Positions 1 to 46,830 of a stretch of 46,830 nt of DNA are shown in pieces; positions within the stretch are counted from its first letter, which is position 1; each line of letters opens with the position of its first letter. Position numbers and translations under genes: made by a program. Under the pieces are notes generated by a model. That model ran no database searches. It had not been told where the DNA came from and worked only from the letters and a program-made list of their open reading frames with translations. This stretch comes from a virus. The stretch spans positions 1-46,830 of the IMG/VR virus record IMGVR_UViG_3300047321_000335, one strand, 5' to 3'.

Positions 1-238
1 CTTCGCGGCTGACAGCGCCGACACGGCTGAACAGTTCAGGGTTTACACCGAGCTGTGCGGTTTTCTGGGAATTGGAATAAGTGACGTAGCCGGCTTCGAA
101 CCAGGCGGAGGAACCAGGGATGCGCGTGATCGCTTCAGCGATGCCGCCGCCGGTGCAGGATTCGGCAGTGGTGGCTTGGGCGCCGACCGCACGCAAACAC
201 TCGCCCAGCAGGCTGGCGAAAGAGGTAATGGAGTCCAT
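1..238 (-). CDS. cinA: CinA-like nicotinamide-nucleotide amidohydrolase, N-terminal part (runs off the window)
   Basis: The reverse strand encodes 79 residues starting MDSITSFASLLGE, with the hallmark TTAESCTGGG and the stretch ITRIPGSSAWFEAGYVTYSN. This is the conserved start of the PncC-type (CinA C-terminal) domain, which deamidates nicotinamide mononucleotide in pyridine-nucleotide salvage. The gene continues past the left edge. An in-frame ATG eight codons upstream (at 262) is an alternative start; neither has a strong ribosome site. In Pseudomonas cinA lies beside mutS, and recA usually follows it. Here cinA and mutS are divergent and 43 kb apart because of the prophage. Sequence recognition is firm; the exact start is not. 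Confidence 0.9.
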   Translation of the reverse strand, partial: MDSITSFASLLGECLRAVGAQATTAESCTGGGIAEAITRIPGSSAWFEAGYVTYSNSQKTAQLGVNPELFSRVGAVSRE

Positions 239-438
239 GTTCGAGAGTCCGTAGCTGCCCATACGAGGGTGATACGGTAACGCATAGGGCAAGCGCTGCA
301 AACGCCTGACCGTGCCGGGAGGCCGTCGAAAGTTGCGCCTGATCGTCGAGGCATCAGCGCCAGAGCAACCTGCGAAAAATCCCTGTACCATTCCCCGCCA
401 CCCCTTGACCCACCCACGCCAAGAGCCCGATTCCTGCA
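239..438. promoter_or_regulatory. Native cinA-mutS divergent intergenic region
   Basis: These 200 bases separate the cinA start (minus) from the original mutS start (plus), so they should hold both native promoters. I see no strong sigma70 pair. The host mutS leader now drives only a 21-codon stump and then phage DNA. Confidence 0.5.
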
Positions 439-504
439 ATGAGTGACCTATCCGCACACACCCCCATGATGCAGCAGTATGGTGTTTTTTTGGCTGATAG
501 GTAG
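439..504 (+). pseudogene. mutS: Truncated 5' end of the host mutS (stump at attL)
   Basis: The ATG at 439 opens [14 protein letters not shown], the normal start of Pseudomonas MutS, but after codon 14 the frame continues into phage sequence (GVFLADR) and stops at 504. It matches the start of the intact mutS at 43495 in amino acids (one change, A6S), but five of the first nine codons differ. It is the left product of integration: host sequence up to the crossover, phage sequence after it. A 21-residue product is unlikely to have a function. Confidence 0.9.
457..479. other. attL core
   Basis: The block CACACCCC-N-ATGATGCAGCA at 457-476 recurs at 43513-43532 with a single mismatch at N (C here, A there). 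The longest exact match is the 11 bases ATGATGCAGCA (466-476), a plausible home for the integrase overlap region. Left of it the sequence is host mutS; right of it is phage. Confidence 0.8.
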
Positions 505-530
505 GAACGGCGCGGCCTGTAGCTGAGCGC

Positions 531-604
531 TGTCCAAAACTCTAGCGCCCGATAGAGCGCTTTAGAGCCAGTAAGAGCGGTCTACTGGCCGGTAGTTTTA
601 GACA
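531..604. repeat. Nested inverted repeats at the phage left end (possible integrase arm region or structured RNA)
   Basis: An outer pair, TGTCCAAAACT (531-541) and AGTTTTAGACA (594-604), is complementary except for one G-T position. It encloses two smaller perfect stems: CTCTA/TAGAG (540-544 with 553-557) and CCAGTA/TACTGG (568-573 with 583-588). Together they could fold into a three-way junction. The outer right half contains TAGACAG (599-605), which recurs beside attR. It lies 55 bases inside attL, where integrase arm sites are expected. No protein is encoded here. Confidence 0.55.
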
Positions 605-646
605 GGAAATCCCCCTCTCGGCGCCCCCCGCCGACCTCCCGCCGTC

Positions 647-675
647 CTGGCTGGAAAATCCCCTTCATCTATAAT
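647..675 (+). promoter_or_regulatory. Candidate sigma70 promoter of the 701-955 gene
   Basis: A perfect -10 TATAAT lies at 670-675. Seventeen bases upstream only a weak -35 (CTGGCT, 647-652) is present. Transcription would start near 682 and give a short leader with the ribosome site TAGGAG (689-694). Confidence 0.5.
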
Positions 676-700
676 CACCGCTCCAGTTTAGGAGCAGATC

Positions 701-955
701 ATGCCAGACCCGCGATACCTCACATGGAACGACAAGTGGCTCATCACTACCGACATGATCAACTGCTCGGAGTGCTGGGCCGCGCAGTTCATGGCGCACC
801 GGGATAAAGAGTTCGAGCACGCTTCGATCTGCCCACGGGCTGGCCCGGGCCAGCGTCCGTACATGGAACTGTTGGAAATGCTCAAGGCCATCCAAGATGA
901 TTTGCCGGAGGATTCCACCCCGAAGTCCGGGCGCCGCCCATCCAAGCCGACTTGA
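701..955 (+). CDS. Small phage protein of unknown function
   Basis: The 84-residue product starts at an ATG seven bases after a good ribosome site (TAGGAG) and just downstream of a perfect TATAAT. It has a CxxC-type pair (NCSECW) and a third cysteine (SICPRAG), which may bind zinc, and a basic proline/serine tail. I do not recognise a family. It lies outside the late operon, next to attL, and points towards it, so it is probably expressed in the lysogen. Its stop codon overlaps the -35 box of the next promoter. The coding call rests on the ribosome site, promoter and amino-acid composition. Confidence 0.65.
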   Translation: MPDPRYLTWNDKWLITTDMINCSECWAAQFMAHRDKEFEHASICPRAGPGQRPYMELLEMLKAIQDDLPEDSTPKSGRRPSKPT

Positions 956-992
956 GAAACCATCACGACTCGAATACTGTACGCCCATACAG
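952..992 (+). promoter_or_regulatory. SOS promoter with a consensus LexA box
   Basis: The -35 TTGAGA (952-957), a 17-base spacer and the -10 TACTGT (975-980) form a good promoter. The -10 overlaps CTGT-N8-ACAG (977-992), which meets the gamma-proteobacterial LexA consensus CTGT-N8-ACAG exactly. The start codon of the next gene follows 18 bases later. LexA bound here would block the promoter until DNA damage. Confidence 0.75.
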
Positions 993-1010
993 TACAGATC
1001 GAGCAGAAGC

Positions 1011-1313
1011 ATGGAAATCGACGACAGCGACTTCGGGTGCCTGGGCATCCCTTCCCCTCTGGAAATGTACCAGCAGCAGTGTGTACTGCTCGCGACCGAG
1101 ATCGAAGAGCACCAGGTGGACCTGCGCCAATGCCGCGCCAACATCGCCAAACTGGTGGTGATCAACGCCCAAGTGTCGGCCGAGCGGAATAGCGCAAAGC
1201 GCGAACTGGTGGAGACCAAAACGAAGCTCTCCGATGCCTACCGCGAGCTATCTTCCGTGAAGAATGATCTCTACATGTATCGCGGCGGCCAGCCGATAGA
1301 ACCTGCAAGTTGA
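1011..1313 (+). CDS. LexA-controlled coiled-coil phage protein, function unknown
   Basis: The 100-residue product begins at the ATG at 1011, directly after the LexA-box promoter. The frame is open further upstream, but that part would lie across the promoter, so this start is preferred even though its ribosome site is weak. Residues about 18-90 are rich in Glu, Gln, Lys, Arg and Leu with heptad-like spacing, so a coiled coil is likely. There is no signal peptide or membrane segment. It converges with the late operon, which ends 5 bases further on. Placement behind a LexA box suggests a role on induction or in an SOS-linked decision; that is inference. Confidence 0.7.
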   Translation: MEIDDSDFGCLGIPSPLEMYQQQCVLLATEIEEHQVDLRQCRANIAKLVVINAQVSAERNSAKRELVETKTKLSDAYRELSSVKNDLYMYRGGQPIEPAS

Positions 1314-1317
1314 TGGA

Positions 1318-1503
1318 TCAGGCCGTTGGAGCGGCGGCGCCCAGTGCTTCCTGGGTGGCGGTCAGAACTGCTTCGGCCTCGGCCAGTTTGGCGGTCAGGT
1401 CGTCGCTGTCGGTCACGCCAAGGATAGTTTTCACTTTCTCGGCAAAGGCCACAACGGTGTTCAGGATGGTGAACGCTTCGCCGATTTTGCTGATGATGCT
1501 CAT
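1318..1503 (-). CDS. Small protein at the end of the late operon, possibly lysis-related
   Basis: The 61-residue product has a hydrophobic or amphipathic stretch (AFTILNTVVAFAEKVKTILGV) followed by an Ala/Glu/Thr-rich tail. The ribosome site GGAGA lies 7 bases before the ATG. It is the last late gene, two genes after the endolysin. Such small proteins are common beside lysis genes of Pseudomonas phages, but I cannot assign it as holin or spanin. Confidence 0.7.
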   Translation of the reverse strand: MSIISKIGEAFTILNTVVAFAEKVKTILGVTDSDDLTAKLAEAEAVLTATQEALGAAAPTA

Positions 1504-1537
1504 GGGTGTTTCTCCAGTTGGGTACAGCGGTTTCGGG

Positions 1538-1705
1538 CTAGAACGCCCAGTTGAGGGAAATCAGAAGTTGGCCGGCGCCGGTGGCGAACCATGCCTTGCC
1601 GGTGACCGCTACGGGCGTGCCCCAGGCGTCGATGTTGAACCGGCAGTAGAGATCAGGCAGGCCGTTGTCAGCCGTGAACGCCGCCCAGCTTGTAAGCAGA
1701 CTCAT
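1538..1705 (-). CDS. Very small late protein overlapping the DUF1353 gene
   Basis: A 55-residue frame (MSLLTSWAAFTADNG... ending LISLNWAF) starts inside the last 38 bases of the DUF1353 gene and fills what would otherwise be a gap. Its composition (Trp, Phe, few Arg, ordered polar and hydrophobic residues) looks like a real protein and unlike antisense translation. An AGGAAG lies about 9 bases before the start. Function unknown. Confidence 0.5.
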   Translation of the reverse strand: MSLLTSWAAFTADNGLPDLYCRFNIDAWGTPVAVTGKAWFATGAGQLLISLNWAF

Positions 1706-2168
1706 AGAGCAGCACTTCCTGCGGGGTCATGTATTCCCAGGCGAAGTCCTCACGCTTGGGGCCGCCGGTGCATGCCCTGTATCGGGATGCACCACCAACG
1801 CGCACGCCGGCATAGATCAGGTTCGCCCGCACGGGATCGCAGCCGGTGACCAGCAGCATTTCCTTGAGCAGTGCATCGCACTCGGCGCGGGGCATGGCGT
1901 TGAAACAATAAAATCCGTCATGGCCCACGCCTGGGATGCGGGAATCGACCGAGTTGAAGATTGGTTCGGCAATCCAGGGGATGGAAGCCAGATCGGTGAC
2001 GAAGTACTTCGGGATGGTGTGCAGCTTGCCGGCTTTATCGGTGTAGACCAGGTCGTCCATCAACATCCACTCGCCCACCTTGTAGGGGAGCAGTGGCGGG
2101 ACCATGGAGAACTGGCCGGGACCATTGCCGACGTAAGGAAGGTGCCACGAAGTGGCCAGGTCACCCAT
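1668..2168 (-). CDS. DUF1353 family phage protein
   Basis: The 166-residue product (MGDLATSWHL...) contains FVTDLASIPW and GVGHDGFY, the signature of the DUF1353 family found beside lysis genes of many phages. The start is the ATG at 2168, which shares a base with the endolysin stop (TAATG), so the two are probably translated together. The frame is open further upstream inside the endolysin gene, but that extension is only arginine-rich read-through. Its biochemical role is not established. Confidence 0.85.
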   Translation of the reverse strand: MGDLATSWHLPYVGNGPGQFSMVPPLLPYKVGEWMLMDDLVYTDKAGKLHTIPKYFVTDLASIPWIAEPIFNSVDSRIPGVGHDGFYCFNAMPRAECDALLKEMLLVTGCDPVRANLIYAGVRVGGASRYRACTGGPKREDFAWEYMTPQEVLLYESAYKLGGVHG

Positions 2169-2593
2169 TACTTCACGTCCTTGTAGAAGATGTGCTGCCC
2201 GATAACCACAGTCTTCGTCGCAACACCGGTCCAGGCCGGCGGGCGCGGCATGGTCGCGGCGTAGTAGTGGGTCGCGCCGCCAGTGGGATCGGCCATGGTG
2301 CCGTCGATCACCGCAATCGCTGCGGCTTTGCATTTCGCGAACTCAGCCGCCGGGATCGGCTTGGCGCCGCTCAGGTACGGATAGTTCGGGTCATTCTTAT
2401 TCCAGCAGCTGAACTGGTACGGTGCCTGGCACACGCCGGCATAGCCCTCACCCCACCACGACTTATCCTTGCCATCGTTCACGCGGTTGCGGATCGTCCA
2501 GCCGACGGCAATCATGCCGGCCATCCCCTCGCCCCGGGCTTCGCCGTAAATCGTGCGCGCGAGCACGTCGCGGTCTTTGTCAGTAACGGTCAT
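2168..2593 (-). CDS. Endolysin, SleB-type cell-wall hydrolase
   Basis: The 141-residue product matches the Hydrolase_2 (SleB-like) family: LARTIYGEARGEG near the start carries the presumed catalytic glutamate (residue 18), followed by the VGWTIRNRV helix, a Trp- and Tyr-rich middle (PYQFSCWNK), and THYYAATMPRPPAW. It should cut peptidoglycan glycan strands at lysis. There is no signal peptide, so release through a holin is expected. It has the ribosome site GGAG and lies just below a terminator, consistent with antiterminated late transcription. Confidence 0.88.
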   Translation of the reverse strand: MTVTDKDRDVLARTIYGEARGEGMAGMIAVGWTIRNRVNDGKDKSWWGEGYAGVCQAPYQFSCWNKNDPNYPYLSGAKPIPAAEFAKCKAAAIAVIDGTMADPTGGATHYYAATMPRPPAWTGVATKTVVIGQHIFYKDVK

Positions 2594-2610
2594 GCTTTTC
2601 TCCAGGCATG

Positions 2611-2632
2611 AAAAAACCCGCTCGAGGCGGGT
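2611..2632 (-). terminator. Rho-independent terminator between tail genes and endolysin
   Basis: On the minus strand a stem ACCCGC/GCGGGT with a short loop is followed by six T residues. It lies inside the late operon, so full late expression needs read-through or antitermination. Confidence 0.7.
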
Positions 2633-2656
2633 ATGTGGATTTTGCTGCGTCAGCGA

Positions 2657-3046
2657 CTACGGCCAGCCATCGGCCAGCATGCTGTCGGTATACGTTCCGT
2701 CAGCCAGGGCGGCGAGCAACAGGGCCTCGCGGCTATAGCAGGCCTGAACATAGTCGCCGACGGCGTCGGCAATGGCGATCAGTTGCACGGCGCTCAACTG
2801 GACATAGGTGCCGTCCGACTGCTTCCAATCGACGCTGTAGCTCGGGTCGCGCTCGGCGCGGATGGCGGCGCCGGTCAGCTTCATCTGCGTGGTGCGATCG
2901 GTGAAGACGGCCACGCCGCTGACAGTGGTGCCGGCCGTTTCATGGTCGTAGCGTGCGGAGGCAATGGCCTCGATGGTCGCCTGCTTGGCCGCTACCGCCT
3001 TGGTCGCAGCGGTACTGAGGCTCGACCAGTTGATATTTCCGCTCAT
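2657..3046 (-). CDS. DUF4376-type tail fibre-associated protein
   Basis: The 129-residue product is mostly helical and Ala-rich (TKAVAAKQATIEAIASARYDHE...) with VSGVAVFTDRTTQMKLTGA and LSAVQLIAIADAVGDYVQACY, typical of the DUF4376 domain found in phage tail fibre and fibre-assembly proteins. It starts 4 bases inside the preceding gene (ATGA overlap). A role in fibre assembly or as a short fibre domain is inferred from family and position. Confidence 0.75.
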   Translation of the reverse strand: MSGNINWSSLSTAATKAVAAKQATIEAIASARYDHETAGTTVSGVAVFTDRTTQMKLTGAAIRAERDPSYSVDWKQSDGTYVQLSAVQLIAIADAVGDYVQACYSREALLLAALADGTYTDSMLADGWP

Positions 3047-3372
3047 GCTTCGGGCTCCACGGCAGGCTCAGGGATTGGCAGCGGTTGTGGCAGCGCCACC
3101 GGGCCATCGGCGGTGATCACCAGCGGAATGGGGAATAACTGCTCAGCGCTGAAATTGGCAGGGAGCGGCAGCATTAGTGTGATCTCAATCTCACCTGACT
3201 CCTGACGAACATCGCCAACGAACCACTCCGAATTTATTGCTGACGATGGAAGTGTGTCGCCATCATTCATCTGAGAGAAATCGAAATTCTCACCATTGAT
3301 ATTCAGCACTCGCCCCGACTTTGACAAGGAGAGCGCCTGCTCGCACCGCATTGGCGATAGATTTATTTTCAT
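3043..3372 (-). CDS. Phage tail-associated protein, function unknown
   Basis: The 109-residue product starts MKINLSPMRCEQALSLSK at an ATG that shares a base with the stop of the upstream fibre gene. It has a beta-rich middle (GRVLNINGENFDFS) and a Pro-rich end (PLPIPEPAVEPEA). Similar small proteins accompany tail fibres in Pseudomonas phages. Base composition is more AT-rich than in the core tail genes, as is usual for exchangeable fibre modules. Confidence 0.7.
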   Translation of the reverse strand: MKINLSPMRCEQALSLSKSGRVLNINGENFDFSQMNDGDTLPSSAINSEWFVGDVRQESGEIEITLMLPLPANFSAEQLFPIPLVITADGPVALPQPLPIPEPAVEPEA

Positions 3373-4226
3373 TAGAACCACCGACCGATTGCAATGAGAT
3401 TGATGTAGGCGCCCTGATTCGTGGCATTTGGCGTCATAGCGTAATAAGTGCCCCATGTTGTAGCAGAAGGCTCGGTGGCATTCGAAGCCCACAAGGCCCA
3501 TGCGTACCCCGATACAAAAGCATTGGCGGTCATGGTAGGAAGTGCGGAGAACGCAGCAGGGAAGTTTCCGGCGCCTACAGTGTTGCTCAGAAATATGGCT
3601 CCCGACGCGATGTTTACGGAGCTAGTGCCGACTCTTTTCCAGCAAATCTGAGTTCCATCTGCCCAGCGAATGTAATCGCCATTTGCATTGGATCCGCGCT
3701 CGATGATTGCGCCGGTTGGCACGCCGCTCGCTTGAGCGACTGTTCCGATGATCGCTGCGGTTGCTGCAGAGCCAAGCCCTAGAGCAGTTCGCTGTAAGGC
3801 CTGTGTGGTTGCAGCCAGCAATGTCCGTGCCTGCGCCGGGAAGTCCGCCAGCGCCATCTGGTCGGCCGCCGTGAAGTAGGCGATCTTGTTAGCTGCGCCG
3901 GTCTGTGCCGCCAGCGCATTGATCGACGCTGCAGCAGCCAGCGTACCGAATTTATTCACCAGCGTGCGCAGCTGATCGGCCGAATCCTTGACGTAGCCCT
4001 GCATCGGCGCCAGCGCGTAAGCACCAGCACTGACAGTGGCCCCGAGGTACGCCGGCAGGATCGACAGCGCGGTGTCGCTCGCGATGTTGGCGACCTCATA
4101 CCAGCGGCCGTCCGGGCCGAGGAAGGCATCGCCCACCCGGGCATTCGCCACAAAGCCAGTGCCGGTACCGGTCACCGTTGTGGAATTGAGCGTGCAGCTC
4201 ACAGAGCCAGATCGCAGCCAAGGCAT
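3372..4226 (-). CDS. Tail fibre protein
   Basis: The 284-residue product starts with a phage-attachment domain (MPWLRSGSVSCTLNSTTVTGTGTGF, GPDGRWYEVANI), continues through an Ala/Thr-rich shaft (about 85-165), and ends in a Gly-, Trp- and Tyr-rich tip (GDYIRWADGTQICWKR, AINLIAIGRWF type) as in short siphovirus fibres. It should contact the cell surface. Terminators lie on both sides of the fibre cluster, so the cluster may be exchanged as a cassette. The family call is firm; the receptor is unknown. Confidence 0.8.
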   Translation of the reverse strand: MPWLRSGSVSCTLNSTTVTGTGTGFVANARVGDAFLGPDGRWYEVANIASDTALSILPAYLGATVSAGAYALAPMQGYVKDSADQLRTLVNKFGTLAAAASINALAAQTGAANKIAYFTAADQMALADFPAQARTLLAATTQALQRTALGLGSAATAAIIGTVAQASGVPTGAIIERGSNANGDYIRWADGTQICWKRVGTSSVNIASGAIFLSNTVGAGNFPAAFSALPTMTANAFVSGYAWALWASNATEPSATTWGTYYAMTPNATNQGAYINLIAIGRWF

Positions 4227-4242
4227 GCATTATCTCCAGACG

Positions 4243-4267
4243 TAAAAAAGCCCGCGCGGGGCGGGCT
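4243..4267 (-). terminator. Rho-independent terminator upstream of the tail fibre gene
   Basis: A GC-rich stem AGCCCGC/GCGGGCT on the minus strand is followed by six T residues. It separates the two J-proximal tail genes from the fibre gene. Confidence 0.75.
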
Positions 4268-4284
4268 GGGAGTATTTCGTGGGG

Positions 4285-4968
4285 TTAGACGACTTTCTTG
4301 GCGAATAGCGCAGGCAGATAAAATGCCGTTGGGTTACTGGTTGAAGTTGTCAAAGCGCGAAGCGTGTTATTCGGGAAATCCCAAATACTTGCCAGCAAGC
4401 GACCAGGGTTATTGCCCGCAACCATATTCATGCCGAAAGTATTTATCAATAGAAACTCGTTAGCCGCAGGCAGCGCATCAAGTATCTTGTAGTAGTTGGA
4501 GTAGTTAGTAGTCGCAGAATCGTAGACGGATTTTTCAAATGTCCAATTCTGAAAAGCGCGAGTAAACAAGGCAGACGGCGTGCCGGAATCAAATATTAAG
4601 TTTCCAGTAGCATCCCACATCCTGGCGCCAAAGCTGGCCGTCGCGGTCGCCTTAAAGCCCGCCGCGAAGTACTCCCCGTTAGGCGGGGTGTACTTTACCG
4701 ACTGCGTACGCACAAAAAAACCTGTCCAGTTCCCGGCCCCGCCCAATATCGCGCAAGCCGTAAGCGCGGCGACTCCACTGGCATCGGGTCGAGCGAAAAC
4801 TAACGGCGGCTCTTGCGAGGTGATTGGGGTAGCAAAATAGGTTGTCGAAGACAAACCCGAATCCCCATTCGCTACAAATCGCCCAGTGCGTAGCACGGAT
4901 AGCCGAGCATATTCAGAGTCCAGGGTCACCTGGTTGCTGCCGTTGGTGAACTGCATTCCAAATGACAT
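4285..4968 (-). CDS. Tail tip or fibre protein, beta-rich, function unknown
   Basis: The 227-residue product starts MSFGMQFTNGSNQVTLDS at an ATG joined to the previous stop (TGATG). It is rich in Ser, Thr, Asn, Phe and Gly and contains FGARMWDATGNLIFDSG, a phrase echoed in the next upstream gene (YGVRIWDANGVLVMDE). The two genes may therefore be related copies. It is probably a structural part of the tail tip next to J. GC content is lower than in the head genes. Confidence 0.7.
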   Translation of the reverse strand: MSFGMQFTNGSNQVTLDSEYARLSVLRTGRFVANGDSGLSSTTYFATPITSQEPPLVFARPDASGVAALTACAILGGAGNWTGFFVRTQSVKYTPPNGEYFAAGFKATATASFGARMWDATGNLIFDSGTPSALFTRAFQNWTFEKSVYDSATTNYSNYYKILDALPAANEFLLINTFGMNMVAGNNPGRLLASIWDFPNNTLRALTTSTSNPTAFYLPALFAKKVV

Positions 4969-5294
4969 CAGGCAAACCTTATGACGAGGAGGCGCATGGA
5001 CCCAGCCGTTGCCTGCCAAGCCCCAGCTGTATAGCCTCGGTTGTAGTTGTATAGCCGTACGACGCCGTCAAGCATCTCGGTCTCGAACTGCGTTACGTTG
5101 TCCGCAAAGGTTCCGATAGGAATCACGACCGCGATTGCATTTGATGCGTTTGCACCAGGGACTGCGATGTCCTGCGTCAGCTTTGAGCTGGCCGCCATGG
5201 ACACCACCTGCGAGAGCACAACGCGCATGGTGAAAGAGGTTTCATCCATCACAAGGACGCCATTAGCGTCCCATATTCGAACGCCGTAGCTCAT
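4968..5294 (-). CDS. Tail tip-associated protein, function unknown
   Basis: The 108-residue product (MSYGVRIWDANGVLVMDETSF...) starts in an ATGA overlap with the J stop. It is beta-rich with no membrane segment. Its first 20 residues resemble the middle of the next gene downstream, which suggests a shared fold. Translational coupling to J suggests that it acts at the tail tip. Confidence 0.7.
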   Translation of the reverse strand: MSYGVRIWDANGVLVMDETSFTMRVVLSQVVSMAASSKLTQDIAVPGANASNAIAVVIPIGTFADNVTQFETEMLDGVVRLYNYNRGYTAGAWQATAGSMRLLVIRFA

Positions 5295-8200
5295 ACGGAC
5301 AGATCTCCCCACTGATATCGCTTCACGCCAGCAGCATCGAAGACCTTGCCGCCGGCGTTGGTGATGGTCTGGCGGCCGCCGCCGGAGTTACCGTTGATCT
5401 CAAATGTGCCGTCCTTCCAGAGCTTCCAGCCCGTGGATCCTGCCACATAGTTCGTGGACTGCACGTTGTCGCCGACCTTCAGGAAGCTGATCGATGCGTC
5501 CTGGATGATCGCGGAGTTTATGAACACCTGCCCGCCCTGAACAGCGAATGGACTGGTGAGCGTCCCATCCACGCCGTTGACCACGGCGAACCGATCGGCC
5601 GATACGAGGAACTGGCTTTGCATGCCAGTGCCAGTATCCTGGATCCCCAGACCCCAGCCAGCGGCGACGTACTGCCCGTTAGAGTTGACCTGAGCCTTGA
5701 ATGTGATCGCTACAGAAACTTTCCCGTCGGTTGTCGCTTGAGCGGTAGAAACCTGCTGGATAGCAGCCGTATTGCTGCCCGCCTGGGCCTGCAGAGTTTC
5801 CGTTGTCTGCACCAGCGCCTGATCCTGAGTCGCCCTGACCACCACCTCTTTCGAGTAGCTGGCTTGGGTATCCCACAGCTTCAGCGCGCCTTGCAGGTCA
5901 CCCTCCCCGCCGTCATCCCGGTAGGCCGCGCGCAGCACTTGCACGCTTGAGGCCTGAGCTGTGACCACGCCGTCGAGCTCGGTGATATCGGCGGTGTTCT
6001 CCTGCACCTGGAGCGCCAAGGCGTTCGCGCTGTTGAGTATCTGGCCGACATCCTTCCAGTAGGTGACGTTGGGCGGCGCGTTGCTGCCATCCTCTGCAGC
6101 CGGTACTGCGGCGATCGCCTGATACAGCCGGTCACCCTGATACACAACTGCCCCGCTCGCGTAGGCGTCGGTCGCCACGTACAGCAGCGGGTTTGACAGG
6201 TCGTCGATTTGATCCTGCAGCCCGGGAATCAGGTTGATCTCGTCGAGCAGGTCTTGGCCCAGTTCCGTTTTGCCGATCTGTCCGGCAATCTGCTCGAGTA
6301 TCAAGGTGGCATCCGTGCTCGCGATGCCTTGCACGCCATTGCCGGTCGGGTAGAAAGGCCCCAGGTTGCCGATCTTGTCGACCAAGCGCGCCCAGAAGTA
6401 TAACGTGGCGCCGGCCTGCAGGTTTTGCAGCACGTAGTCGCGCTGCGGGTATGCCAGGTCGCTGAGCTTCGACGCGGCATCGAGGCTTGGTGTGGTGCCG
6501 TACCAGACCTCGGTGCGCTGGGTGTCCTCTGCGCCGGCCGGAAAAGCCCAGGCCAGGGCGATGCCGAACAGCTGGCTGATGGCAGTCAGGCTGGTGACTG
6601 CCGGCGGCGTTCCGGTCTTGCCTTGCAGGTCGGTCGCAGGCGAATACGCCCACAACGAGCTGTTGCCGGTCACGCCAACCGCCGAGACGCGCGCGGTGTA
6701 GGTGTCGGTGTAAATCCCGGAGACTTCGAGCGATGCGGTGTAGGTCACCCCGGCGTTGATCCAATCGCTAGAGCCGCGGCGCCACCAGACGTTGTAATAG
6801 ACGGCGCCGGCTGGGGCATCCCATGTGATCCGCATCGTCGCGACGTTGACACCCTGCTTCACCGCGTCATAGGTTGCCAGCGTCACATTCGTCGGGATCG
6901 CCTGCACTGCGCTCGGCAGCACCGTGGTCGGCGGCCGAACGATCTGCGCGCCATTGTCGATCGCCGCAAATTTGCTCGCGTTGTGCTGCACCGCGACCAC
7001 GTCGTACTGCAGCTTGTCGTCGCCGAAGTTCTCGGCCACGGTCAGGATACGATAGGTCTCGGCCACCAGTTCGGCGGTTTCGATGGCGTAGATCGACTGG
7101 GCCGTCGGGGCCACGCTGAATGCTTGGCTGACTGTCACCACGCGGCCGGTGAGGCCCTGGATGACGCGAGTCTCGGCGGTACCGGTGGGCAGGATCACCA
7201 CCAGGGTATCGCCGGCGGCAGCCACGATATCGTTGTCGAGCGTCACAGTTGTAGTGGTGGCCGACTTGATGCGGCCGGCCATGGGCTGGCCGCCGAAGAA
7301 CTCATCGGCAACACGGATCAGTTGCCCGGGGCGCGCGATGGTGCCGTCGAGACCGACGCTGAAGCTGATGGTGTCGGTTTCCAGTTGGTTGGTCAGTAGC
7401 GTGTACTGGCCGAGCCGCTGGGCCTGGCCCTGCGAGGTGCAAGCAAACGCCGTGATTTCGGTTTCCCGCACGCCATACCGCGCCAGCGCTTCCTGCCGGG
7501 TGACGTATTCGGTGCGGACATTGCCGAAGTTCTCGGTATCCGACCAAGACACCTTGCACACGCTGTAGCGGGTGGTTCCGCTCGACGCCGCGCGGCTGAA
7601 TTTGCCGCTGATGACGTTCGCGTTCGTGTACGTGTAGACCGGGTCGCTGGGCATATCGGCCGAGACCATGACCTCGGTGCCGGCGTAGTAGCTCATGCCC
7701 CGGAACACGCTGGCCAGATCCTGCAGCACCTGGAGCGCACTGGCGCGGCTCTGGAGGTAGAGGTTGCAGGTGAAACGCGGCTCGGTGCCGCCCTGCCCGT
7801 CGTCGACCAGCGCGTCAGAATACTGGGCGATCTGGTACAGACCCCACTTGTCGACCTGAGCATCCTTGATCACCTGGCCAAGGCCATAGCGATCGTTGAG
7901 GATCAAGTCGCGGTATATCCACGCAGGGTTATCGGTCCAAGCCAGCTTGAACGTGCCATCCCATGTGCCGGAGTACGCACGGGTCGACGGCTCGTAGTTG
8001 CTCGGCACCTGGATGATGCGGCCACGAATGCGAAACGCGCGCTCCGGAATGGACGAGAACTGGCTGGCATCGATCTTGGTACCCACCAACGCGGTGTAGG
8101 GGTATTGCAGCTTGGCGTCGATGACCTCGGTGTAACCGACGATCGAGGTGGTAGCCTGGATGTTGGTCTGGCTGTCTGGGGTCAGGCGGCGTACGCGGAC

Positions 8201-8761
8201 GCGCCAGCCGCCCGAGGATATAGGCAAGTCGATGCGGTGGCTGCGCTGGTAGCCATCCGTGGTTTTGCCGTCGAACGCCTGACTGATCACGGTCACGTAG
8301 TCGCCGTTATTGGTCGACAGGTCGATGGCGTAATTTACGATCGAGCCCACGGTATCGCCGTCGGTCTCGGTCTTGTAGAGCACCGACAGGCCCAGGCGGA
8401 TGCGTACGGCGGAAAGCTGGGTGTTGCTGATGGCTTGGGTCCACGCTTGCGCGGCGGTCAGCGCCACGCCCACGGCTGTTTCGGCTTCCACCGCTGGAAA
8501 GCCCGCGATGTAGTCCTGGTCGGCCTCGCCAGTCCGCTGCTCCCAGGTCACACCTGTGAAGTTCAGGCTGCCGTCCGGGTTACCCAGCGGAGTCTGGTCG
8601 AAGTAGATCGACTGGGCGCCGTTCTTCAGGCCAACGATGGGGCCCTCGCTGATCGCATCCAGGATGTTCGCGTAACTGGTGTTGATCAGGCTGTCTGGAC
8701 TTTCTACAGGCGTGTGGCTGCTTTCGCTGCCTTTGGAGCCGCGAATGGCGAATGTCGACAT
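5291..8761 (-). CDS. J: Host-specificity protein J (central tail tip protein)
   Basis: The 1156-residue product has the size and signature blocks of lambda gpJ: SYANILDAISEGPIVGL near the start, IPERAFRIRGRIIQVPSNY and NPAWIYRDLILNDRYGLG around 240-300, LQVLQDLASVFRGMSYY, then fibronectin-like repeats (about 640-820) and a C-terminal domain with a final beta-rich tip. It forms the tail tip and, in lambda, binds the receptor. The last third varies most in this family and sets host range. It lies in the expected order after I. Confidence 0.93.
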   Translation of the reverse strand: MSTFAIRGSKGSESSHTPVESPDSLINTSYANILDAISEGPIVGLKNGAQSIYFDQTPLGNPDGSLNFTGVTWEQRTGEADQDYIAGFPAVEAETAVGVALTAAQAWTQAISNTQLSAVRIRLGLSVLYKTETDGDTVGSIVNYAIDLSTNNGDYVTVISQAFDGKTTDGYQRSHRIDLPISSGGWRVRVRRLTPDSQTNIQATTSIVGYTEVIDAKLQYPYTALVGTKIDASQFSSIPERAFRIRGRIIQVPSNYEPSTRAYSGTWDGTFKLAWTDNPAWIYRDLILNDRYGLGQVIKDAQVDKWGLYQIAQYSDALVDDGQGGTEPRFTCNLYLQSRASALQVLQDLASVFRGMSYYAGTEVMVSADMPSDPVYTYTNANVISGKFSRAASSGTTRYSVCKVSWSDTENFGNVRTEYVTRQEALARYGVRETEITAFACTSQGQAQRLGQYTLLTNQLETDTISFSVGLDGTIARPGQLIRVADEFFGGQPMAGRIKSATTTTVTLDNDIVAAAGDTLVVILPTGTAETRVIQGLTGRVVTVSQAFSVAPTAQSIYAIETAELVAETYRILTVAENFGDDKLQYDVVAVQHNASKFAAIDNGAQIVRPPTTVLPSAVQAIPTNVTLATYDAVKQGVNVATMRITWDAPAGAVYYNVWWRRGSSDWINAGVTYTASLEVSGIYTDTYTARVSAVGVTGNSSLWAYSPATDLQGKTGTPPAVTSLTAISQLFGIALAWAFPAGAEDTQRTEVWYGTTPSLDAASKLSDLAYPQRDYVLQNLQAGATLYFWARLVDKIGNLGPFYPTGNGVQGIASTDATLILEQIAGQIGKTELGQDLLDEINLIPGLQDQIDDLSNPLLYVATDAYASGAVVYQGDRLYQAIAAVPAAEDGSNAPPNVTYWKDVGQILNSANALALQVQENTADITELDGVVTAQASSVQVLRAAYRDDGGEGDLQGALKLWDTQASYSKEVVVRATQDQALVQTTETLQAQAGSNTAAIQQVSTAQATTDGKVSVAITFKAQVNSNGQYVAAGWGLGIQDTGTGMQSQFLVSADRFAVVNGVDGTLTSPFAVQGGQVFINSAIIQDASISFLKVGDNVQSTNYVAGSTGWKLWKDGTFEINGNSGGGRQTITNAGGKVFDAAGVKRYQWGDLSV

Positions 8762-8770
8762 GGGGATTCC

Positions 8771-9397
8771 TTATTGCTGGTCTTCGGCGACCACACTGAG
8801 GGATGCGAGAGCGGATCCGACGGTCATCTCGCCGTAACACAGCGGGACCGGGTTGCCTTGGGTGGTGGTGTTCTTGATTCCGGAGAAGTTGTACGAGGGC
8901 TGATTGTCGACGGACTCGGATGAACTTAGGCCTTTCTGCGTGCCGGCGACCATCTGGGCTACACCCCCAAGCGCAAGCGAGATCCCGATCGTGCCAGTGA
9001 TAACCCAGGCGCTGCCCGCTGCCGCTCCGCCAAACAAACCTATTCCGCCAGCAGCCAGCCCCCCGGTAAAAAAACTAGCGGCGACGAGAAGTCCGATGCC
9101 TACCACTGTCTGTACCAGCCCGCTCGATTTGCTGCCTTGCACCACCGGAGCAATGCGGATGTCGTTACTGCTGGGCGGATCACCGAGTTCGTCCTTTCCG
9201 ATGTTTCGGCGGCCATAGAAGATCGCAAAGGAAAGGCCTGCGTCTTTCGATTCAGCCAGAAATCGATTGAAGCCGTTGTGGAGAATTCCCAGCGCGCGAA
9301 CTGCCTCGGCCGCCGAGTGGACCGCCAAGCGGTGCACCCTCCCGAAGCGGGCACCCAGCTTGCCGTATAGCCGAACAGTACGAACTTGATCTGACAT
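8771..9397 (-). CDS. I: Tail assembly protein I
   Basis: The 208-residue product starts RTVRLYGKLGARFGR, the hallmark of lambda gpI-type tail assembly proteins, and has a long Gly/Ala-rich hydrophobic segment (about 95-150) before NPVPLCYGEMTVGSALAS. It acts in building the tail tip with J, K and L. It stops 9 bases before the J start. In lambda it follows K directly; here a moron cassette lies in between. Confidence 0.9.
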   Translation of the reverse strand: MSDQVRTVRLYGKLGARFGRVHRLAVHSAAEAVRALGILHNGFNRFLAESKDAGLSFAIFYGRRNIGKDELGDPPSSNDIRIAPVVQGSKSSGLVQTVVGIGLLVAASFFTGGLAAGGIGLFGGAAAGSAWVITGTIGISLALGGVAQMVAGTQKGLSSSESVDNQPSYNFSGIKNTTTQGNPVPLCYGEMTVGSALASLSVVAEDQQ

Positions 9398-9412
9398 ACC
9401 TTTTCCTCAGGC

Positions 9413-9440
9413 GAAAAAAAGCCCGCATTGTGTGCGGGCC
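9413..9440 (-). terminator. Terminator closing the lipoprotein cassette
   Basis: The minus strand reads GGCCCGCAC...GCGGGC followed by seven T residues. It lies just after the lipoprotein gene and before gene I, as expected for a moron with its own transcription end. Confidence 0.78.
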
Positions 9441-9453
9441 GCTGTTCAACTGC

Positions 9454-9807
9454 TTATAGGCAGCCGCGAATACTATTTATCCTTCGATCGCTGATCCAGG
9501 TCGAGCGACCGCCTTGGGTGTAGAAGTCGATCTTTGTAACGCCGCCGGCGGCGTAGAAATCGGCGAACTCGCGGTACCCATCATTTACCACAGACTCCCC
9601 GCCGCCAGGTCTCGGCTGAAGGCTCACTGGATAGTGAACGCCCGCCAGAGATTCGTCCTGCCAAGCGAAAAGCGTGCACTTGGCTAGTTCTGCCTCGGGC
9701 TTGGCCGAGGTCAGAGTAGTGAGCGGCCCAGACTGGCGCATCTCTGTTACTGACGCCGCACAACCTGCTAACAGAGCAACCGCAAGCGCCCCGATAAAAA
9801 TTCGCAT
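9454..9807 (-). CDS. Phage-encoded lipoprotein (moron)
   Basis: The 117-residue product has a short basic start, a hydrophobic signal (FIGALAVALLAG) and the lipobox LAGC with the lipidated cysteine at residue 16. The mature part has no known domain to me and ends with a Cys near the C terminus that may pair with an internal one. The start is fixed by GGAGG just before the ATG at 9807. It interrupts the usual K-I order and has its own terminator. Phage lipoproteins in such positions often block superinfection or change the cell surface in the lysogen; that is inference here. Confidence 0.75.
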   Translation of the reverse strand: MRIFIGALAVALLAGCAASVTEMRQSGPLTTLTSAKPEAELAKCTLFAWQDESLAGVHYPVSLQPRPGGGESVVNDGYREFADFYAAGGVTKIDFYTQGGRSTWISDRRINSIRGCL

Positions 9808-9940
9808 CTGAATCCCTCCTCTGGAAAGGATGGACTTTAGCACTGGCCCTGTTCAGCCATCCAGCCTGTCCAAACGATCAGTAACGATCTCGATACGAGG
9901 CGTAGTAGCGTTTGGCCTCGATCTCAACCAAGGAATGGTC

Positions 9941-10156
9941 ATGCCAATAAGAAGCCTCGCCAAAAACCTCCCCGTCGATCCCGATAACCCTAGCTGGGTT
10001 CTGGGCTGGGCTGTAGGCCGTAACGCGCCGTGGAGCTTCATCGACATCTACGACAACGAGGAGGTCGCGCAAATAGAGGCCGATCGTTTAGGCAATGGTC
10101 ATATCGTGAGGTACGGTTCACACCGGCTCGGCACCGATGAATTCATCGGCACCTAG
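9941..10156 (+). CDS. Small moron gene on the opposite strand of the tail operon
   Basis: The 71-residue product (MPIRSLAKNLPVDPDNPSWVL...) starts after AAGGA at 9930-9934. It has ordered motifs (GWAVGRNAPWSF, IDIYDNEEVAQIEADRLG, HIVRYGSHRLGTDEF) that look clearly protein-like. It runs against the late operon, and its stop overlaps tail-to-tail with the stop of the next tail gene. It must have its own promoter within 9808-9930, but I see no strong one. I know no function; expression in the lysogen is likely. Confidence 0.65.
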   Translation: MPIRSLAKNLPVDPDNPSWVLGWAVGRNAPWSFIDIYDNEEVAQIEADRLGNGHIVRYGSHRLGTDEFIGT

Positions 10157-10407
10157 ATAGCCTCTGCCTTCACAGCCTCGAAGCTGATGCGACCAGGCCC
10201 GGCGACCAGCTTGGCGGTCAGGCCGTGCTTCCCGGAATAGTGCCGGCGGTAGCCTTCCGGGCTTCGACACATACCAGAAAACCGTACCCTGTCGATTTCG
10301 ATTCCGGCATCGAGGATCGCAACATCAGCGTCAGCGCCACACAGCGCGCCGCCGGACATTGCGAACAGATCATGGATGGTCAGCGTGTAGCTCATAGTAG
10401 CGGGCAT
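10153..10407 (-). CDS. Small protein between tail genes K and I, function unknown
   Basis: The 84-residue product is chosen from the ATG at 10407 because GGGAG precedes it; an upstream ATG at 10434 overlaps the K stop (ATGA) but lacks a ribosome site. It contains LTIHDLFAMSGG and FSGMCRSPEGYRRHYSGKHG. It lies between K and the moron pair on the late strand. The family is not recognised. Confidence 0.65.
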   Translation of the reverse strand: MPATMSYTLTIHDLFAMSGGALCGADADVAILDAGIEIDRVRFSGMCRSPEGYRRHYSGKHGLTAKLVAGPGRISFEAVKAEAI

Positions 10408-10430
10408 GCGCTCTCCCGCGGCCAGGCCGC

Positions 10431-11201
10431 TCATGTTGGTTTCGAATCTTTGTGCCGCATGTAGAACCGCGCCGACTCCCGCCAGAAGCCGCCGAACGGA
10501 TCGCGCTTCGAGTCTCGGCCGTGCAGATGGTGCAGGATGCCGCCCGGCACTGGGTGGTGACCAGGCTCAGTCTTGAGCATGCCATCAGCGAGGAACACGC
10601 CGGCGTGGTTGGCCTTCTCCGACTTCACCTGCATGACGATCAGGTCGCCCTGCTGCAGGTCCTGCGGGTCAACCGCGTAGAAGCCAGCGCCTTCGAAGTT
10701 GTCGGCGTACAGGTCCTGGCCGCGATCCCACCATCCGTCCTCTCGCTCGTAGTCCGGCAAGGTGATGCCCATTTCGCGCAGGTAGTAGTCCCGGACCAGC
10801 GTGTAGCAGTCCAGTACTCCGTGATAAAACGGGCGGCCCACCAGCGGCGCCTGGTATCCGGTCGGCAGGTGCAGCAGATGCGACACCGGTACGCCCTCGC
10901 GTACCTCCACGATCAGCCAAGGCAGTTCGGTGGCTTCCATCGACACCCGATCGGCGCCGCTGAGCTTTGCCGATTGCCCAGGATGGCTGTGCACCACACA
11001 AAGCACCTGGCCAAGGTCCTCTGCGTCGGCCCAGGCCTCGGCACTGATACGGAAGTCCCGCTCAGGCTTGTCAGCGGTGTTCGGTGACGGAACGTACAGC
11101 TGGGTCCCGGCCACATCCACCACCAGCCCGCAGGCCTCGCGCGGATTATCCATTGCCGAGTGCGCGTATGCCGCAGCGATCACGTCAGGGCTGAATTCCA
11201 T
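10431..11201 (-). CDS. K: Tail assembly protein K (JAMM and NlpC/P60 domains)
   Basis: The 256-residue product has an N-terminal Mov34/JAB metal-protease domain with Glu22 (REACGL) and HSHPGQSAKLSGAD (His71, His73, Asp84). A C-terminal NlpC/P60 peptidase domain follows, with its cysteine in YHGVLDCYTLVRDYY (Cys132) and a histidine in KANHAGVF. This pair is typical of lambda gpK, which takes part in tail tip assembly and probably in local wall cleavage at entry. The start at 11201 follows the L stop closely. An earlier ATG at 11240 would lie inside L. Confidence 0.92.
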   Translation of the reverse strand: MEFSPDVIAAAYAHSAMDNPREACGLVVDVAGTQLYVPSPNTADKPERDFRISAEAWADAEDLGQVLCVVHSHPGQSAKLSGADRVSMEATELPWLIVEVREGVPVSHLLHLPTGYQAPLVGRPFYHGVLDCYTLVRDYYLREMGITLPDYEREDGWWDRGQDLYADNFEGAGFYAVDPQDLQQGDLIVMQVKSEKANHAGVFLADGMLKTEPGHHPVPGGILHHLHGRDSKRDPFGGFWRESARFYMRHKDSKPT

Positions 11202-11211
11202 AAGGGTCTCG

Positions 11212-11910
11212 TTAGTTGCCGGCGCTGGGGAAGCTGCCATAGCGCAAAGGGTTGTTCTCGCCGAAGCGGAGTTTGCAGCCGGTTAGCGTGCCGGAGCACT
11301 TGTCTTGGCTGGGATCATCTGTCAGCACGTCCTTGTCGGTGGCATAGGTCGAGCCGGTATAGGCGCAATACACGCCTCGGTACCCGCCGATACTCAGCCA
11401 CTGGCAGCAGTTCGCGATGATCTGCCGGGCGGGCAACTGCCGATCGGTTGCGATCAATGGCGACTTAAGCACGAACACGGCCAACTCGCTGTCTGCCGAC
11501 TGCTTCTGGTCGATGACGTAGACGTCGTCGGCGAAATGCTCGGCCGGGTCAGCCTCATCGTTGCCGGCCGGGAAGTTGGCCGCATCCATGTAGCGCCCGA
11601 GCGTGCGATGCCGAGTGACCTTCGCGTCAACCAAATCTTGGTAGGCTTTGCACAATGCGGTGATGAAGCCGCTGACGTTGCCCACCGACAGGCTGGGGTT
11701 GCTCTGCTGGCCCTCCCCCGTCATGCCCATGCCTTCGATCTTGATGGGCCAGGGCGAGTACTCCACGCCCTGCCAGTAGATCGGGCCAACCTGCGTGTAG
11801 CCATGGAAGTAGTAGACGTCACCACTCAATGGCGTCAGGTCCAGCTCGAACAGTTCCACATACAGGCCCACCTCAAGCTTCTGGATATCCTCGTAAATGC
11901 TCTCGGCCAT
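11212..11910 (-). CDS. L: Minor tail protein L
   Basis: The 232-residue product (MAESIYEDIQKLEVGLYVELFELDL...) has the lambda gpL features YFHGYTQVGPIYWQGVEYSPWPIKIEGM and a C-terminal cysteine set (ANCCQW, GVYCAYTG, CSGTLTGCKLRFG). In lambda gpL these cysteines hold an iron-sulfur cluster in the tail tip. The start shares a base with the M stop. The frame is open further upstream, but that part overlaps M and is not protein-like. Confidence 0.9.
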   Translation of the reverse strand: MAESIYEDIQKLEVGLYVELFELDLTPLSGDVYYFHGYTQVGPIYWQGVEYSPWPIKIEGMGMTGEGQQSNPSLSVGNVSGFITALCKAYQDLVDAKVTRHRTLGRYMDAANFPAGNDEADPAEHFADDVYVIDQKQSADSELAVFVLKSPLIATDRQLPARQIIANCCQWLSIGGYRGVYCAYTGSTYATDKDVLTDDPSQDKCSGTLTGCKLRFGENNPLRYGSFPSAGN

Positions 11911-12248
11911 CAGATCACTCCAAAATACTGGTCGAAGGTCGCAGTCACCGTGTACATCCCGGCGCCCAATGGGGTAGCAGTAAAGGTCTCGCACGTCCAC
12001 CTTGCCTGCGCCCCCAAGGGCGGAGTCCAAGTGAACGAAATGTGTCCAGCCCTGGCCCTCAGAAAGCCGAGTACTTCATTCGCGTATGCTTCATTCCCCT
12101 TGAATGTGAGTGGCCAGCTTTGCGACTCGACATTCAGACCATCACCAGCCACCTGCTTATAGCCGCTTCCGAATTGAGCGGAACGGACACGAAAGGCACT
12201 GGTGCCGGTCGGCTCGACGTAAGGACACCAGGTGAATTCGTCAGCCAT
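11910..12248 (-). CDS. M: Minor tail protein M
   Basis: The 112-residue product (MADEFTWCPYVEPTG...) has RSAQFGSGYKQVAGDGLN, WPLTFKG and a terminal ATFDQYFGVI, as in lambda gpM-type proteins that join the tape measure to the tip complex. GGGAGGGG fits the second of two adjacent ATGs (12248) best; the first (12251) is possible. The start overlaps the tape measure stop. Confidence 0.88.
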   Translation of the reverse strand: MADEFTWCPYVEPTGTSAFRVRSAQFGSGYKQVAGDGLNVESQSWPLTFKGNEAYANEVLGFLRARAGHISFTWTPPLGAQARWTCETFTATPLGAGMYTVTATFDQYFGVI

Positions 12249-15121
12249 CATCCCCTCCCATTGATTGCTTTGCGGATGTTCCCGCCGGGCGATAGCGACC
12301 TTGCTTCAAACTCTTTCCAGCTGGCCTGCAATTGCTTCTGCTGCTGACGCCCCCAATCCGCAATCGCAGACTGGTCAACGGAAGCAGCCGAATCGTTGCC
12401 ACCCTCAACGGTAAGGTGAAAGCTGACGCCGCTTGCGGCGGCGGATGGGGTTGAGGCTGTGGCAGCCTTTGCGACTCCCACATAACCACCATCGGCATAA
12501 CCGCGACCGGTCTGGTTCAGTTGCTCGAGCATGTTGCGCATGCCCGGCTGCTGCACGACGCTCTTTTGCACTACGAATTCGCCACCATGAACGACGCCCA
12601 TTGGCTGATACTTTCCGCCATCCCCGGTATAGCCACCATCTGAGTACGTTGCGCCTGACCAGCCGGATAGGTAGCTGCTGGAGTAGCCAGCCGCCGTGCT
12701 GCCCGCCGAGGCCGCAGCTCCACTGCTGAATAGGCTACCCAGCCCAGCGCTTCCCAAGCTGGAGAAAACATTTGAAGCGGCCGCCTGGATAGCCATCTTG
12801 GCGAGCATCTTCGAGAAGCTCACAGCTACATCGCCAAATGACTCGTCAGCGCCGAAAGCCCAGTCCACGGCCGCATCGGTCAGACCACCATAAAGCGAGG
12901 TGAAGGCCGATTGGGTCTGGCCAGCGATGTCTTTCGCGCTGTTGACGTAGTTCTGGTTGGCAGCGCTGTAACCGTTGGTCCAATCAGCCTGCGCAGCGTC
13001 GACATCGCCGTAATACTTTTTCTGCATCGCCAAGCGCTGGGCCAGCGCATCGCTGAGCGCCGTCGTTTCCTTGTTGTACAGATCGGTGCTGAGCTGGTCC
13101 TTGTTGCTCTTGTTGTAGTCGGAGGTCAGCTTGTCCTGCTGGGCCTGGTACGACTGCTGGATGCTCAGCTGCTCCTGCAAGCGCTGCTTCTGCTGGTCGC
13201 CCATGCCGGTGCCGGCGAGGCTGTTGCTGAGGCCCTGTTGCGCGCCAGCGAGCTGGGCCTGCAGGTTGGTTTCGAATGCCGCGAGCTTTTTCGCTTGATC
13301 AAGGGAGCGCTGCTTTAGCGTGTTCTCCGTTTCTAGCGCCGCGTTGCGCTTGAGCTGCGCGGTGTACAGGTCAGCGCCGGCGAGCAACGATTTCTGATCG
13401 GCCGTGAGCGTTTTCTTGGTCTTGATATCGGCCAGCTGCTGCTCCCACTCGATCAGCTTCTTGGCGTTCTCGCCCAACTGCTGCGTGCCGGCGCCCTGGC
13501 TGCCGATGAGCTGGCTTTGCTGTTGCAGCACCGCGTATTGCTTGCGCGCGTCGTCCAGCGCCTTGGTGCTGGCATCCTCGCTATAAGCTTTCACAGCCTT
13601 GGGTTTATGAGCGTCGTCGTACTTGGCCTGGATATCAGCGACAACCTTGTCGATGTCCGCCTGTGATTTCCCTGCAGCGACACCAAGGTTTCGTGCATCT
13701 GCGATGTCGTGCACCAGCTTTTTCTGATCAGAGAGCTCTTTGATCGAAAGCGCATTCCACTTACTCTCGTTTTCGATGCGTTTCTGATTTTGCTGGTCCG
13801 CGTCTGCTGAGGCGTTCGCCATTCCCTGGTTAACCGCCAGCCCTGTTTTCAACAGAGTAAGGCGCTGCTCCAAAGCCTTGTTCGAATCGTCGTTATCCCC
13901 ATCGTCCAGGCCCAGGGCGCTATTGATCTTGCTCAGCCCCGTAGAAAGGGTCCCGGCCACCCCGCCCTCTTTCCGGGTCTTCAGGATTCGCTCGATGATC
14001 TCGATTTCTTTGGAGGAATCAGGAAACAGCTCTCCCTTGATGTAGGAATAGGCGTTGCTTGTGGCTTTGCCGATCGCAATCCAGTCGCGCTCGATATCGG
14101 ACAGGGAATCGCGATAGCGCTTGAGACGCTCCTGGGCATTGGTGTTGATAGCCTCGCTCAGTGCGTCCAGTGCCTGCTGGCTTTTACCTTGGGCTTCCAG
14201 AGCGTGGATAGTGTCGTACTGCGCGCTCGTCACAAGGCCGTACTGCGCGCTGATCTTTTCCGCAGCCTTGGTCGCGTTGTCTCCCAACCCGCTCAGGGAC
14301 TTCGCTACGTCACCCGCCGCCTGGCCAGAAAACTCCCCAATCGAAGATGCGGCCTGCGCCAGATTGACGAACTGGGTTTGGCTCAAATGGCCTGCGGCCG
14401 CCAGCGCGATCACCGCATCGTTGGCCCCTGAAATATTGCCAGTGATGGCCGCTGCGCTTTTTGCAACAGAAGCCAGGCTATCAGCGGTTTGTCCAGAGTT
14501 CGCAGATCCGGAGAACAGCGCCTTATTGAATGCCGATATCTGCTTCTCGGTATCGTAATACATGGCGCCCAAGGCAGCCCCTGCGGCAGCCGCCACAGTG
14601 AACGGATTCACTAGGCCCAGTACGTAACCGCCCAGGGCTTTGGCAGCCGGGCCGATGCCGCCGAACATATCCTTGAGCTGACCACCTTGCTGCAGGAACA
14701 CCGTCAGTGGGCTTTGGCCAGCCTGCAGCGAAACGGCAATGTCGGTGAACTGGCCTGGCACGTTGCGCAGCGCAGCGGCATACGCCTTGGCGGACATCCC
14801 CCCCTTTTGCATAACCGTGTCGACCTGGGCAAGGGAGTTGCGCTGAGCGTCGAGTTTCGAGAGGTAATCAGAAAAATCCGTTTCATCAAGCCGGCCAGCG
14901 GCACGGTGCTTGCGCAGCTGCTCTTCCATTTTGTCGAGCTTGCCATATGCAGCGACCACCGGATCGATCTGACCGACTAGCTTGTCGAGCTGAGTGGCCT
15001 GGTAGGCAGCTTCCTTAGTGGCGGACTTCAGCGACCGCTGAGCACGGTCCATCCCTTTTTCGAAGCCGCCGGTGTTGGCGATCAAATCGACCGTCAGCGT
15101 GCCCAGATTATCGCCAGACAT
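12248..15121 (-). CDS. H: Tail tape measure protein (H)
   Basis: The 957-residue product has the N-terminal phage tail tape-measure domain (LGTLTVDLIANTGGFEKGMDRAQ, then about 100-250 with FTDIAVSLQAGQSPLTVFLQQGGQLKDMFGG), a hydrophobic segment near 165-190, a long helical Gln/Lys/Ala-rich middle (about 330-760) and a Gly/Ser-rich C-terminal region. It sets tail length and probably crosses the membrane at DNA entry. At 957 residues a tail of roughly 140 nm is expected from the usual 1.5 angstrom per residue. It follows G/GT, as in lambda. Confidence 0.95.
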   Translation of the reverse strand: MSGDNLGTLTVDLIANTGGFEKGMDRAQRSLKSATKEAAYQATQLDKLVGQIDPVVAAYGKLDKMEEQLRKHRAAGRLDETDFSDYLSKLDAQRNSLAQVDTVMQKGGMSAKAYAAALRNVPGQFTDIAVSLQAGQSPLTVFLQQGGQLKDMFGGIGPAAKALGGYVLGLVNPFTVAAAAGAALGAMYYDTEKQISAFNKALFSGSANSGQTADSLASVAKSAAAITGNISGANDAVIALAAAGHLSQTQFVNLAQAASSIGEFSGQAAGDVAKSLSGLGDNATKAAEKISAQYGLVTSAQYDTIHALEAQGKSQQALDALSEAINTNAQERLKRYRDSLSDIERDWIAIGKATSNAYSYIKGELFPDSSKEIEIIERILKTRKEGGVAGTLSTGLSKINSALGLDDGDNDDSNKALEQRLTLLKTGLAVNQGMANASADADQQNQKRIENESKWNALSIKELSDQKKLVHDIADARNLGVAAGKSQADIDKVVADIQAKYDDAHKPKAVKAYSEDASTKALDDARKQYAVLQQQSQLIGSQGAGTQQLGENAKKLIEWEQQLADIKTKKTLTADQKSLLAGADLYTAQLKRNAALETENTLKQRSLDQAKKLAAFETNLQAQLAGAQQGLSNSLAGTGMGDQQKQRLQEQLSIQQSYQAQQDKLTSDYNKSNKDQLSTDLYNKETTALSDALAQRLAMQKKYYGDVDAAQADWTNGYSAANQNYVNSAKDIAGQTQSAFTSLYGGLTDAAVDWAFGADESFGDVAVSFSKMLAKMAIQAAASNVFSSLGSAGLGSLFSSGAAASAGSTAAGYSSSYLSGWSGATYSDGGYTGDGGKYQPMGVVHGGEFVVQKSVVQQPGMRNMLEQLNQTGRGYADGGYVGVAKAATASTPSAAASGVSFHLTVEGGNDSAASVDQSAIADWGRQQQKQLQASWKEFEARSLSPGGNIRKAINGRG

Positions 15122-15124
15122 AAA

Positions 15125-15807
15125 TCACCTTTTCACCGATTGGAGCAGTCGCATGATGTCCATCCCCACGGCCTGAACATCCTGCTCAGGTTCGGGAGCA
15201 GTTTCCCGATCGGGGAGAAAGTCCGAAAATTCAGCCTTGCCGCCAAATCCCCGATTGAAGATCGTGGCCAGAAGTGCAATCCCATGCTCAATCCGAACAC
15301 CTAGATTGAGCGTTCCCGTCTGACGCATATAAGCGCGCCAGGATAGGAACTCGGGGTAACTCATGCTGGCTTTGGCTTTCTCGATCGTCCGGCCGCCGAT
15401 TCCGTTGAGGACGAGTTCGTGCCAGATTTCTTCGTCGGAGTAGACTTTTTTTCGGCGTCTTCCTCGCGCAGACCGTTCGTCTCGGAAATGGCAGAGAGAA
15501 GCGCGATGGTCAGCTCGGCGGTGATACCGCCGTGACCGAGCGCCGCTGACCCGCGCACGTGATCGACGGTGAAAACCGGAGAGCCATCCTCCTTGCAGAT
15601 GCAGGAGGCGATCCGATTCGCGGTCCAGTCCGCGCCCTGCGCTTGCTGCTCCCAGCGGCTGGCGATAGCGGAAAACGAGTCCTTGCGTACGTGCACCGTT
15701 GCAGTGTGAGCTTGGCCGTTGGAGTGCCAGGTGATTTCTTTCTTCACCGGTTTGCCGACAAACCCGCCGCCGGCCTGAAGCGATTCAATGCTCAGTTCCA
15801 TGGTCAT
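15125..15807 (-). CDS. GT: Tail assembly chaperone GT, made by -1 frameshift
   Basis: Ribosomes that slip back one base at 15445-15451 read through from G into the overlapping frame ending at 15125, giving about 227 residues. The join adds VYSDEEIWHELVLNGIGG and then the T part (MSYPEFLSWRAYMRQTGTLNLG...), which looks like lambda T. An ATG at 15364 opens the T frame but it has no separate ribosome site. As in lambda, a small share of G molecules extended into GT would bring tail tube subunits to the tape measure. Confidence 0.88.
15361..15807 (-). CDS. G: Tail assembly chaperone G
   Basis: The unshifted 148-residue product (MTMELSIESLQAGGGFVGKPVKKEI...) has the tail assembly chaperone fold region, with ITWHSNGQAHTATVHVRK and GGITAELTIALLSAISETNG, and ends in a Lys/Ser/Thr-rich tail after the slippery site. 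It lies between the tail tube and the tape measure, exactly as lambda G does. It binds the tape measure during assembly and is absent from the finished tail. Confidence 0.88.
   Translation of the reverse strand: MTMELSIESLQAGGGFVGKPVKKEITWHSNGQAHTATVHVRKDSFSAIASRWEQQAQGADWTANRIASCICKEDGSPVFTVDHVRGSAALGHGGITAELTIALLSAISETNGLREEDAEKKSTPTKKSGTNSSSTESAAGRSRKPKPA
15445..15451 (-). other. Slippery heptamer for programmed -1 frameshifting
   Basis: On the minus strand, codons GAA AAA AAG (15453-15445) contain A-AAA-AAG in the correct phase of the X-XXY-YYZ rule. After the slip the next codon is GTC (15445-15443), in frame with T. Confidence 0.88.
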
Positions 15808-15810
15808 TCC

Positions 15811-16311
15811 TTACGCGGCCACGGCGGCGATCAGTGCGGGCTCGCCAGATACCTGGATGCCCACGGTGGACTTGACCACGTCGTTCAGGCCGAAGGTGAA
15901 CGGGAAGCTGTTCATGTAGCCGTCGAAGGTGATCCAGCTGCGGGTTTCCGGGAGCACGAAGTCGCGCACGCCGTCCGCGCCAGCAGTGGCTTCGATGGTA
16001 GGAGGAACGCCCAGGCCATCGGTGCGCGGGCCGTCGGACAGGCCAACCGCCCACTGCAGGGTGGTGCCGGCAATCTTCAGCTGGTGCAGGCGGATGTGCG
16101 CCGGGTTAGCCGTGTCGATGTTCAAACCGAACGAAGCAGAGCCCGGGGTGGCCAGGCCTGCCTCGTAAGTGCGGGCCAGCGAGGTGAAGCAGGTCGTCTC
16201 GATCTGGTCGATCGAGGTGTCGATGCCGTCCAGGGAGGTGAAGCAACCGACATTGATCAGCGTGAAGCCAACCGGATCGATCGCATACAGCTCGGTGCCT
16301 TGAGTTTTCAA
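15811..16311 (-). CDS. V: Major tail tube protein (V-like)
   Basis: The 166-residue product (MKTQGTELYAIDP...) has the phage tail tube signature: GCFTSLDGIDTSIDQIETTCF, then LARTYEAGLATPGSASFGLNID and a beta-rich end (ITFDGYMNSFPFTFGLNDVV). Rings of it form the tail tube around the tape measure. It lacks the extra Ig-like domain of lambda gpV, so it is the short form. It is preceded by a terminator that may set its level apart from the connector genes. Confidence 0.9.
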   Translation of the reverse strand: MKTQGTELYAIDPVGFTLINVGCFTSLDGIDTSIDQIETTCFTSLARTYEAGLATPGSASFGLNIDTANPAHIRLHQLKIAGTTLQWAVGLSDGPRTDGLGVPPTIEATAGADGVRDFVLPETRSWITFDGYMNSFPFTFGLNDVVKSTVGIQVSGEPALIAAVAA

Positions 16312-16354
16312 TTTCTTCTCCCTGATTTTCCGAGAAAATCACAATTAGCGGGCA

Positions 16355-16378
16355 TAAAAAAACCCGCCGGAGCGGGTG
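16355..16378 (-). terminator. Terminator between tail completion gene and tail tube gene
   Basis: A stem ACCCGC-TCCG-GCGGGT on the minus strand is followed by seven T residues. It is one of several terminators of near-identical design inside the late operon. Confidence 0.75.
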
Positions 16379-16396
16379 TGGTTTTCGGGGCAGCGA

Positions 16397-16762
16397 CTAC
16401 AGGTCGACCAGCCATCCAGCGTCGAAGCTTTTTCGGTAATTCTTGGTGGTGCTGTCGCGCGAATCGAGGTTGAAGCCAGTGATATAGCAGTAGGGGCCGA
16501 TAGCCTTGCGGATAGCCATGGCGACCTGTTCAGCCACAGAGCCGGTATCGGCGTAAACGTCGATCTGCAGGCCGTAACGATCCGTGGCTGGCTGGCCATT
16601 CACGAAGTTGAGCGGAGACCCACTTACCACCTGCCACACTGCGTACGGTTTCGCGACGCCTTGAGGGGCCTCGCCAAACGGATAGAGCCTGGTAGGGTTC
16701 AGCCCAAGCAGAGCGGTTACGGCCGGCGCCGCTGCGCAGACCTTGAAAATAGGGGCAACCAT
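16397..16762 (-). CDS. Tail terminator/completion protein, DUF3168
   Basis: The 121-residue product (MVAPIFKVCAAAPAVTALLG...) has RLYPFGEAPQGVAKPYAVWQVV and YGLQIDVYADT, typical of DUF3168 proteins of the gpU type that end the tail tube and join it to the head. Its start overlaps the stop of the upstream gene by one base. Position between the head-tail genes and the tail tube supports the role. Confidence 0.85.
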   Translation of the reverse strand: MVAPIFKVCAAAPAVTALLGLNPTRLYPFGEAPQGVAKPYAVWQVVSGSPLNFVNGQPATDRYGLQIDVYADTGSVAEQVAMAIRKAIGPYCYITGFNLDSRDSTTKNYRKSFDAGWLVDL

Positions 16763-17205
16763 CAGGCCTCTCCCAACTTGAGCAGCTGGAATTTCGCCGA
16801 GCTCAAGAATTCCTTGAAAACGGCCTCTCGGTTGTTGGACAGCGCGGGTCTAAGCATCGGCTGCGCCCGGGCGAACTCCGTTCCAAGCTCAACCCACCAC
16901 CAGTAGAAAGTGTTGCCGCCACGCTGCCCGGCGCGGGTCTTACGAAAGCCGACCGAGACGATCGCGGCACCCAATTCGGCGCCCTGGGTTTTCTGTTCGA
17001 CCAAGGCGATGTTCTTCGGCAGGTAGTTGCGGGTTTCCGGATCATCCACACGTGAAGCCCGGTCCTGAGCATCCGCCAGAACAATCTGCATAGCGTCCTT
17101 TGCGGCCGGTACGGCGACCTGGCTACGTACGCCTAGGCTGAGCTCCCGAAACTTGGCAGATAGAGCGTCAGCGCCTGTCAGCTTGTAGGAAATGGTGTCA
17201 GCCAT
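16762..17205 (-). CDS. HK97 gp10-like head-tail joining protein
   Basis: The 147-residue product (MADTISYKLTGADALSAKFREL...) fits the HK97-gp10 family: an amphipathic N-terminal half, then VGFRKTRAGQRGGNTFYWWWVELGT and RAQPMLRPALSNN. It acts at the neck of the virion during tail joining. It overlaps the head closure gene by 8 bases. Identification is by motif and gene order. Confidence 0.85.
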   Translation of the reverse strand: MADTISYKLTGADALSAKFRELSLGVRSQVAVPAAKDAMQIVLADAQDRASRVDDPETRNYLPKNIALVEQKTQGAELGAAIVSVGFRKTRAGQRGGNTFYWWWVELGTEFARAQPMLRPALSNNREAVFKEFLSSAKFQLLKLGEA

Positions 17206-17536
17206 CAGTTACTCCCACCGATACCAGAAGCGTCAGGTATCCGAGCCCCGATTCCTTGTCCTCTAGCGCGGGACCGACGATGTCATACACCGCGCCACGG
17301 TGCAGAATGCGCATGGTCGGCTCGATACCGGGCCGAAAGCGAATGATGATCCGTTTCGTGGCCACCGACTGAGCAGCCTGGGCGGCCAGCAGTTCCCGCG
17401 ACGAGAGCGGCTGTACCGAGCCCCAGACGGTGGCTACATCAGCCCAATCGCCAGGCAGGTCTTCACCGGTTTCGAGATCCTGGCCCGCGGCGCGCGCTTG
17501 AAAGGTCAGTCGATGCCGCAGCTTTCCCGCTTCCAT
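17198..17536 (-). CDS. Head closure / head-tail adaptor protein
   Basis: The 112-residue product starts MEAGKLRHRLTFQARAAG and carries WADVATVWGSVQPLSSRE and RILHRGAVYDIVG, typical of the SPP1 gp16/HK97 head-tail adaptor family. It plugs the portal after DNA packaging. It begins exactly where the connector gene ends (shared base). Confidence 0.88.
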   Translation of the reverse strand: MEAGKLRHRLTFQARAAGQDLETGEDLPGDWADVATVWGSVQPLSSRELLAAQAAQSVATKRIIIRFRPGIEPTMRILHRGAVYDIVGPALEDKESGLGYLTLLVSVGVTDG

Positions 17537-17829
17537 CAGAATTTCTTCCTGTACCAGAGCAGGCGACTAACGGCCAAGGGCACCTCAGTGAGCCCGGTGG
17601 CCACGGCTTCCCGATTCGCGTACCAGTGACCGACCAGCAACAGAATAGCCTGCTGCACATCCTTGGTCAGCGCCATCTGATCGGGCAGCACCGGTGTTGT
17701 TTCAACCAGAACCCGGTCACAGTGCTGCTCCACGTGGGCCAACGCGGCGTCGAGATACCCCTGAATCAGCACGTCTTCATCTTCATGATCGACACGTAGG
17801 TGTGTCTTCACCAGGGGCAGCTCGATCAT
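17536..17829 (-). CDS. HK97 gp6-like head-tail connector
   Basis: The 97-residue product (MIELPLVKTHLRVDHEDEDVLIQGYLDAA...) shows the gp6 connector signature, including QAILLLVGHWYANREAV. It forms the ring below the portal. A GTG one codon earlier (17832) is also possible; both overlap the upstream stop (GTGATG). The call is firm by motif and position. Confidence 0.88.
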   Translation of the reverse strand: MIELPLVKTHLRVDHEDEDVLIQGYLDAALAHVEQHCDRVLVETTPVLPDQMALTKDVQQAILLLVGHWYANREAVATGLTEVPLAVSRLLWYRKKF

Positions 17830-18029
17830 CACTTGTTCTCTTTCGGCGCTGCCTGTTTCGTGGATTTCGGCGCGGACTTGCCGGTTTCTTCCGCCAATCC
17901 CTTGCCAAGCAATTGATGAGCGTATTCGTCATCGATATTTTCGAAACTGTCACCGGCAACCACCTTACCGGCAGGAACACCGAGCTTTTCGGCGTCACCG
18001 TGAAAGCCCCACAGAGCAGTAATATTCAT
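17829..18029 (-). CDS. Small protein between capsid and connector genes
   Basis: The 66-residue product (MNITALWGFHGDAEKLGVPAGKV...) starts after TTGGAG and ends in a Lys/Pro/Ala-rich tail. Such a small gene is common at this place in HK97-type heads, but its role is not known. The open frame extends nine codons further, without a ribosome site. Confidence 0.75.
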   Translation of the reverse strand: MNITALWGFHGDAEKLGVPAGKVVAGDSFENIDDEYAHQLLGKGLAEETGKSAPKSTKQAAPKENK

Positions 18030-18047
18030 GGCAATCTCCAAGCAGTA

Positions 18048-18064
18048 GGGGGTCATCGACCCCC
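18048..18064. other. Strong hairpin after the capsid gene
   Basis: GGGGGTC-ATC-GACCCCC is a perfect 7-bp stem just below the capsid stop. There is no T tract on the late strand, so it may protect the capsid mRNA 3' end more than terminate it. On the plus strand a T-rich run follows. Confidence 0.5.
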
Positions 18065-18084
18065 ATTTTATTTCGGAAACCCGA

Positions 18085-19287
18085 TCAGGCCGCGAAGCGG
18101 CCCTTCACGAAAGCGTACGGGCGGCGCACTGCCAGACCCAGACGCTCTTCGACGAGGATCACGCGCTGGTTCTTGACGAAGTCGTCGTTGATCATGCCGA
18201 CCTTGACGGTGAACGCCATGCGATCGTAGATACGGGCGCCTTGGCTGAACGAACCGGTCAGGAACTCCCCGCCAGTGTTGGTGCCGTCGCCTTCGTCCAT
18301 GCTGTCAGAAGCAACCACCGGGCGGCCCCACAGAACCGGAGTCACCAGGCCCTGCAGGTTGGCGAACAGATAGCGGTTGTCGGCATCCTTCTGCAGCTCG
18401 ATGTTCATCCAGTCGAGGTCGGTCATGACCACCGCATCAGCAGCGCGCTTGGACTGCTTGCGAACCTGGTAGATCGCGCGGCGCACGGTGTCGATAGCAG
18501 TGTCGCCAGCCTTGGCGAGGGCGGCGTCGAAGGCGGTGGCTTGGGTCATTACGCCGTTCAGGTTGTTGCCGGTGCCATCGCCCTTGAGAATCTGACCTTC
18601 TTCGGTCAGCTTCAGGTCATAGCGCAGCAGTTCCTGAATGTACGCGTACAGCTGCGGCACATCGTCGAGGGCCTCGTCGGTCACCGGCATCCAGACCGCG
18701 ATTTTTTTCACGGTGTCGGTCTTCTGGGTGAAGGTAACGCTGCTGGTTGGCTTGGCGGCGCCTTCAGCCACCATGCCGGCGCCCAGGGTATGGACGTTCT
18801 CGATGAAGTAGCTGTAGGACTGACCCGTCACTGGAGTGCTCGGGATCAGATCGCGAATCAGGAGGTTCTGGCGCGGCACGTCCTGAATAACCGGATCGTA
18901 CTGCGGAATCACCAAGCCGGCGCTGGTCACCTTGGTTTCGGACATACTGGCCATGTCGGACTTGCTGATTTCGATCTCGGCAGAGTTCTGATTTTTCTGA
19001 ATCAGACCCTTGTAAGCATCGTTGCCTTTCACGAAGTCGATGAAGCCCTTCTTTTCGCCGCCCGGGTTGCGCAGGCGAACGCCTTTTTCTTCGAGCTTTT
19101 GCACCTGCTCGATGACGCGCTCAATCTCGCCCTTTTGGTTTTCGATCTGCTGTTTCATCTCGGCAGAGGCGGTATTGCCCTTCTGCAGGTCGTCAGAGAT
19201 AGCATCGTATTTCTGTTGCAGGCCGCCGAAACCCTCTTTCAATTGCTTTTCGAGGGCATCGCGAATTTCTTTAACGTCAGCAGTCAT
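18085..19287 (-). CDS. Major capsid protein, HK97 family
   Basis: The 400-residue product has a helical delta domain at 1-90 (KEIRDALEKQLKEGFGGLQQKY...), removed by the protease in HK97-type heads. The HK97 fold follows: VTSAGLVIPQYDPVIQDVPRQNLLIRDLIPSTP near 115-150, VAEGAAKPTSSVTFTQKTDTVKKIAVWMPVTDEAL and DYVFVKGRFAA-like end (AVRRPYAFVKGRFAA). A good ribosome site (GGAG) precedes the ATG. Gene order protease-capsid confirms it. Confidence 0.95.
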   Translation of the reverse strand: MTADVKEIRDALEKQLKEGFGGLQQKYDAISDDLQKGNTASAEMKQQIENQKGEIERVIEQVQKLEEKGVRLRNPGGEKKGFIDFVKGNDAYKGLIQKNQNSAEIEISKSDMASMSETKVTSAGLVIPQYDPVIQDVPRQNLLIRDLIPSTPVTGQSYSYFIENVHTLGAGMVAEGAAKPTSSVTFTQKTDTVKKIAVWMPVTDEALDDVPQLYAYIQELLRYDLKLTEEGQILKGDGTGNNLNGVMTQATAFDAALAKAGDTAIDTVRRAIYQVRKQSKRAADAVVMTDLDWMNIELQKDADNRYLFANLQGLVTPVLWGRPVVASDSMDEGDGTNTGGEFLTGSFSQGARIYDRMAFTVKVGMINDDFVKNQRVILVEERLGLAVRRPYAFVKGRFAA

Positions 19288-19928
19288 GGCTGAACTCCAA
19301 ATTGAGTGTTGAACAGTTGGGAGAGTGCTTTCAGCTCATCCACGATCGCCGTGGCCTGGGTGTCACCATCGCGGTGCACTGCCTGGTAGCCGAGCGAGGC
19401 GACCGCAGCCGCCTCCTTCTGTGAAAGTCCCATGCGATCGCGCAGGGCCTTCTCAAAAATTCTGATATCCGATTTCACATCGGTTATGGTCGCCTCCGGG
19501 TTCATACCGAAGGGCACGATAGAGGCCTCCCAGAGTTCGGCCTCCTTGATGATGCGGATCTGCCGGCCGCCGCGCTCTTCGAAGCTCGATAGCAGCGTGT
19601 TAAAACCAATGGACATGCTGTCCAGGGTGCCTTCCTTCATCAGCTCGTACGCATCACGCGCATAGCTCACGGCCAAGTTGATCTTTCCCTTCAGAAACAG
19701 GCCATGGCTGTCCTGTACGAATTCTGAGGATCCCACTAGCCGCGTCAGGTCATGAAAGAGGGCCAGTTTCAAGCGGCCGCCACGGGTGGTTTTCACCTTG
19801 GTGAATGCCCCGGGCAGGATCACGTCGTCACCCAAGTCGACGTTGTTGAACACCGACGCATAGCCCTCGAAATTACCGGCGTCATCGACGGCCTTGAGCT
19901 CGAATGGCACTTCAATCTTTGTTTGCAT
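19284..19928 (-). CDS. HK97-type prohead protease (U35)
   Basis: The 214-residue product has FEGYASVFNNVDLGDDVILPGAF, the catalytic histidine in LALFHD (His59) and the serine in DSMSIGF (103-109), the usual dyad of this serine protease. It trims the delta domain of the capsid during maturation. It overlaps the portal gene by 17 bases and the capsid start by 4 (ATGA). Confidence 0.93.
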   Translation of the reverse strand: MQTKIEVPFELKAVDDAGNFEGYASVFNNVDLGDDVILPGAFTKVKTTRGGRLKLALFHDLTRLVGSSEFVQDSHGLFLKGKINLAVSYARDAYELMKEGTLDSMSIGFNTLLSSFEERGGRQIRIIKEAELWEASIVPFGMNPEATITDVKSDIRIFEKALRDRMGLSQKEAAAVASLGYQAVHRDGDTQATAIVDELKALSQLFNTQFGVQP

Positions 19929-21126
19929 TGGTCTGCATCTCCCAGCGGGTGACCTGGTTGTATTGATCCCCTACCAGCGGCGAGAGGTTTTCCTTTTCCC
20001 TGACCTCGTTGATGGCCATCCAGCCAGAGCCGCTGGAGCCACCCAGAGCTGCGGTGTAATAAGCCGCGCGCCCGGCGCTATCAGCGCGCAGTAGGCCCTC
20101 CACGATGAATTCTACGAATCGAGGTGTGCCCGCGAAGAGCTTGTCGTTCAGCTCGTCCTCGATGGCGTCGAGGTAGGGTTTCAGTCCAAAGGTGACAAAC
20201 CCACTGGTTTGCTGCTCCAGGTTAGAACCCATGATCGATGTCTTGCTGGCTCGGTTAGCCAGGTACAGCGGAACACCCCAGACGCCGGCCAATGCCTCTT
20301 CCTGGAACTGCTGCGATTCGATGAACTGACTATCCTTTTGGCTGAGCCCGGCAGGCACGATCTTAGGATTGCCCTGCAGAATCGCCATCTTCCCAATGTC
20401 TGCGGCATCGCCCTTGCGGACATCGGGGAATTTCGCCATCACTTGAGCTTGCTGCTCGGTAGTGAGGAATTGCTCGTAGATCACGTACCCACCGGTGAAC
20501 CCGCCCTTGCGCATGAAGTGCGCCGACCAGTCTTGGGCGGCCTTGGCCAACCCCATGCTTTCCGCCTGATACTCGATCGGCGACATCGCGTTGATACCGT
20601 CGTTGCTGAACAGGCGGAAATGCAGCATGTTCTCGGGCGAAACTGCAAAGCGCTCACCGCCTAGGGTCACCCAATACAGCAACCCCTCATCGAGGTCGAT
20701 CTCAACCGAGTCGCAAGGAAGCGGAATAAAGCCAATGGGTTCGCCGTTATCGGCGCGCTCGATAATGTTGAAGCTGGTACCGCGCAATGCCATGTTCACC
20801 ACGGCAGCTTTAAGGAAGTTCAGCCTGGTCATGTACGGATTTGGCTTGCGTAGCAGGCGCGACATGCGATCACCGTACGGCACCACTACGCGCTTTCCAT
20901 CCTTATCGTCGTAAAGCTTCAGGGGCAGGCCGGATACCGACTCGCAGAGGATTTTCACGCAAGACCAGACGATTCCGATGGTCATAGCGTTCTTCGAGGT
21001 AATCCTCACGCCAGCCTTGGTGCGTTTTCCGCCGATCTCCAGATCGACCTCAACGTAGTCACCGGTGACAGGATCGTCGTAGCCGAAGAAGCGCCACGTC
21101 AGTGGGTTGTACCAACGAAATGCCAT
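19912..21126 (-). CDS. Portal protein, HK97 family
   Basis: The 404-residue product has the HK97 portal signature: GIVWSCVKILCESVSGLPLKLY, LRKPNPYMTRLNFLKAAV, IPLPCDSVEI, ENMLHFRLFSNDGINAMSPIEY and LAGVWGVPLYLAN. Twelve copies form the channel for DNA at one capsid vertex. It lies directly after terL, as expected. Confidence 0.95.
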   Translation of the reverse strand: MAFRWYNPLTWRFFGYDDPVTGDYVEVDLEIGGKRTKAGVRITSKNAMTIGIVWSCVKILCESVSGLPLKLYDDKDGKRVVVPYGDRMSRLLRKPNPYMTRLNFLKAAVVNMALRGTSFNIIERADNGEPIGFIPLPCDSVEIDLDEGLLYWVTLGGERFAVSPENMLHFRLFSNDGINAMSPIEYQAESMGLAKAAQDWSAHFMRKGGFTGGYVIYEQFLTTEQQAQVMAKFPDVRKGDAADIGKMAILQGNPKIVPAGLSQKDSQFIESQQFQEEALAGVWGVPLYLANRASKTSIMGSNLEQQTSGFVTFGLKPYLDAIEDELNDKLFAGTPRFVEFIVEGLLRADSAGRAAYYTAALGGSSGSGWMAINEVREKENLSPLVGDQYNQVTRWEMQTNANKD

Positions 21127-21128
21127 AG

Positions 21129-22814
21129 TCAGCCTACGAGTCCAAAGAATCCGCGATTCAGGTAGTCATCCATCCCGCCTTTGCTCTCAGGATTGAGCGA
21201 CATCAGCGAAACAGCGTTGAAAAACGCCATAAGGGGGTCAATTTTTGCCGACCCCGAAGCTTGTTTCGTGATCAAAATCGCGTTCCCGCGCGGCTCTACC
21301 CGGGCGTTACCACAACACCAAGCCATCATGGGTTGGCCGCCGTGGATCAACACGCCCTCGGCAAGCTTGCGTTCAGCCGTTTTAATGGCGCCGCCGAGCT
21401 TCCAGCCTTGGGAAATCCCTATGATTTTTTCCTGCGGCACACCTGCAGATACCAACGCGTCGATGATTCCACCGACACCGGCCGGGTCTATGCCAACCTG
21501 GTCCAACAGGCCGCGCTTTTCTACGGCGCCAGCTAGCCCGGAAAGCTCTTCAAGGTCATCGCCGATGGCCTGCACCAGGACAAGGTCGCCGTCCTTTGCA
21601 AAATCGTGGAATCGAGGCGCCTCTGCCTTGCGCCGCTCGAGCACTGACGGGTGGGCCCAGGCCCGCGTCCAGATCAGCCATTCACGTGTTCGCTTGTCCC
21701 GGCCCACGGCGGCGAAACCCAACAAGTCATCGAGACCACCGCCATCGATGCCAAGGTCGACCACCTCGCAGCGATCGAGCAACTGTTCGAAGGTCAATTT
21801 CGGGGCCTTGGCCTGCACTTCCCAGAAGTCCGTGCCTGCCCAGCGGTTCGATAACAGGGCCAGGCCAATCTCGACATTCAGGTGCTTGGCCAGAAAGCCG
21901 CGGAACGACTCTTCGCCGTCGAGCTGTGCCTGTGCATAGCCCCGCTCGATGAACTGAACGTCCACCGAAAGCCCCAAATTGGGATTGGTGACATAGGCGT
22001 TAGCCGGTTCGCGATGCGCGCCGGCATCGAGCATGGCTTTCGGGAACTCGTAAAGCACCGGCAGGAACGAGTTGTCCACCGTGAGGCCGTCTCGGACCGC
22101 GCGTGCGTACAGCAACTTCTGCCGAAAAACGCCAGCCGGAGGGTCATCGGACTGGGTCGTAGCATAGATGACGAAACCCTCAGGCCGGGACGCAAGACCG
22201 CCTGTGGCCTCCCTGAGCATTGCCTCGGCACCGTGGCGCTTGCCGAATACCCAGAGCTCGTCAATGAAAATGCCAATGGCCTTCTTGCCCGACACCGTGT
22301 CGTTATCAGCGGCCACCACCTTCAAGGTCGCGCCGGTTTCCCGATGGGTCACGGTGCGGATGTGGTTCTGAACCTGGATCAATGCCGCCAGGTCCTCATC
22401 AGCGTTGATCATGTCGCGGATCGGCAGATAGGAGTTGTCGGCAATTTCCTTTGTCGGCGCCAGGATGATGAACTCACCCGACGGCCGCCAATTCAGAATC
22501 AGCGCCGTCAGCATGATGCCGGCGGCTATGGTGGACTTTCCATTTTTCTTGCTGATCAGGAGCATGAATTCCTGAATCTTACGGCGGCCTTCGTCAGCAT
22601 CGTACGCCCCAAATATGGCGGCGACGAATTCATTCACCCAGGCCCGCACAGTCTCGGACATCAGCGGGCTGCCAGTAGCGTCCACCATGCGCAGCGCGCC
22701 GAACACCTCCAAGGCCTCAGCAGCGGAATCAGGGAATAGCGGGCCACGGGGTATCAGCGACTCCTTGGCGACGATCCGGCGCTCCCAGTCAACGCATGCC
22801 GTGGACCATTCCAT
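21129..22814 (-). CDS. terL: Terminase large subunit
   Basis: The 561-residue product has a Walker A-like SKKNGKST (88-95), a Walker B-type GIFIDELWVFGK, the coupling motif region (VIYATTQSDDPPAG) and a nuclease domain beginning DLGIDGGGLDDLLG with further acidic residues. It is the packaging motor and cuts the concatemer. The start overlaps the terS stop (GTGATG; ATG 22814 chosen, GTG 22817 possible). The family is that of HK97-like cos phages. Confidence 0.95.
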   Translation of the reverse strand: MEWSTACVDWERRIVAKESLIPRGPLFPDSAAEALEVFGALRMVDATGSPLMSETVRAWVNEFVAAIFGAYDADEGRRKIQEFMLLISKKNGKSTIAAGIMLTALILNWRPSGEFIILAPTKEIADNSYLPIRDMINADEDLAALIQVQNHIRTVTHRETGATLKVVAADNDTVSGKKAIGIFIDELWVFGKRHGAEAMLREATGGLASRPEGFVIYATTQSDDPPAGVFRQKLLYARAVRDGLTVDNSFLPVLYEFPKAMLDAGAHREPANAYVTNPNLGLSVDVQFIERGYAQAQLDGEESFRGFLAKHLNVEIGLALLSNRWAGTDFWEVQAKAPKLTFEQLLDRCEVVDLGIDGGGLDDLLGFAAVGRDKRTREWLIWTRAWAHPSVLERRKAEAPRFHDFAKDGDLVLVQAIGDDLEELSGLAGAVEKRGLLDQVGIDPAGVGGIIDALVSAGVPQEKIIGISQGWKLGGAIKTAERKLAEGVLIHGGQPMMAWCCGNARVEPRGNAILITKQASGSAKIDPLMAFFNAVSLMSLNPESKGGMDDYLNRGFFGLVG

Positions 22815-23320
22815 CACTTACCACCCGGGATTGAGCGAAGTTGCGGTGGGGCACGAACACCGAATTTGCCCTGGGCGGCGCCGGCGGCTTTTTCTTTCGC
22901 CTGGTCCTTCTTGCCACCCTCGCCTTTGCGTTGGTGCATGAACGGCATCAGCGCTTTGGCCGCGTCGACGCGGAGCTTCGCCTCACTGCCGAGGTCGTTC
23001 ATGACCGCCAGCAGGTAATCCTTTGGGTCCCGGTGACCGATGGCCCGAGCGAGGTCGAATGTCTCGATCTCTACCTCTGCTTCAGCTCCCCCGGGCAATT
23101 CAGTCTCACCGTGGCCTTTAACAGCTTTAACAAGACCGCCATTGGGGTATAGGGCGTTCAACTTTTGCAGCTCGAGCACCACATCTCGATCTTTTGCGAG
23201 CCTTGAACCGGCCGCCGAGGCAGATTTTTCCGGGCATCCGGCTGCAATCGCTGCATCTCGATTGGACGCACCTCCCCTCACCGCGTCGATAAAGGCGCGT
23301 TTCTTGGGTGTTAAAGCCAT
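22814..23320 (-). CDS. terS: Terminase small subunit
   Basis: The 168-residue product starts MALTPKKRAFIDAVRGGASNRDAAIAAG, a Terminase_2-type helix-turn-helix, continues through KSASAAGSRLAKDRDV, and has a basic, Lys/Gly-rich end. It recognises the packaging site and hands it to the large subunit. The in-frame TTG at 23326 is less likely as a start. The candidate cos site lies 58 bases upstream of its start. Confidence 0.9.
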   Translation of the reverse strand: MALTPKKRAFIDAVRGGASNRDAAIAAGCPEKSASAAGSRLAKDRDVVLELQKLNALYPNGGLVKAVKGHGETELPGGAEAEVEIETFDLARAIGHRDPKDYLLAVMNDLGSEAKLRVDAAKALMPFMHQRKGEGGKKDQAKEKAAGAAQGKFGVRAPPQLRSIPGGK

Positions 23321-23377
23321 TAACAAAAACCTGTGCGGGGAAAAAAATCTGCGCGTGCGGCCCAGCGTGGTCTGGAA

Positions 23378-23429
23378 GCGATAGGCCGCCCATATTTTGA
23401 CCGCCCCCCCTATAGGGACAGCCTATCGC
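23378..23429. other. Candidate cos packaging site (dyad-symmetric)
   Basis: A perfect 9-bp inverted repeat, GCGATAGGC (23378-23386) and GCCTATCGC (23421-23429), flanks a 34-base centre with a C run and the palindrome CCCTATAGGG (23407-23416). It lies between terS and the HNH gene, the cos position in HK97-type phages. Two-fold symmetry is expected where terminase nicks both strands. Confidence 0.55.
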
Positions 23430-23480
23430 ACCATATCGGTGCACTAGTGAATGAGAATCCGCATCATTACCGACGAGCGG

Positions 23481-23807
23481 TCAGAGACCGGCCTCTTCGG
23501 CTTTTTTTACCGAGTCATGGCATGGCCGGCACAGAGTCTGCCAGTTGCGGCGGTCCCAGAACTTGACCATGTCGCCACGGTGCGGCTCGATGTGGTCGAC
23601 AACGCTGCCTGAGCTGACTCGGCCAAGGCGCTCGCAGTAAGCACAAAGCGGGTGGGCATTGAGCCAGCCCTCGCGCGCCTTCTGCCATCGGTAGCCGTAC
23701 CCGCGCTGATGCGCGGTTGTCTTGGCAGCTCGCCATGAGTTCGGGTCAACGGTAGTTACCCGGTCCGGCTGGACCTGCAACCTGTTCTTCAGGGTCGTGA
23801 GCTTCAT
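23481..23807 (-). CDS. HNH endonuclease (packaging-associated)
   Basis: The 108-residue product has YGYRWQKAREGWLNAHPLCAYC, VVDHIEPHRGD and NWQTLCRPCHDSV, the HNH motif with two CxxC zinc pairs. HK97 gp74-like enzymes of this kind stimulate terminase cutting at cos. It overlaps the upstream gene by 62 bases; its N-terminal part matches the usual length, so the overlap seems real. Confidence 0.92.
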   Translation of the reverse strand: MKLTTLKNRLQVQPDRVTTVDPNSWRAAKTTAHQRGYGYRWQKAREGWLNAHPLCAYCERLGRVSSGSVVDHIEPHRGDMVKFWDRRNWQTLCRPCHDSVKKAEEAGL

Positions 23808-23928
23808 CGACGTGCGGCTCCGTGGTTCGACTGGGCGGGGTTGGCAACCAGGTACGAGCCCTATCGAGGGCTACCTTCGCCCAACGTGCTGCTCGTGCCC
23901 GCCGGGCGGCGCATCCACTACAGGCCAT
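23746..23928 (-). CDS. Small Cys- and Arg-rich phage protein
   Basis: The 60-residue product starts MACSGCAARRARAARWAKVALDRARTW; a CxxC near the start followed by a basic helix is common among small proteins just upstream of the HNH gene in Pseudomonas phages. GAAGG precedes the start closely. It overlaps both neighbours. It may bind zinc or DNA; no function is known to me. Confidence 0.6.
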   Translation of the reverse strand: MACSGCAARRARAARWAKVALDRARTWLPTPPSRTTEPHVDEAHDPEEQVAGPAGPGNYR

Positions 23929-24175
23929 GACCTTCGACGACCAAGTCGCGACCATCGACATTGAACGTCACGGTGAGCGAAGGAAAGGCGTCACCAGCAT
24001 TGCTGCTCAACGAGGTGCTGACCTGGCAGGGAAGCATCTGACCGTCTTCGGTATGCAGCGCGAACAGTGCACGTTCTTGCCTTTCCAGCGGCACATAACG
24101 GCGATTGTCTTCAAGGCTGGTCTCGTAGAGATGGCCAGCATCGGGCACGTGGATCTGCTTCAGGATCAGCTTCAT
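23918..24175 (-). CDS. Phage protein of unknown function
   Basis: The 85-residue product (MKLILKQIHVPDAGHLYETSLED...) has a beta-rich second half (FPSLTVTFNVDGRDLVVEGHGL). Its ATG overlaps the stop of the small gene upstream (ATGA). The open frame extends 38 codons further, but that extension is Arg/His-rich read-through. It belongs to the block of small genes between the lysis-type membrane genes and HNH. Confidence 0.7.
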   Translation of the reverse strand: MKLILKQIHVPDAGHLYETSLEDNRRYVPLERQERALFALHTEDGQMLPCQVSTSLSSNAGDAFPSLTVTFNVDGRDLVVEGHGL

Positions 24176-24324
24176 GGATGCCTCACATAGATGGCGTGAC
24201 GAGCGACACGTTCGATGCTGTCGTCGGATGGCCGCCAACCGGTAACGTGGTTGATGACCACCAGCGCGATGCAGTACCAGCGCCACCACCGGCGAAAGTG
24301 AATCGTGATAGTGATCTGGGCCAC
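24172..24324 (-). CDS. Very small phage protein with a GTG start
   Basis: A 50-residue frame (MAQITITIHFRRWWRWYCIALVV...) begins at a GTG five bases after GGAGG and ends in an ATGA overlap with the next gene. The basic Trp-rich start, hydrophobic centre (YCIALVVINHV) and GWRPSDDSIERVARHA tail resemble small proteins often found here in Pseudomonas phages. The strong ribosome site and coupling support it. Function unknown; it may be membrane-bound. Confidence 0.65.
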   Translation of the reverse strand: MAQITITIHFRRWWRWYCIALVVINHVTGWRPSDDSIERVARHAIYVRHP

Positions 24325-24382
24325 AATTGCCTCCGCGCCACGAAATGGCAGGTTTGAATTTGTGGCGCGTGACGCACCGGCG

Positions 24383-24721
24383 TTACGGTGTGGCCTTGTC
24401 CACGGCCTTCACGGCAGTGTCAGCGGCTTCAGTTGCCTTTGCCGCAGCAGTAGAAGCATCCTTGGCGGCCTGCTGAACCTGCGGGCGCATCGACGTATTG
24501 AGGTCGTCGATCTTGTCGTGCAGCTGGCGAATGCGCTTGCGGTACTCGGCAGTCTCGTTGTCCTGGGAGTTAACCAGGATCTCAACCGTACGGCCGGTGG
24601 TGGCAGCGTTGTACTGGCTCCCGCCCATCCAGCAGCAGATGCCCACGATGAGCAGCAACAGCCAACTACCGTGGCCGTCCCAGAAGCGTTTGGTTTTCGA
24701 AGGTGTCAGTGAGTCGGTCAT
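24383..24721 (-). CDS. Membrane-anchored coiled-coil protein, lysis candidate
   Basis: The 112-residue product has one membrane segment (about 19-35, SWLLLLIVGICCWMGG) after a short cytoplasmic start. A periplasmic helical part follows (AEYRKRIRQLHDKIDDLNTS) and an Ala/Lys-rich repeat end. This shape fits an inner-membrane spanin or a holin-associated protein, but no firm family signature is visible. It overlaps the upstream membrane gene by 4 bases. Confidence 0.65.
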   Translation of the reverse strand: MTDSLTPSKTKRFWDGHGSWLLLLIVGICCWMGGSQYNAATTGRTVEILVNSQDNETAEYRKRIRQLHDKIDDLNTSMRPQVQQAAKDASTAAAKATEAADTAVKAVDKATP

Positions 24722-25086
24722 GGTTGACGCGCTCCTTGAATGGATTGCTGCAGGTTTGCGACCTGCAAGCGCAAAGCGTCGTTTTGCTCGGCGAGGTGCT
24801 TCATCTGCTCCTCAAGCCGGGCATTTGTGGCGTTCTGGTCGGAGAACTTCTGCACCAGATCGTTGATGCGGTCGCTGAGCATGCGGTTCTCGGCGTCCGA
24901 TTCCTTGCGCATGGCCCGCTCTTCAGCCAGCGCACTCTCCAGCCGCTCGATTTCCTTGTTGTCACCGCGCCGCTCTGCGAACCACTTGCTGATGAACTTG
25001 CTGCTCGCGAACATCCCGCACACAGCCCAAGCCATCCACCCTTCAGGGGTTGAAGGCAGCTTGGTGAGTAATTCGTTGGGATCCAT
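24718..25086 (-). CDS. Membrane coiled-coil protein, possible holin or spanin partner
   Basis: The 122-residue product has one membrane segment (about 17-35, GWMAWAVCGMFASSKFISKWF). A long coiled coil follows from about 40 to 115 (EIERLESALAEERAMRKESDAE..., LEEQMKHLAEQNDALRLQVANLQ). It is the first gene of the late operon. GAGAG fits the ATG at 25086; an ATG at 25092 is also possible. With its overlapping partner it may be the lysis membrane pair, the endolysin being 22 kb downstream. Confidence 0.65.
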   Translation of the reverse strand: MDPNELLTKLPSTPEGWMAWAVCGMFASSKFISKWFAERRGDNKEIERLESALAEERAMRKESDAENRMLSDRINDLVQKFSDQNATNARLEEQMKHLAEQNDALRLQVANLQQSIQGARQP

Positions 25087-25138
25087 CGGCATCTCTCGGC
25101 TTGGCACCGGGTTCCGGTGGAGGTCGACTGCGGAGGCA

Positions 25139-25163
25139 ATAAAAAAGGCCGCCTTGGCGACCA
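25139..25163 (-). terminator. tR'-like terminator before the first late gene
   Basis: The minus strand has GGTCGCC-AA-GGCGGCC (one G-T pair) followed by TTTTTTATT, 53 bases before the first late start codon. Confidence 0.6.
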
Positions 25164-25231
25164 TCCTGAATATGCGCGTGTCTCTCCACGCCTGTCCGCC
25201 AAAGACATCCTCAGCGCCGACACCCTCTTGC

Positions 25232-25256
25232 ATCGGTCTCGCCAGATCGGTCTCGC
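25232..25256. repeat. 11-bp direct repeat in the late leader
   Basis: ATCGGTCTCGC occurs at 25232-25242 and again at 25246-25256, 14 bases apart. It lies between the two leader terminators and could be a binding site for the late regulator. Confidence 0.5.
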
Positions 25257-25392
25257 GCAAATCCCCGAGGTAGCACGTTGGGACTTCGCGGGCTGCCGGT
25301 GTTCTTCCGTGACACGTGACTACCGGCAATACCGTGTCCAGGTGCTCCCGTTAGGGCCACCCTGGCTGTGGTCTCATCGCACCGCAGAAACG

Positions 25393-25419
25393 AAAAAGCC
25401 CAGCACGATGGCTGGGCTC
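25393..25419 (-). terminator. Terminator at the end of the early operon
   Basis: The minus strand has AGCCCAGC-CATC-GCTGGGCT (with one extra base in the loop) followed by TTTTT. It closes the early transcript below the gene at 25503-26066. Confidence 0.72.
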
Positions 25420-25502
25420 TATATTCAGTTGTGTGTCGCTGCGTATCACCGCACGCAAGATCGACATGATGGGCGTAATTTACGGCCAATCGGCCACTAC
25501 GG

Positions 25503-26066
25503 TCAAGCGGCGTCTACGAAGATTTGTTCGGCATCGAATATCTCTGTGGCATGGATGACTGCCGCTTCTTCCAGGCGCTCCAAGCGCTTATGGATACCGG
25601 TGCGCCAATTGCGACGGGTACGCTCTGGAGACCCTTCTGGGTCCCAGGTATTCACGTCGTAAAACTCAGCGGGCAGCACGATCATGTCGGTGGAGCGCTT
25701 GCCGTCGCGCACGCCTTTAAGAGGAGGGATTGCCCAGGCGGTGAGCGCCTTATAAAGGAACAGCTGCGGCGCCGGAGTTGCGATGCGGGCGACCAGCCGC
25801 CCGATCGACGCCACCTTGTTGGCCTTGTGCGTCGAGTACTTGGCTACCAGCACATCCCACTGCGCCTGATCCAGCTCGCGGTGCAGTAGCGCATAGAGGC
25901 AGCAGTCGTAATCGAACTTGTCGCGGACCGAGATGGTGCTGCCGGTGCCGCCTTGGCGCGCGTCGGCATCGATCAGCTTCTGCCAGGACTGCTTGGTGCT
26001 GTTGTCGATGTTGTCGGCGGCCAGCACGCGCACCAGGGTGCCCATCACGTCTTTATAGATGCCCAT
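25503..26066 (-). CDS. Putative late gene regulator (position of lambda Q)
   Basis: The 187-residue product (MGIYKDVMGTLVRVLAADNIDNSTKQSW...) is mixed helical, with a basic segment near the end (SPERTRRNWRTGIHKRLERLEEAA) that could bind nucleic acid. I do not recognise the family from sequence alone. It is the last early gene, directly above a terminator-bearing leader and the late operon, which is where lambda Q lies. The Q role is therefore inferred from position only. Confidence 0.6.
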   Translation of the reverse strand: MGIYKDVMGTLVRVLAADNIDNSTKQSWQKLIDADARQGGTGSTISVRDKFDYDCCLYALLHRELDQAQWDVLVAKYSTHKANKVASIGRLVARIATPAPQLFLYKALTAWAIPPLKGVRDGKRSTDMIVLPAEFYDVNTWDPEGSPERTRRNWRTGIHKRLERLEEAAVIHATEIFDAEQIFVDAA

Positions 26067-26069
26067 CGC

Positions 26070-26384
26070 TCAATCCCCTGTGTAGTTCGTGCCGCCGGCG
26101 CCGCGGCGGTTGTTCTGTTCGTACTGTGTGGAAGCCCGTGATGGGGTGAACTTGCGAAATTGCGCAAGTTGATAATCTGCGGCCTGTAGACGGATGCTCA
26201 GTTGAGTCACCAGCACCTCCAGCGGCAGCGCTTCACCGGTGTCGGCCGAAACCCAGCCCGAGGCGTGGCAAGGCAGGCAGGGCAACTCATGGAATACGCC
26301 AACGACGACGGCGCGGCCACGGCAGGCCGGGCACTTGGCCAGGTCCAACTGGGCGGCATGGAACTCAGGACCATGCTTTTTCAT
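26070..26384 (-). CDS. Small zinc-finger-like phage protein
   Basis: The 104-residue product has two CxxC pairs (KCPACRG and PCLPCHASGW), a DnaJ-like zinc-binding layout, followed by a helical part and a polar tail (QYEQNNRRGAGG). It starts MKKHGPEFHAAQLDLAKCPAC at an ATG overlapping the upstream stop. It belongs to the nin-like block of the early operon. Function unknown. Confidence 0.7.
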   Translation of the reverse strand: MKKHGPEFHAAQLDLAKCPACRGRAVVVGVFHELPCLPCHASGWVSADTGEALPLEVLVTQLSIRLQAADYQLAQFRKFTPSRASTQYEQNNRRGAGGTNYTGD

Positions 26385-26680
26385 CAGCCGATCACCTTGA
26401 GGCCTTGATCCCGGAGCGACTTCTCCGCCACTTCGCGAGCCCACAACGAATCAGGATCACCCATCTCCGGGGGGAATGGATTAATTACGCGAAGCGTCGC
26501 TCTGCACGTCCACCACGATTCCCAGCGGCAGTGATATGCGGTGGCTACTTCTGACGAACAACAGCAATCGCCACAAAGAATGTAATCACCAGCAGTCCCG
26601 ATCTCTGGATACCAGCGCATTCCCTCGGGAACTGGGAATGATTCTTCGAATTGGGCGCGGATCTTGTCGCTATTCTTCAT
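26384..26680 (-). CDS. Phage protein of unknown function
   Basis: The 98-residue product (MKNSDKIRAQFEESFPVPEGMRWYPE...) has a cysteine cluster (LCGDCCCSSEVATAYHCRW) and Trp-rich centre. A good ribosome site (GCGAGG) precedes the ATG. Its start (M.NSDK.R..FE..F) resembles that of the 28402-28746 gene (MSNDKMRGEFEAAF), so both may share an N-terminal module. Family not recognised. Confidence 0.7.
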   Translation of the reverse strand: MKNSDKIRAQFEESFPVPEGMRWYPEIGTAGDYILCGDCCCSSEVATAYHCRWESWWTCRATLRVINPFPPEMGDPDSLWAREVAEKSLRDQGLKVIG

Positions 26681-26696
26681 TTTGAAACCTCGCCTT

Positions 26697-27977
26697 TTAC
26701 GGATTCTGGATTAGGTCGGAGGCCGCGCCAGTCACGGCCTCGGCACCATTGTGAGAATTTCCGTTTCCATCGCCTTTGCACCCATGGATTGAGGCAAAAC
26801 CGCAAAGGTCTAAACGGGCATGCCACTTCTCCAGCGCCTCGCGCTTCAGTAACTCTGCGTGGGTATGGATGTAGGTCTGCACGTTTCTGGTCAGCGTGTG
26901 GTTCACCAGCATCTCACCGATGAGGTAGTCCACTCCGAGGTCCGTCCAGGCGGTTCGCGCCAGCTTACGAAGGTCGTGGCTCGTCCATTCGCCCTGGCCC
27001 AGCCGGGTGAACACGGCGCAGGCCTGGCCCTCGGTCATGGGTCGACCGCCCTTCGATGGGAACAGGTAGGCGCCCTCGTAGCCCTTGCTGATCTGCCATG
27101 CGCGATATCGCTTGAGCAGCCCGATCACCTGAGCGGTGAGAGGCAAACTATGTTCGCACCTGGTCTTGGTGTTCTCTGCCGGCATGTACCACTCGCCGGT
27201 TTCCGAGATGGTGAAGTGGGACCAGCGCGCCTGGCGGGTCTCGCCAATCCGTGTGCCGTGGCACAGCATCAACAAAGCAATGGTGCAGTCGGTGGGGCTG
27301 GCTTCGAATCCGGCGCCAAGGTTCGCGACCAGGGCCTCAACTTGAACACCGCGCAGACGTGCCGCTTTGGGCTTGATGCGGGCCTTGCTGAAGTCCGTGA
27401 ACTTGAACGCGGCGATAGGGTTGCTGGCTATCAGCTTCAGCTTTTCGGCCTGCTTGAACGCCACCACCAGCACGCCCCACATCATGCGAACGTAGGACAG
27501 CGACAACTCTTCCTGCATTGGCCACATGGCGGCGCTGTCGAGAGAGGACCTCGTGACGTCGGCGATCGGCATGGTGCTGAGCCGCGGCGCCAGGTGGCAC
27601 TGGATTGCCGAAGCCGCTGACGTGCGGCGCTTCTTGGAAAGGCTGCGGTCGCGGGACTGCCGCTCGCTGTACCATTCCAGCAGCTCGCCAACAGTGTGCA
27701 GAGTTCCTGCGGCGGCCGAGGCCTTGGGATCAACAGCGAGTCGGGCGTGCACTTGCGGCAACACGCCGGCCAGCGCCTTGAACGTCAGCGACGGGTAGCC
27801 TCCCACCTGGTTCCACTTTTTCTTCGAAACCAAGTACCAGGTGCCGCGATCACGGTTGAGGTTGAAGCGCAGGTAAAGCCCCGGGAACCTTGGATCGCGA
27901 AGGTGCTGGCAATCGCTGTTGGCAGCTTGCCGGCGGATCTCCGCATCTGAAAATTGGACCACCATGACATTGCTCAT
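26697..27977 (-). CDS. Second tyrosine recombinase, inside the early operon
   Basis: The 426-residue product has all residues of an active tyrosine recombinase: Arg243 in GTRIGETRQARW, HDLR (His334, Arg337), His360 in MLVNHTL and Tyr369 in VQTYIHTH. The N-terminal part includes a DUF4102-like start (FPGLYLRFNLNRDRGTWYLV) and a core-binding domain at about 95-200. The start at 27977 overlaps the VRR-NUC stop (ATGA) and has GAGGG upstream. It sits among replication and nin genes, far from either att site, so it is not the obvious integrase. It could resolve multimers, act in recombination or be a relic of another element. Confidence 0.88.
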   Translation of the reverse strand: MSNVMVVQFSDAEIRRQAANSDCQHLRDPRFPGLYLRFNLNRDRGTWYLVSKKKWNQVGGYPSLTFKALAGVLPQVHARLAVDPKASAAAGTLHTVGELLEWYSERQSRDRSLSKKRRTSAASAIQCHLAPRLSTMPIADVTRSSLDSAAMWPMQEELSLSYVRMMWGVLVVAFKQAEKLKLIASNPIAAFKFTDFSKARIKPKAARLRGVQVEALVANLGAGFEASPTDCTIALLMLCHGTRIGETRQARWSHFTISETGEWYMPAENTKTRCEHSLPLTAQVIGLLKRYRAWQISKGYEGAYLFPSKGGRPMTEGQACAVFTRLGQGEWTSHDLRKLARTAWTDLGVDYLIGEMLVNHTLTRNVQTYIHTHAELLKREALEKWHARLDLCGFASIHGCKGDGNGNSHNGAEAVTGAASDLIQNP

Positions 27978-28405
27978 GCGGAAACCCTCGTTGGCGGCTG
28001 GAGCAGATACGCCCGCAGGCACTCCAGCGCATCGATGTGTCCACGGCACACCACCGCGAGATACCCCTGACCGATCAGGGCCTGAATGTAGGCGTCCTGG
28101 CTGGCCGACACCGCAGCGTCGAACGGCGGCATGGCCTTGAACTCGATGTACAGGCCGAAGTGCCCACCGCGCGCCATTGGCAGGACCAGGTCCGGTACGC
28201 CGGCCTTCACGCCCTGCCCTTTCAGCTTGATCGCCACCAGCTTGTGCCGGTGGCCGCCGTTGGGCACGTGGTAGATCAGCTTGAAGGCTTCGGGATAGCG
28301 CAACTCGACCTCGCGCAGCAGCGCGGCCTGCTCCTGGCCTTCCCGGTCAGCGGGCTTGGCACGGGTGGCGCGCGGGCCGAAGGCTTTCATGGCGGCGGCT
28401 TTCAC
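27974..28405 (-). CDS. VRR-NUC domain nuclease
   Basis: The 143-residue product has YHVPNGGHRH, GVKAGVPDLVLP and LYIEFKA, the conserved parts of the VRR-NUC (PD-(D/E)xK) fold, plus AYIQALIGQGYLAVVCRG at the end. Such stand-alone phage enzymes are related to Holliday-junction and flap nucleases (FAN1 family) and may process replication or recombination intermediates. It starts with a GTG overlapping the upstream stop; an ATG at 28390 is an alternative. Confidence 0.88.
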   Translation of the reverse strand: MKAAAMKAFGPRATRAKPADREGQEQAALLREVELRYPEAFKLIYHVPNGGHRHKLVAIKLKGQGVKAGVPDLVLPMARGGHFGLYIEFKAMPPFDAAVSASQDAYIQALIGQGYLAVVCRGHIDALECLRAYLLQPPTRVSA

Positions 28406-28746
28406 GGGGCCACCTTCAAGCCTGCAGCCTCGATGGCCGCTACAACGCGGAAGCCATCGAGGCTCACGCCCTGCCCGTCAGCGGACACCAATCCTTCAGG
28501 CAGATCCACCACCACGGCAGCGCGCGAGGCCTGCCAAGCCCACCAGACCGTTTCTACCCAGTACGTGTCGTACAGGCCCTTTTCGCGGCGACTGAGTTCG
28601 TACTGAGTCGGCTGGCGATCAAAGCCAAATTCGCCACTGCGCTTCAGCATGAACACCGCACTGTCGCGATAACCTTCGCCAAACTGGAGCACCTGTTCTG
28701 CGATGAAAGCCGCCTCGAACTCTCCACGCATCTTGTCGTTACTCAC
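28402..28746 (-). CDS. Phage protein of unknown function (nin region)
   Basis: The 114-residue product (MSNDKMRGEFEAAFIAEQV...) has a helical first half with YDTYWVETVWWAWQASRAAVV, a pattern found in many small Pseudomonas phage proteins, and a C-terminal GFRVVAAIEAAGLKV. It is coupled to both neighbours by ATGA-type overlaps. No function is known to me. Confidence 0.75.
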   Translation of the reverse strand: MSNDKMRGEFEAAFIAEQVLQFGEGYRDSAVFMLKRSGEFGFDRQPTQYELSRREKGLYDTYWVETVWWAWQASRAAVVVDLPEGLVSADGQGVSLDGFRVVAAIEAAGLKVAP

Positions 28747-29054
28747 GATGCCACCTTCCCTTCACGAATCAGAATGTCCTGGGTGCGCATGACGCCCTCC
28801 GCGTGCAGCAGGCGCGCTTCTTCACGATCGGCGCCGCGCCGACTCGCGCTACGCCCGTCGACGTGGTCATGACAGGCCGAGCAGGACCAGGCGCCTTGGA
28901 AGTCGTTCGGCTTGCAGCCCATGCCGTTGGTGCCCGCGAGGCGGTAATGCGCCAGCACGGTGGTTTCCGGGTTGCTGTTGCACACGCCCGGCACGCGGAT
29001 CTGGCATTCGCGACCGCGCGCGGCCTTTGTGAGTTGGTTCTGGCGGATTCTCAT
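28743..29054 (-). CDS. DUF1364 (YbcO-like) putative nuclease
   Basis: The 103-residue product has GRECQIRVPGVCNSNPETTVLAHYRLAG and WSCSACHDHVDGR, matching DUF1364 proteins such as E. coli YbcO from the DLP12 nin region, which have an HNH-like metal site. A role in recombination during replication is likely by analogy. It overlaps its neighbours by 4 bases on each side. Confidence 0.85.
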   Translation of the reverse strand: MRIRQNQLTKAARGRECQIRVPGVCNSNPETTVLAHYRLAGTNGMGCKPNDFQGAWSCSACHDHVDGRSASRRGADREEARLLHAEGVMRTQDILIREGKVAS

Positions 29055-29251
29055 GGGCGGTACTCATCAAGGTCGACGATTTCGAAGGTGCTGGGCCACA
29101 TACGAGCGCCCATTTCATCGGCGTGGGAGCGAAGCTGAAACACCGCCATCGGCTGCTCAGGGCTATGACCCAGCCCAATCTTGTAGCTACACGCGTACAG
29201 GGCGAAGCGGAACTGGATCACGTCGGGCAACAGGCACATGGGATTACGCAT
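29051..29251 (-). CDS. Small phage protein of unknown function
   Basis: The 66-residue product (MRNPMCLLPDVIQFRFALYACSYK...) starts inside the last codons of the P gene and ends in an ATGA overlap with the next. The frame is open far upstream, but that portion is the P gene read in another frame, so this ATG is the sensible start. It contains FRFALYACSYKIGLGHSP and a polar end. Function unknown. Confidence 0.65.
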   Translation of the reverse strand: MRNPMCLLPDVIQFRFALYACSYKIGLGHSPEQPMAVFQLRSHADEMGARMWPSTFEIVDLDEYRP

Positions 29252-29918
29252 GGCGACCACCTCGCGACTTGCGCAGCTCATCCAGTGCAGCGCGAGCCAC
29301 TTCAACGGTTCTCGGCGGCGGCGGTGGCGCGATCTCGGCCTTGGGCACCTCGCCAAGTTGCTCGCCTTGCCACAGCTTCCGGCACTGGGCCAGGTAGTGC
29401 TTCTCGAATGAGGCCATGCCGAGTTCGCGGGACAGGAGCGGCAAGCTGTGAAAGCCCGCTGCGGCGGTTGCGTGATACACGGCCGGATGCATCCACTTGG
29501 CGCCGTCGCGCACGGCGGGATGGCAGTTGCGCAGGCCCTGGGCATACGCCTTCTCGACGCTGGGCAGGCCCAGACCTTCCGGCGCAAAGCACCAGCTCAC
29601 GAAAACGCCCGGCGCCGGCACGAATGCGACCTTGCTCGCGCTGACCACTCGCATTCCATGATCGATCTGCTCCATACGGGTAATACCGGCGCGCATGAAC
29701 TCACCCAGCCACTCAAGCTTCGAGGCGTTCATGACCGCCTCCGTAGGCCATGACTGGCGCCAGGCACCGCAGGCACCGCGCAGGCGCAGGAACAGGTCGT
29801 CGATTACTGTCTGGGTGGCCGGATCAACTGCGACTGCTCCGGACTCCACGGGCGCCTGATAGGTTGGGTCGGTGCGGCGATTGGCGATCAGGTCGCGGAC
29901 GTTGGTGGCGGTCTTCAC
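29244..29918 (-). CDS. P: Replication protein P
   Basis: The 224-residue product has the lambda-P family features: VIDDLFLRLRGACGAWRQSWPTEAVMNASKLEWLGEFMRAGI near 35-80, PSVEKAYAQGLRNCHPAVRDGAKWMHPAVYHAT in the middle, and a Pro-rich linker (PPPPPR) before a basic end. It should load the host DnaB helicase at the O-bound origin. It overlaps the O stop by 4 bases. Confidence 0.88.
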   Translation of the reverse strand: MKTATNVRDLIANRRTDPTYQAPVESGAVAVDPATQTVIDDLFLRLRGACGAWRQSWPTEAVMNASKLEWLGEFMRAGITRMEQIDHGMRVVSASKVAFVPAPGVFVSWCFAPEGLGLPSVEKAYAQGLRNCHPAVRDGAKWMHPAVYHATAAAGFHSLPLLSRELGMASFEKHYLAQCRKLWQGEQLGEVPKAEIAPPPPPRTVEVARAALDELRKSRGGRHA

Positions 29919-30697
29919 AAGCGAACCCCCTTAGCGGCCCAGTCGGCCGACGCTTCACTGGCGGCGCTCTCGGTGGCCTGGCGCTTGATCCACTTGGCCA
30001 GGCGGTGGCACCAGCCAGCATCGGTGTCGCGGATGTCTGGCTTGGCAATGTGGAAGCCAATGAACGAGCCGAAAATCTCTTCGGTCAGCGCCGCAGTGAT
30101 GCCCATGATCTGGAGCTGAGCGGCGAGCACAGCACCGTTTGCGTTCCAGTCGGCGAACATCGAGAAGCGCTGGCGGGTGTCAGTGAGTGATTGCAGTTGC
30201 TCGAGCACTTCGCGGTCTTGCTCATCGGCAACGTCCGCAAACACGTGCGGCTGCTGCTGTTCGGTTACTTGATGGTTAAGTGATGTATTGGGTGCAGATT
30301 CTGCACCCCGGTCGGTCGTAGGCTGCACCCCGTTCTGCTGTGAATTGCACCCCGTGCGGTTATCTGCACCCCGCTCGGAACGAGGTGCGGGATTTGCACC
30401 CCGCTTGATTGGAAGGTCATACACCACAGGCCGGCGGTCATGGCGTTCGATGTAGACGGCGGCCAATGCCTGGTTACCCGGAACGATCCAACCAGACACC
30501 CGCAGCACGTCGAGTTTGGCCCGCACGGTGCGCTCGGACAGGCCGGTGTCATCGCTCAAGGTGTTGGCAGAAGGAAAGGCGCCGCGACCATCAGTGCCGG
30601 CGTAGTTGGCCAAGCACAGCAGCACATGGCGCGCGCTCGAATCGGTCAGAGAGGCCTTGGGGATTTGAAGCGCCCATGACATGGCTTGAACACTCAC
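29915..30697 (-). CDS. O: Replication initiator O, with the origin inside its gene
   Basis: The 260-residue product has an N-terminal winged-helix domain (SLTDSSARHVLLCLANYA..., TLSDDTGLSERTVRAKLDVL) that should bind the iterons. A linker encoded by those iterons follows (about 95-135, with repeated Gly-Ala or Gly-Cys phrases) and then a C-terminal domain (about 165-260) for contact with P. The start is a GTG overlapping the antirepressor stop and lies 8 bases after GGAG. The layout is that of lambda O. Confidence 0.88.
   Translation of the reverse strand: MSVQAMSWALQIPKASLTDSSARHVLLCLANYAGTDGRGAFPSANTLSDDTGLSERTVRAKLDVLRVSGWIVPGNQALAAVYIERHDRRPVVYDLPIKRGANPAPRSERGADNRTGCNSQQNGVQPTTDRGAESAPNTSLNHQVTEQQQPHVFADVADEQDREVLEQLQSLTDTRQRFSMFADWNANGAVLAAQLQIMGITAALTEEIFGSFIGFHIAKPDIRDTDAGWCHRLAKWIKRQATESAASEASADWAAKGVRL
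30260..30403. other. Replication origin: iterons inside gene O
   Basis: Five copies of YTGCACCCCG lie at 30301, 30323, 30345, 30364 and 30394 (plus-strand starts), with spacings of 22, 22, 19 and 30. An inverted half copy, GGGTGCAG, lies at 30290-30297. The side towards the O gene's 3' end (30260-30290) is comparatively AT-rich and may be the unwinding region. Confidence 0.8.
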
Positions 30698-31434
30698 AAT
30701 GCAGCTCCAATCTTTTCAGCGAGCACGACGAGGCCCCGGCGGGTAACCATCACCTGCTCGACAACCTTCAGCTCTTCGGATTCGTTGTTAGGGATGCGGA
30801 CCAGCTTGTGCTCAAGCAGGCCAGCGGTAAGGCGCGGCTGGAAGGCCGACCAATTGGCGAAGCTGGTACGGCGATAGATCCAGCGATTGGTAGACAGCCA
30901 AGCGAACAGCTTCAAAGGCCCCATGCCCAGGTGCTTGGCCGCCTCGGTGACACAGATCGAGCCGCGCGTTTCGCTCAGGATCTGGAGCGCGGCGACCTTG
31001 GGGGCCTGCTGCTCGATCACTTGGTGAAGGTGCTGGTTCTCGCGAGCTTGGTCGGCGGCGACCTGCAATGCCTCGGCGAAGTTGGTCGGCACGCGCGGTT
31101 GTTGAGCCTGGTCTTCCAGTTCGCGCCAGCGGCGTACGACCGCGATACGCATCTTCGCGCTGTAGCCGGTGAGCAGGGTATCGGTGAGGTCGCGATCAAG
31201 GCTGATCTCGGCGGTGTAGCCTCGGGCGTCCTTTACCTCGTGGACATGATCCAAAGATGGATCATCCTTCAGCGACTCAAGAATCTTGCGAATATCGCGC
31301 AGCACATGGTGGTGCCCCTTACCGGTCAATTCTGCAATCTCTCGAGACGACATCAACTGACGCGTCATGTTTTGGCTGATTGAGAAAACTGACGAATCAG
31401 GCTGGGTATTGCGGGGAGCGATCTGGTTATGCAT
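30694..31434 (-). CDS. Phage antirepressor, Rha and KilA-C domains
   Basis: The 246-residue product has an N-terminal Rha domain (MSSREIAELTGKGHHHVLRDIRKIL, then YTAEISLDRDLTDTLLTGYSAKMRIAVVRRW). The C-terminal part is the KilA-C/Ant DNA-binding domain (VTEAAKHLGMGPLKLFAWLSTNRWIYRR, FQPRLTAGLLEHKLVRI). Such proteins counter repressors or regulate early genes. The ATG at 31434 follows GAGG. It lies between cII-like and O genes. Confidence 0.88.
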   Translation of the reverse strand: MHNQIAPRNTQPDSSVFSISQNMTRQLMSSREIAELTGKGHHHVLRDIRKILESLKDDPSLDHVHEVKDARGYTAEISLDRDLTDTLLTGYSAKMRIAVVRRWRELEDQAQQPRVPTNFAEALQVAADQARENQHLHQVIEQQAPKVAALQILSETRGSICVTEAAKHLGMGPLKLFAWLSTNRWIYRRTSFANWSAFQPRLTAGLLEHKLVRIPNNESEELKVVEQVMVTRRGLVVLAEKIGAAL

Positions 31435-31464
31435 AATCGACCTCAGTTTGTAGCTGTAGAAAGA

Positions 31465-31488
31465 GCCGCCCTGCCAGGCGGTTTTTTT
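31465..31488 (+). terminator. Terminator on the strand opposite the early operon
   Basis: CCGCC-CTGCCA-GGCGG followed by seven T residues forms a terminator for plus-strand transcription between the antirepressor and cII-like genes. It would stop antisense reads heading towards cII. On the minus strand the hairpin lacks a clean T tract. Confidence 0.6.
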
Positions 31489-31507
31489 GTGCCTGCGATT
31501 TGGTGGA

Positions 31508-31930
31508 TCAGGCCACCTTTACCGACGCCTTCAGTTGCGCCAGCGCCTGCTCTGCGTGATCGATCTCGCGCAGGATTCGTTGACGCTCGACCTGGTCGAC
31601 ACGCCCGTCCCCCATCGCGCCTACGGTTTCGATGGTCAACTCGGAAATCTCAAAAGAAACCTTGCCCAACGCCTGATGCACATCGATGGGCTGCGGCTGT
31701 TCGCATTTCACAACCGTGTATCCGAACTCATCTGCCAAAGCTGCGAGCGGACGCATGTCCTGGGAGTGCAGAAGCAGCGCGTAAAGGTGTTTCACGTTGA
31801 ACCAGTGCGCATCGTTCTCAGAGTTCGAACGCTGCAGCAGGCTGATGTGGGGCATGTTCATCAGCGCTGCCAGCTTCTTGGTCTCGGCATCCTTCACCAC
31901 GTCGTGGCAGGCCTTCAGGAACATTTCCAT
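31508..31930 (-). CDS. CII-type phage regulatory protein
   Basis: The 140-residue product starts MEMFLKACHDVVKDAETKKLAALMNMPHISLLQRSN, the pattern of the phage regulatory CII family (YmfL-like) with a helix-turn-helix near 20-40. A C-terminal helical part has IRHAEQAL-type coiled residues (LREIDHAEQALAQL). It should be a transcription activator in the lysis-lysogeny choice. GAGG precedes the ATG at 31930. It follows cro, as lambda cII does. Confidence 0.8.
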   Translation of the reverse strand: MEMFLKACHDVVKDAETKKLAALMNMPHISLLQRSNSENDAHWFNVKHLYALLLHSQDMRPLAALADEFGYTVVKCEQPQPIDVHQALGKVSFEISELTIETVGAMGDGRVDQVERQRILREIDHAEQALAQLKASVKVA

Positions 31931-32000
31931 TCGTAAAACCTCGTTACAATTTCTGTGGTGGCAAAGCGCCGCATTTGTGAATATGCATCCATCGGCAGCG

Positions 32001-32201
32001 TTAAGCGGCCGCAGGATAGAGATCAGGCCGTAGCTCGTGACGCGTGACGCCAGTCGCCTTTTCAATTGCGATCGCTTGATGCGCAGGGATGCCCCGGACC
32101 TTCCAATAGGAAACGGCCATTGGAGTAACTCCCAGAAGCCCCGCTAGGGCTTTGCCCGAGCCAGCCGCCAGAATTGCGCGTTCGAGAGGGGTGGGATTCA
32201 T
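32001..32201 (-). CDS. Cro-like repressor (YdaS type)
   Basis: The 66-residue product (MNPTPLERAILAAGSGKALAGLLGVTPMAVSYWKV...) has a YdaS/Cro-type helix-turn-helix with IPAHQAIAIEKATGVTRHELRPDLYP, typical of Cro proteins that face a CI repressor. The ATG at 32201 has GGCGGA upstream; one two codons earlier is possible. It is read from the operator-bearing promoter at 32236-32264, against cI. Confidence 0.88.
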   Translation of the reverse strand: MNPTPLERAILAAGSGKALAGLLGVTPMAVSYWKVRGIPAHQAIAIEKATGVTRHELRPDLYPAAA

Positions 32202-32235
32202 AAACATTCCGCCGTCGGCGAGTAAACACGAGTCA

Positions 32236-32264
32236 ACGATACGTTTATTTAATAAACAGCGCAA
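32236..32264 (-). promoter_or_regulatory. Early promoter of cro with the operator in its spacer
   Basis: On the minus strand, TTGCGC (32259-32264) and TATCGT (32236-32241) are 17 bases apart. The spacer holds the perfect palindrome GTTTATT-T-AATAAAC (32243-32257). A repressor bound there would block polymerase directly. Confidence 0.72.
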
Positions 32265-32276
32265 GAGCAGTAAACT
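32248..32276 (+). promoter_or_regulatory. Candidate cI promoter (pRM-like)
   Basis: TTTAAT (32248-32253) and TAAACT (32271-32276) are 17 bases apart and overlap the right half of the operator. Transcription would start within a few bases of the cI ATG, so the message would be nearly leaderless, as in lambda. The motif match is modest. Confidence 0.45.
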
Positions 32277-32284
32277 TTGTGTTT

Positions 32285-33046
32285 ATGACTACTCAGCACT
32301 CAGGCGATCGCCTCAGGGAAATCCTGAAAAGCAGACAGATGGGCCCTACAGAGCTTGCCGGGCAGCTCGGGGTCTCCACTCAGACGTTGAACAACTGGTT
32401 CTCCCGAGGGGTACCGGGAAAGGAGCTGCTGGCTGTTGCAAACAGATTGGGCGTTTTCACGGAGTGGCTACATTCCGGAGAGGGCCCCCAGATGGACCTG
32501 GACTCGTTAAATGGCGCGGTTTGGAGACGGGAAAGAGATCTCGATATTCAGCTTTCCCAGCTCGGAGCTATGCCTATTCGAGAATGGGATGATTCAACAC
32601 CTGTAGAGGATGACGAGGTGTCCGTTCCATTTTTGCGTGAAGTAGAGCTGGCAGCAGGATCGGGCCGTTTTGCTATAGAAGAAAATGACAGTGCTCGACT
32701 CAGATTTGGCAAGAGGAGCTTGAGGAACAATGGCGTTCAATTCGAGAATGCTCGCTGCGTCGTTGTCCGCGGGAACAGCATGCTGCCCGTGCTTCGCGAC
32801 GGCGCGACCGTCGGCGTAAACGTAGGGAGAAACTCTCTGAGGGACGTTGTCGATGGAGACCTATATGCGCTTAACCACAATGGGCAGCTGCGGGTTAAGC
32901 AGGTCTACCGATTGCCCCAAGGGGTTCGCCTACGCAGCTTCAATCGGGACGAGCATGAGGACGAAGACTACACATTTGAGGAAATGCAGGATCAAAATCT
33001 AGCAATTCTCGGCCATGTATTTTGGTGGGGGATGTTCGCGCGCTGA
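32285..33046 (+). CDS. cI: CI repressor, XRE DNA-binding and S24 self-cleaving domains
   Basis: The 253-residue product has an XRE helix-turn-helix at about 10-60 (PTELAGQLGVSTQTLNNWFSRG). A LexA-type S24 domain follows, with the cleavage pair Ala124-Gly125 (ELAAGSG), nucleophile Ser165 (RGNSMLP) and general base Lys205 (LRVKQ). RecA filaments should trigger self-cleavage and induction. No clear ribosome site precedes the ATG; a nearly leaderless mRNA is likely. It is followed by a terminator. Confidence 0.93.
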   Translation: MTTQHSGDRLREILKSRQMGPTELAGQLGVSTQTLNNWFSRGVPGKELLAVANRLGVFTEWLHSGEGPQMDLDSLNGAVWRRERDLDIQLSQLGAMPIREWDDSTPVEDDEVSVPFLREVELAAGSGRFAIEENDSARLRFGKRSLRNNGVQFENARCVVVRGNSMLPVLRDGATVGVNVGRNSLRDVVDGDLYALNHNGQLRVKQVYRLPQGVRLRSFNRDEHEDEDYTFEEMQDQNLAILGHVFWWGMFAR

Positions 33047-33086
33047 CCCAGTCGCACCTAGTCGCCACCTCCAGCTGATTCCACCC

Positions 33087-33111
33087 AAAGCCCGCCTCGC
33101 GCGGGCTTTTT
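33087..33111 (+). terminator. cI terminator
   Basis: AAAGCCCGC-CTC-GCGCGGGCTTTTT forms a strong stem with a T tract 41 bases after the cI stop. Confidence 0.85.
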
Positions 33112-33121
33112 CATGCCTGCG

Positions 33122-33173
33122 ATAAACGCAATAAACAAAAGGTGTTGACGTGTTTATAAACGTATTGTTTACT
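33122..33173 (+). promoter_or_regulatory. Early promoter of the plus-strand operon with operator (pL-like)
   Basis: TTGACG (33145-33150) and TTTACT (33168-33173) are 17 bases apart. The spacer holds GTTTATAAAC (33152-33161). Further TAAAC half-sites lie at 33123-33128 and 33131-33136, and GTTTAC overlaps the -10. The half-sites match those of the cro operator, so CI should bind both. Confidence 0.72.
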
Positions 33174-33366
33174 AGGCCCATCGAGACGCCACGGCGGATC
33201 GGGACACGACTGGTGAAGCCGCCAGTTAGCACGGGGTCAGCGAATTGGCCTCCCAGCCCCGCGAGGGATCGACTGGAACCAAGTTCTTTAAGAGAGACGG
33301 ATTTCACTGGCTGGCCTTGGCGACAGGGCCAGACGGGAAATCAACCGAACCCGCACGGAGCAATGA
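33174..33366 (+). promoter_or_regulatory. Leader of the plus-strand early operon
   Basis: This stretch of 193 bases lies between the pL-like promoter and the first gene. It has local GC-rich complements (for example GGCCTTGG...and CAGGGCCAG near 33310-33335) but no convincing gene. An antitermination site could lie here; I cannot identify one. Confidence 0.35.
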
Positions 33367-33369
33367 GTG

Positions 33370-34146
33370 ATGGAACAAACCCTTCAGCAACTGCTGGCCG
33401 AACGTGTCAGCACCTATGCGCTCTCTGATCGCCCTCGTGAGCTGATCGATGAGGGCATCGACAAGATGTTCAAGAGCGTCGTCGAAGATGCCTTCAGGTC
33501 ATACGGCACCATCGGTGAGTCCATTAAAACCGCAGTGAAAGAAGCCTTCCCGGCCAATGTCGCCGACATGTTTGAGCTCCAGCGCTACAACGCACTGATC
33601 GCCAATGCTTTACGCGAGCGCTGGGAGGCCGCGGGCATGGAGTCGGCGATCATGAAGCAGGCTGACGCATCCATCACTGAGGTTTTGACCGGTGAAGGCC
33701 TGCTGACTGGTGAAATCTCGCTGAGGGATTTGCTCGAGGCTTTCATTGATGAGCACAAGGAAGAGGCAGCAGAAGAGCGGTGGAGTAGCCCAGAGATACG
33801 CATCACTGAAGACGACGGCAATTCTCGCAAGTTCTATCACATCTTCTTTGATGCACAGCCCGAAGGCGGAAATCGGTACAGCTACAGCAACGACCGCCGC
33901 AGCGACTACAGCCTGAAGCACAACCTGCATGTGATGGTTGAGGGTGTGCGCGAAACCGGCGACCACTGGAGGCCAAAGGTTGAATTCGGGAAGGTATACA
34001 GCGCGCAGCTCGACGATAAAAAGGTATCGATCAATATGAAGGTTCGCACTAAATGGGAGCGGATTCTGGCGTCGCTGTACTTCGGCGATGCGGTGCTGCT
34101 CATCGACTGCGAGGAAAGCGATTTTTCATACGGTTTTGACGACTAA
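33370..34146 (+). CDS. First gene of the plus-strand early operon, function unknown
   Basis: The 258-residue product (MEQTLQQLLAERVSTYALSDRPRELIDEGIDKMF...) is helical and acidic in its first 140 residues, then has a beta-rich part (RKFYHIFFDAQPEGGNRYSY, HNLHVMVEGVRETGDHW, KVSINMKVRTKWERIL). GGAG lies upstream; a GTG one codon earlier is also possible. I do not recognise a family. As the first gene after pL it is expressed right after induction, so takeover of the host or protection of the phage are possible roles (inference). Confidence 0.75.
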   Translation: MEQTLQQLLAERVSTYALSDRPRELIDEGIDKMFKSVVEDAFRSYGTIGESIKTAVKEAFPANVADMFELQRYNALIANALRERWEAAGMESAIMKQADASITEVLTGEGLLTGEISLRDLLEAFIDEHKEEAAEERWSSPEIRITEDDGNSRKFYHIFFDAQPEGGNRYSYSNDRRSDYSLKHNLHVMVEGVRETGDHWRPKVEFGKVYSAQLDDKKVSINMKVRTKWERILASLYFGDAVLLIDCEESDFSYGFDD

Positions 34147-34208
34147 CCCTCTCCATATCAATCCAGCGTCCGTGCAGACGCTTTCGGAAATCAATCGAGG
34201 GTTCAACC

Positions 34209-34373
34209 ATGCCGAAGAAAATAGGAAAGCTGGTGGTGGCCACCAAGATCGATACGGCGCGCGGCATCGCGATCGCCGGAGCGGGTAACTGGGTGCTGCA
34301 GGTGATCTGCGTGGGCATCCTTATCGCTGTGCATGTCGCGTCGCTGGTCATGGATGCAGGCGCAAAGCGGTGA
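34209..34373 (+). CDS. Very small membrane protein
   Basis: A 54-residue frame starts at 34209 after GAGGG (MPKKIGKLVVATKIDTARG...). It has a basic start and a membrane segment (about 22-46, AGAGNWVLQVICVGILIAVHVASLVM). The strong ribosome site and clear membrane helix support it. Function unknown. Confidence 0.7.
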   Translation: MPKKIGKLVVATKIDTARGIAIAGAGNWVLQVICVGILIAVHVASLVMDAGAKR

Positions 34374-34597
34374 GCGCCGCAGCGCAGTGGACATCGCCCC
34401 GCCATGGCGTGCACCAGCTCGACGCCGGGCTCCGCAGCGCTGTAGTGGTGCTGCTCGGTGACGCTTTTGTGTTGAGCACTTTCCTTATCGGATCCACCGC
34501 ACCTATCAAGCAAACCTTCAACTCCCTGACTACCGCGATGCAAGCGGGCGAGTCCTGGGCAGACGTTACGACCAGCGCCACGACAGCCTGTCGATAA
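34370..34597 (+). CDS. Doubtful open frame after the small membrane gene
   Basis: A GTG-started 75-residue frame overlaps the previous stop (GTGA), but there is no clear ribosome site and the composition is ambiguous. Another frame at about 34471-34737 reads without a stop and includes YRDASGRVLG, which looks protein-like but has no start codon in the right place. One of the two may be the remains of a gene broken by a frameshift. Confidence 0.25.
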   Translation: MSAAAQWTSPRHGVHQLDAGLRSAVVVLLGDAFVLSTFLIGSTAPIKQTFNSLTTAMQAGESWADVTTSATTACR

Positions 34598-34743
34598 CTG
34601 CCCGGTCCCTGGTTCGCCAGGCCGTATCGGTGAGCTCTGTGGCCCAGCGGGTCGTTGGCAGGTTTGGTCACCTCGCCACAGAGTTCAGCCAATGCGGAAG
34701 AGAACACACCGCCGACGCGGCCCCCTGCATTCCCATCAACCCC

Positions 34744-34761
34744 AGAGGATAAGACCATGTA
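34744..34761 (+). other. Start-stop element: ribosome site followed by ATG-TAA
   Basis: AGAGGATAAGACC is followed directly by ATG and TAA (34756-34761). The spacing from the ribosome site to the ATG is normal, so ribosomes may bind and release at once. It may be the leftover of a deleted gene or a small control element. Confidence 0.4.
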
Positions 34762-34841
34762 AACCACAGCCAGCCGGCCCCGCCTAATGCGGCGCTCGCT
34801 CAGATCGACGCGACGTGTGGTGGTACATACGTGCGGAAGGG

Positions 34842-34869
34842 AAAGCCCGGCTTCCTCCGGGCTTTTTTA
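34842..34869 (+). terminator. Terminator inside the plus-strand early operon
   Basis: AAGCCCGG-CTTCCT-CCGGGCTTTTTT is a perfect stem with a T tract. It separates the first two early genes from the rest, so antitermination may be needed. Confidence 0.82.
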
Positions 34870-34936
34870 TGCCTGTCGTTATTCGCCAGCACCCTGGACA
34901 GGGTTCTGACCAATGCCTTCAGCCAGGGAGAAACAC

Positions 34937-35224
34937 ATGCACGCACTTATGCACCAGCGCGTAACGGTCCTTGAGGCCATGCGCGCCCGAATGAACACCA
35001 ACACCGTCGACCTCTTCACCCGCATCGGGAAACGCTCACCAGTGCAAAAGATTCGTTACCAGATCGTGGGCAAAGGCCAGGGCGCTTACCACATCAAGGA
35101 AATGGCCGCCGGCAAGGTAATTGGTTTCCGCAGCACCTGGAAGGCGGCCAGCAACTTCGCCCAGGAGATGGAATCGCGCGCCGACGCTAAGGCGCTGATC
35201 GAAGGCTCGGGGTTCGAATCATGA
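34937..35224 (+). CDS. Phage protein of unknown function
   Basis: The 95-residue product starts MHALMHQRVTVLEAMRARM at an ATG placed well after AGGGAG. It has VQKIRYQIVGKGQGAYHIKEMAAGKVIGFRSTWKAASNFAQEME, a compact alpha-beta pattern. An in-frame ATG at 34913 has no ribosome site. It overlaps the next gene by 4 bases. Family not recognised. Confidence 0.72.
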   Translation: MHALMHQRVTVLEAMRARMNTNTVDLFTRIGKRSPVQKIRYQIVGKGQGAYHIKEMAAGKVIGFRSTWKAASNFAQEMESRADAKALIEGSGFES

Positions 35225-35538
35225 ACATAGGCCAACCCCTCCCCGATCCGCGCACTGCGGTGATGAATAACCTGTCCCGCCAGATCGATAGCTTCTTCGC
35301 GGCAGGCGGCCGGGCCCAGCACATAGCGGCTGGCATCAGCGGCGAGTACTGCGGCCCCGGCATGGCCAGCCATCAGCAGAAGCTGCGTGCCGAACGCGAC
35401 AAGCTCGCGCCCACCGTGCAGTACCTGTTCGATCAGGGCCACACCATGCACCAGGCCGCTGAGGCTATGGGCATCGCCATGAAGCGCCTCAAGCTAATCG
35501 CCAAAGAGAACGGCATCAAATTCCCCGCTGCGTCGTGA
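35221..35538 (+). CDS. Small helix-turn-helix-like phage protein
   Basis: The 105-residue product ends in QYLFDQGHTMHQAAEAMGIAMKRLKLIAKENGIKF, which reads as a helix-turn-helix of the kind found in resolvases and small regulators. The first half is polar. The start is in an ATGA overlap. It may bind DNA; the target is unknown. Confidence 0.72.
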   Translation: MNIGQPLPDPRTAVMNNLSRQIDSFFAAGGRAQHIAAGISGEYCGPGMASHQQKLRAERDKLAPTVQYLFDQGHTMHQAAEAMGIAMKRLKLIAKENGIKFPAAS

Positions 35539-35626
35539 GGCGCCCAATACGCCGCGCCGCGTGGCAGCGCCGGCAAGAACAATTCCACCTACCACCAAGC
35601 GGGCTGATGCCCAAGGAACCGTCGCC

Positions 35627-35974
35627 ATGTCCACCCCAACAGATACAGCCGAATTCCTCGAAGAGCTCAACGGCGGCGCCTTCGCCAGCCAGATCGGCCA
35701 CGCACTCTCTGAAGTAGCGGCGGGCGTTGTTGACCACAGCAAGGCCGGCAAGCTGGTCATCACGCTGGACTTCAGCCAGATCGGCGAATCCCACCAGGTG
35801 AAGATCAAGCACAAGCTCGATTACAAGGTGCCGACCAAGCGCGGCACCCGCAGCGAGAACACCAGCCTGGATACGCCGATGTATGTCGGCTCCGGCGGGA
35901 AGATCACCCTCTTCCAAGAAAAGCACGACCAGCTGTTCAGTCGTGACGAAGCCCCTATCAAACCTCGCACCTAA
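35627..35974 (+). CDS. Phage protein paired with DUF2303
   Basis: The 115-residue product (MSTPTDTAEFLEELNGGAFASQIGHALSEVAAGVV...) follows AAGGA. It has KLVITLDFSQIGESHQVKIKHKLDYKVPTKRG, typical of the small gene placed directly before the DUF2303 gene in many phages. The pair is presumably functionally linked, but the activity is unknown. Confidence 0.75.
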   Translation: MSTPTDTAEFLEELNGGAFASQIGHALSEVAAGVVDHSKAGKLVITLDFSQIGESHQVKIKHKLDYKVPTKRGTRSENTSLDTPMYVGSGGKITLFQEKHDQLFSRDEAPIKPRT

Positions 35975-35994
35975 TCCAGCCAAGGAAACGACGA

Positions 35995-36810
35995 ATGTCC
36001 CTCACCAAAGAAGCAATCCAGCTCATCACCGATACCGCCCTTGCCGCTGCCGGCAAGACCCTCGACGCGCAAACCCCTATTGTGGTGCTGCCGAACGAAT
36101 ACCAGGTCGTGGCGCTGGAGAAGTGGCAGGCCGGTCGCAGCCGCTTCCGCGGCATCTACTCCACGCACTCGCTGGCCGACTTCAGTGCCTACGTTGCTGA
36201 TCGGTCCATCAAGACCGCTAAAGGCTTCATCGATCAGGACCAGATGACGTGCATCCTGCTTTTCAACCTGGGCGACGACAAGGCGCCCGGCCATGCAGAT
36301 GACCGCGCGGTGCTGAAGTTGAAGCCATCCGCAGGCTACAAGGCAGCGCAGGAAATCGGCGGTCGCGCAATGTCCCAGAAGGACCTCAGCGACTGGATTG
36401 AGGATTGGCACCAGTACCTGACCCCGATCGACGCCGAAGGGACCGCAATTCCGGTGGCCAAGGCCATTGCCGCAGTGCGCACCATCACGGTCAAGGCCAC
36501 CAGCGAATCGGAAACTACCGTCGGCGAGACCAGCGCCAGCCGCAGCGCCATGGACCAGATCGAAGCCCGCAGTAAGGAAACCCTGCCGACCTCCCTGCTA
36601 TTCAACGTGATCCCGTTCGAGGGGCTGATCGAACAGCAGATTCAACTGCGCATATCGGTTATCACCAGCGGCTCGCAGCCGGTGCTGAAGCTGCGCTGGC
36701 TGGGTGAGGAAGTGCAGCGCGAAGATATTGCTCAGGAATTCAAGACAGTCCTCCAACAACAGATCGGCACCAATGCCAGCCTGGCTATTGGTTCGTTCGA
36801 TCCCAAATAA
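35995..36810 (+). CDS. DUF2303 (YfdQ-like) protein
   Basis: The 271-residue product contains the DUF2303 features VVLPNEYQVVALEKWQAGRSRFRGIYSTHSLADFSAYV, ILLFNLGDD.APGHADDRAVLKLKPSAGYKA and LSDWIEDWHQYL, and a C-terminal FNVIPFEGLIEQQIQLRISVI. Members occur in early operons of temperate phages, often near recombination or anti-defence genes. The function is not established. It ends 58 bases before the stop of the opposing AT-rich gene. Confidence 0.9.
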   Translation: MSLTKEAIQLITDTALAAAGKTLDAQTPIVVLPNEYQVVALEKWQAGRSRFRGIYSTHSLADFSAYVADRSIKTAKGFIDQDQMTCILLFNLGDDKAPGHADDRAVLKLKPSAGYKAAQEIGGRAMSQKDLSDWIEDWHQYLTPIDAEGTAIPVAKAIAAVRTITVKATSESETTVGETSASRSAMDQIEARSKETLPTSLLFNVIPFEGLIEQQIQLRISVITSGSQPVLKLRWLGEEVQREDIAQEFKTVLQQQIGTNASLAIGSFDPK

Positions 36811-36868
36811 AGCCATTGGCGGGAAGGTAGGCTCCGTTATAACCATTGCCTTGGCAGTTGAAAGCGTA

Positions 36869-37543
36869 TCAGCTGCTTGAGTCTGCCTCGGCCATGAGTT
36901 CTCGCTTCAATTCGAAAAGCCTTGAGTATTCGTAAATGGATTCAATTATTTCATCTTTGTAATTAGTTGGTCTTGGGCTAGTTCTTTCCTCAGCCAAAGA
37001 TATCCCCTCAGGGTCAAATGCGACTGACGACAACTCGAATGGACTAATACAAGGATCAGAAATAACATGACCTAGATTTAAATTTCTATTGGACACAGCG
37101 CGCAGCTGAGCAACCATTAACACATTAAGGCTAGATACTATAGGATCACGCAGTTGCTTTTCGCAGTCGAATTTTTTTATAAGCTTATAAAGCTCCCAAA
37201 ACTCTGGAACTCTAGGGTCTACTGGACCGGACGACCCAAAACCCCCGGCATGCTTTAGGGCGAGTCCTAGAAATATTCTGAGCATTTCAACCCGAGATTC
37301 GTTGAGGCTTTCGATAGCCTTTACCGCTTCCGCCTTTATTTCTTTCAGCTTAACAACGTTTCCAGCAATTGATATTTCTTGGACCTCTGGCGCATATCCG
37401 ACAATAAGTGCAATGACAGCAAACGCTACTACAAATGAAGCAAATTCAGCGCCCGAAAACTTACCTTGCATAAGCAACCAAAGCGCTAGCGATATAGACG
37501 CAAGAAATATCACTACGCCCAAACCAACCAAAAATTTCCTCAT
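36869..37543 (-). CDS. AT-rich membrane protein gene (moron), possible defence or exclusion gene
   Basis: The 224-residue product has two N-terminal membrane segments (about 4-26 and 33-52). A cytoplasmic part of about 170 residues follows, mostly helical (LKEIKAEAVKAIESLNESRVEML..., FWELYKLIKKFDCEKQ, DEIIESIYEYSRLFELKRELMAE). GC content is about 42 percent by my count of sample lines, against about 60 in its neighbours. It runs against the early operon and has its own promoter. I do not recognise a family. A membrane anchor with a cytoplasmic effector fits superinfection exclusion or abortive infection, but this is inference. GGGAG fits the ATG at 37543; 37549 is an alternative. Confidence 0.78.
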   Translation of the reverse strand: MRKFLVGLGVVIFLASISLALWLLMQGKFSGAEFASFVVAFAVIALIVGYAPEVQEISIAGNVVKLKEIKAEAVKAIESLNESRVEMLRIFLGLALKHAGGFGSSGPVDPRVPEFWELYKLIKKFDCEKQLRDPIVSSLNVLMVAQLRAVSNRNLNLGHVISDPCISPFELSSVAFDPEGISLAEERTSPRPTNYKDEIIESIYEYSRLFELKRELMAEADSSS

Positions 37544-37569
37544 ACCCATCTCTCCCTTTCGATCCCGGA

Positions 37570-37598
37570 ACTATACCCGCGAGGATGCCGCATGTCCG
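37570..37598 (-). promoter_or_regulatory. Promoter of the AT-rich moron gene
   Basis: On the minus strand, CGGACA (37593-37598) and TATAGT (37570-37575) lie 17 bases apart. The -35 overlaps the start of the methyltransferase gene, so the two may interfere. It should be active in the lysogen, as no operator is visible. Confidence 0.62.
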
Positions 37599-39637
37599 CA
37601 CATCAGAAGAAACATCTGCTCGAATTCAAAACCCAGTATGGCCTTGGCTTCGACCCAATAGACGATGAGATCGTGGTGGACTTCTTCTGTGGTGGCGGCG
37701 GCGCCGGTACCGGGCTGGAGATGGGCCTGGGCCGCGCGGTGACCGTGGCCAAAAACCACAACCCTGCAGCGATCAGCATGCACACCGCCAACCACCCGGC
37801 GGCCCGGCACTACACCACCGACGTGTTCGAGGGTGACCCTGACGAGGAATGCGGCGGGCGGGCCGTGGGCTGGTTCCACATGAGCCCCGACTGCACCCAC
37901 CACAGCCAGGCAGCCGGTGGTCAGCCGCGCAAGCGCGAGATCCGCAACCTTTCGTGGATCGGACTGAAATGGGCCGGCAAGAAACGGCCACGGGTCATCA
38001 GCTTGGAAAATGTTAAGCAGATCCTGCAATGGGGCCCGCTGATCGCCAAGCGCGACAAGGCCACCGGGCGGGTGATGAAGCTGGGCGGCCAGGTCGCTGC
38101 CCCGGGCGAGGTCGTGCCAGTGCATGAGCAGTTTCTGGTGCCCGACCCGAAACGCCGCGGCACCACCTGGCGCCGATTCGTTGCACTGCTGGAAGGCATG
38201 GGCTACGCCGTCGAGTGGCGGGTGATCAAGGCCTGCGACTTCGGCGCGCCGACCAGCCGGGAGCGCCTGTTCATGATCGCCCGGTGCGACGGCCAGCCCA
38301 TCGTGTGGCCCGAAGCAACCCACACCCGCCAGCCTGCCAAGGGCCAGCAGAAGTGGCGCACCGCCGCCGACTGCATCGACTGGACAGTGCCAAGCAAAAG
38401 CATCTTCGGTCGCAAGAAGGACCTGGCCCCGGCCACCCTTCGCCGCGTTGCCAAGGGGTTGAAGAAGTTCGTCATCGACAGCGCCAGCCCATTCATTGTG
38501 CCGATCGCGAATTGGTCCGGCGAGCTGGCCCAGTCTGCCAATGAACCGCTGCGCACCGTTACCGCCTGGCCGCGTGGTGGGTCGTTTGCCATGGCCAGCC
38601 CCATCATCGCCCCGGCCACCCACCAGGGCAGCGACCGCGTAAACGATCCGGGCTCACCTCTGCCGACCGTTACCTGCGCCAACCGTGGCGAACTGACCCT
38701 GATCAGCCCCGTAATGGTCGGTGTCGGCGGGCGCGCTGGGCAGACGGAGCCACGCCCAGGTAATCAGCCGGCCTACACCATCACCGCCAAGGCCGACACG
38801 GCGATCGCGGCGGCGCACCTGGTGAAGTTCCGGTTCGACGATGCGGGCAAAGCGCTCGACGAACCCTTGCCGACCATAACCAGCGGTGGCAACTACCAGC
38901 GCCCGGCCGGCGCCGCACATGCCATGGGTGTCTGTACGGCATTCATGGCCCAGATGAACGGCGGCTTCAACACCACCGACGCCAAGCCGCTGGACGAGCC
39001 AATGACCACGGTCACCAACACCGGAAGTCAGCAACAGCTGGTCACCGCCAACCTCGTGCACTTCCGCGGTAATTGCGATGCGCGGGCCGCTGAAGACCCA
39101 CTGCACACTGTCAGCGCCGGCGGCACCCACCACGGCTTGATGACCGCATTCATGGAGCGCCAGTTCGGCGCGAGCATCGGCCAGGCAATCGACGAGCCAG
39201 CGCCAACCATAACGGCGGGCGGCGGCGGGAAAAGCTCGCTGGTTGAGCTGAAGCTCTCTCCTGAGCACGAAGAAGGCGCCCTGCGCGTCGCCGCGTTCCT
39301 GATCAGCTACTACGGCACCGAGAACATGAGCGGCTGCGACAAGCCCACGCCGACCATCACCACCAAGGATCGGCTGGGCCTGGTGACCGTGATCGTCAAG
39401 GGCACCCCGTACGTGATCGTCGACATCTGCCTGCGGATGCTGCAGCCGCACGAGCTGTATCGCGCCCAGGGCTTCCCCGCTGACTACATCATCGACAAGG
39501 GCGCCGACGGCCGGAAGTTCACGAAGACCGAGCAGGTGCATATGTGTGGCAACAGCGTCAGCCCACCGCCCATGGCCGCGCTGGCCCGGGCGAACGATCC
39601 ATGGCGCAAAAGCGAGAGCCAGGCGGAGGCAGCATGA
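37592..39637 (+). CDS. Large cytosine-5 DNA methyltransferase with a repeated recognition region
   Basis: The 681-residue product has C5-methyltransferase motif I (VDFFCGGGGAGTGLE, 29-43), the catalytic cysteine in MSPDCTHHS (Cys101, a PDC variant of the usual PC), ENV (139-141), FGAPTSRERLFMIAR (217-231), LQPHELYRAQGFP (617-629) and motif X MCGNSVSPP. Between about 310 and 600, where a target-recognition domain lies, there are eight copies of a (D/N)xPxxT(I/V)(T/S) phrase, 30-50 residues apart. It should methylate phage and host DNA against restriction. No partner nuclease gene is visible. GAGG precedes the start. Confidence 0.93.
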   Translation: MSAHQKKHLLEFKTQYGLGFDPIDDEIVVDFFCGGGGAGTGLEMGLGRAVTVAKNHNPAAISMHTANHPAARHYTTDVFEGDPDEECGGRAVGWFHMSPDCTHHSQAAGGQPRKREIRNLSWIGLKWAGKKRPRVISLENVKQILQWGPLIAKRDKATGRVMKLGGQVAAPGEVVPVHEQFLVPDPKRRGTTWRRFVALLEGMGYAVEWRVIKACDFGAPTSRERLFMIARCDGQPIVWPEATHTRQPAKGQQKWRTAADCIDWTVPSKSIFGRKKDLAPATLRRVAKGLKKFVIDSASPFIVPIANWSGELAQSANEPLRTVTAWPRGGSFAMASPIIAPATHQGSDRVNDPGSPLPTVTCANRGELTLISPVMVGVGGRAGQTEPRPGNQPAYTITAKADTAIAAAHLVKFRFDDAGKALDEPLPTITSGGNYQRPAGAAHAMGVCTAFMAQMNGGFNTTDAKPLDEPMTTVTNTGSQQQLVTANLVHFRGNCDARAAEDPLHTVSAGGTHHGLMTAFMERQFGASIGQAIDEPAPTITAGGGGKSSLVELKLSPEHEEGALRVAAFLISYYGTENMSGCDKPTPTITTKDRLGLVTVIVKGTPYVIVDICLRMLQPHELYRAQGFPADYIIDKGADGRKFTKTEQVHMCGNSVSPPPMAALARANDPWRKSESQAEAA

Positions 39638-39939
39638 CCCCCACCCCACAGCAACAACTCAAGCGCATAGCCGAGGTAGCGATCATGATCAACCAGACGA
39701 AACTCGAGTCTTTCATTGAGACCTGCATCAATACCGCGATCGGTTACGCCGTGGCGTTCCTTTCGCAGCTCTTGGTGTTCCCTATGGTCGGTATCCACGT
39801 GCCGATCAGCACCAACTTGGAAATCGGCGCGTGGTTCACACTAATCAGCGTGGTCCGGGGCTACGTGATCCGGCGCTGGTTCAATGCCCGGCTGAAACAG
39901 GCGGCACGCCATCTCGCCGCCGGAGGGCAAGGGTCATGA
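39634..39939 (+). CDS. Small membrane protein (DUF7220-like)
   Basis: The 101-residue product has TKLESFIETCINTAIGYAVAFLSQLLVFPMVG and a second hydrophobic stretch with VVRGYVIRRWFNARL, a two-helix layout common in early operons of phages (DUF7220-type). It starts in an ATGA overlap with the methyltransferase stop after a perfect GGAGG. The function is unknown. Confidence 0.78.
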   Translation: MTPTPQQQLKRIAEVAIMINQTKLESFIETCINTAIGYAVAFLSQLLVFPMVGIHVPISTNLEIGAWFTLISVVRGYVIRRWFNARLKQAARHLAAGGQGS

Positions 39940-40373
39940 GCAACGACAAAGTTCTGGTGTCGCGCGAGCAGTTGGAGCAATGGCGCACCCGTTTCAGGTC
40001 GGCGCAGATGTTCGCGCAGTCGACCGAGATTTCCGAAGTGCTCGCTCATCCCGCGCAGGACGCCCGCACCATTGCGGGCGCTGAGCCGGTCGAGTTCGAC
40101 CACCGCAAAGACTTAGCCTGTTGGTTCGGCCTGAGCTATGCCAGCTTCCTGGTGCTGCCGCGCGTGCTGATGCAGGAAATGCCCAAGGACTGGCAGGAGC
40201 GTATTGCGGTGCTGCTCAACGAGTACGACGACGCCTTCCCAAACCAGCCTGATATCGGAACCACCGTACAGGCCACGAAGAGTGGCAGGCTGACCAAGAT
40301 GCCACCGTGGCTTTTGAATTACCGGCACCCGGCACGTGACGAGATAGCGAAGCTTAAGGGACCGAGCGCATGA
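39936..40373 (+). CDS. Phage protein of unknown function
   Basis: The 145-residue product (MSNDKVLVSREQLEQWRTRFRS...) has CWFGLSYASFLVLPRVLMQEMPKDWQERIAVLLNEYDD, a phrase typical of small early proteins in Pseudomonas phages, and a C-terminal PPWLLNYRHP. It is coupled to both neighbours (ATGA overlaps). No activity is known to me. Confidence 0.75.
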   Translation: MSNDKVLVSREQLEQWRTRFRSAQMFAQSTEISEVLAHPAQDARTIAGAEPVEFDHRKDLACWFGLSYASFLVLPRVLMQEMPKDWQERIAVLLNEYDDAFPNQPDIGTTVQATKSGRLTKMPPWLLNYRHPARDEIAKLKGPSA

Positions 40374-40471
40374 CCCTGCTCCCCTACCTCGGCGCCTGGT
40401 TCGCCGCCTCATGCATCGTCGGCCCGCTCCTGGGCCACGCCATTCGCCAATCTGCAGTCGTCGCCCGATAA
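40370..40471 (+). CDS. Micro membrane protein
   Basis: A 33-residue frame (MTLLPYLGAWFAASCIVGPLLGHAIRQ...) starts in an ATGA overlap with the previous stop. It is a single membrane helix with a short basic tail. Translational coupling and composition support it; function unknown. Confidence 0.55.
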   Translation: MTLLPYLGAWFAASCIVGPLLGHAIRQSAVVAR

Positions 40472-40518
40472 CTCCAGATCAACACCCCCTTCTAATTTGT
40501 CTGCCGCTTTGGCGGTGA

Positions 40519-40532
40519 GGCGGAGCTATTCC
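40519..40532 (+). repeat. Repeated leader element, copy 1
   Basis: GGCGGAGCTATTCC lies directly before the ATG at 40533 and contains its ribosome site. An exact copy is at 41229-41242. Each copy follows a short GC-rich stem (here CCGC-TTTG-GCGG, 40504-40515). Confidence 0.6.
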
Positions 40533-40775
40533 ATGAAATCGAACAAGGTACGCACCAACACCACGACGTTCAGCGCGAAGATCCCTGAAAACGAAGTTAC
40601 GGCGGTGCTCTGTGAGCTTTTGGCTAAAGAGCATGGCTTGGATCTCGACCCATCGACCACCCGCTTTCGTGGCTATCACAGCTCGGAAGACACCTCTACC
40701 GGGTTTAAGCACAGTTGGAACGTCGAGGTAACCGTCGATCACTCGCGGGAACCAAGCGTGAAGGAACAGCCATGA
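40533..40775 (+). CDS. Small phage protein of unknown function
   Basis: The 80-residue product (MKSNKVRTNTTTFSAKIPENEVTAVLCELLAKEHGL...) has a helical centre and a beta-like end (HSWNVEVTVDHS), a small alpha-beta fold. The ribosome site is inside the repeated leader element. It overlaps the next gene by 4 bases. Confidence 0.68.
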   Translation: MKSNKVRTNTTTFSAKIPENEVTAVLCELLAKEHGLDLDPSTTRFRGYHSSEDTSTGFKHSWNVEVTVDHSREPSVKEQP

Positions 40776-41176
40776 CAACTCGAACCCAGCGCCGCCTGCT
40801 TGAAAAAGAGAACGCCCGCCAGCCCAGCGCGCTGGTGAAGATGCCACGCCACGAATGGCCCGCGCTCCAGCCGCCCACCATCATCGAGGTTTGGCGCTCC
40901 CGCGGCTTCCTGGTCCAGATCCACACGGAGCCCGGCGGCTACGAGCGCATGAGCGTCTGCCGCACCACGCACAACGGGGATAGCTGGGTCGACCAGTTGA
41001 CCTGGGACGAGCTCATGCAGCTCAAGCGCGAATGCGGCCGTGGCGACCGGGATGCCGTCGAGGTCTACCCGGCCGACCGCGACATCGTGAACGTCGCCAA
41101 CATGCGCCACCTTTTCTTCCCGCCGGCGCGCCTGACGTTCAAGTGGTGCCGGGCTACACAGCAAATTTCTCGCTGA
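40772..41176 (+). CDS. Phage protein (DUF7694-like)
   Basis: The 134-residue product has VWRSRGFLVQIHTEPGGYERMSVCRTTHNG and WDELMQLKRECGRGDRDAVEVYPADRDIVNVANMRHLFF. The latter is a phrase shared by a family of small phage proteins that I believe is DUF7694. The activity is not known. It starts in an ATGA overlap. Confidence 0.78.
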   Translation: MTTRTQRRLLEKENARQPSALVKMPRHEWPALQPPTIIEVWRSRGFLVQIHTEPGGYERMSVCRTTHNGDSWVDQLTWDELMQLKRECGRGDRDAVEVYPADRDIVNVANMRHLFFPPARLTFKWCRATQQISR

Positions 41177-41228
41177 TACGCCCCGTATACGAATCAATCC
41201 TTCTACTTGAGCCTGCCGGTTATCGGCG

Positions 41229-41242
41229 GGCGGAGCTATTCC
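41229..41242 (+). repeat. Repeated leader element, copy 2
   Basis: GGCGGAGCTATTCC precedes the ATG at 41245 and is identical to 40519-40532. It again follows a small stem (CCG-GTTAT-CGG, 41216-41226). Confidence 0.6.
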
Positions 41243-41244
41243 CT

Positions 41245-41349
41245 ATGCGAGCTCTATCGATGCTTATCGGCGCCTGCATTCTCATCGCCCTCGTGATCTA
41301 CGGCGGCTTCTGCTTCTACCAACACATCAAAGGAATCAAAAAACCATGA
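41245..41349 (+). CDS. Micro membrane protein upstream of the SPFH gene
   Basis: A 34-residue frame (MRALSMLIGACILIALVIYGG...) is one membrane helix followed by FYQHIKGIKKP. Its ribosome site is in the repeated leader element, and it ends in an ATGA overlap with the SPFH gene, so the two are coupled and may act together. Confidence 0.65.
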   Translation: MRALSMLIGACILIALVIYGGFCFYQHIKGIKKP

Positions 41350-42197
41350 AGAAAATTGTCGGTCTTTCGGCTGCTGGCTTGCTGGGAGTGATCCTGCTGT
41401 GCGTCTTCTTCGGCAGCTGGTACACGGTGGACGAAACGGAACGCGGCGTGCTGCTGCGGAACGGGGCCATGGTCGGTGTCGTCGAGCCAGGTCTGAGCTT
41501 TAAGACGCCCTTCATCGAGTCCGTCCGCCTCATCAGCGTGCAAAGCCAGGCCACCAAATACCCGAACCTGCAGGCCTACTCCAAGGATCAGCAGACGGCG
41601 AAGCTGCAGGTGTCGGTCAGCTGGCATATCCCGCCGAGTGAGGTGGCAAAGGTCTACACCAGCTTCAAAGACCTTGACGGAATCAGCGACCGGCTCATTG
41701 CCAGGCAGATCCCCACGCAGGTTGAGAACGTTTTCGGCCAGTACACGGCGGTATCGGCGGTGCAAAACCGGGGGCAGTTCGTTGCTGATGTGACGAAGGC
41801 GATCCGCGCTGCAGTAGTCGGCCCGGTAGTTATCGACGGCGTGCAGGTCGAGAACATCGATTTCAGTGACGACTACGAGCGATCCATCGCCCTGCGCATG
41901 AAGGCTGAAGTCGAGGTCAAGACCCGCGAGCAGATGCTGCAGACCGAACAGGTGCAGGCGCAGATCCGTGTGACCCAGGCACAAGCCGAAGCCGACTCAA
42001 AGGTGGCTCAGGCCAAGGCGGATGCCGAAGCTACACGTCTGCGCGGTAACGCTGAAGCTGACGCCATCCAGGCTAAGGCCAAGGCACTGGCCAGCAATCA
42101 GAACCTCGTGGAGCTGACCAAGGCCGAGCGGTGGAATGGCGTACTGCCGACCACAATGCTGCCGAACAGCGCCGTGCCGTTCATAGAAGCTAAGTAA
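41346..42197 (+). CDS. SPFH (band 7/prohibitin-like) membrane protein
   Basis: The 283-residue product has a membrane segment at 5-25 and an SPFH domain at about 26-185 (SWYTVDETERGVLLRNGAMVGVVEPGLSF, KLQVSVSWHIPPSEVAKVY). A charged coiled coil follows at about 185-255, with repeated Ala-Glu-Ala-Asp phrases. SPFH proteins form ring-like membrane scaffolds (as HflK/HflC around the FtsH protease). In lambda, HflKC and FtsH control CII stability, so a phage copy could affect protease action or the membrane; that is inference. Confidence 0.9.
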   Translation: MKKIVGLSAAGLLGVILLCVFFGSWYTVDETERGVLLRNGAMVGVVEPGLSFKTPFIESVRLISVQSQATKYPNLQAYSKDQQTAKLQVSVSWHIPPSEVAKVYTSFKDLDGISDRLIARQIPTQVENVFGQYTAVSAVQNRGQFVADVTKAIRAAVVGPVVIDGVQVENIDFSDDYERSIALRMKAEVEVKTREQMLQTEQVQAQIRVTQAQAEADSKVAQAKADAEATRLRGNAEADAIQAKAKALASNQNLVELTKAERWNGVLPTTMLPNSAVPFIEAK

Positions 42198-42203
42198 TAC
42201 CGC

Positions 42204-42227
42204 GGCGGCCCCGTCAACAGGGCCGCC
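42204..42227. other. Perfect hairpin between SPFH gene and DUF4224 gene
   Basis: GGCGGCCC (42204-42211) and GGGCCGCC (42220-42227) form an 8-bp stem with an 8-base loop. Only a mixed pyrimidine run follows, so it is a weak terminator at best. It may separate integrase expression from the early operon. Confidence 0.55.
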
Positions 42228-42259
42228 CTTCTGTTGCCGCTCCGCGGCCTGGAGACGCT

Positions 42260-42454
42260 ATGTTTATGACACCAGAGGAAGTGGCCGACCTGACCGGCTA
42301 CACGAAGGCCAGCGCCCAAATCAAATGGCTGCAGGCCGAGAAGTACGGGTTTGCTATTGGTGGTGATGGTCGCCCGAAGGTCCTGCGCGCAGTTGTGGTG
42401 GGCAGGCTGGGCGGTGTTCAATCAAGGAAGGGGCCGGAACTCCGGCTTGGATGA
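42260..42454 (+). CDS. DUF4224 protein (excisionase candidate)
   Basis: The 64-residue product (MFMTPEEVADLTGYTKASAQIKWLQAEKYGFAIGGDGRPKVLR...) fits DUF4224, a small winged-helix-like family found next to phage integrases. By size, fold and position it is the best candidate for a recombination directionality factor. A second ATG two codons later is possible. It ends 12 bases before the integrase start. Confidence 0.8.
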   Translation: MFMTPEEVADLTGYTKASAQIKWLQAEKYGFAIGGDGRPKVLRAVVVGRLGGVQSRKGPELRLG

Positions 42455-42466
42455 GGGGCGAGACCA

Positions 42467-43444
42467 ATGCGGCCGCGCAAAACGAATAGGCACCTGCCAG
42501 CGTGCATGTACCAGAAGCACGGGGCTTACTACCTGGTGCGCAAGGGGAAGTGGGAAAGGCTGGATTCTGACTATCAGCTCGCCCTGATCGCCTATGCCAA
42601 GCGCTTCGGTGTATCAGGCGCAGGCGGCATGGGCGATTTGATTGACGACGCCCTGAAGCACATGGCCAAGAAGCTCAAGCCCAACACCATCAAGCAGTAC
42701 GAGGCGGCGGCGGCCCGGCTCAAGGATTACCTAGCCGAGTTCGAACCACGGGACGTGCTGCCCAGGCACGTCGCGGCACTCAAGAACCACATGGAAGACA
42801 CCCCAAACATGGCTAATCGGGTGATTTCTTTCCTGCGGATGGTCTTCGCCTACGCTCTGGAACAGCAGATGGTCGACTCAAACCCGTGCACTGGCATCCG
42901 CCGGCACGCCGAGAAGAAGCGCGACCGCTACATCAGCGATGGCGAATTCCAAGCGATATGCGCAGCCGCGTCCGAAAACATGCGGGTGGTGTATGAGATG
43001 TGCTACTTGACCGGGCAGCGGATCGGCGACGTGCTTGCCATCCGGCTGGCGGATATCAGCGACGAGGGTATCGCGTTCGCCCAGCAGAAGACCGGGGCCC
43101 GACTCGTGGTGAGGATGAGTCCTGACCTGGAGTTGCTGATAAAGCGCATCAAGGCGCTCCCAAGGCGCGTTCGAGGCCTCACCCTATTCACGGCCAGGAG
43201 CGCGGGCAAGCCGATCAGTTACGAGACTATGAAGGACGCCTTCCGGAAAGACTGCGTTAAGGCCGGGGTAGTGGGTGCCACGCTTCACGACCTGCGCGCC
43301 AAGTCGCTGACCGACACCGACAAGCAGGGCAACAACGCACAGAAGCTCGGTGGCCACACCGACGCCAAGATGACGCAACGTTATCTGCGACTGCGTGAAA
43401 TCGACATAGCTGAGCCGCCAGCAATGCCGAAAAAAACCCTGTAG
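42467..43444 (+). CDS. int: Integrase, tyrosine recombinase
   Basis: The 325-residue product has an N-terminal arm-binding part ([12 protein letters not shown]), a core-binding domain (about 55-145, [19 protein letters not shown]) and a catalytic domain with Arg185 (TGQRIGDV), HDLR (His274, Arg277), His297 (KLGGHTDA) and Tyr306 (QRYLRL). It ends 50 bases before the mutS start, so attP lies just downstream of int, the standard layout. It should carry out integration at the 5' end of mutS. Confidence 0.93.
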
Positions 43445-43476
43445 TATTAGACAATTCTCATTTGTCTAATAGACAG
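43445..43476. repeat. Inverted repeat between int and mutS (possible integrase arm or end of int mRNA)
   Basis: TATTAGACAA (43445-43454) and TTGTCTAATA (43462-43471) are perfectly complementary with a 7-base loop, starting directly after the int stop. A third TAGACAG follows at 43470-43476, matching 599-605 at the other end. TCTAAT (43465-43470) could serve as a -10 for mutS, but no good -35 is present. Confidence 0.65.
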
Positions 43477-43494
43477 ACCAGCGCAAGGCCCCGC

Positions 43495-46062
43495 ATGTCC
43501 GACCTCTCCAGCCACACCCCAATGATGCAGCAATACTGGAAGCTGAAAAACCAGCACCCGGACCAGCTGATGTTCTATCGCATGGGCGACTTCTACGAGA
43601 TTTTCTACGAAGACGCGAAGAAGGCCGCCAAGCTGCTCGACATTACCCTGACCGCGCGTGGGCAGTCGGCCGGGCAGTCGATTCCCATGTGCGGGATCCC
43701 CTACCACGCAGCCGAGGGTTACCTGGGCAAGCTGGTCAAACTCGGCGAGTCCGTAGTGATCTGCGAGCAGGTGGGCGATCCGGCGACCAGCAAGGGGCCT
43801 GTGGACCGGCAAGTGGTGCGCATCATCACGCCGGGTACGGTGAGTGACGAAGCGCTGCTGGACGAGCGCCGCGACAACCTCATAGCGGCGGTGCTCGGCG
43901 ACGAGCGTCTGTTCGGCCTGGCGGTGCTGGACATCACCAGTGGCAACTTCACCGTGCAGGAATTCAAGGGCTGGGAAAACCTCCTGGCGGAGCTTGAGCG
44001 CATCAATCCGGTCGAGCTGTTGATCCCGGATGACTGGCCTCAAGGCCTGCCGGCGGAAAAACGCCGGGGCGCACGCCGCCGCGCGCCGTGGGACTTCGAA
44101 CGCGACAGCGCCCACAAGAGCCTGTGTCAGCAATTCGCGACCCAGGACCTGAAAGGCTTCGGCTGCGAGAAGTTGACCCTGGCCATCGGCGCCGCCGGGT
44201 GCCTGCTGGGCTACGCGAAGGAAACCCAGCGCACAGCCCTGCCGCACCTGCGCAGCCTCAAACACGAACGTCTGGATGACACCGTGGTGCTGGATGCTGC
44301 CACTCGGCGCAATCTGGAGCTGGACATCAACCTGGCGGGCGGCCGCGAAAACACCCTGCAATCAGTAATCGATCGCTGCCAGACGGCCATGGGCAGCCGC
44401 CTGCTGACCCGCTGGCTGAATCGCCCGCTACGTGATCTGAAGATTCTCCAGGCACGCCAGGCGTCGATCCGCTGCCTGCTTGACGGCTATCGCTTCGAAG
44501 GCCTGCAGCCACGCCTAAAGGAAATTGGCGACATCGAGCGCATCCTTGCGCGTATCGGCTTGCGCAATGCTCGCCCTCGCGACTTGGCTCGCCTGCGCGA
44601 CGCCTTGGCTGCGTTGCCGGACCTGCAAGTTGCCATGGCCGATCTCGAGACCCCGCACCTGGCGCGCCTGGCGACGATCGCCGGCACCTACCCGGAGCTC
44701 TCCGAGCTGCTGGCCAAGGCCATCATCGACAACCCGCCTGCGGTGATTCGTGACGGCGGTGTACTCAAGACCGGCTACGACAGCGAGCTCGACGAGCTGC
44801 TGTCTCTGAGCGAGAACGCCGGGCAGTTTTTGATTGATCTCGAAGCCCGGGAAAAAGCCCGTACCGGCCTGTCGCACCTCAAGGTCGGCTACAACCGCGT
44901 GCACGGCTACTTTATCGAACTGCCGAGCAAACAGGCTGAGTCGGCGCCAGCGGACTATATCCGCCGCCAGACGCTCAAGGGCGCCGAGCGCTTCATCACC
45001 CCCGAGCTCAAGGCTTTCGAAGACAAGGCGCTGTCGGCCAAGAGCCGCGCCCTGGCCCGTGAAAAGATGCTCTACGAGGCTTTGCTGGAACGGCTCATCG
45101 GTCACCTGCCGCCGTTGCAGGACACCGCCGCAGCGCTGGCCGAGCTCGACGTGTTGAGCAACCTCGCCGAGCGCTCCCTGAACCTGGACCTCAACTGTCC
45201 CAGCTTCGTCGACGAGCCGTGCCTGCGTATCGGCCAAGGGCGTCACCCTGTGGTCGAGCAAGTGCTGACTACACCGTTCGTGGCCAATGACCTGCGCCTC
45301 GACGACGACACGCGCATGCTGGTCATCACCGGGCCTAACATGGGCGGTAAATCCACCTATATGCGCCAGACCGCACTGATCGTGCTGCTGGCCCATATCG
45401 GCAGCTTCGTGCCGGCCGCCAGCTGCGAGCTGTCACTGGTGGATCGGATCTTCACCCGTATCGGCTCCAGCGATGACCTCGCCGGCGGGCGTTCGACCTT
45501 CATGGTAGAAATGAGCGAGACCGCCAACATCCTGCACAACGCCAGCGATCGCAGCCTGGTGCTGATGGACGAAGTCGGCCGCGGCACCAGCACCTTCGAC
45601 GGCTTGTCGCTGGCCTGGGCGGCGGCTGAACGCCTTGCGCAACTGCGTGCCTATACGCTGTTCGCCACGCACTACTTCGAGCTCACGGTGCTGCCGGACA
45701 GCGAACCGCTGGTCGCCAACGTGCATCTCAATGCCACCGAACACAACGAGCGGATCGTGTTTTTGCACCATGTGCTGCCGGGCCCTGCGAGCCAAAGTTA
45801 TGGCCTGGCGGTGGCGCAACTGGCCGGCGTGCCGGAAGATGTCATTCGGCGCGCCAAGGAGCATCTGGGTCGACTCGAAACCACCAGCCTGCCCGTCGAG
45901 CCCGTACTCGCCAAACCCGGCAAACCCGCTGCGCCGCACCAGAGCGACCTGTTCGCCAGCCTGCCGCACCCGGTCCTGGACGAGATCGCCCGCACCGACA
46001 TCGATGGCCTGACACCAAGGCAGGCGATGGAATTGCTCTATACATTAAAGAACCGTATCTAA
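43495..46062 (+). CDS. mutS: DNA mismatch repair protein MutS, with a phage-derived start
   Basis: The 855-residue product is a full MutS: mismatch-binding domain with the Phe-x-Glu motif in [16 protein letters not shown] (residues 29-44), connector, lever and clamp domains, and an ATPase with Walker A GPNMGGKS (613-620), [14 protein letters not shown] (Walker B) and FATHYFELT. The first codons up to the ATGATGCAGCA core belong to the phage arm of attR and recode the host residues almost exactly. AAGG lies before the ATG; an in-frame TTG at 43462 is unlikely. The native promoter is now 43 kb away, so expression depends on phage-side sequences. Confidence 0.96.
43513..43535. other. attR core
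   Basis: This is the right copy of CACACCCC-N-ATGATGCAGCA. Left of it the mutS codons are phage-borne; right of it they are host. The exact crossover must lie in the 11 identical bases 43522-43532, or in CACACCCC (43513-43520). Confidence 0.8.
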
Positions 46063-46205
46063 CGCTGACAGTCACAAGCTGATAGAATCCCGCGCGGTTT
46101 GGGAATGCCACGAACTATTAGCCTGGTTCGCAGGCTGCCTATCCCAGACCCAGCGGCCCCGATTACAGGGGGTTTGGCTGTAGCCGCCTGAGGAGAGAAC
46201 CTGAA
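46063..46205 (+). promoter_or_regulatory. mutS-fdxA intergenic region with candidate fdxA promoter
   Basis: TAGAAT at about 46082-46087 is a good -10; the -35 is weak. The ribosome site GAGGAGAG precedes fdxA. I see no other gene here. Confidence 0.4.
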
Positions 46206-46529
46206 ATGACCTTCGTCGTCACCGACAACTGCATCAAGTGCAAGTACACCGACTGCGTAGAAGTGTGTCCGGTGGACTGCTTTTACGAAGGCCCGAACTT
46301 CCTGGTCATTCACCCGGACGAGTGCATCGACTGCGCCCTGTGCGAGCCTGAATGCCCGGCCGTGGCAATTTTCTCGGAAGACGAAGTGCCTGCCGAGATG
46401 CAGGAGTTCATCGCCCTGAACGGAGAGCTGGCGGATATCTGGCCAAATATCACCGAGAAGAAAGAATCGATGCCTGATGCTGCCGAGTGGGATGGCAAAA
46501 AGGGCAAGATCGCTGACCTCGAACGCTGA
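46206..46529 (+). CDS. fdxA: 7Fe ferredoxin FdxA
   Basis: The 107-residue product has cysteines at 9, 12, 17, 21 and 25 and at 40, 43, 46 and 50 ([11 protein letters not shown]), the layout of [3Fe-4S][4Fe-4S] ferredoxins of the Azotobacter FdI type. The long acidic C-terminal extension (about 55-107) is also typical. It is a small electron carrier in the cytoplasm. In Pseudomonas it follows mutS, with rsmZ and rpoS usually next; those are not in this window. Confidence 0.95.
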
Positions 46530-46548
46530 GGCCTGGCGCTATACTCGG

Positions 46549-46576
46549 AAAGCCCCGGTTTTGCGGGGCTTTTTTT
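46549..46576 (+). terminator. fdxA terminator
   Basis: AAAGCCCCG-GTTTTG-CGGGGCTTTTTT is a perfect stem with T and A tracts on both sides, so it may work in both directions. Confidence 0.9.
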
Positions 46577-46711
46577 CGTCTGGCTTTTTTGGTTGGACGG
46601 GTTTGGCTTTGAGATTGGGTGTGGCCCTTTGCTGCGGACCTGTGCGGCTCGCCCTGCCCATTGGCCCTTCGCTTAGGCTCAGGGTACCCGCGTTCCGGCT
46701 TCTGAATGGGG
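46577..46711. other. Intergenic DNA before the tandem repeats
   Basis: I see no gene in this stretch. The GGA-rich loops of the rsmZ RNA, which is normally near here in Pseudomonas, are not visible on either strand. The inserted-element end probably begins near 46700-46711. Confidence 0.4.
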
Positions 46712-46829
46712 ATTCCACGCGCACTTGGACACCCATTCCACGAACACTTGGACAGTGATTCCACGCTGGCTTGGACACTCATTCCACGGCCACTTGGACA
46801 CTGATTCCACGAGCACTTGGACAGTGATT
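46712..46829. repeat. Tandem 23-bp repeats, probable end of an IS21-type element
   Basis: Five units of ATTCCACG-N3-(A/G)CTTGGACA-N3 start at 46712, 46735, 46758, 46781 and 46804, and a sixth begins at 46827. Multiple short transposase-binding repeats of this style are typical of IS21-family ends in Pseudomonas. The element would extend beyond the window edge; no transposase is visible, so the call rests on the repeats alone. Confidence 0.55.
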
Positions 46830-46830
46830 T

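Follow-up and report, generated by a model that had tools for sequence, protein, structure and literature searches.

The methyltransferase described here is very probably a multispecific C5 enzyme of the SPR/phi3T kind, in which a greater number of target-recognition domains (TRDs) would serve as alternative units for one catalytic core. It is encoded in the window, the whole 46,830-nucleotide stretch of viral DNA analysed here (IMG/VR virus record IMGVR_UViG_3300047321_000335). That each of its eight units has a target of its own is likely, and is put forward with less assurance. The structure of the units and their placement, the homology among them, their exchange as cassettes, the near-absence of repeated types within a protein and the purifying selection acting on them are direct observations.

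The methyltransferase and its eight-unit array

Conserved motifs I, IV, VI, VIII, IX and X follow one another in the correct order in the window ORF, whose Pfam and PHROG matches are given in Table 1. The AF2 model of the protein superposes on M.HhaI with a Z score of 25.1 over 294 residues at 3.0 Å, which corresponds to a class I methyltransferase fold. On its motifs and modelled fold, the window protein is a predicted DNA (cytosine-5) methyltransferase. The G-N of motif X is kept in the family. A DNA cytosine carboxymethyltransferase (Cx-SAM), 8yf3, was among the best fold matches of the window model and of the model of L418, a two-unit relative described below; it is one of many C5 methyltransferases matched, and no inference is drawn from it.

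An earlier reading of this DNA from its sequence only had called the catalytic site unusual for carrying PDC in place of PC. This holds against canonical C5 methyltransferases, in which Pro directly precedes the Cys, but not within the family. S98, P99, D100 and C101 (PDC being residues 99–101) are invariant in 122 aligned relatives, and PDC is therefore a mark of the family rather than an oddity of the window protein.

The same reading had described about eight repeats between the catalytic core and the C-terminal motifs, and the array was confirmed. A P-x-x-T-[IV]-[TS] core occurs eight times, its P standing at residues 319, 356, 393, 425, 470, 503, 536 and 585, so that successive cores are 37, 37, 32, 45, 33, 33 and 49 residues apart (range 32–49). 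Chance was ruled out as the origin of the repeated core by shuffling residues 235–605: the mean over 20,000 shuffles was 0.05 cores and the maximum was 2. The eight units lie between motif VIII and motif IX (window 38486–39391), which is the TRD position of C5 methyltransferases. An HMM of the unit, 33 positions long and built by iteration from the units of the window protein, recovers all eight with E values from 1.5e-3 to 2.6e-12. The stricter phrase first proposed, in which D or N stands two residues before the P, fits six of the eight copies.

Table 1. Features of the methyltransferase gene, with their nucleotide positions in the window.
Feature	Positions	Strand	Remarks
C5-cytosine DNA methyltransferase ORF	37592..39637	+	681 aa + stop; Pfam DNA_methylase (PF00145) E 3.3e-24; PHROG phrog_116 E 1.7e-102
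Motif I (DFFCGGGGAGTG), SAM binding	37679..37714	+	Aligned with relatives
Motif IV, catalytic Cys (SPDCTHHS)	37883..37906	+	Asp in place of the usual Pro before Cys
Motif VI (SLENV)	38000..38014	+	
Motif VIII (TSRERLFMIA)	38252..38281	+	Residues 221-230; upstream border of TRD region
Unit 1, type 7 (IANWSGELAQSANE-PLRTVT)	38486..38596	+	Unit HMM E 1.6e-10
Unit 2, type 6 (PATHQGSDRVNDPGS-PLPTVT)	38597..38704	+	Unit HMM E 3.9e-8
Unit 3, type 14 (VGVGGRAGQTEPRPGNQ-PAYTIT)	38705..38812	+	Unit HMM E 1.5e-3
Unit 4, type 5 (VKFRFDDAGKALDE-PLPTIT)	38813..38929	+	Unit HMM E 9.4e-12
Unit 5, type 4 (MAQMNGGFNTTDAKPLDE-PMTTVT)	38930..39046	+	Unit HMM E 7.5e-12
Unit 6, type 1 (VHFRGNCDARAAED-PLHTVS)	39047..39145	+	Unit HMM E 9.2e-12
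Unit 7, type 2 (MERQFGASIGQAIDE-PAPTIT)	39146..39256	+	Unit HMM E 5.7e-11
Unit 8, type 3, terminal slot (LISYYGTENMSGCDK-PTPTIT)	39290..39391	+	Unit HMM E 2.6e-12
Motif IX (LRMLQPHELYRAQGFP)	39431..39478	+	Residues 614-629; downstream border of TRD region
Motif X (GNSVSPPP)	39548..39571	+	

Unit types and architectures in the family

Relatives were gathered from contigs of viruses and bacteria as well as from phage and plasmid records, which gave 257 non-redundant proteins in addition to 18 reference proteins. The unit HMM found 1,802 units in these 275 deduplicated proteins. Each of the 257 phage or prophage relatives contains two to ten units, eight being the commonest count. Average-linkage clustering at a cut of 0.55 sorts the units into about 57 types, by which the window protein has the architecture 7-6-14-5-4-1-2-3. 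The same types recur in a differing order in elements of distant hosts. For instance, a Klebsiella phage carries 15-5-20-2-10-14-12 and a Brevibacillus plasmid 17-16-8-5-2-12-9, and a Psychrobacillus phage carries 23-9 only.

There are 152 distinct architectures among 273 proteins, and 44 of the 383 co-occurring type pairs are found in both orders. The slot of unit 3, filled by type 14 in the window protein, is taken by type 11, 8 or 19 in relatives; the terminal slot is nearly always held by type 3 or 9. Types 1 and 12, and likewise types 3 and 9, never occur together where 20–30 co-occurrences would be expected, an absence that is confounded with phylogeny and slot and carries little weight here.

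The units as putative target-recognition domains

TRDs of C5 methyltransferases share the consensus (YFW)X(RK)X5P(STCA)PT(ILV)(TASV)X5-16H(PFYWL), and their DNA-contacting segments, N-TL and C-TL, flank the TL directly on either side (PMC2413257). Across 32 unit types, entropy is about 0 at P, 0.2 at T and 1.3–1.5 at [IV][TS], and reaches about 3 bits before the TL and 2.7–3.0 bits in the four positions after it. The variability of the units thus peaks before and after the TL, coinciding with the segments where known TRDs contact DNA. Reading targets from the published N-TL/C-TL trimers (PMC2413257) was tried and dropped, the spacing within units being too variable.

A profile of the short members was aligned with M.HhaI, phi3T and SPR by hhalign at an overall E of 1.3e-12, most of which comes from the core. 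In this alignment the last unit of the short members is in register with the last TL site of SPR/phi3T, EPAFTVNTIDRHGVA, and AFLTKYYG...KEPLHTITTKDRFGLV is paired with VLTPER...GEPAFTVNTIDRHGVA. The unit so aligned is terminal type 9, which is related to the terminal type 3 of the window protein. The unit profile alone (32 unit types) gave no significant match by sequence to a solved TRD in the PDB, and its matches to SPR/phi3T are insignificant, though located at both TL sites of these enzymes. It is consequently profile-profile comparison, fold and position that tie the units to TRDs.

The fold was seen best in L418, a natural relative with two units, for which AF2 gave a pLDDT of 81. Strands 303–311 and 334–342 of its terminal unit flank the TL loop, and the model superposes on M.HhaI with Z 24.5 at about 3.1 Å over 285–288 of 327 residues. 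About 83 residues of M.HhaI make up its TRD, so this coverage includes much of the TRD. In the model of the window protein the core is good and some units are ordered, with most of the array below a pLDDT of 50. Structure prediction had been suggested as a check on whether each repeat forms its own recognition unit; the terminal unit of L418 is modelled as two strands around the TL loop, and the window array is largely of low confidence. Homology to TRDs was found for the terminal unit, through the profile alignment and the fold of the two-unit relative, and the internal units are linked to it by unit-to-unit homology only.

A continuous solenoid or beta-helix, serving non-specific DNA binding, a single long site or contact with a protein partner, would also fit homologous units spaced regularly at 32–49 residues and an array model of low confidence. 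Such a structure is very improbable. The number of units (2–10) and their order vary freely with the core unaffected, two-unit members are modelled as ordinary C5 methyltransferases with a unit-bearing TRD region, and repeated types would be expected in a solenoid. Separate target-recognition modules, as the sequence-only reading had proposed, are instead supported by the TRD position, the TL motif, the profile alignment and the L418 model, together with the exchange, non-repetition and selection of the units described below.

Exchange, non-repetition and selection of the units

The whole unit is the block in which sequence is gained, lost, exchanged or reordered, and the units change faster than the methyltransferase core. 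Where the cores of two proteins are at least 95% identical, the architecture is the same in 43 of 266 pairs. L198 and L184, for instance, have cores that are 100% identical and carry units 7-8-5-14-4-22-16-3 and 7-8-5-11-4-1-3, respectively. L116 and L133 are a natural pair that differs in a single unit (type 5 against type 21), as are L010 and L009 (type 8 against type 11). Compared as DNA, L116 and L133 have an identity of 0.9–1.0 in the flanks and of about 0.2–0.3 across the exchanged unit. In Pseudomonas aylmerensis S1E40, several contigs carry copies of the methyltransferase, related or truncated, that differ in their unit sets (L116, L133, L154, L155 and others), and these copies are possibly a natural pool for unit exchange inside one genome.

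A type is repeated within one protein in 1 of the 152 architectures, against 71–87 expected (87 when all units are shuffled). With internal units alone shuffled and the clustering cut-off set between 0.4 and 0.65, repeated types number 0–1 against 45–80 expected; for relatives whose cores are at least 75% identical to that of the window protein, they number 0–1 against 26–27. A cut-off of 0.7 merges distinct types and thereby creates apparent repeats, and the single repeat at 0.55, in L051, seems to be a separate LGNGDKPGS unit that was assigned to type 8. Recombination may also delete similar copies lying in tandem, which could account for part of the near-absence of repeated types.

Purifying selection acts on each of the eight units of the window protein. 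Their dN/dS lies at 0.07–0.21 against 0.12 in the core, as reckoned against mosaic relatives and with several dS values near saturation. Non-repetition and low dN/dS, taken together, are the strongest argument for a distinct and useful function in every unit.

Units of the same type are up to 83–89% identical across proteins whose cores are 45–50% identical, and units of different types share about 40% identity. The high identity within types despite such divergent cores, together with the low dN/dS, indicates that the unit sequences are selected. It leaves scarcely any credit to the idea that the units mainly serve recombination and that their variability is a by-product of tandem-repeat exchange with little functional consequence, even though the identity between types, the likeness of the flanking strands and the expected loss of same-type copies by recombination would suit it.

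It is also unlikely, although it deserves more serious thought, that one or few units, such as the near-fixed terminal unit, read DNA while the remaining ones serve as spacers or decoys or are remnants in decay, which would leave the enzyme one or few targets. All eight units are under core-like purifying selection; within a type the DNA-contact segments are conserved, exchange moves the unit as a whole, and types are not repeated, whereas spacers would not need to differ. On the other side stand the hold of types 3 and 9 on the terminal slot, the register of the terminal unit alone with the SPR/phi3T TL site, the existence of natural two-unit members and the ordering by AF2 of only some units of the window array.

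Genomic setting

The window is a lambda-like Pseudomonas prophage with a minus-strand structural block of tail fibre J, tape measure, capsid, portal and terminase genes. The neighbours of the methyltransferase gene are small genes of no assigned function together with a DUF2303 and a Band_7 protein. The latter, a Band_7/SPFH membrane protein in the prophage early region, is encoded at 41346–42197 (+; Pfam E 1.9e-30), and a pRha/KilAC anti-repressor is found at 30694–31434 (−). At the right end lie a phage integrase (42467–43441, +), a complete mutS (43462–46062, +) and a ferredoxin-like gene (46206–46529, +). The last two are apparently host flank, which suggests that the prophage is integrated beside mutS. 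A second integrase-like ORF (26697–28049, −; phrog_1, E 2.7e-50) lies deep within the prophage, where the structural block ends, and could be the sign of a second element or of a composite prophage.

No restriction endonuclease was recognised adjoining the methyltransferase in the window or in the common neighbour clusters of 90 related Pseudomonas-type loci, in which integrase, RecT, YqaJ and an N4/N6 methyltransferase recur. The window methyltransferase is an orphan, phage-borne modification gene.

Proposed mechanism and significance

We propose that one catalytic core (motifs I–VIII and IX–X) carries eight tandem recognition modules of about 33–39 residues, each probably a small strand-loop-strand element. 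Bases would be read, as they are in M.HhaI and M.HaeIII, by the variable stretch that precedes the TL core and by the short one that follows it. Because there is a single TRD slot, one unit at a time would dock in it, and the enzyme would methylate every site that any of its units recognises, though some units may be inactive. Units would be swapped as cassettes among related phage methyltransferases through recombination in the similar flanking strands, and a phage could in this way refresh its choice of hidden restriction sites. The role of the enzyme would be to protect phage DNA against many restriction enzymes, as its orphan phage setting and work on other phage methyltransferases, for example the adenine enzymes of lactococcal 936-type phages (PMC4190342), suggest.

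From these findings, a large family of enzymes in Pseudomonas, enterobacterial and other prophages would appear to work like the Bacillus multispecific enzymes, with up to about ten units drawn from a common pool of about 57 types, hardly ever used twice in one protein. The chances seem evenly balanced for the broader proposition that temperate phages and plasmids share a combinatorial library of dozens of interchangeable cassettes, in non-redundant sets of up to ten per enzyme, with up to about ten unrelated motifs methylated by a single enzyme and the sets renewed faster than the core evolves. If the multispecific reading is true, it would explain how a single gene might bring a phage past many restriction systems at the same time. 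The units would be natural, ready-made parts for methyltransferases of chosen specificity, and a code relating unit type to DNA motif could be read from the methylomes of natural variants differing in a single unit.

Comparison with known systems

Since the 1980s, a few Bacillus phages have been known to encode multispecific C5 methyltransferases. The phi3T and SPR enzymes have two or three TRDs, whereas the window enzyme has eight units and its family two to ten. That tandem TRDs give these Bacillus phage enzymes multiple targets is established (PMC8936443; also PMC2413257). SPR and phi3T/SPbeta, whose relatives include rho11s, H2 and M.BssHII, resemble the window enzyme in being phage-encoded, with one core and with tandem TRDs between motifs VIII and IX that each bear a TL motif. 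They differ in having PC at the catalytic site where the window family has DC, and overall sequence identity is low. M.HhaI and M.HaeIII share the core fold and the TL-type recognition loop, yet they are monospecific, with one TRD, one target and Pro-Cys in motif IV.

The gene 10 product of Pseudomonas phage F116, annotated as a DNA cytosine methyltransferase, is 68% identical to the window protein over its full length and shares unit types 7, 6, 14, 5, 4, 1 and 3. Its order is 7-8-6-14-5-4-1-3, which differs from that of the window protein by an extra type 8 before type 6 and by the lack of type 2. Gene 10 is flanked by two adenine methyltransferase genes and is an orphan like the window gene. 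The adenine-cytosine-adenine methyltransferase triplet of F116 (L163; 5150–8867), with overlapping ends, is an apparent modification operon. Functional data on the gene 10 product were not found in the open literature searched; likewise, a description of the window family as multi-TRD was not found in open papers, the original Trautner papers and REBASE being outside the search.

Unlike SPR/phi3T, the window family has about 57 unit types recombined over Pseudomonas, enterobacterial, Burkholderia, Brevibacillus and other elements, and its spread over phages, prophages and plasmids with a shared set of cassettes sets it apart from the Bacillus phage enzymes. What differs from those enzymes is the larger number of units, the DC of motif IV, the wide spread and the shared cassettes, and the window enzyme appears to be the same kind of machine.
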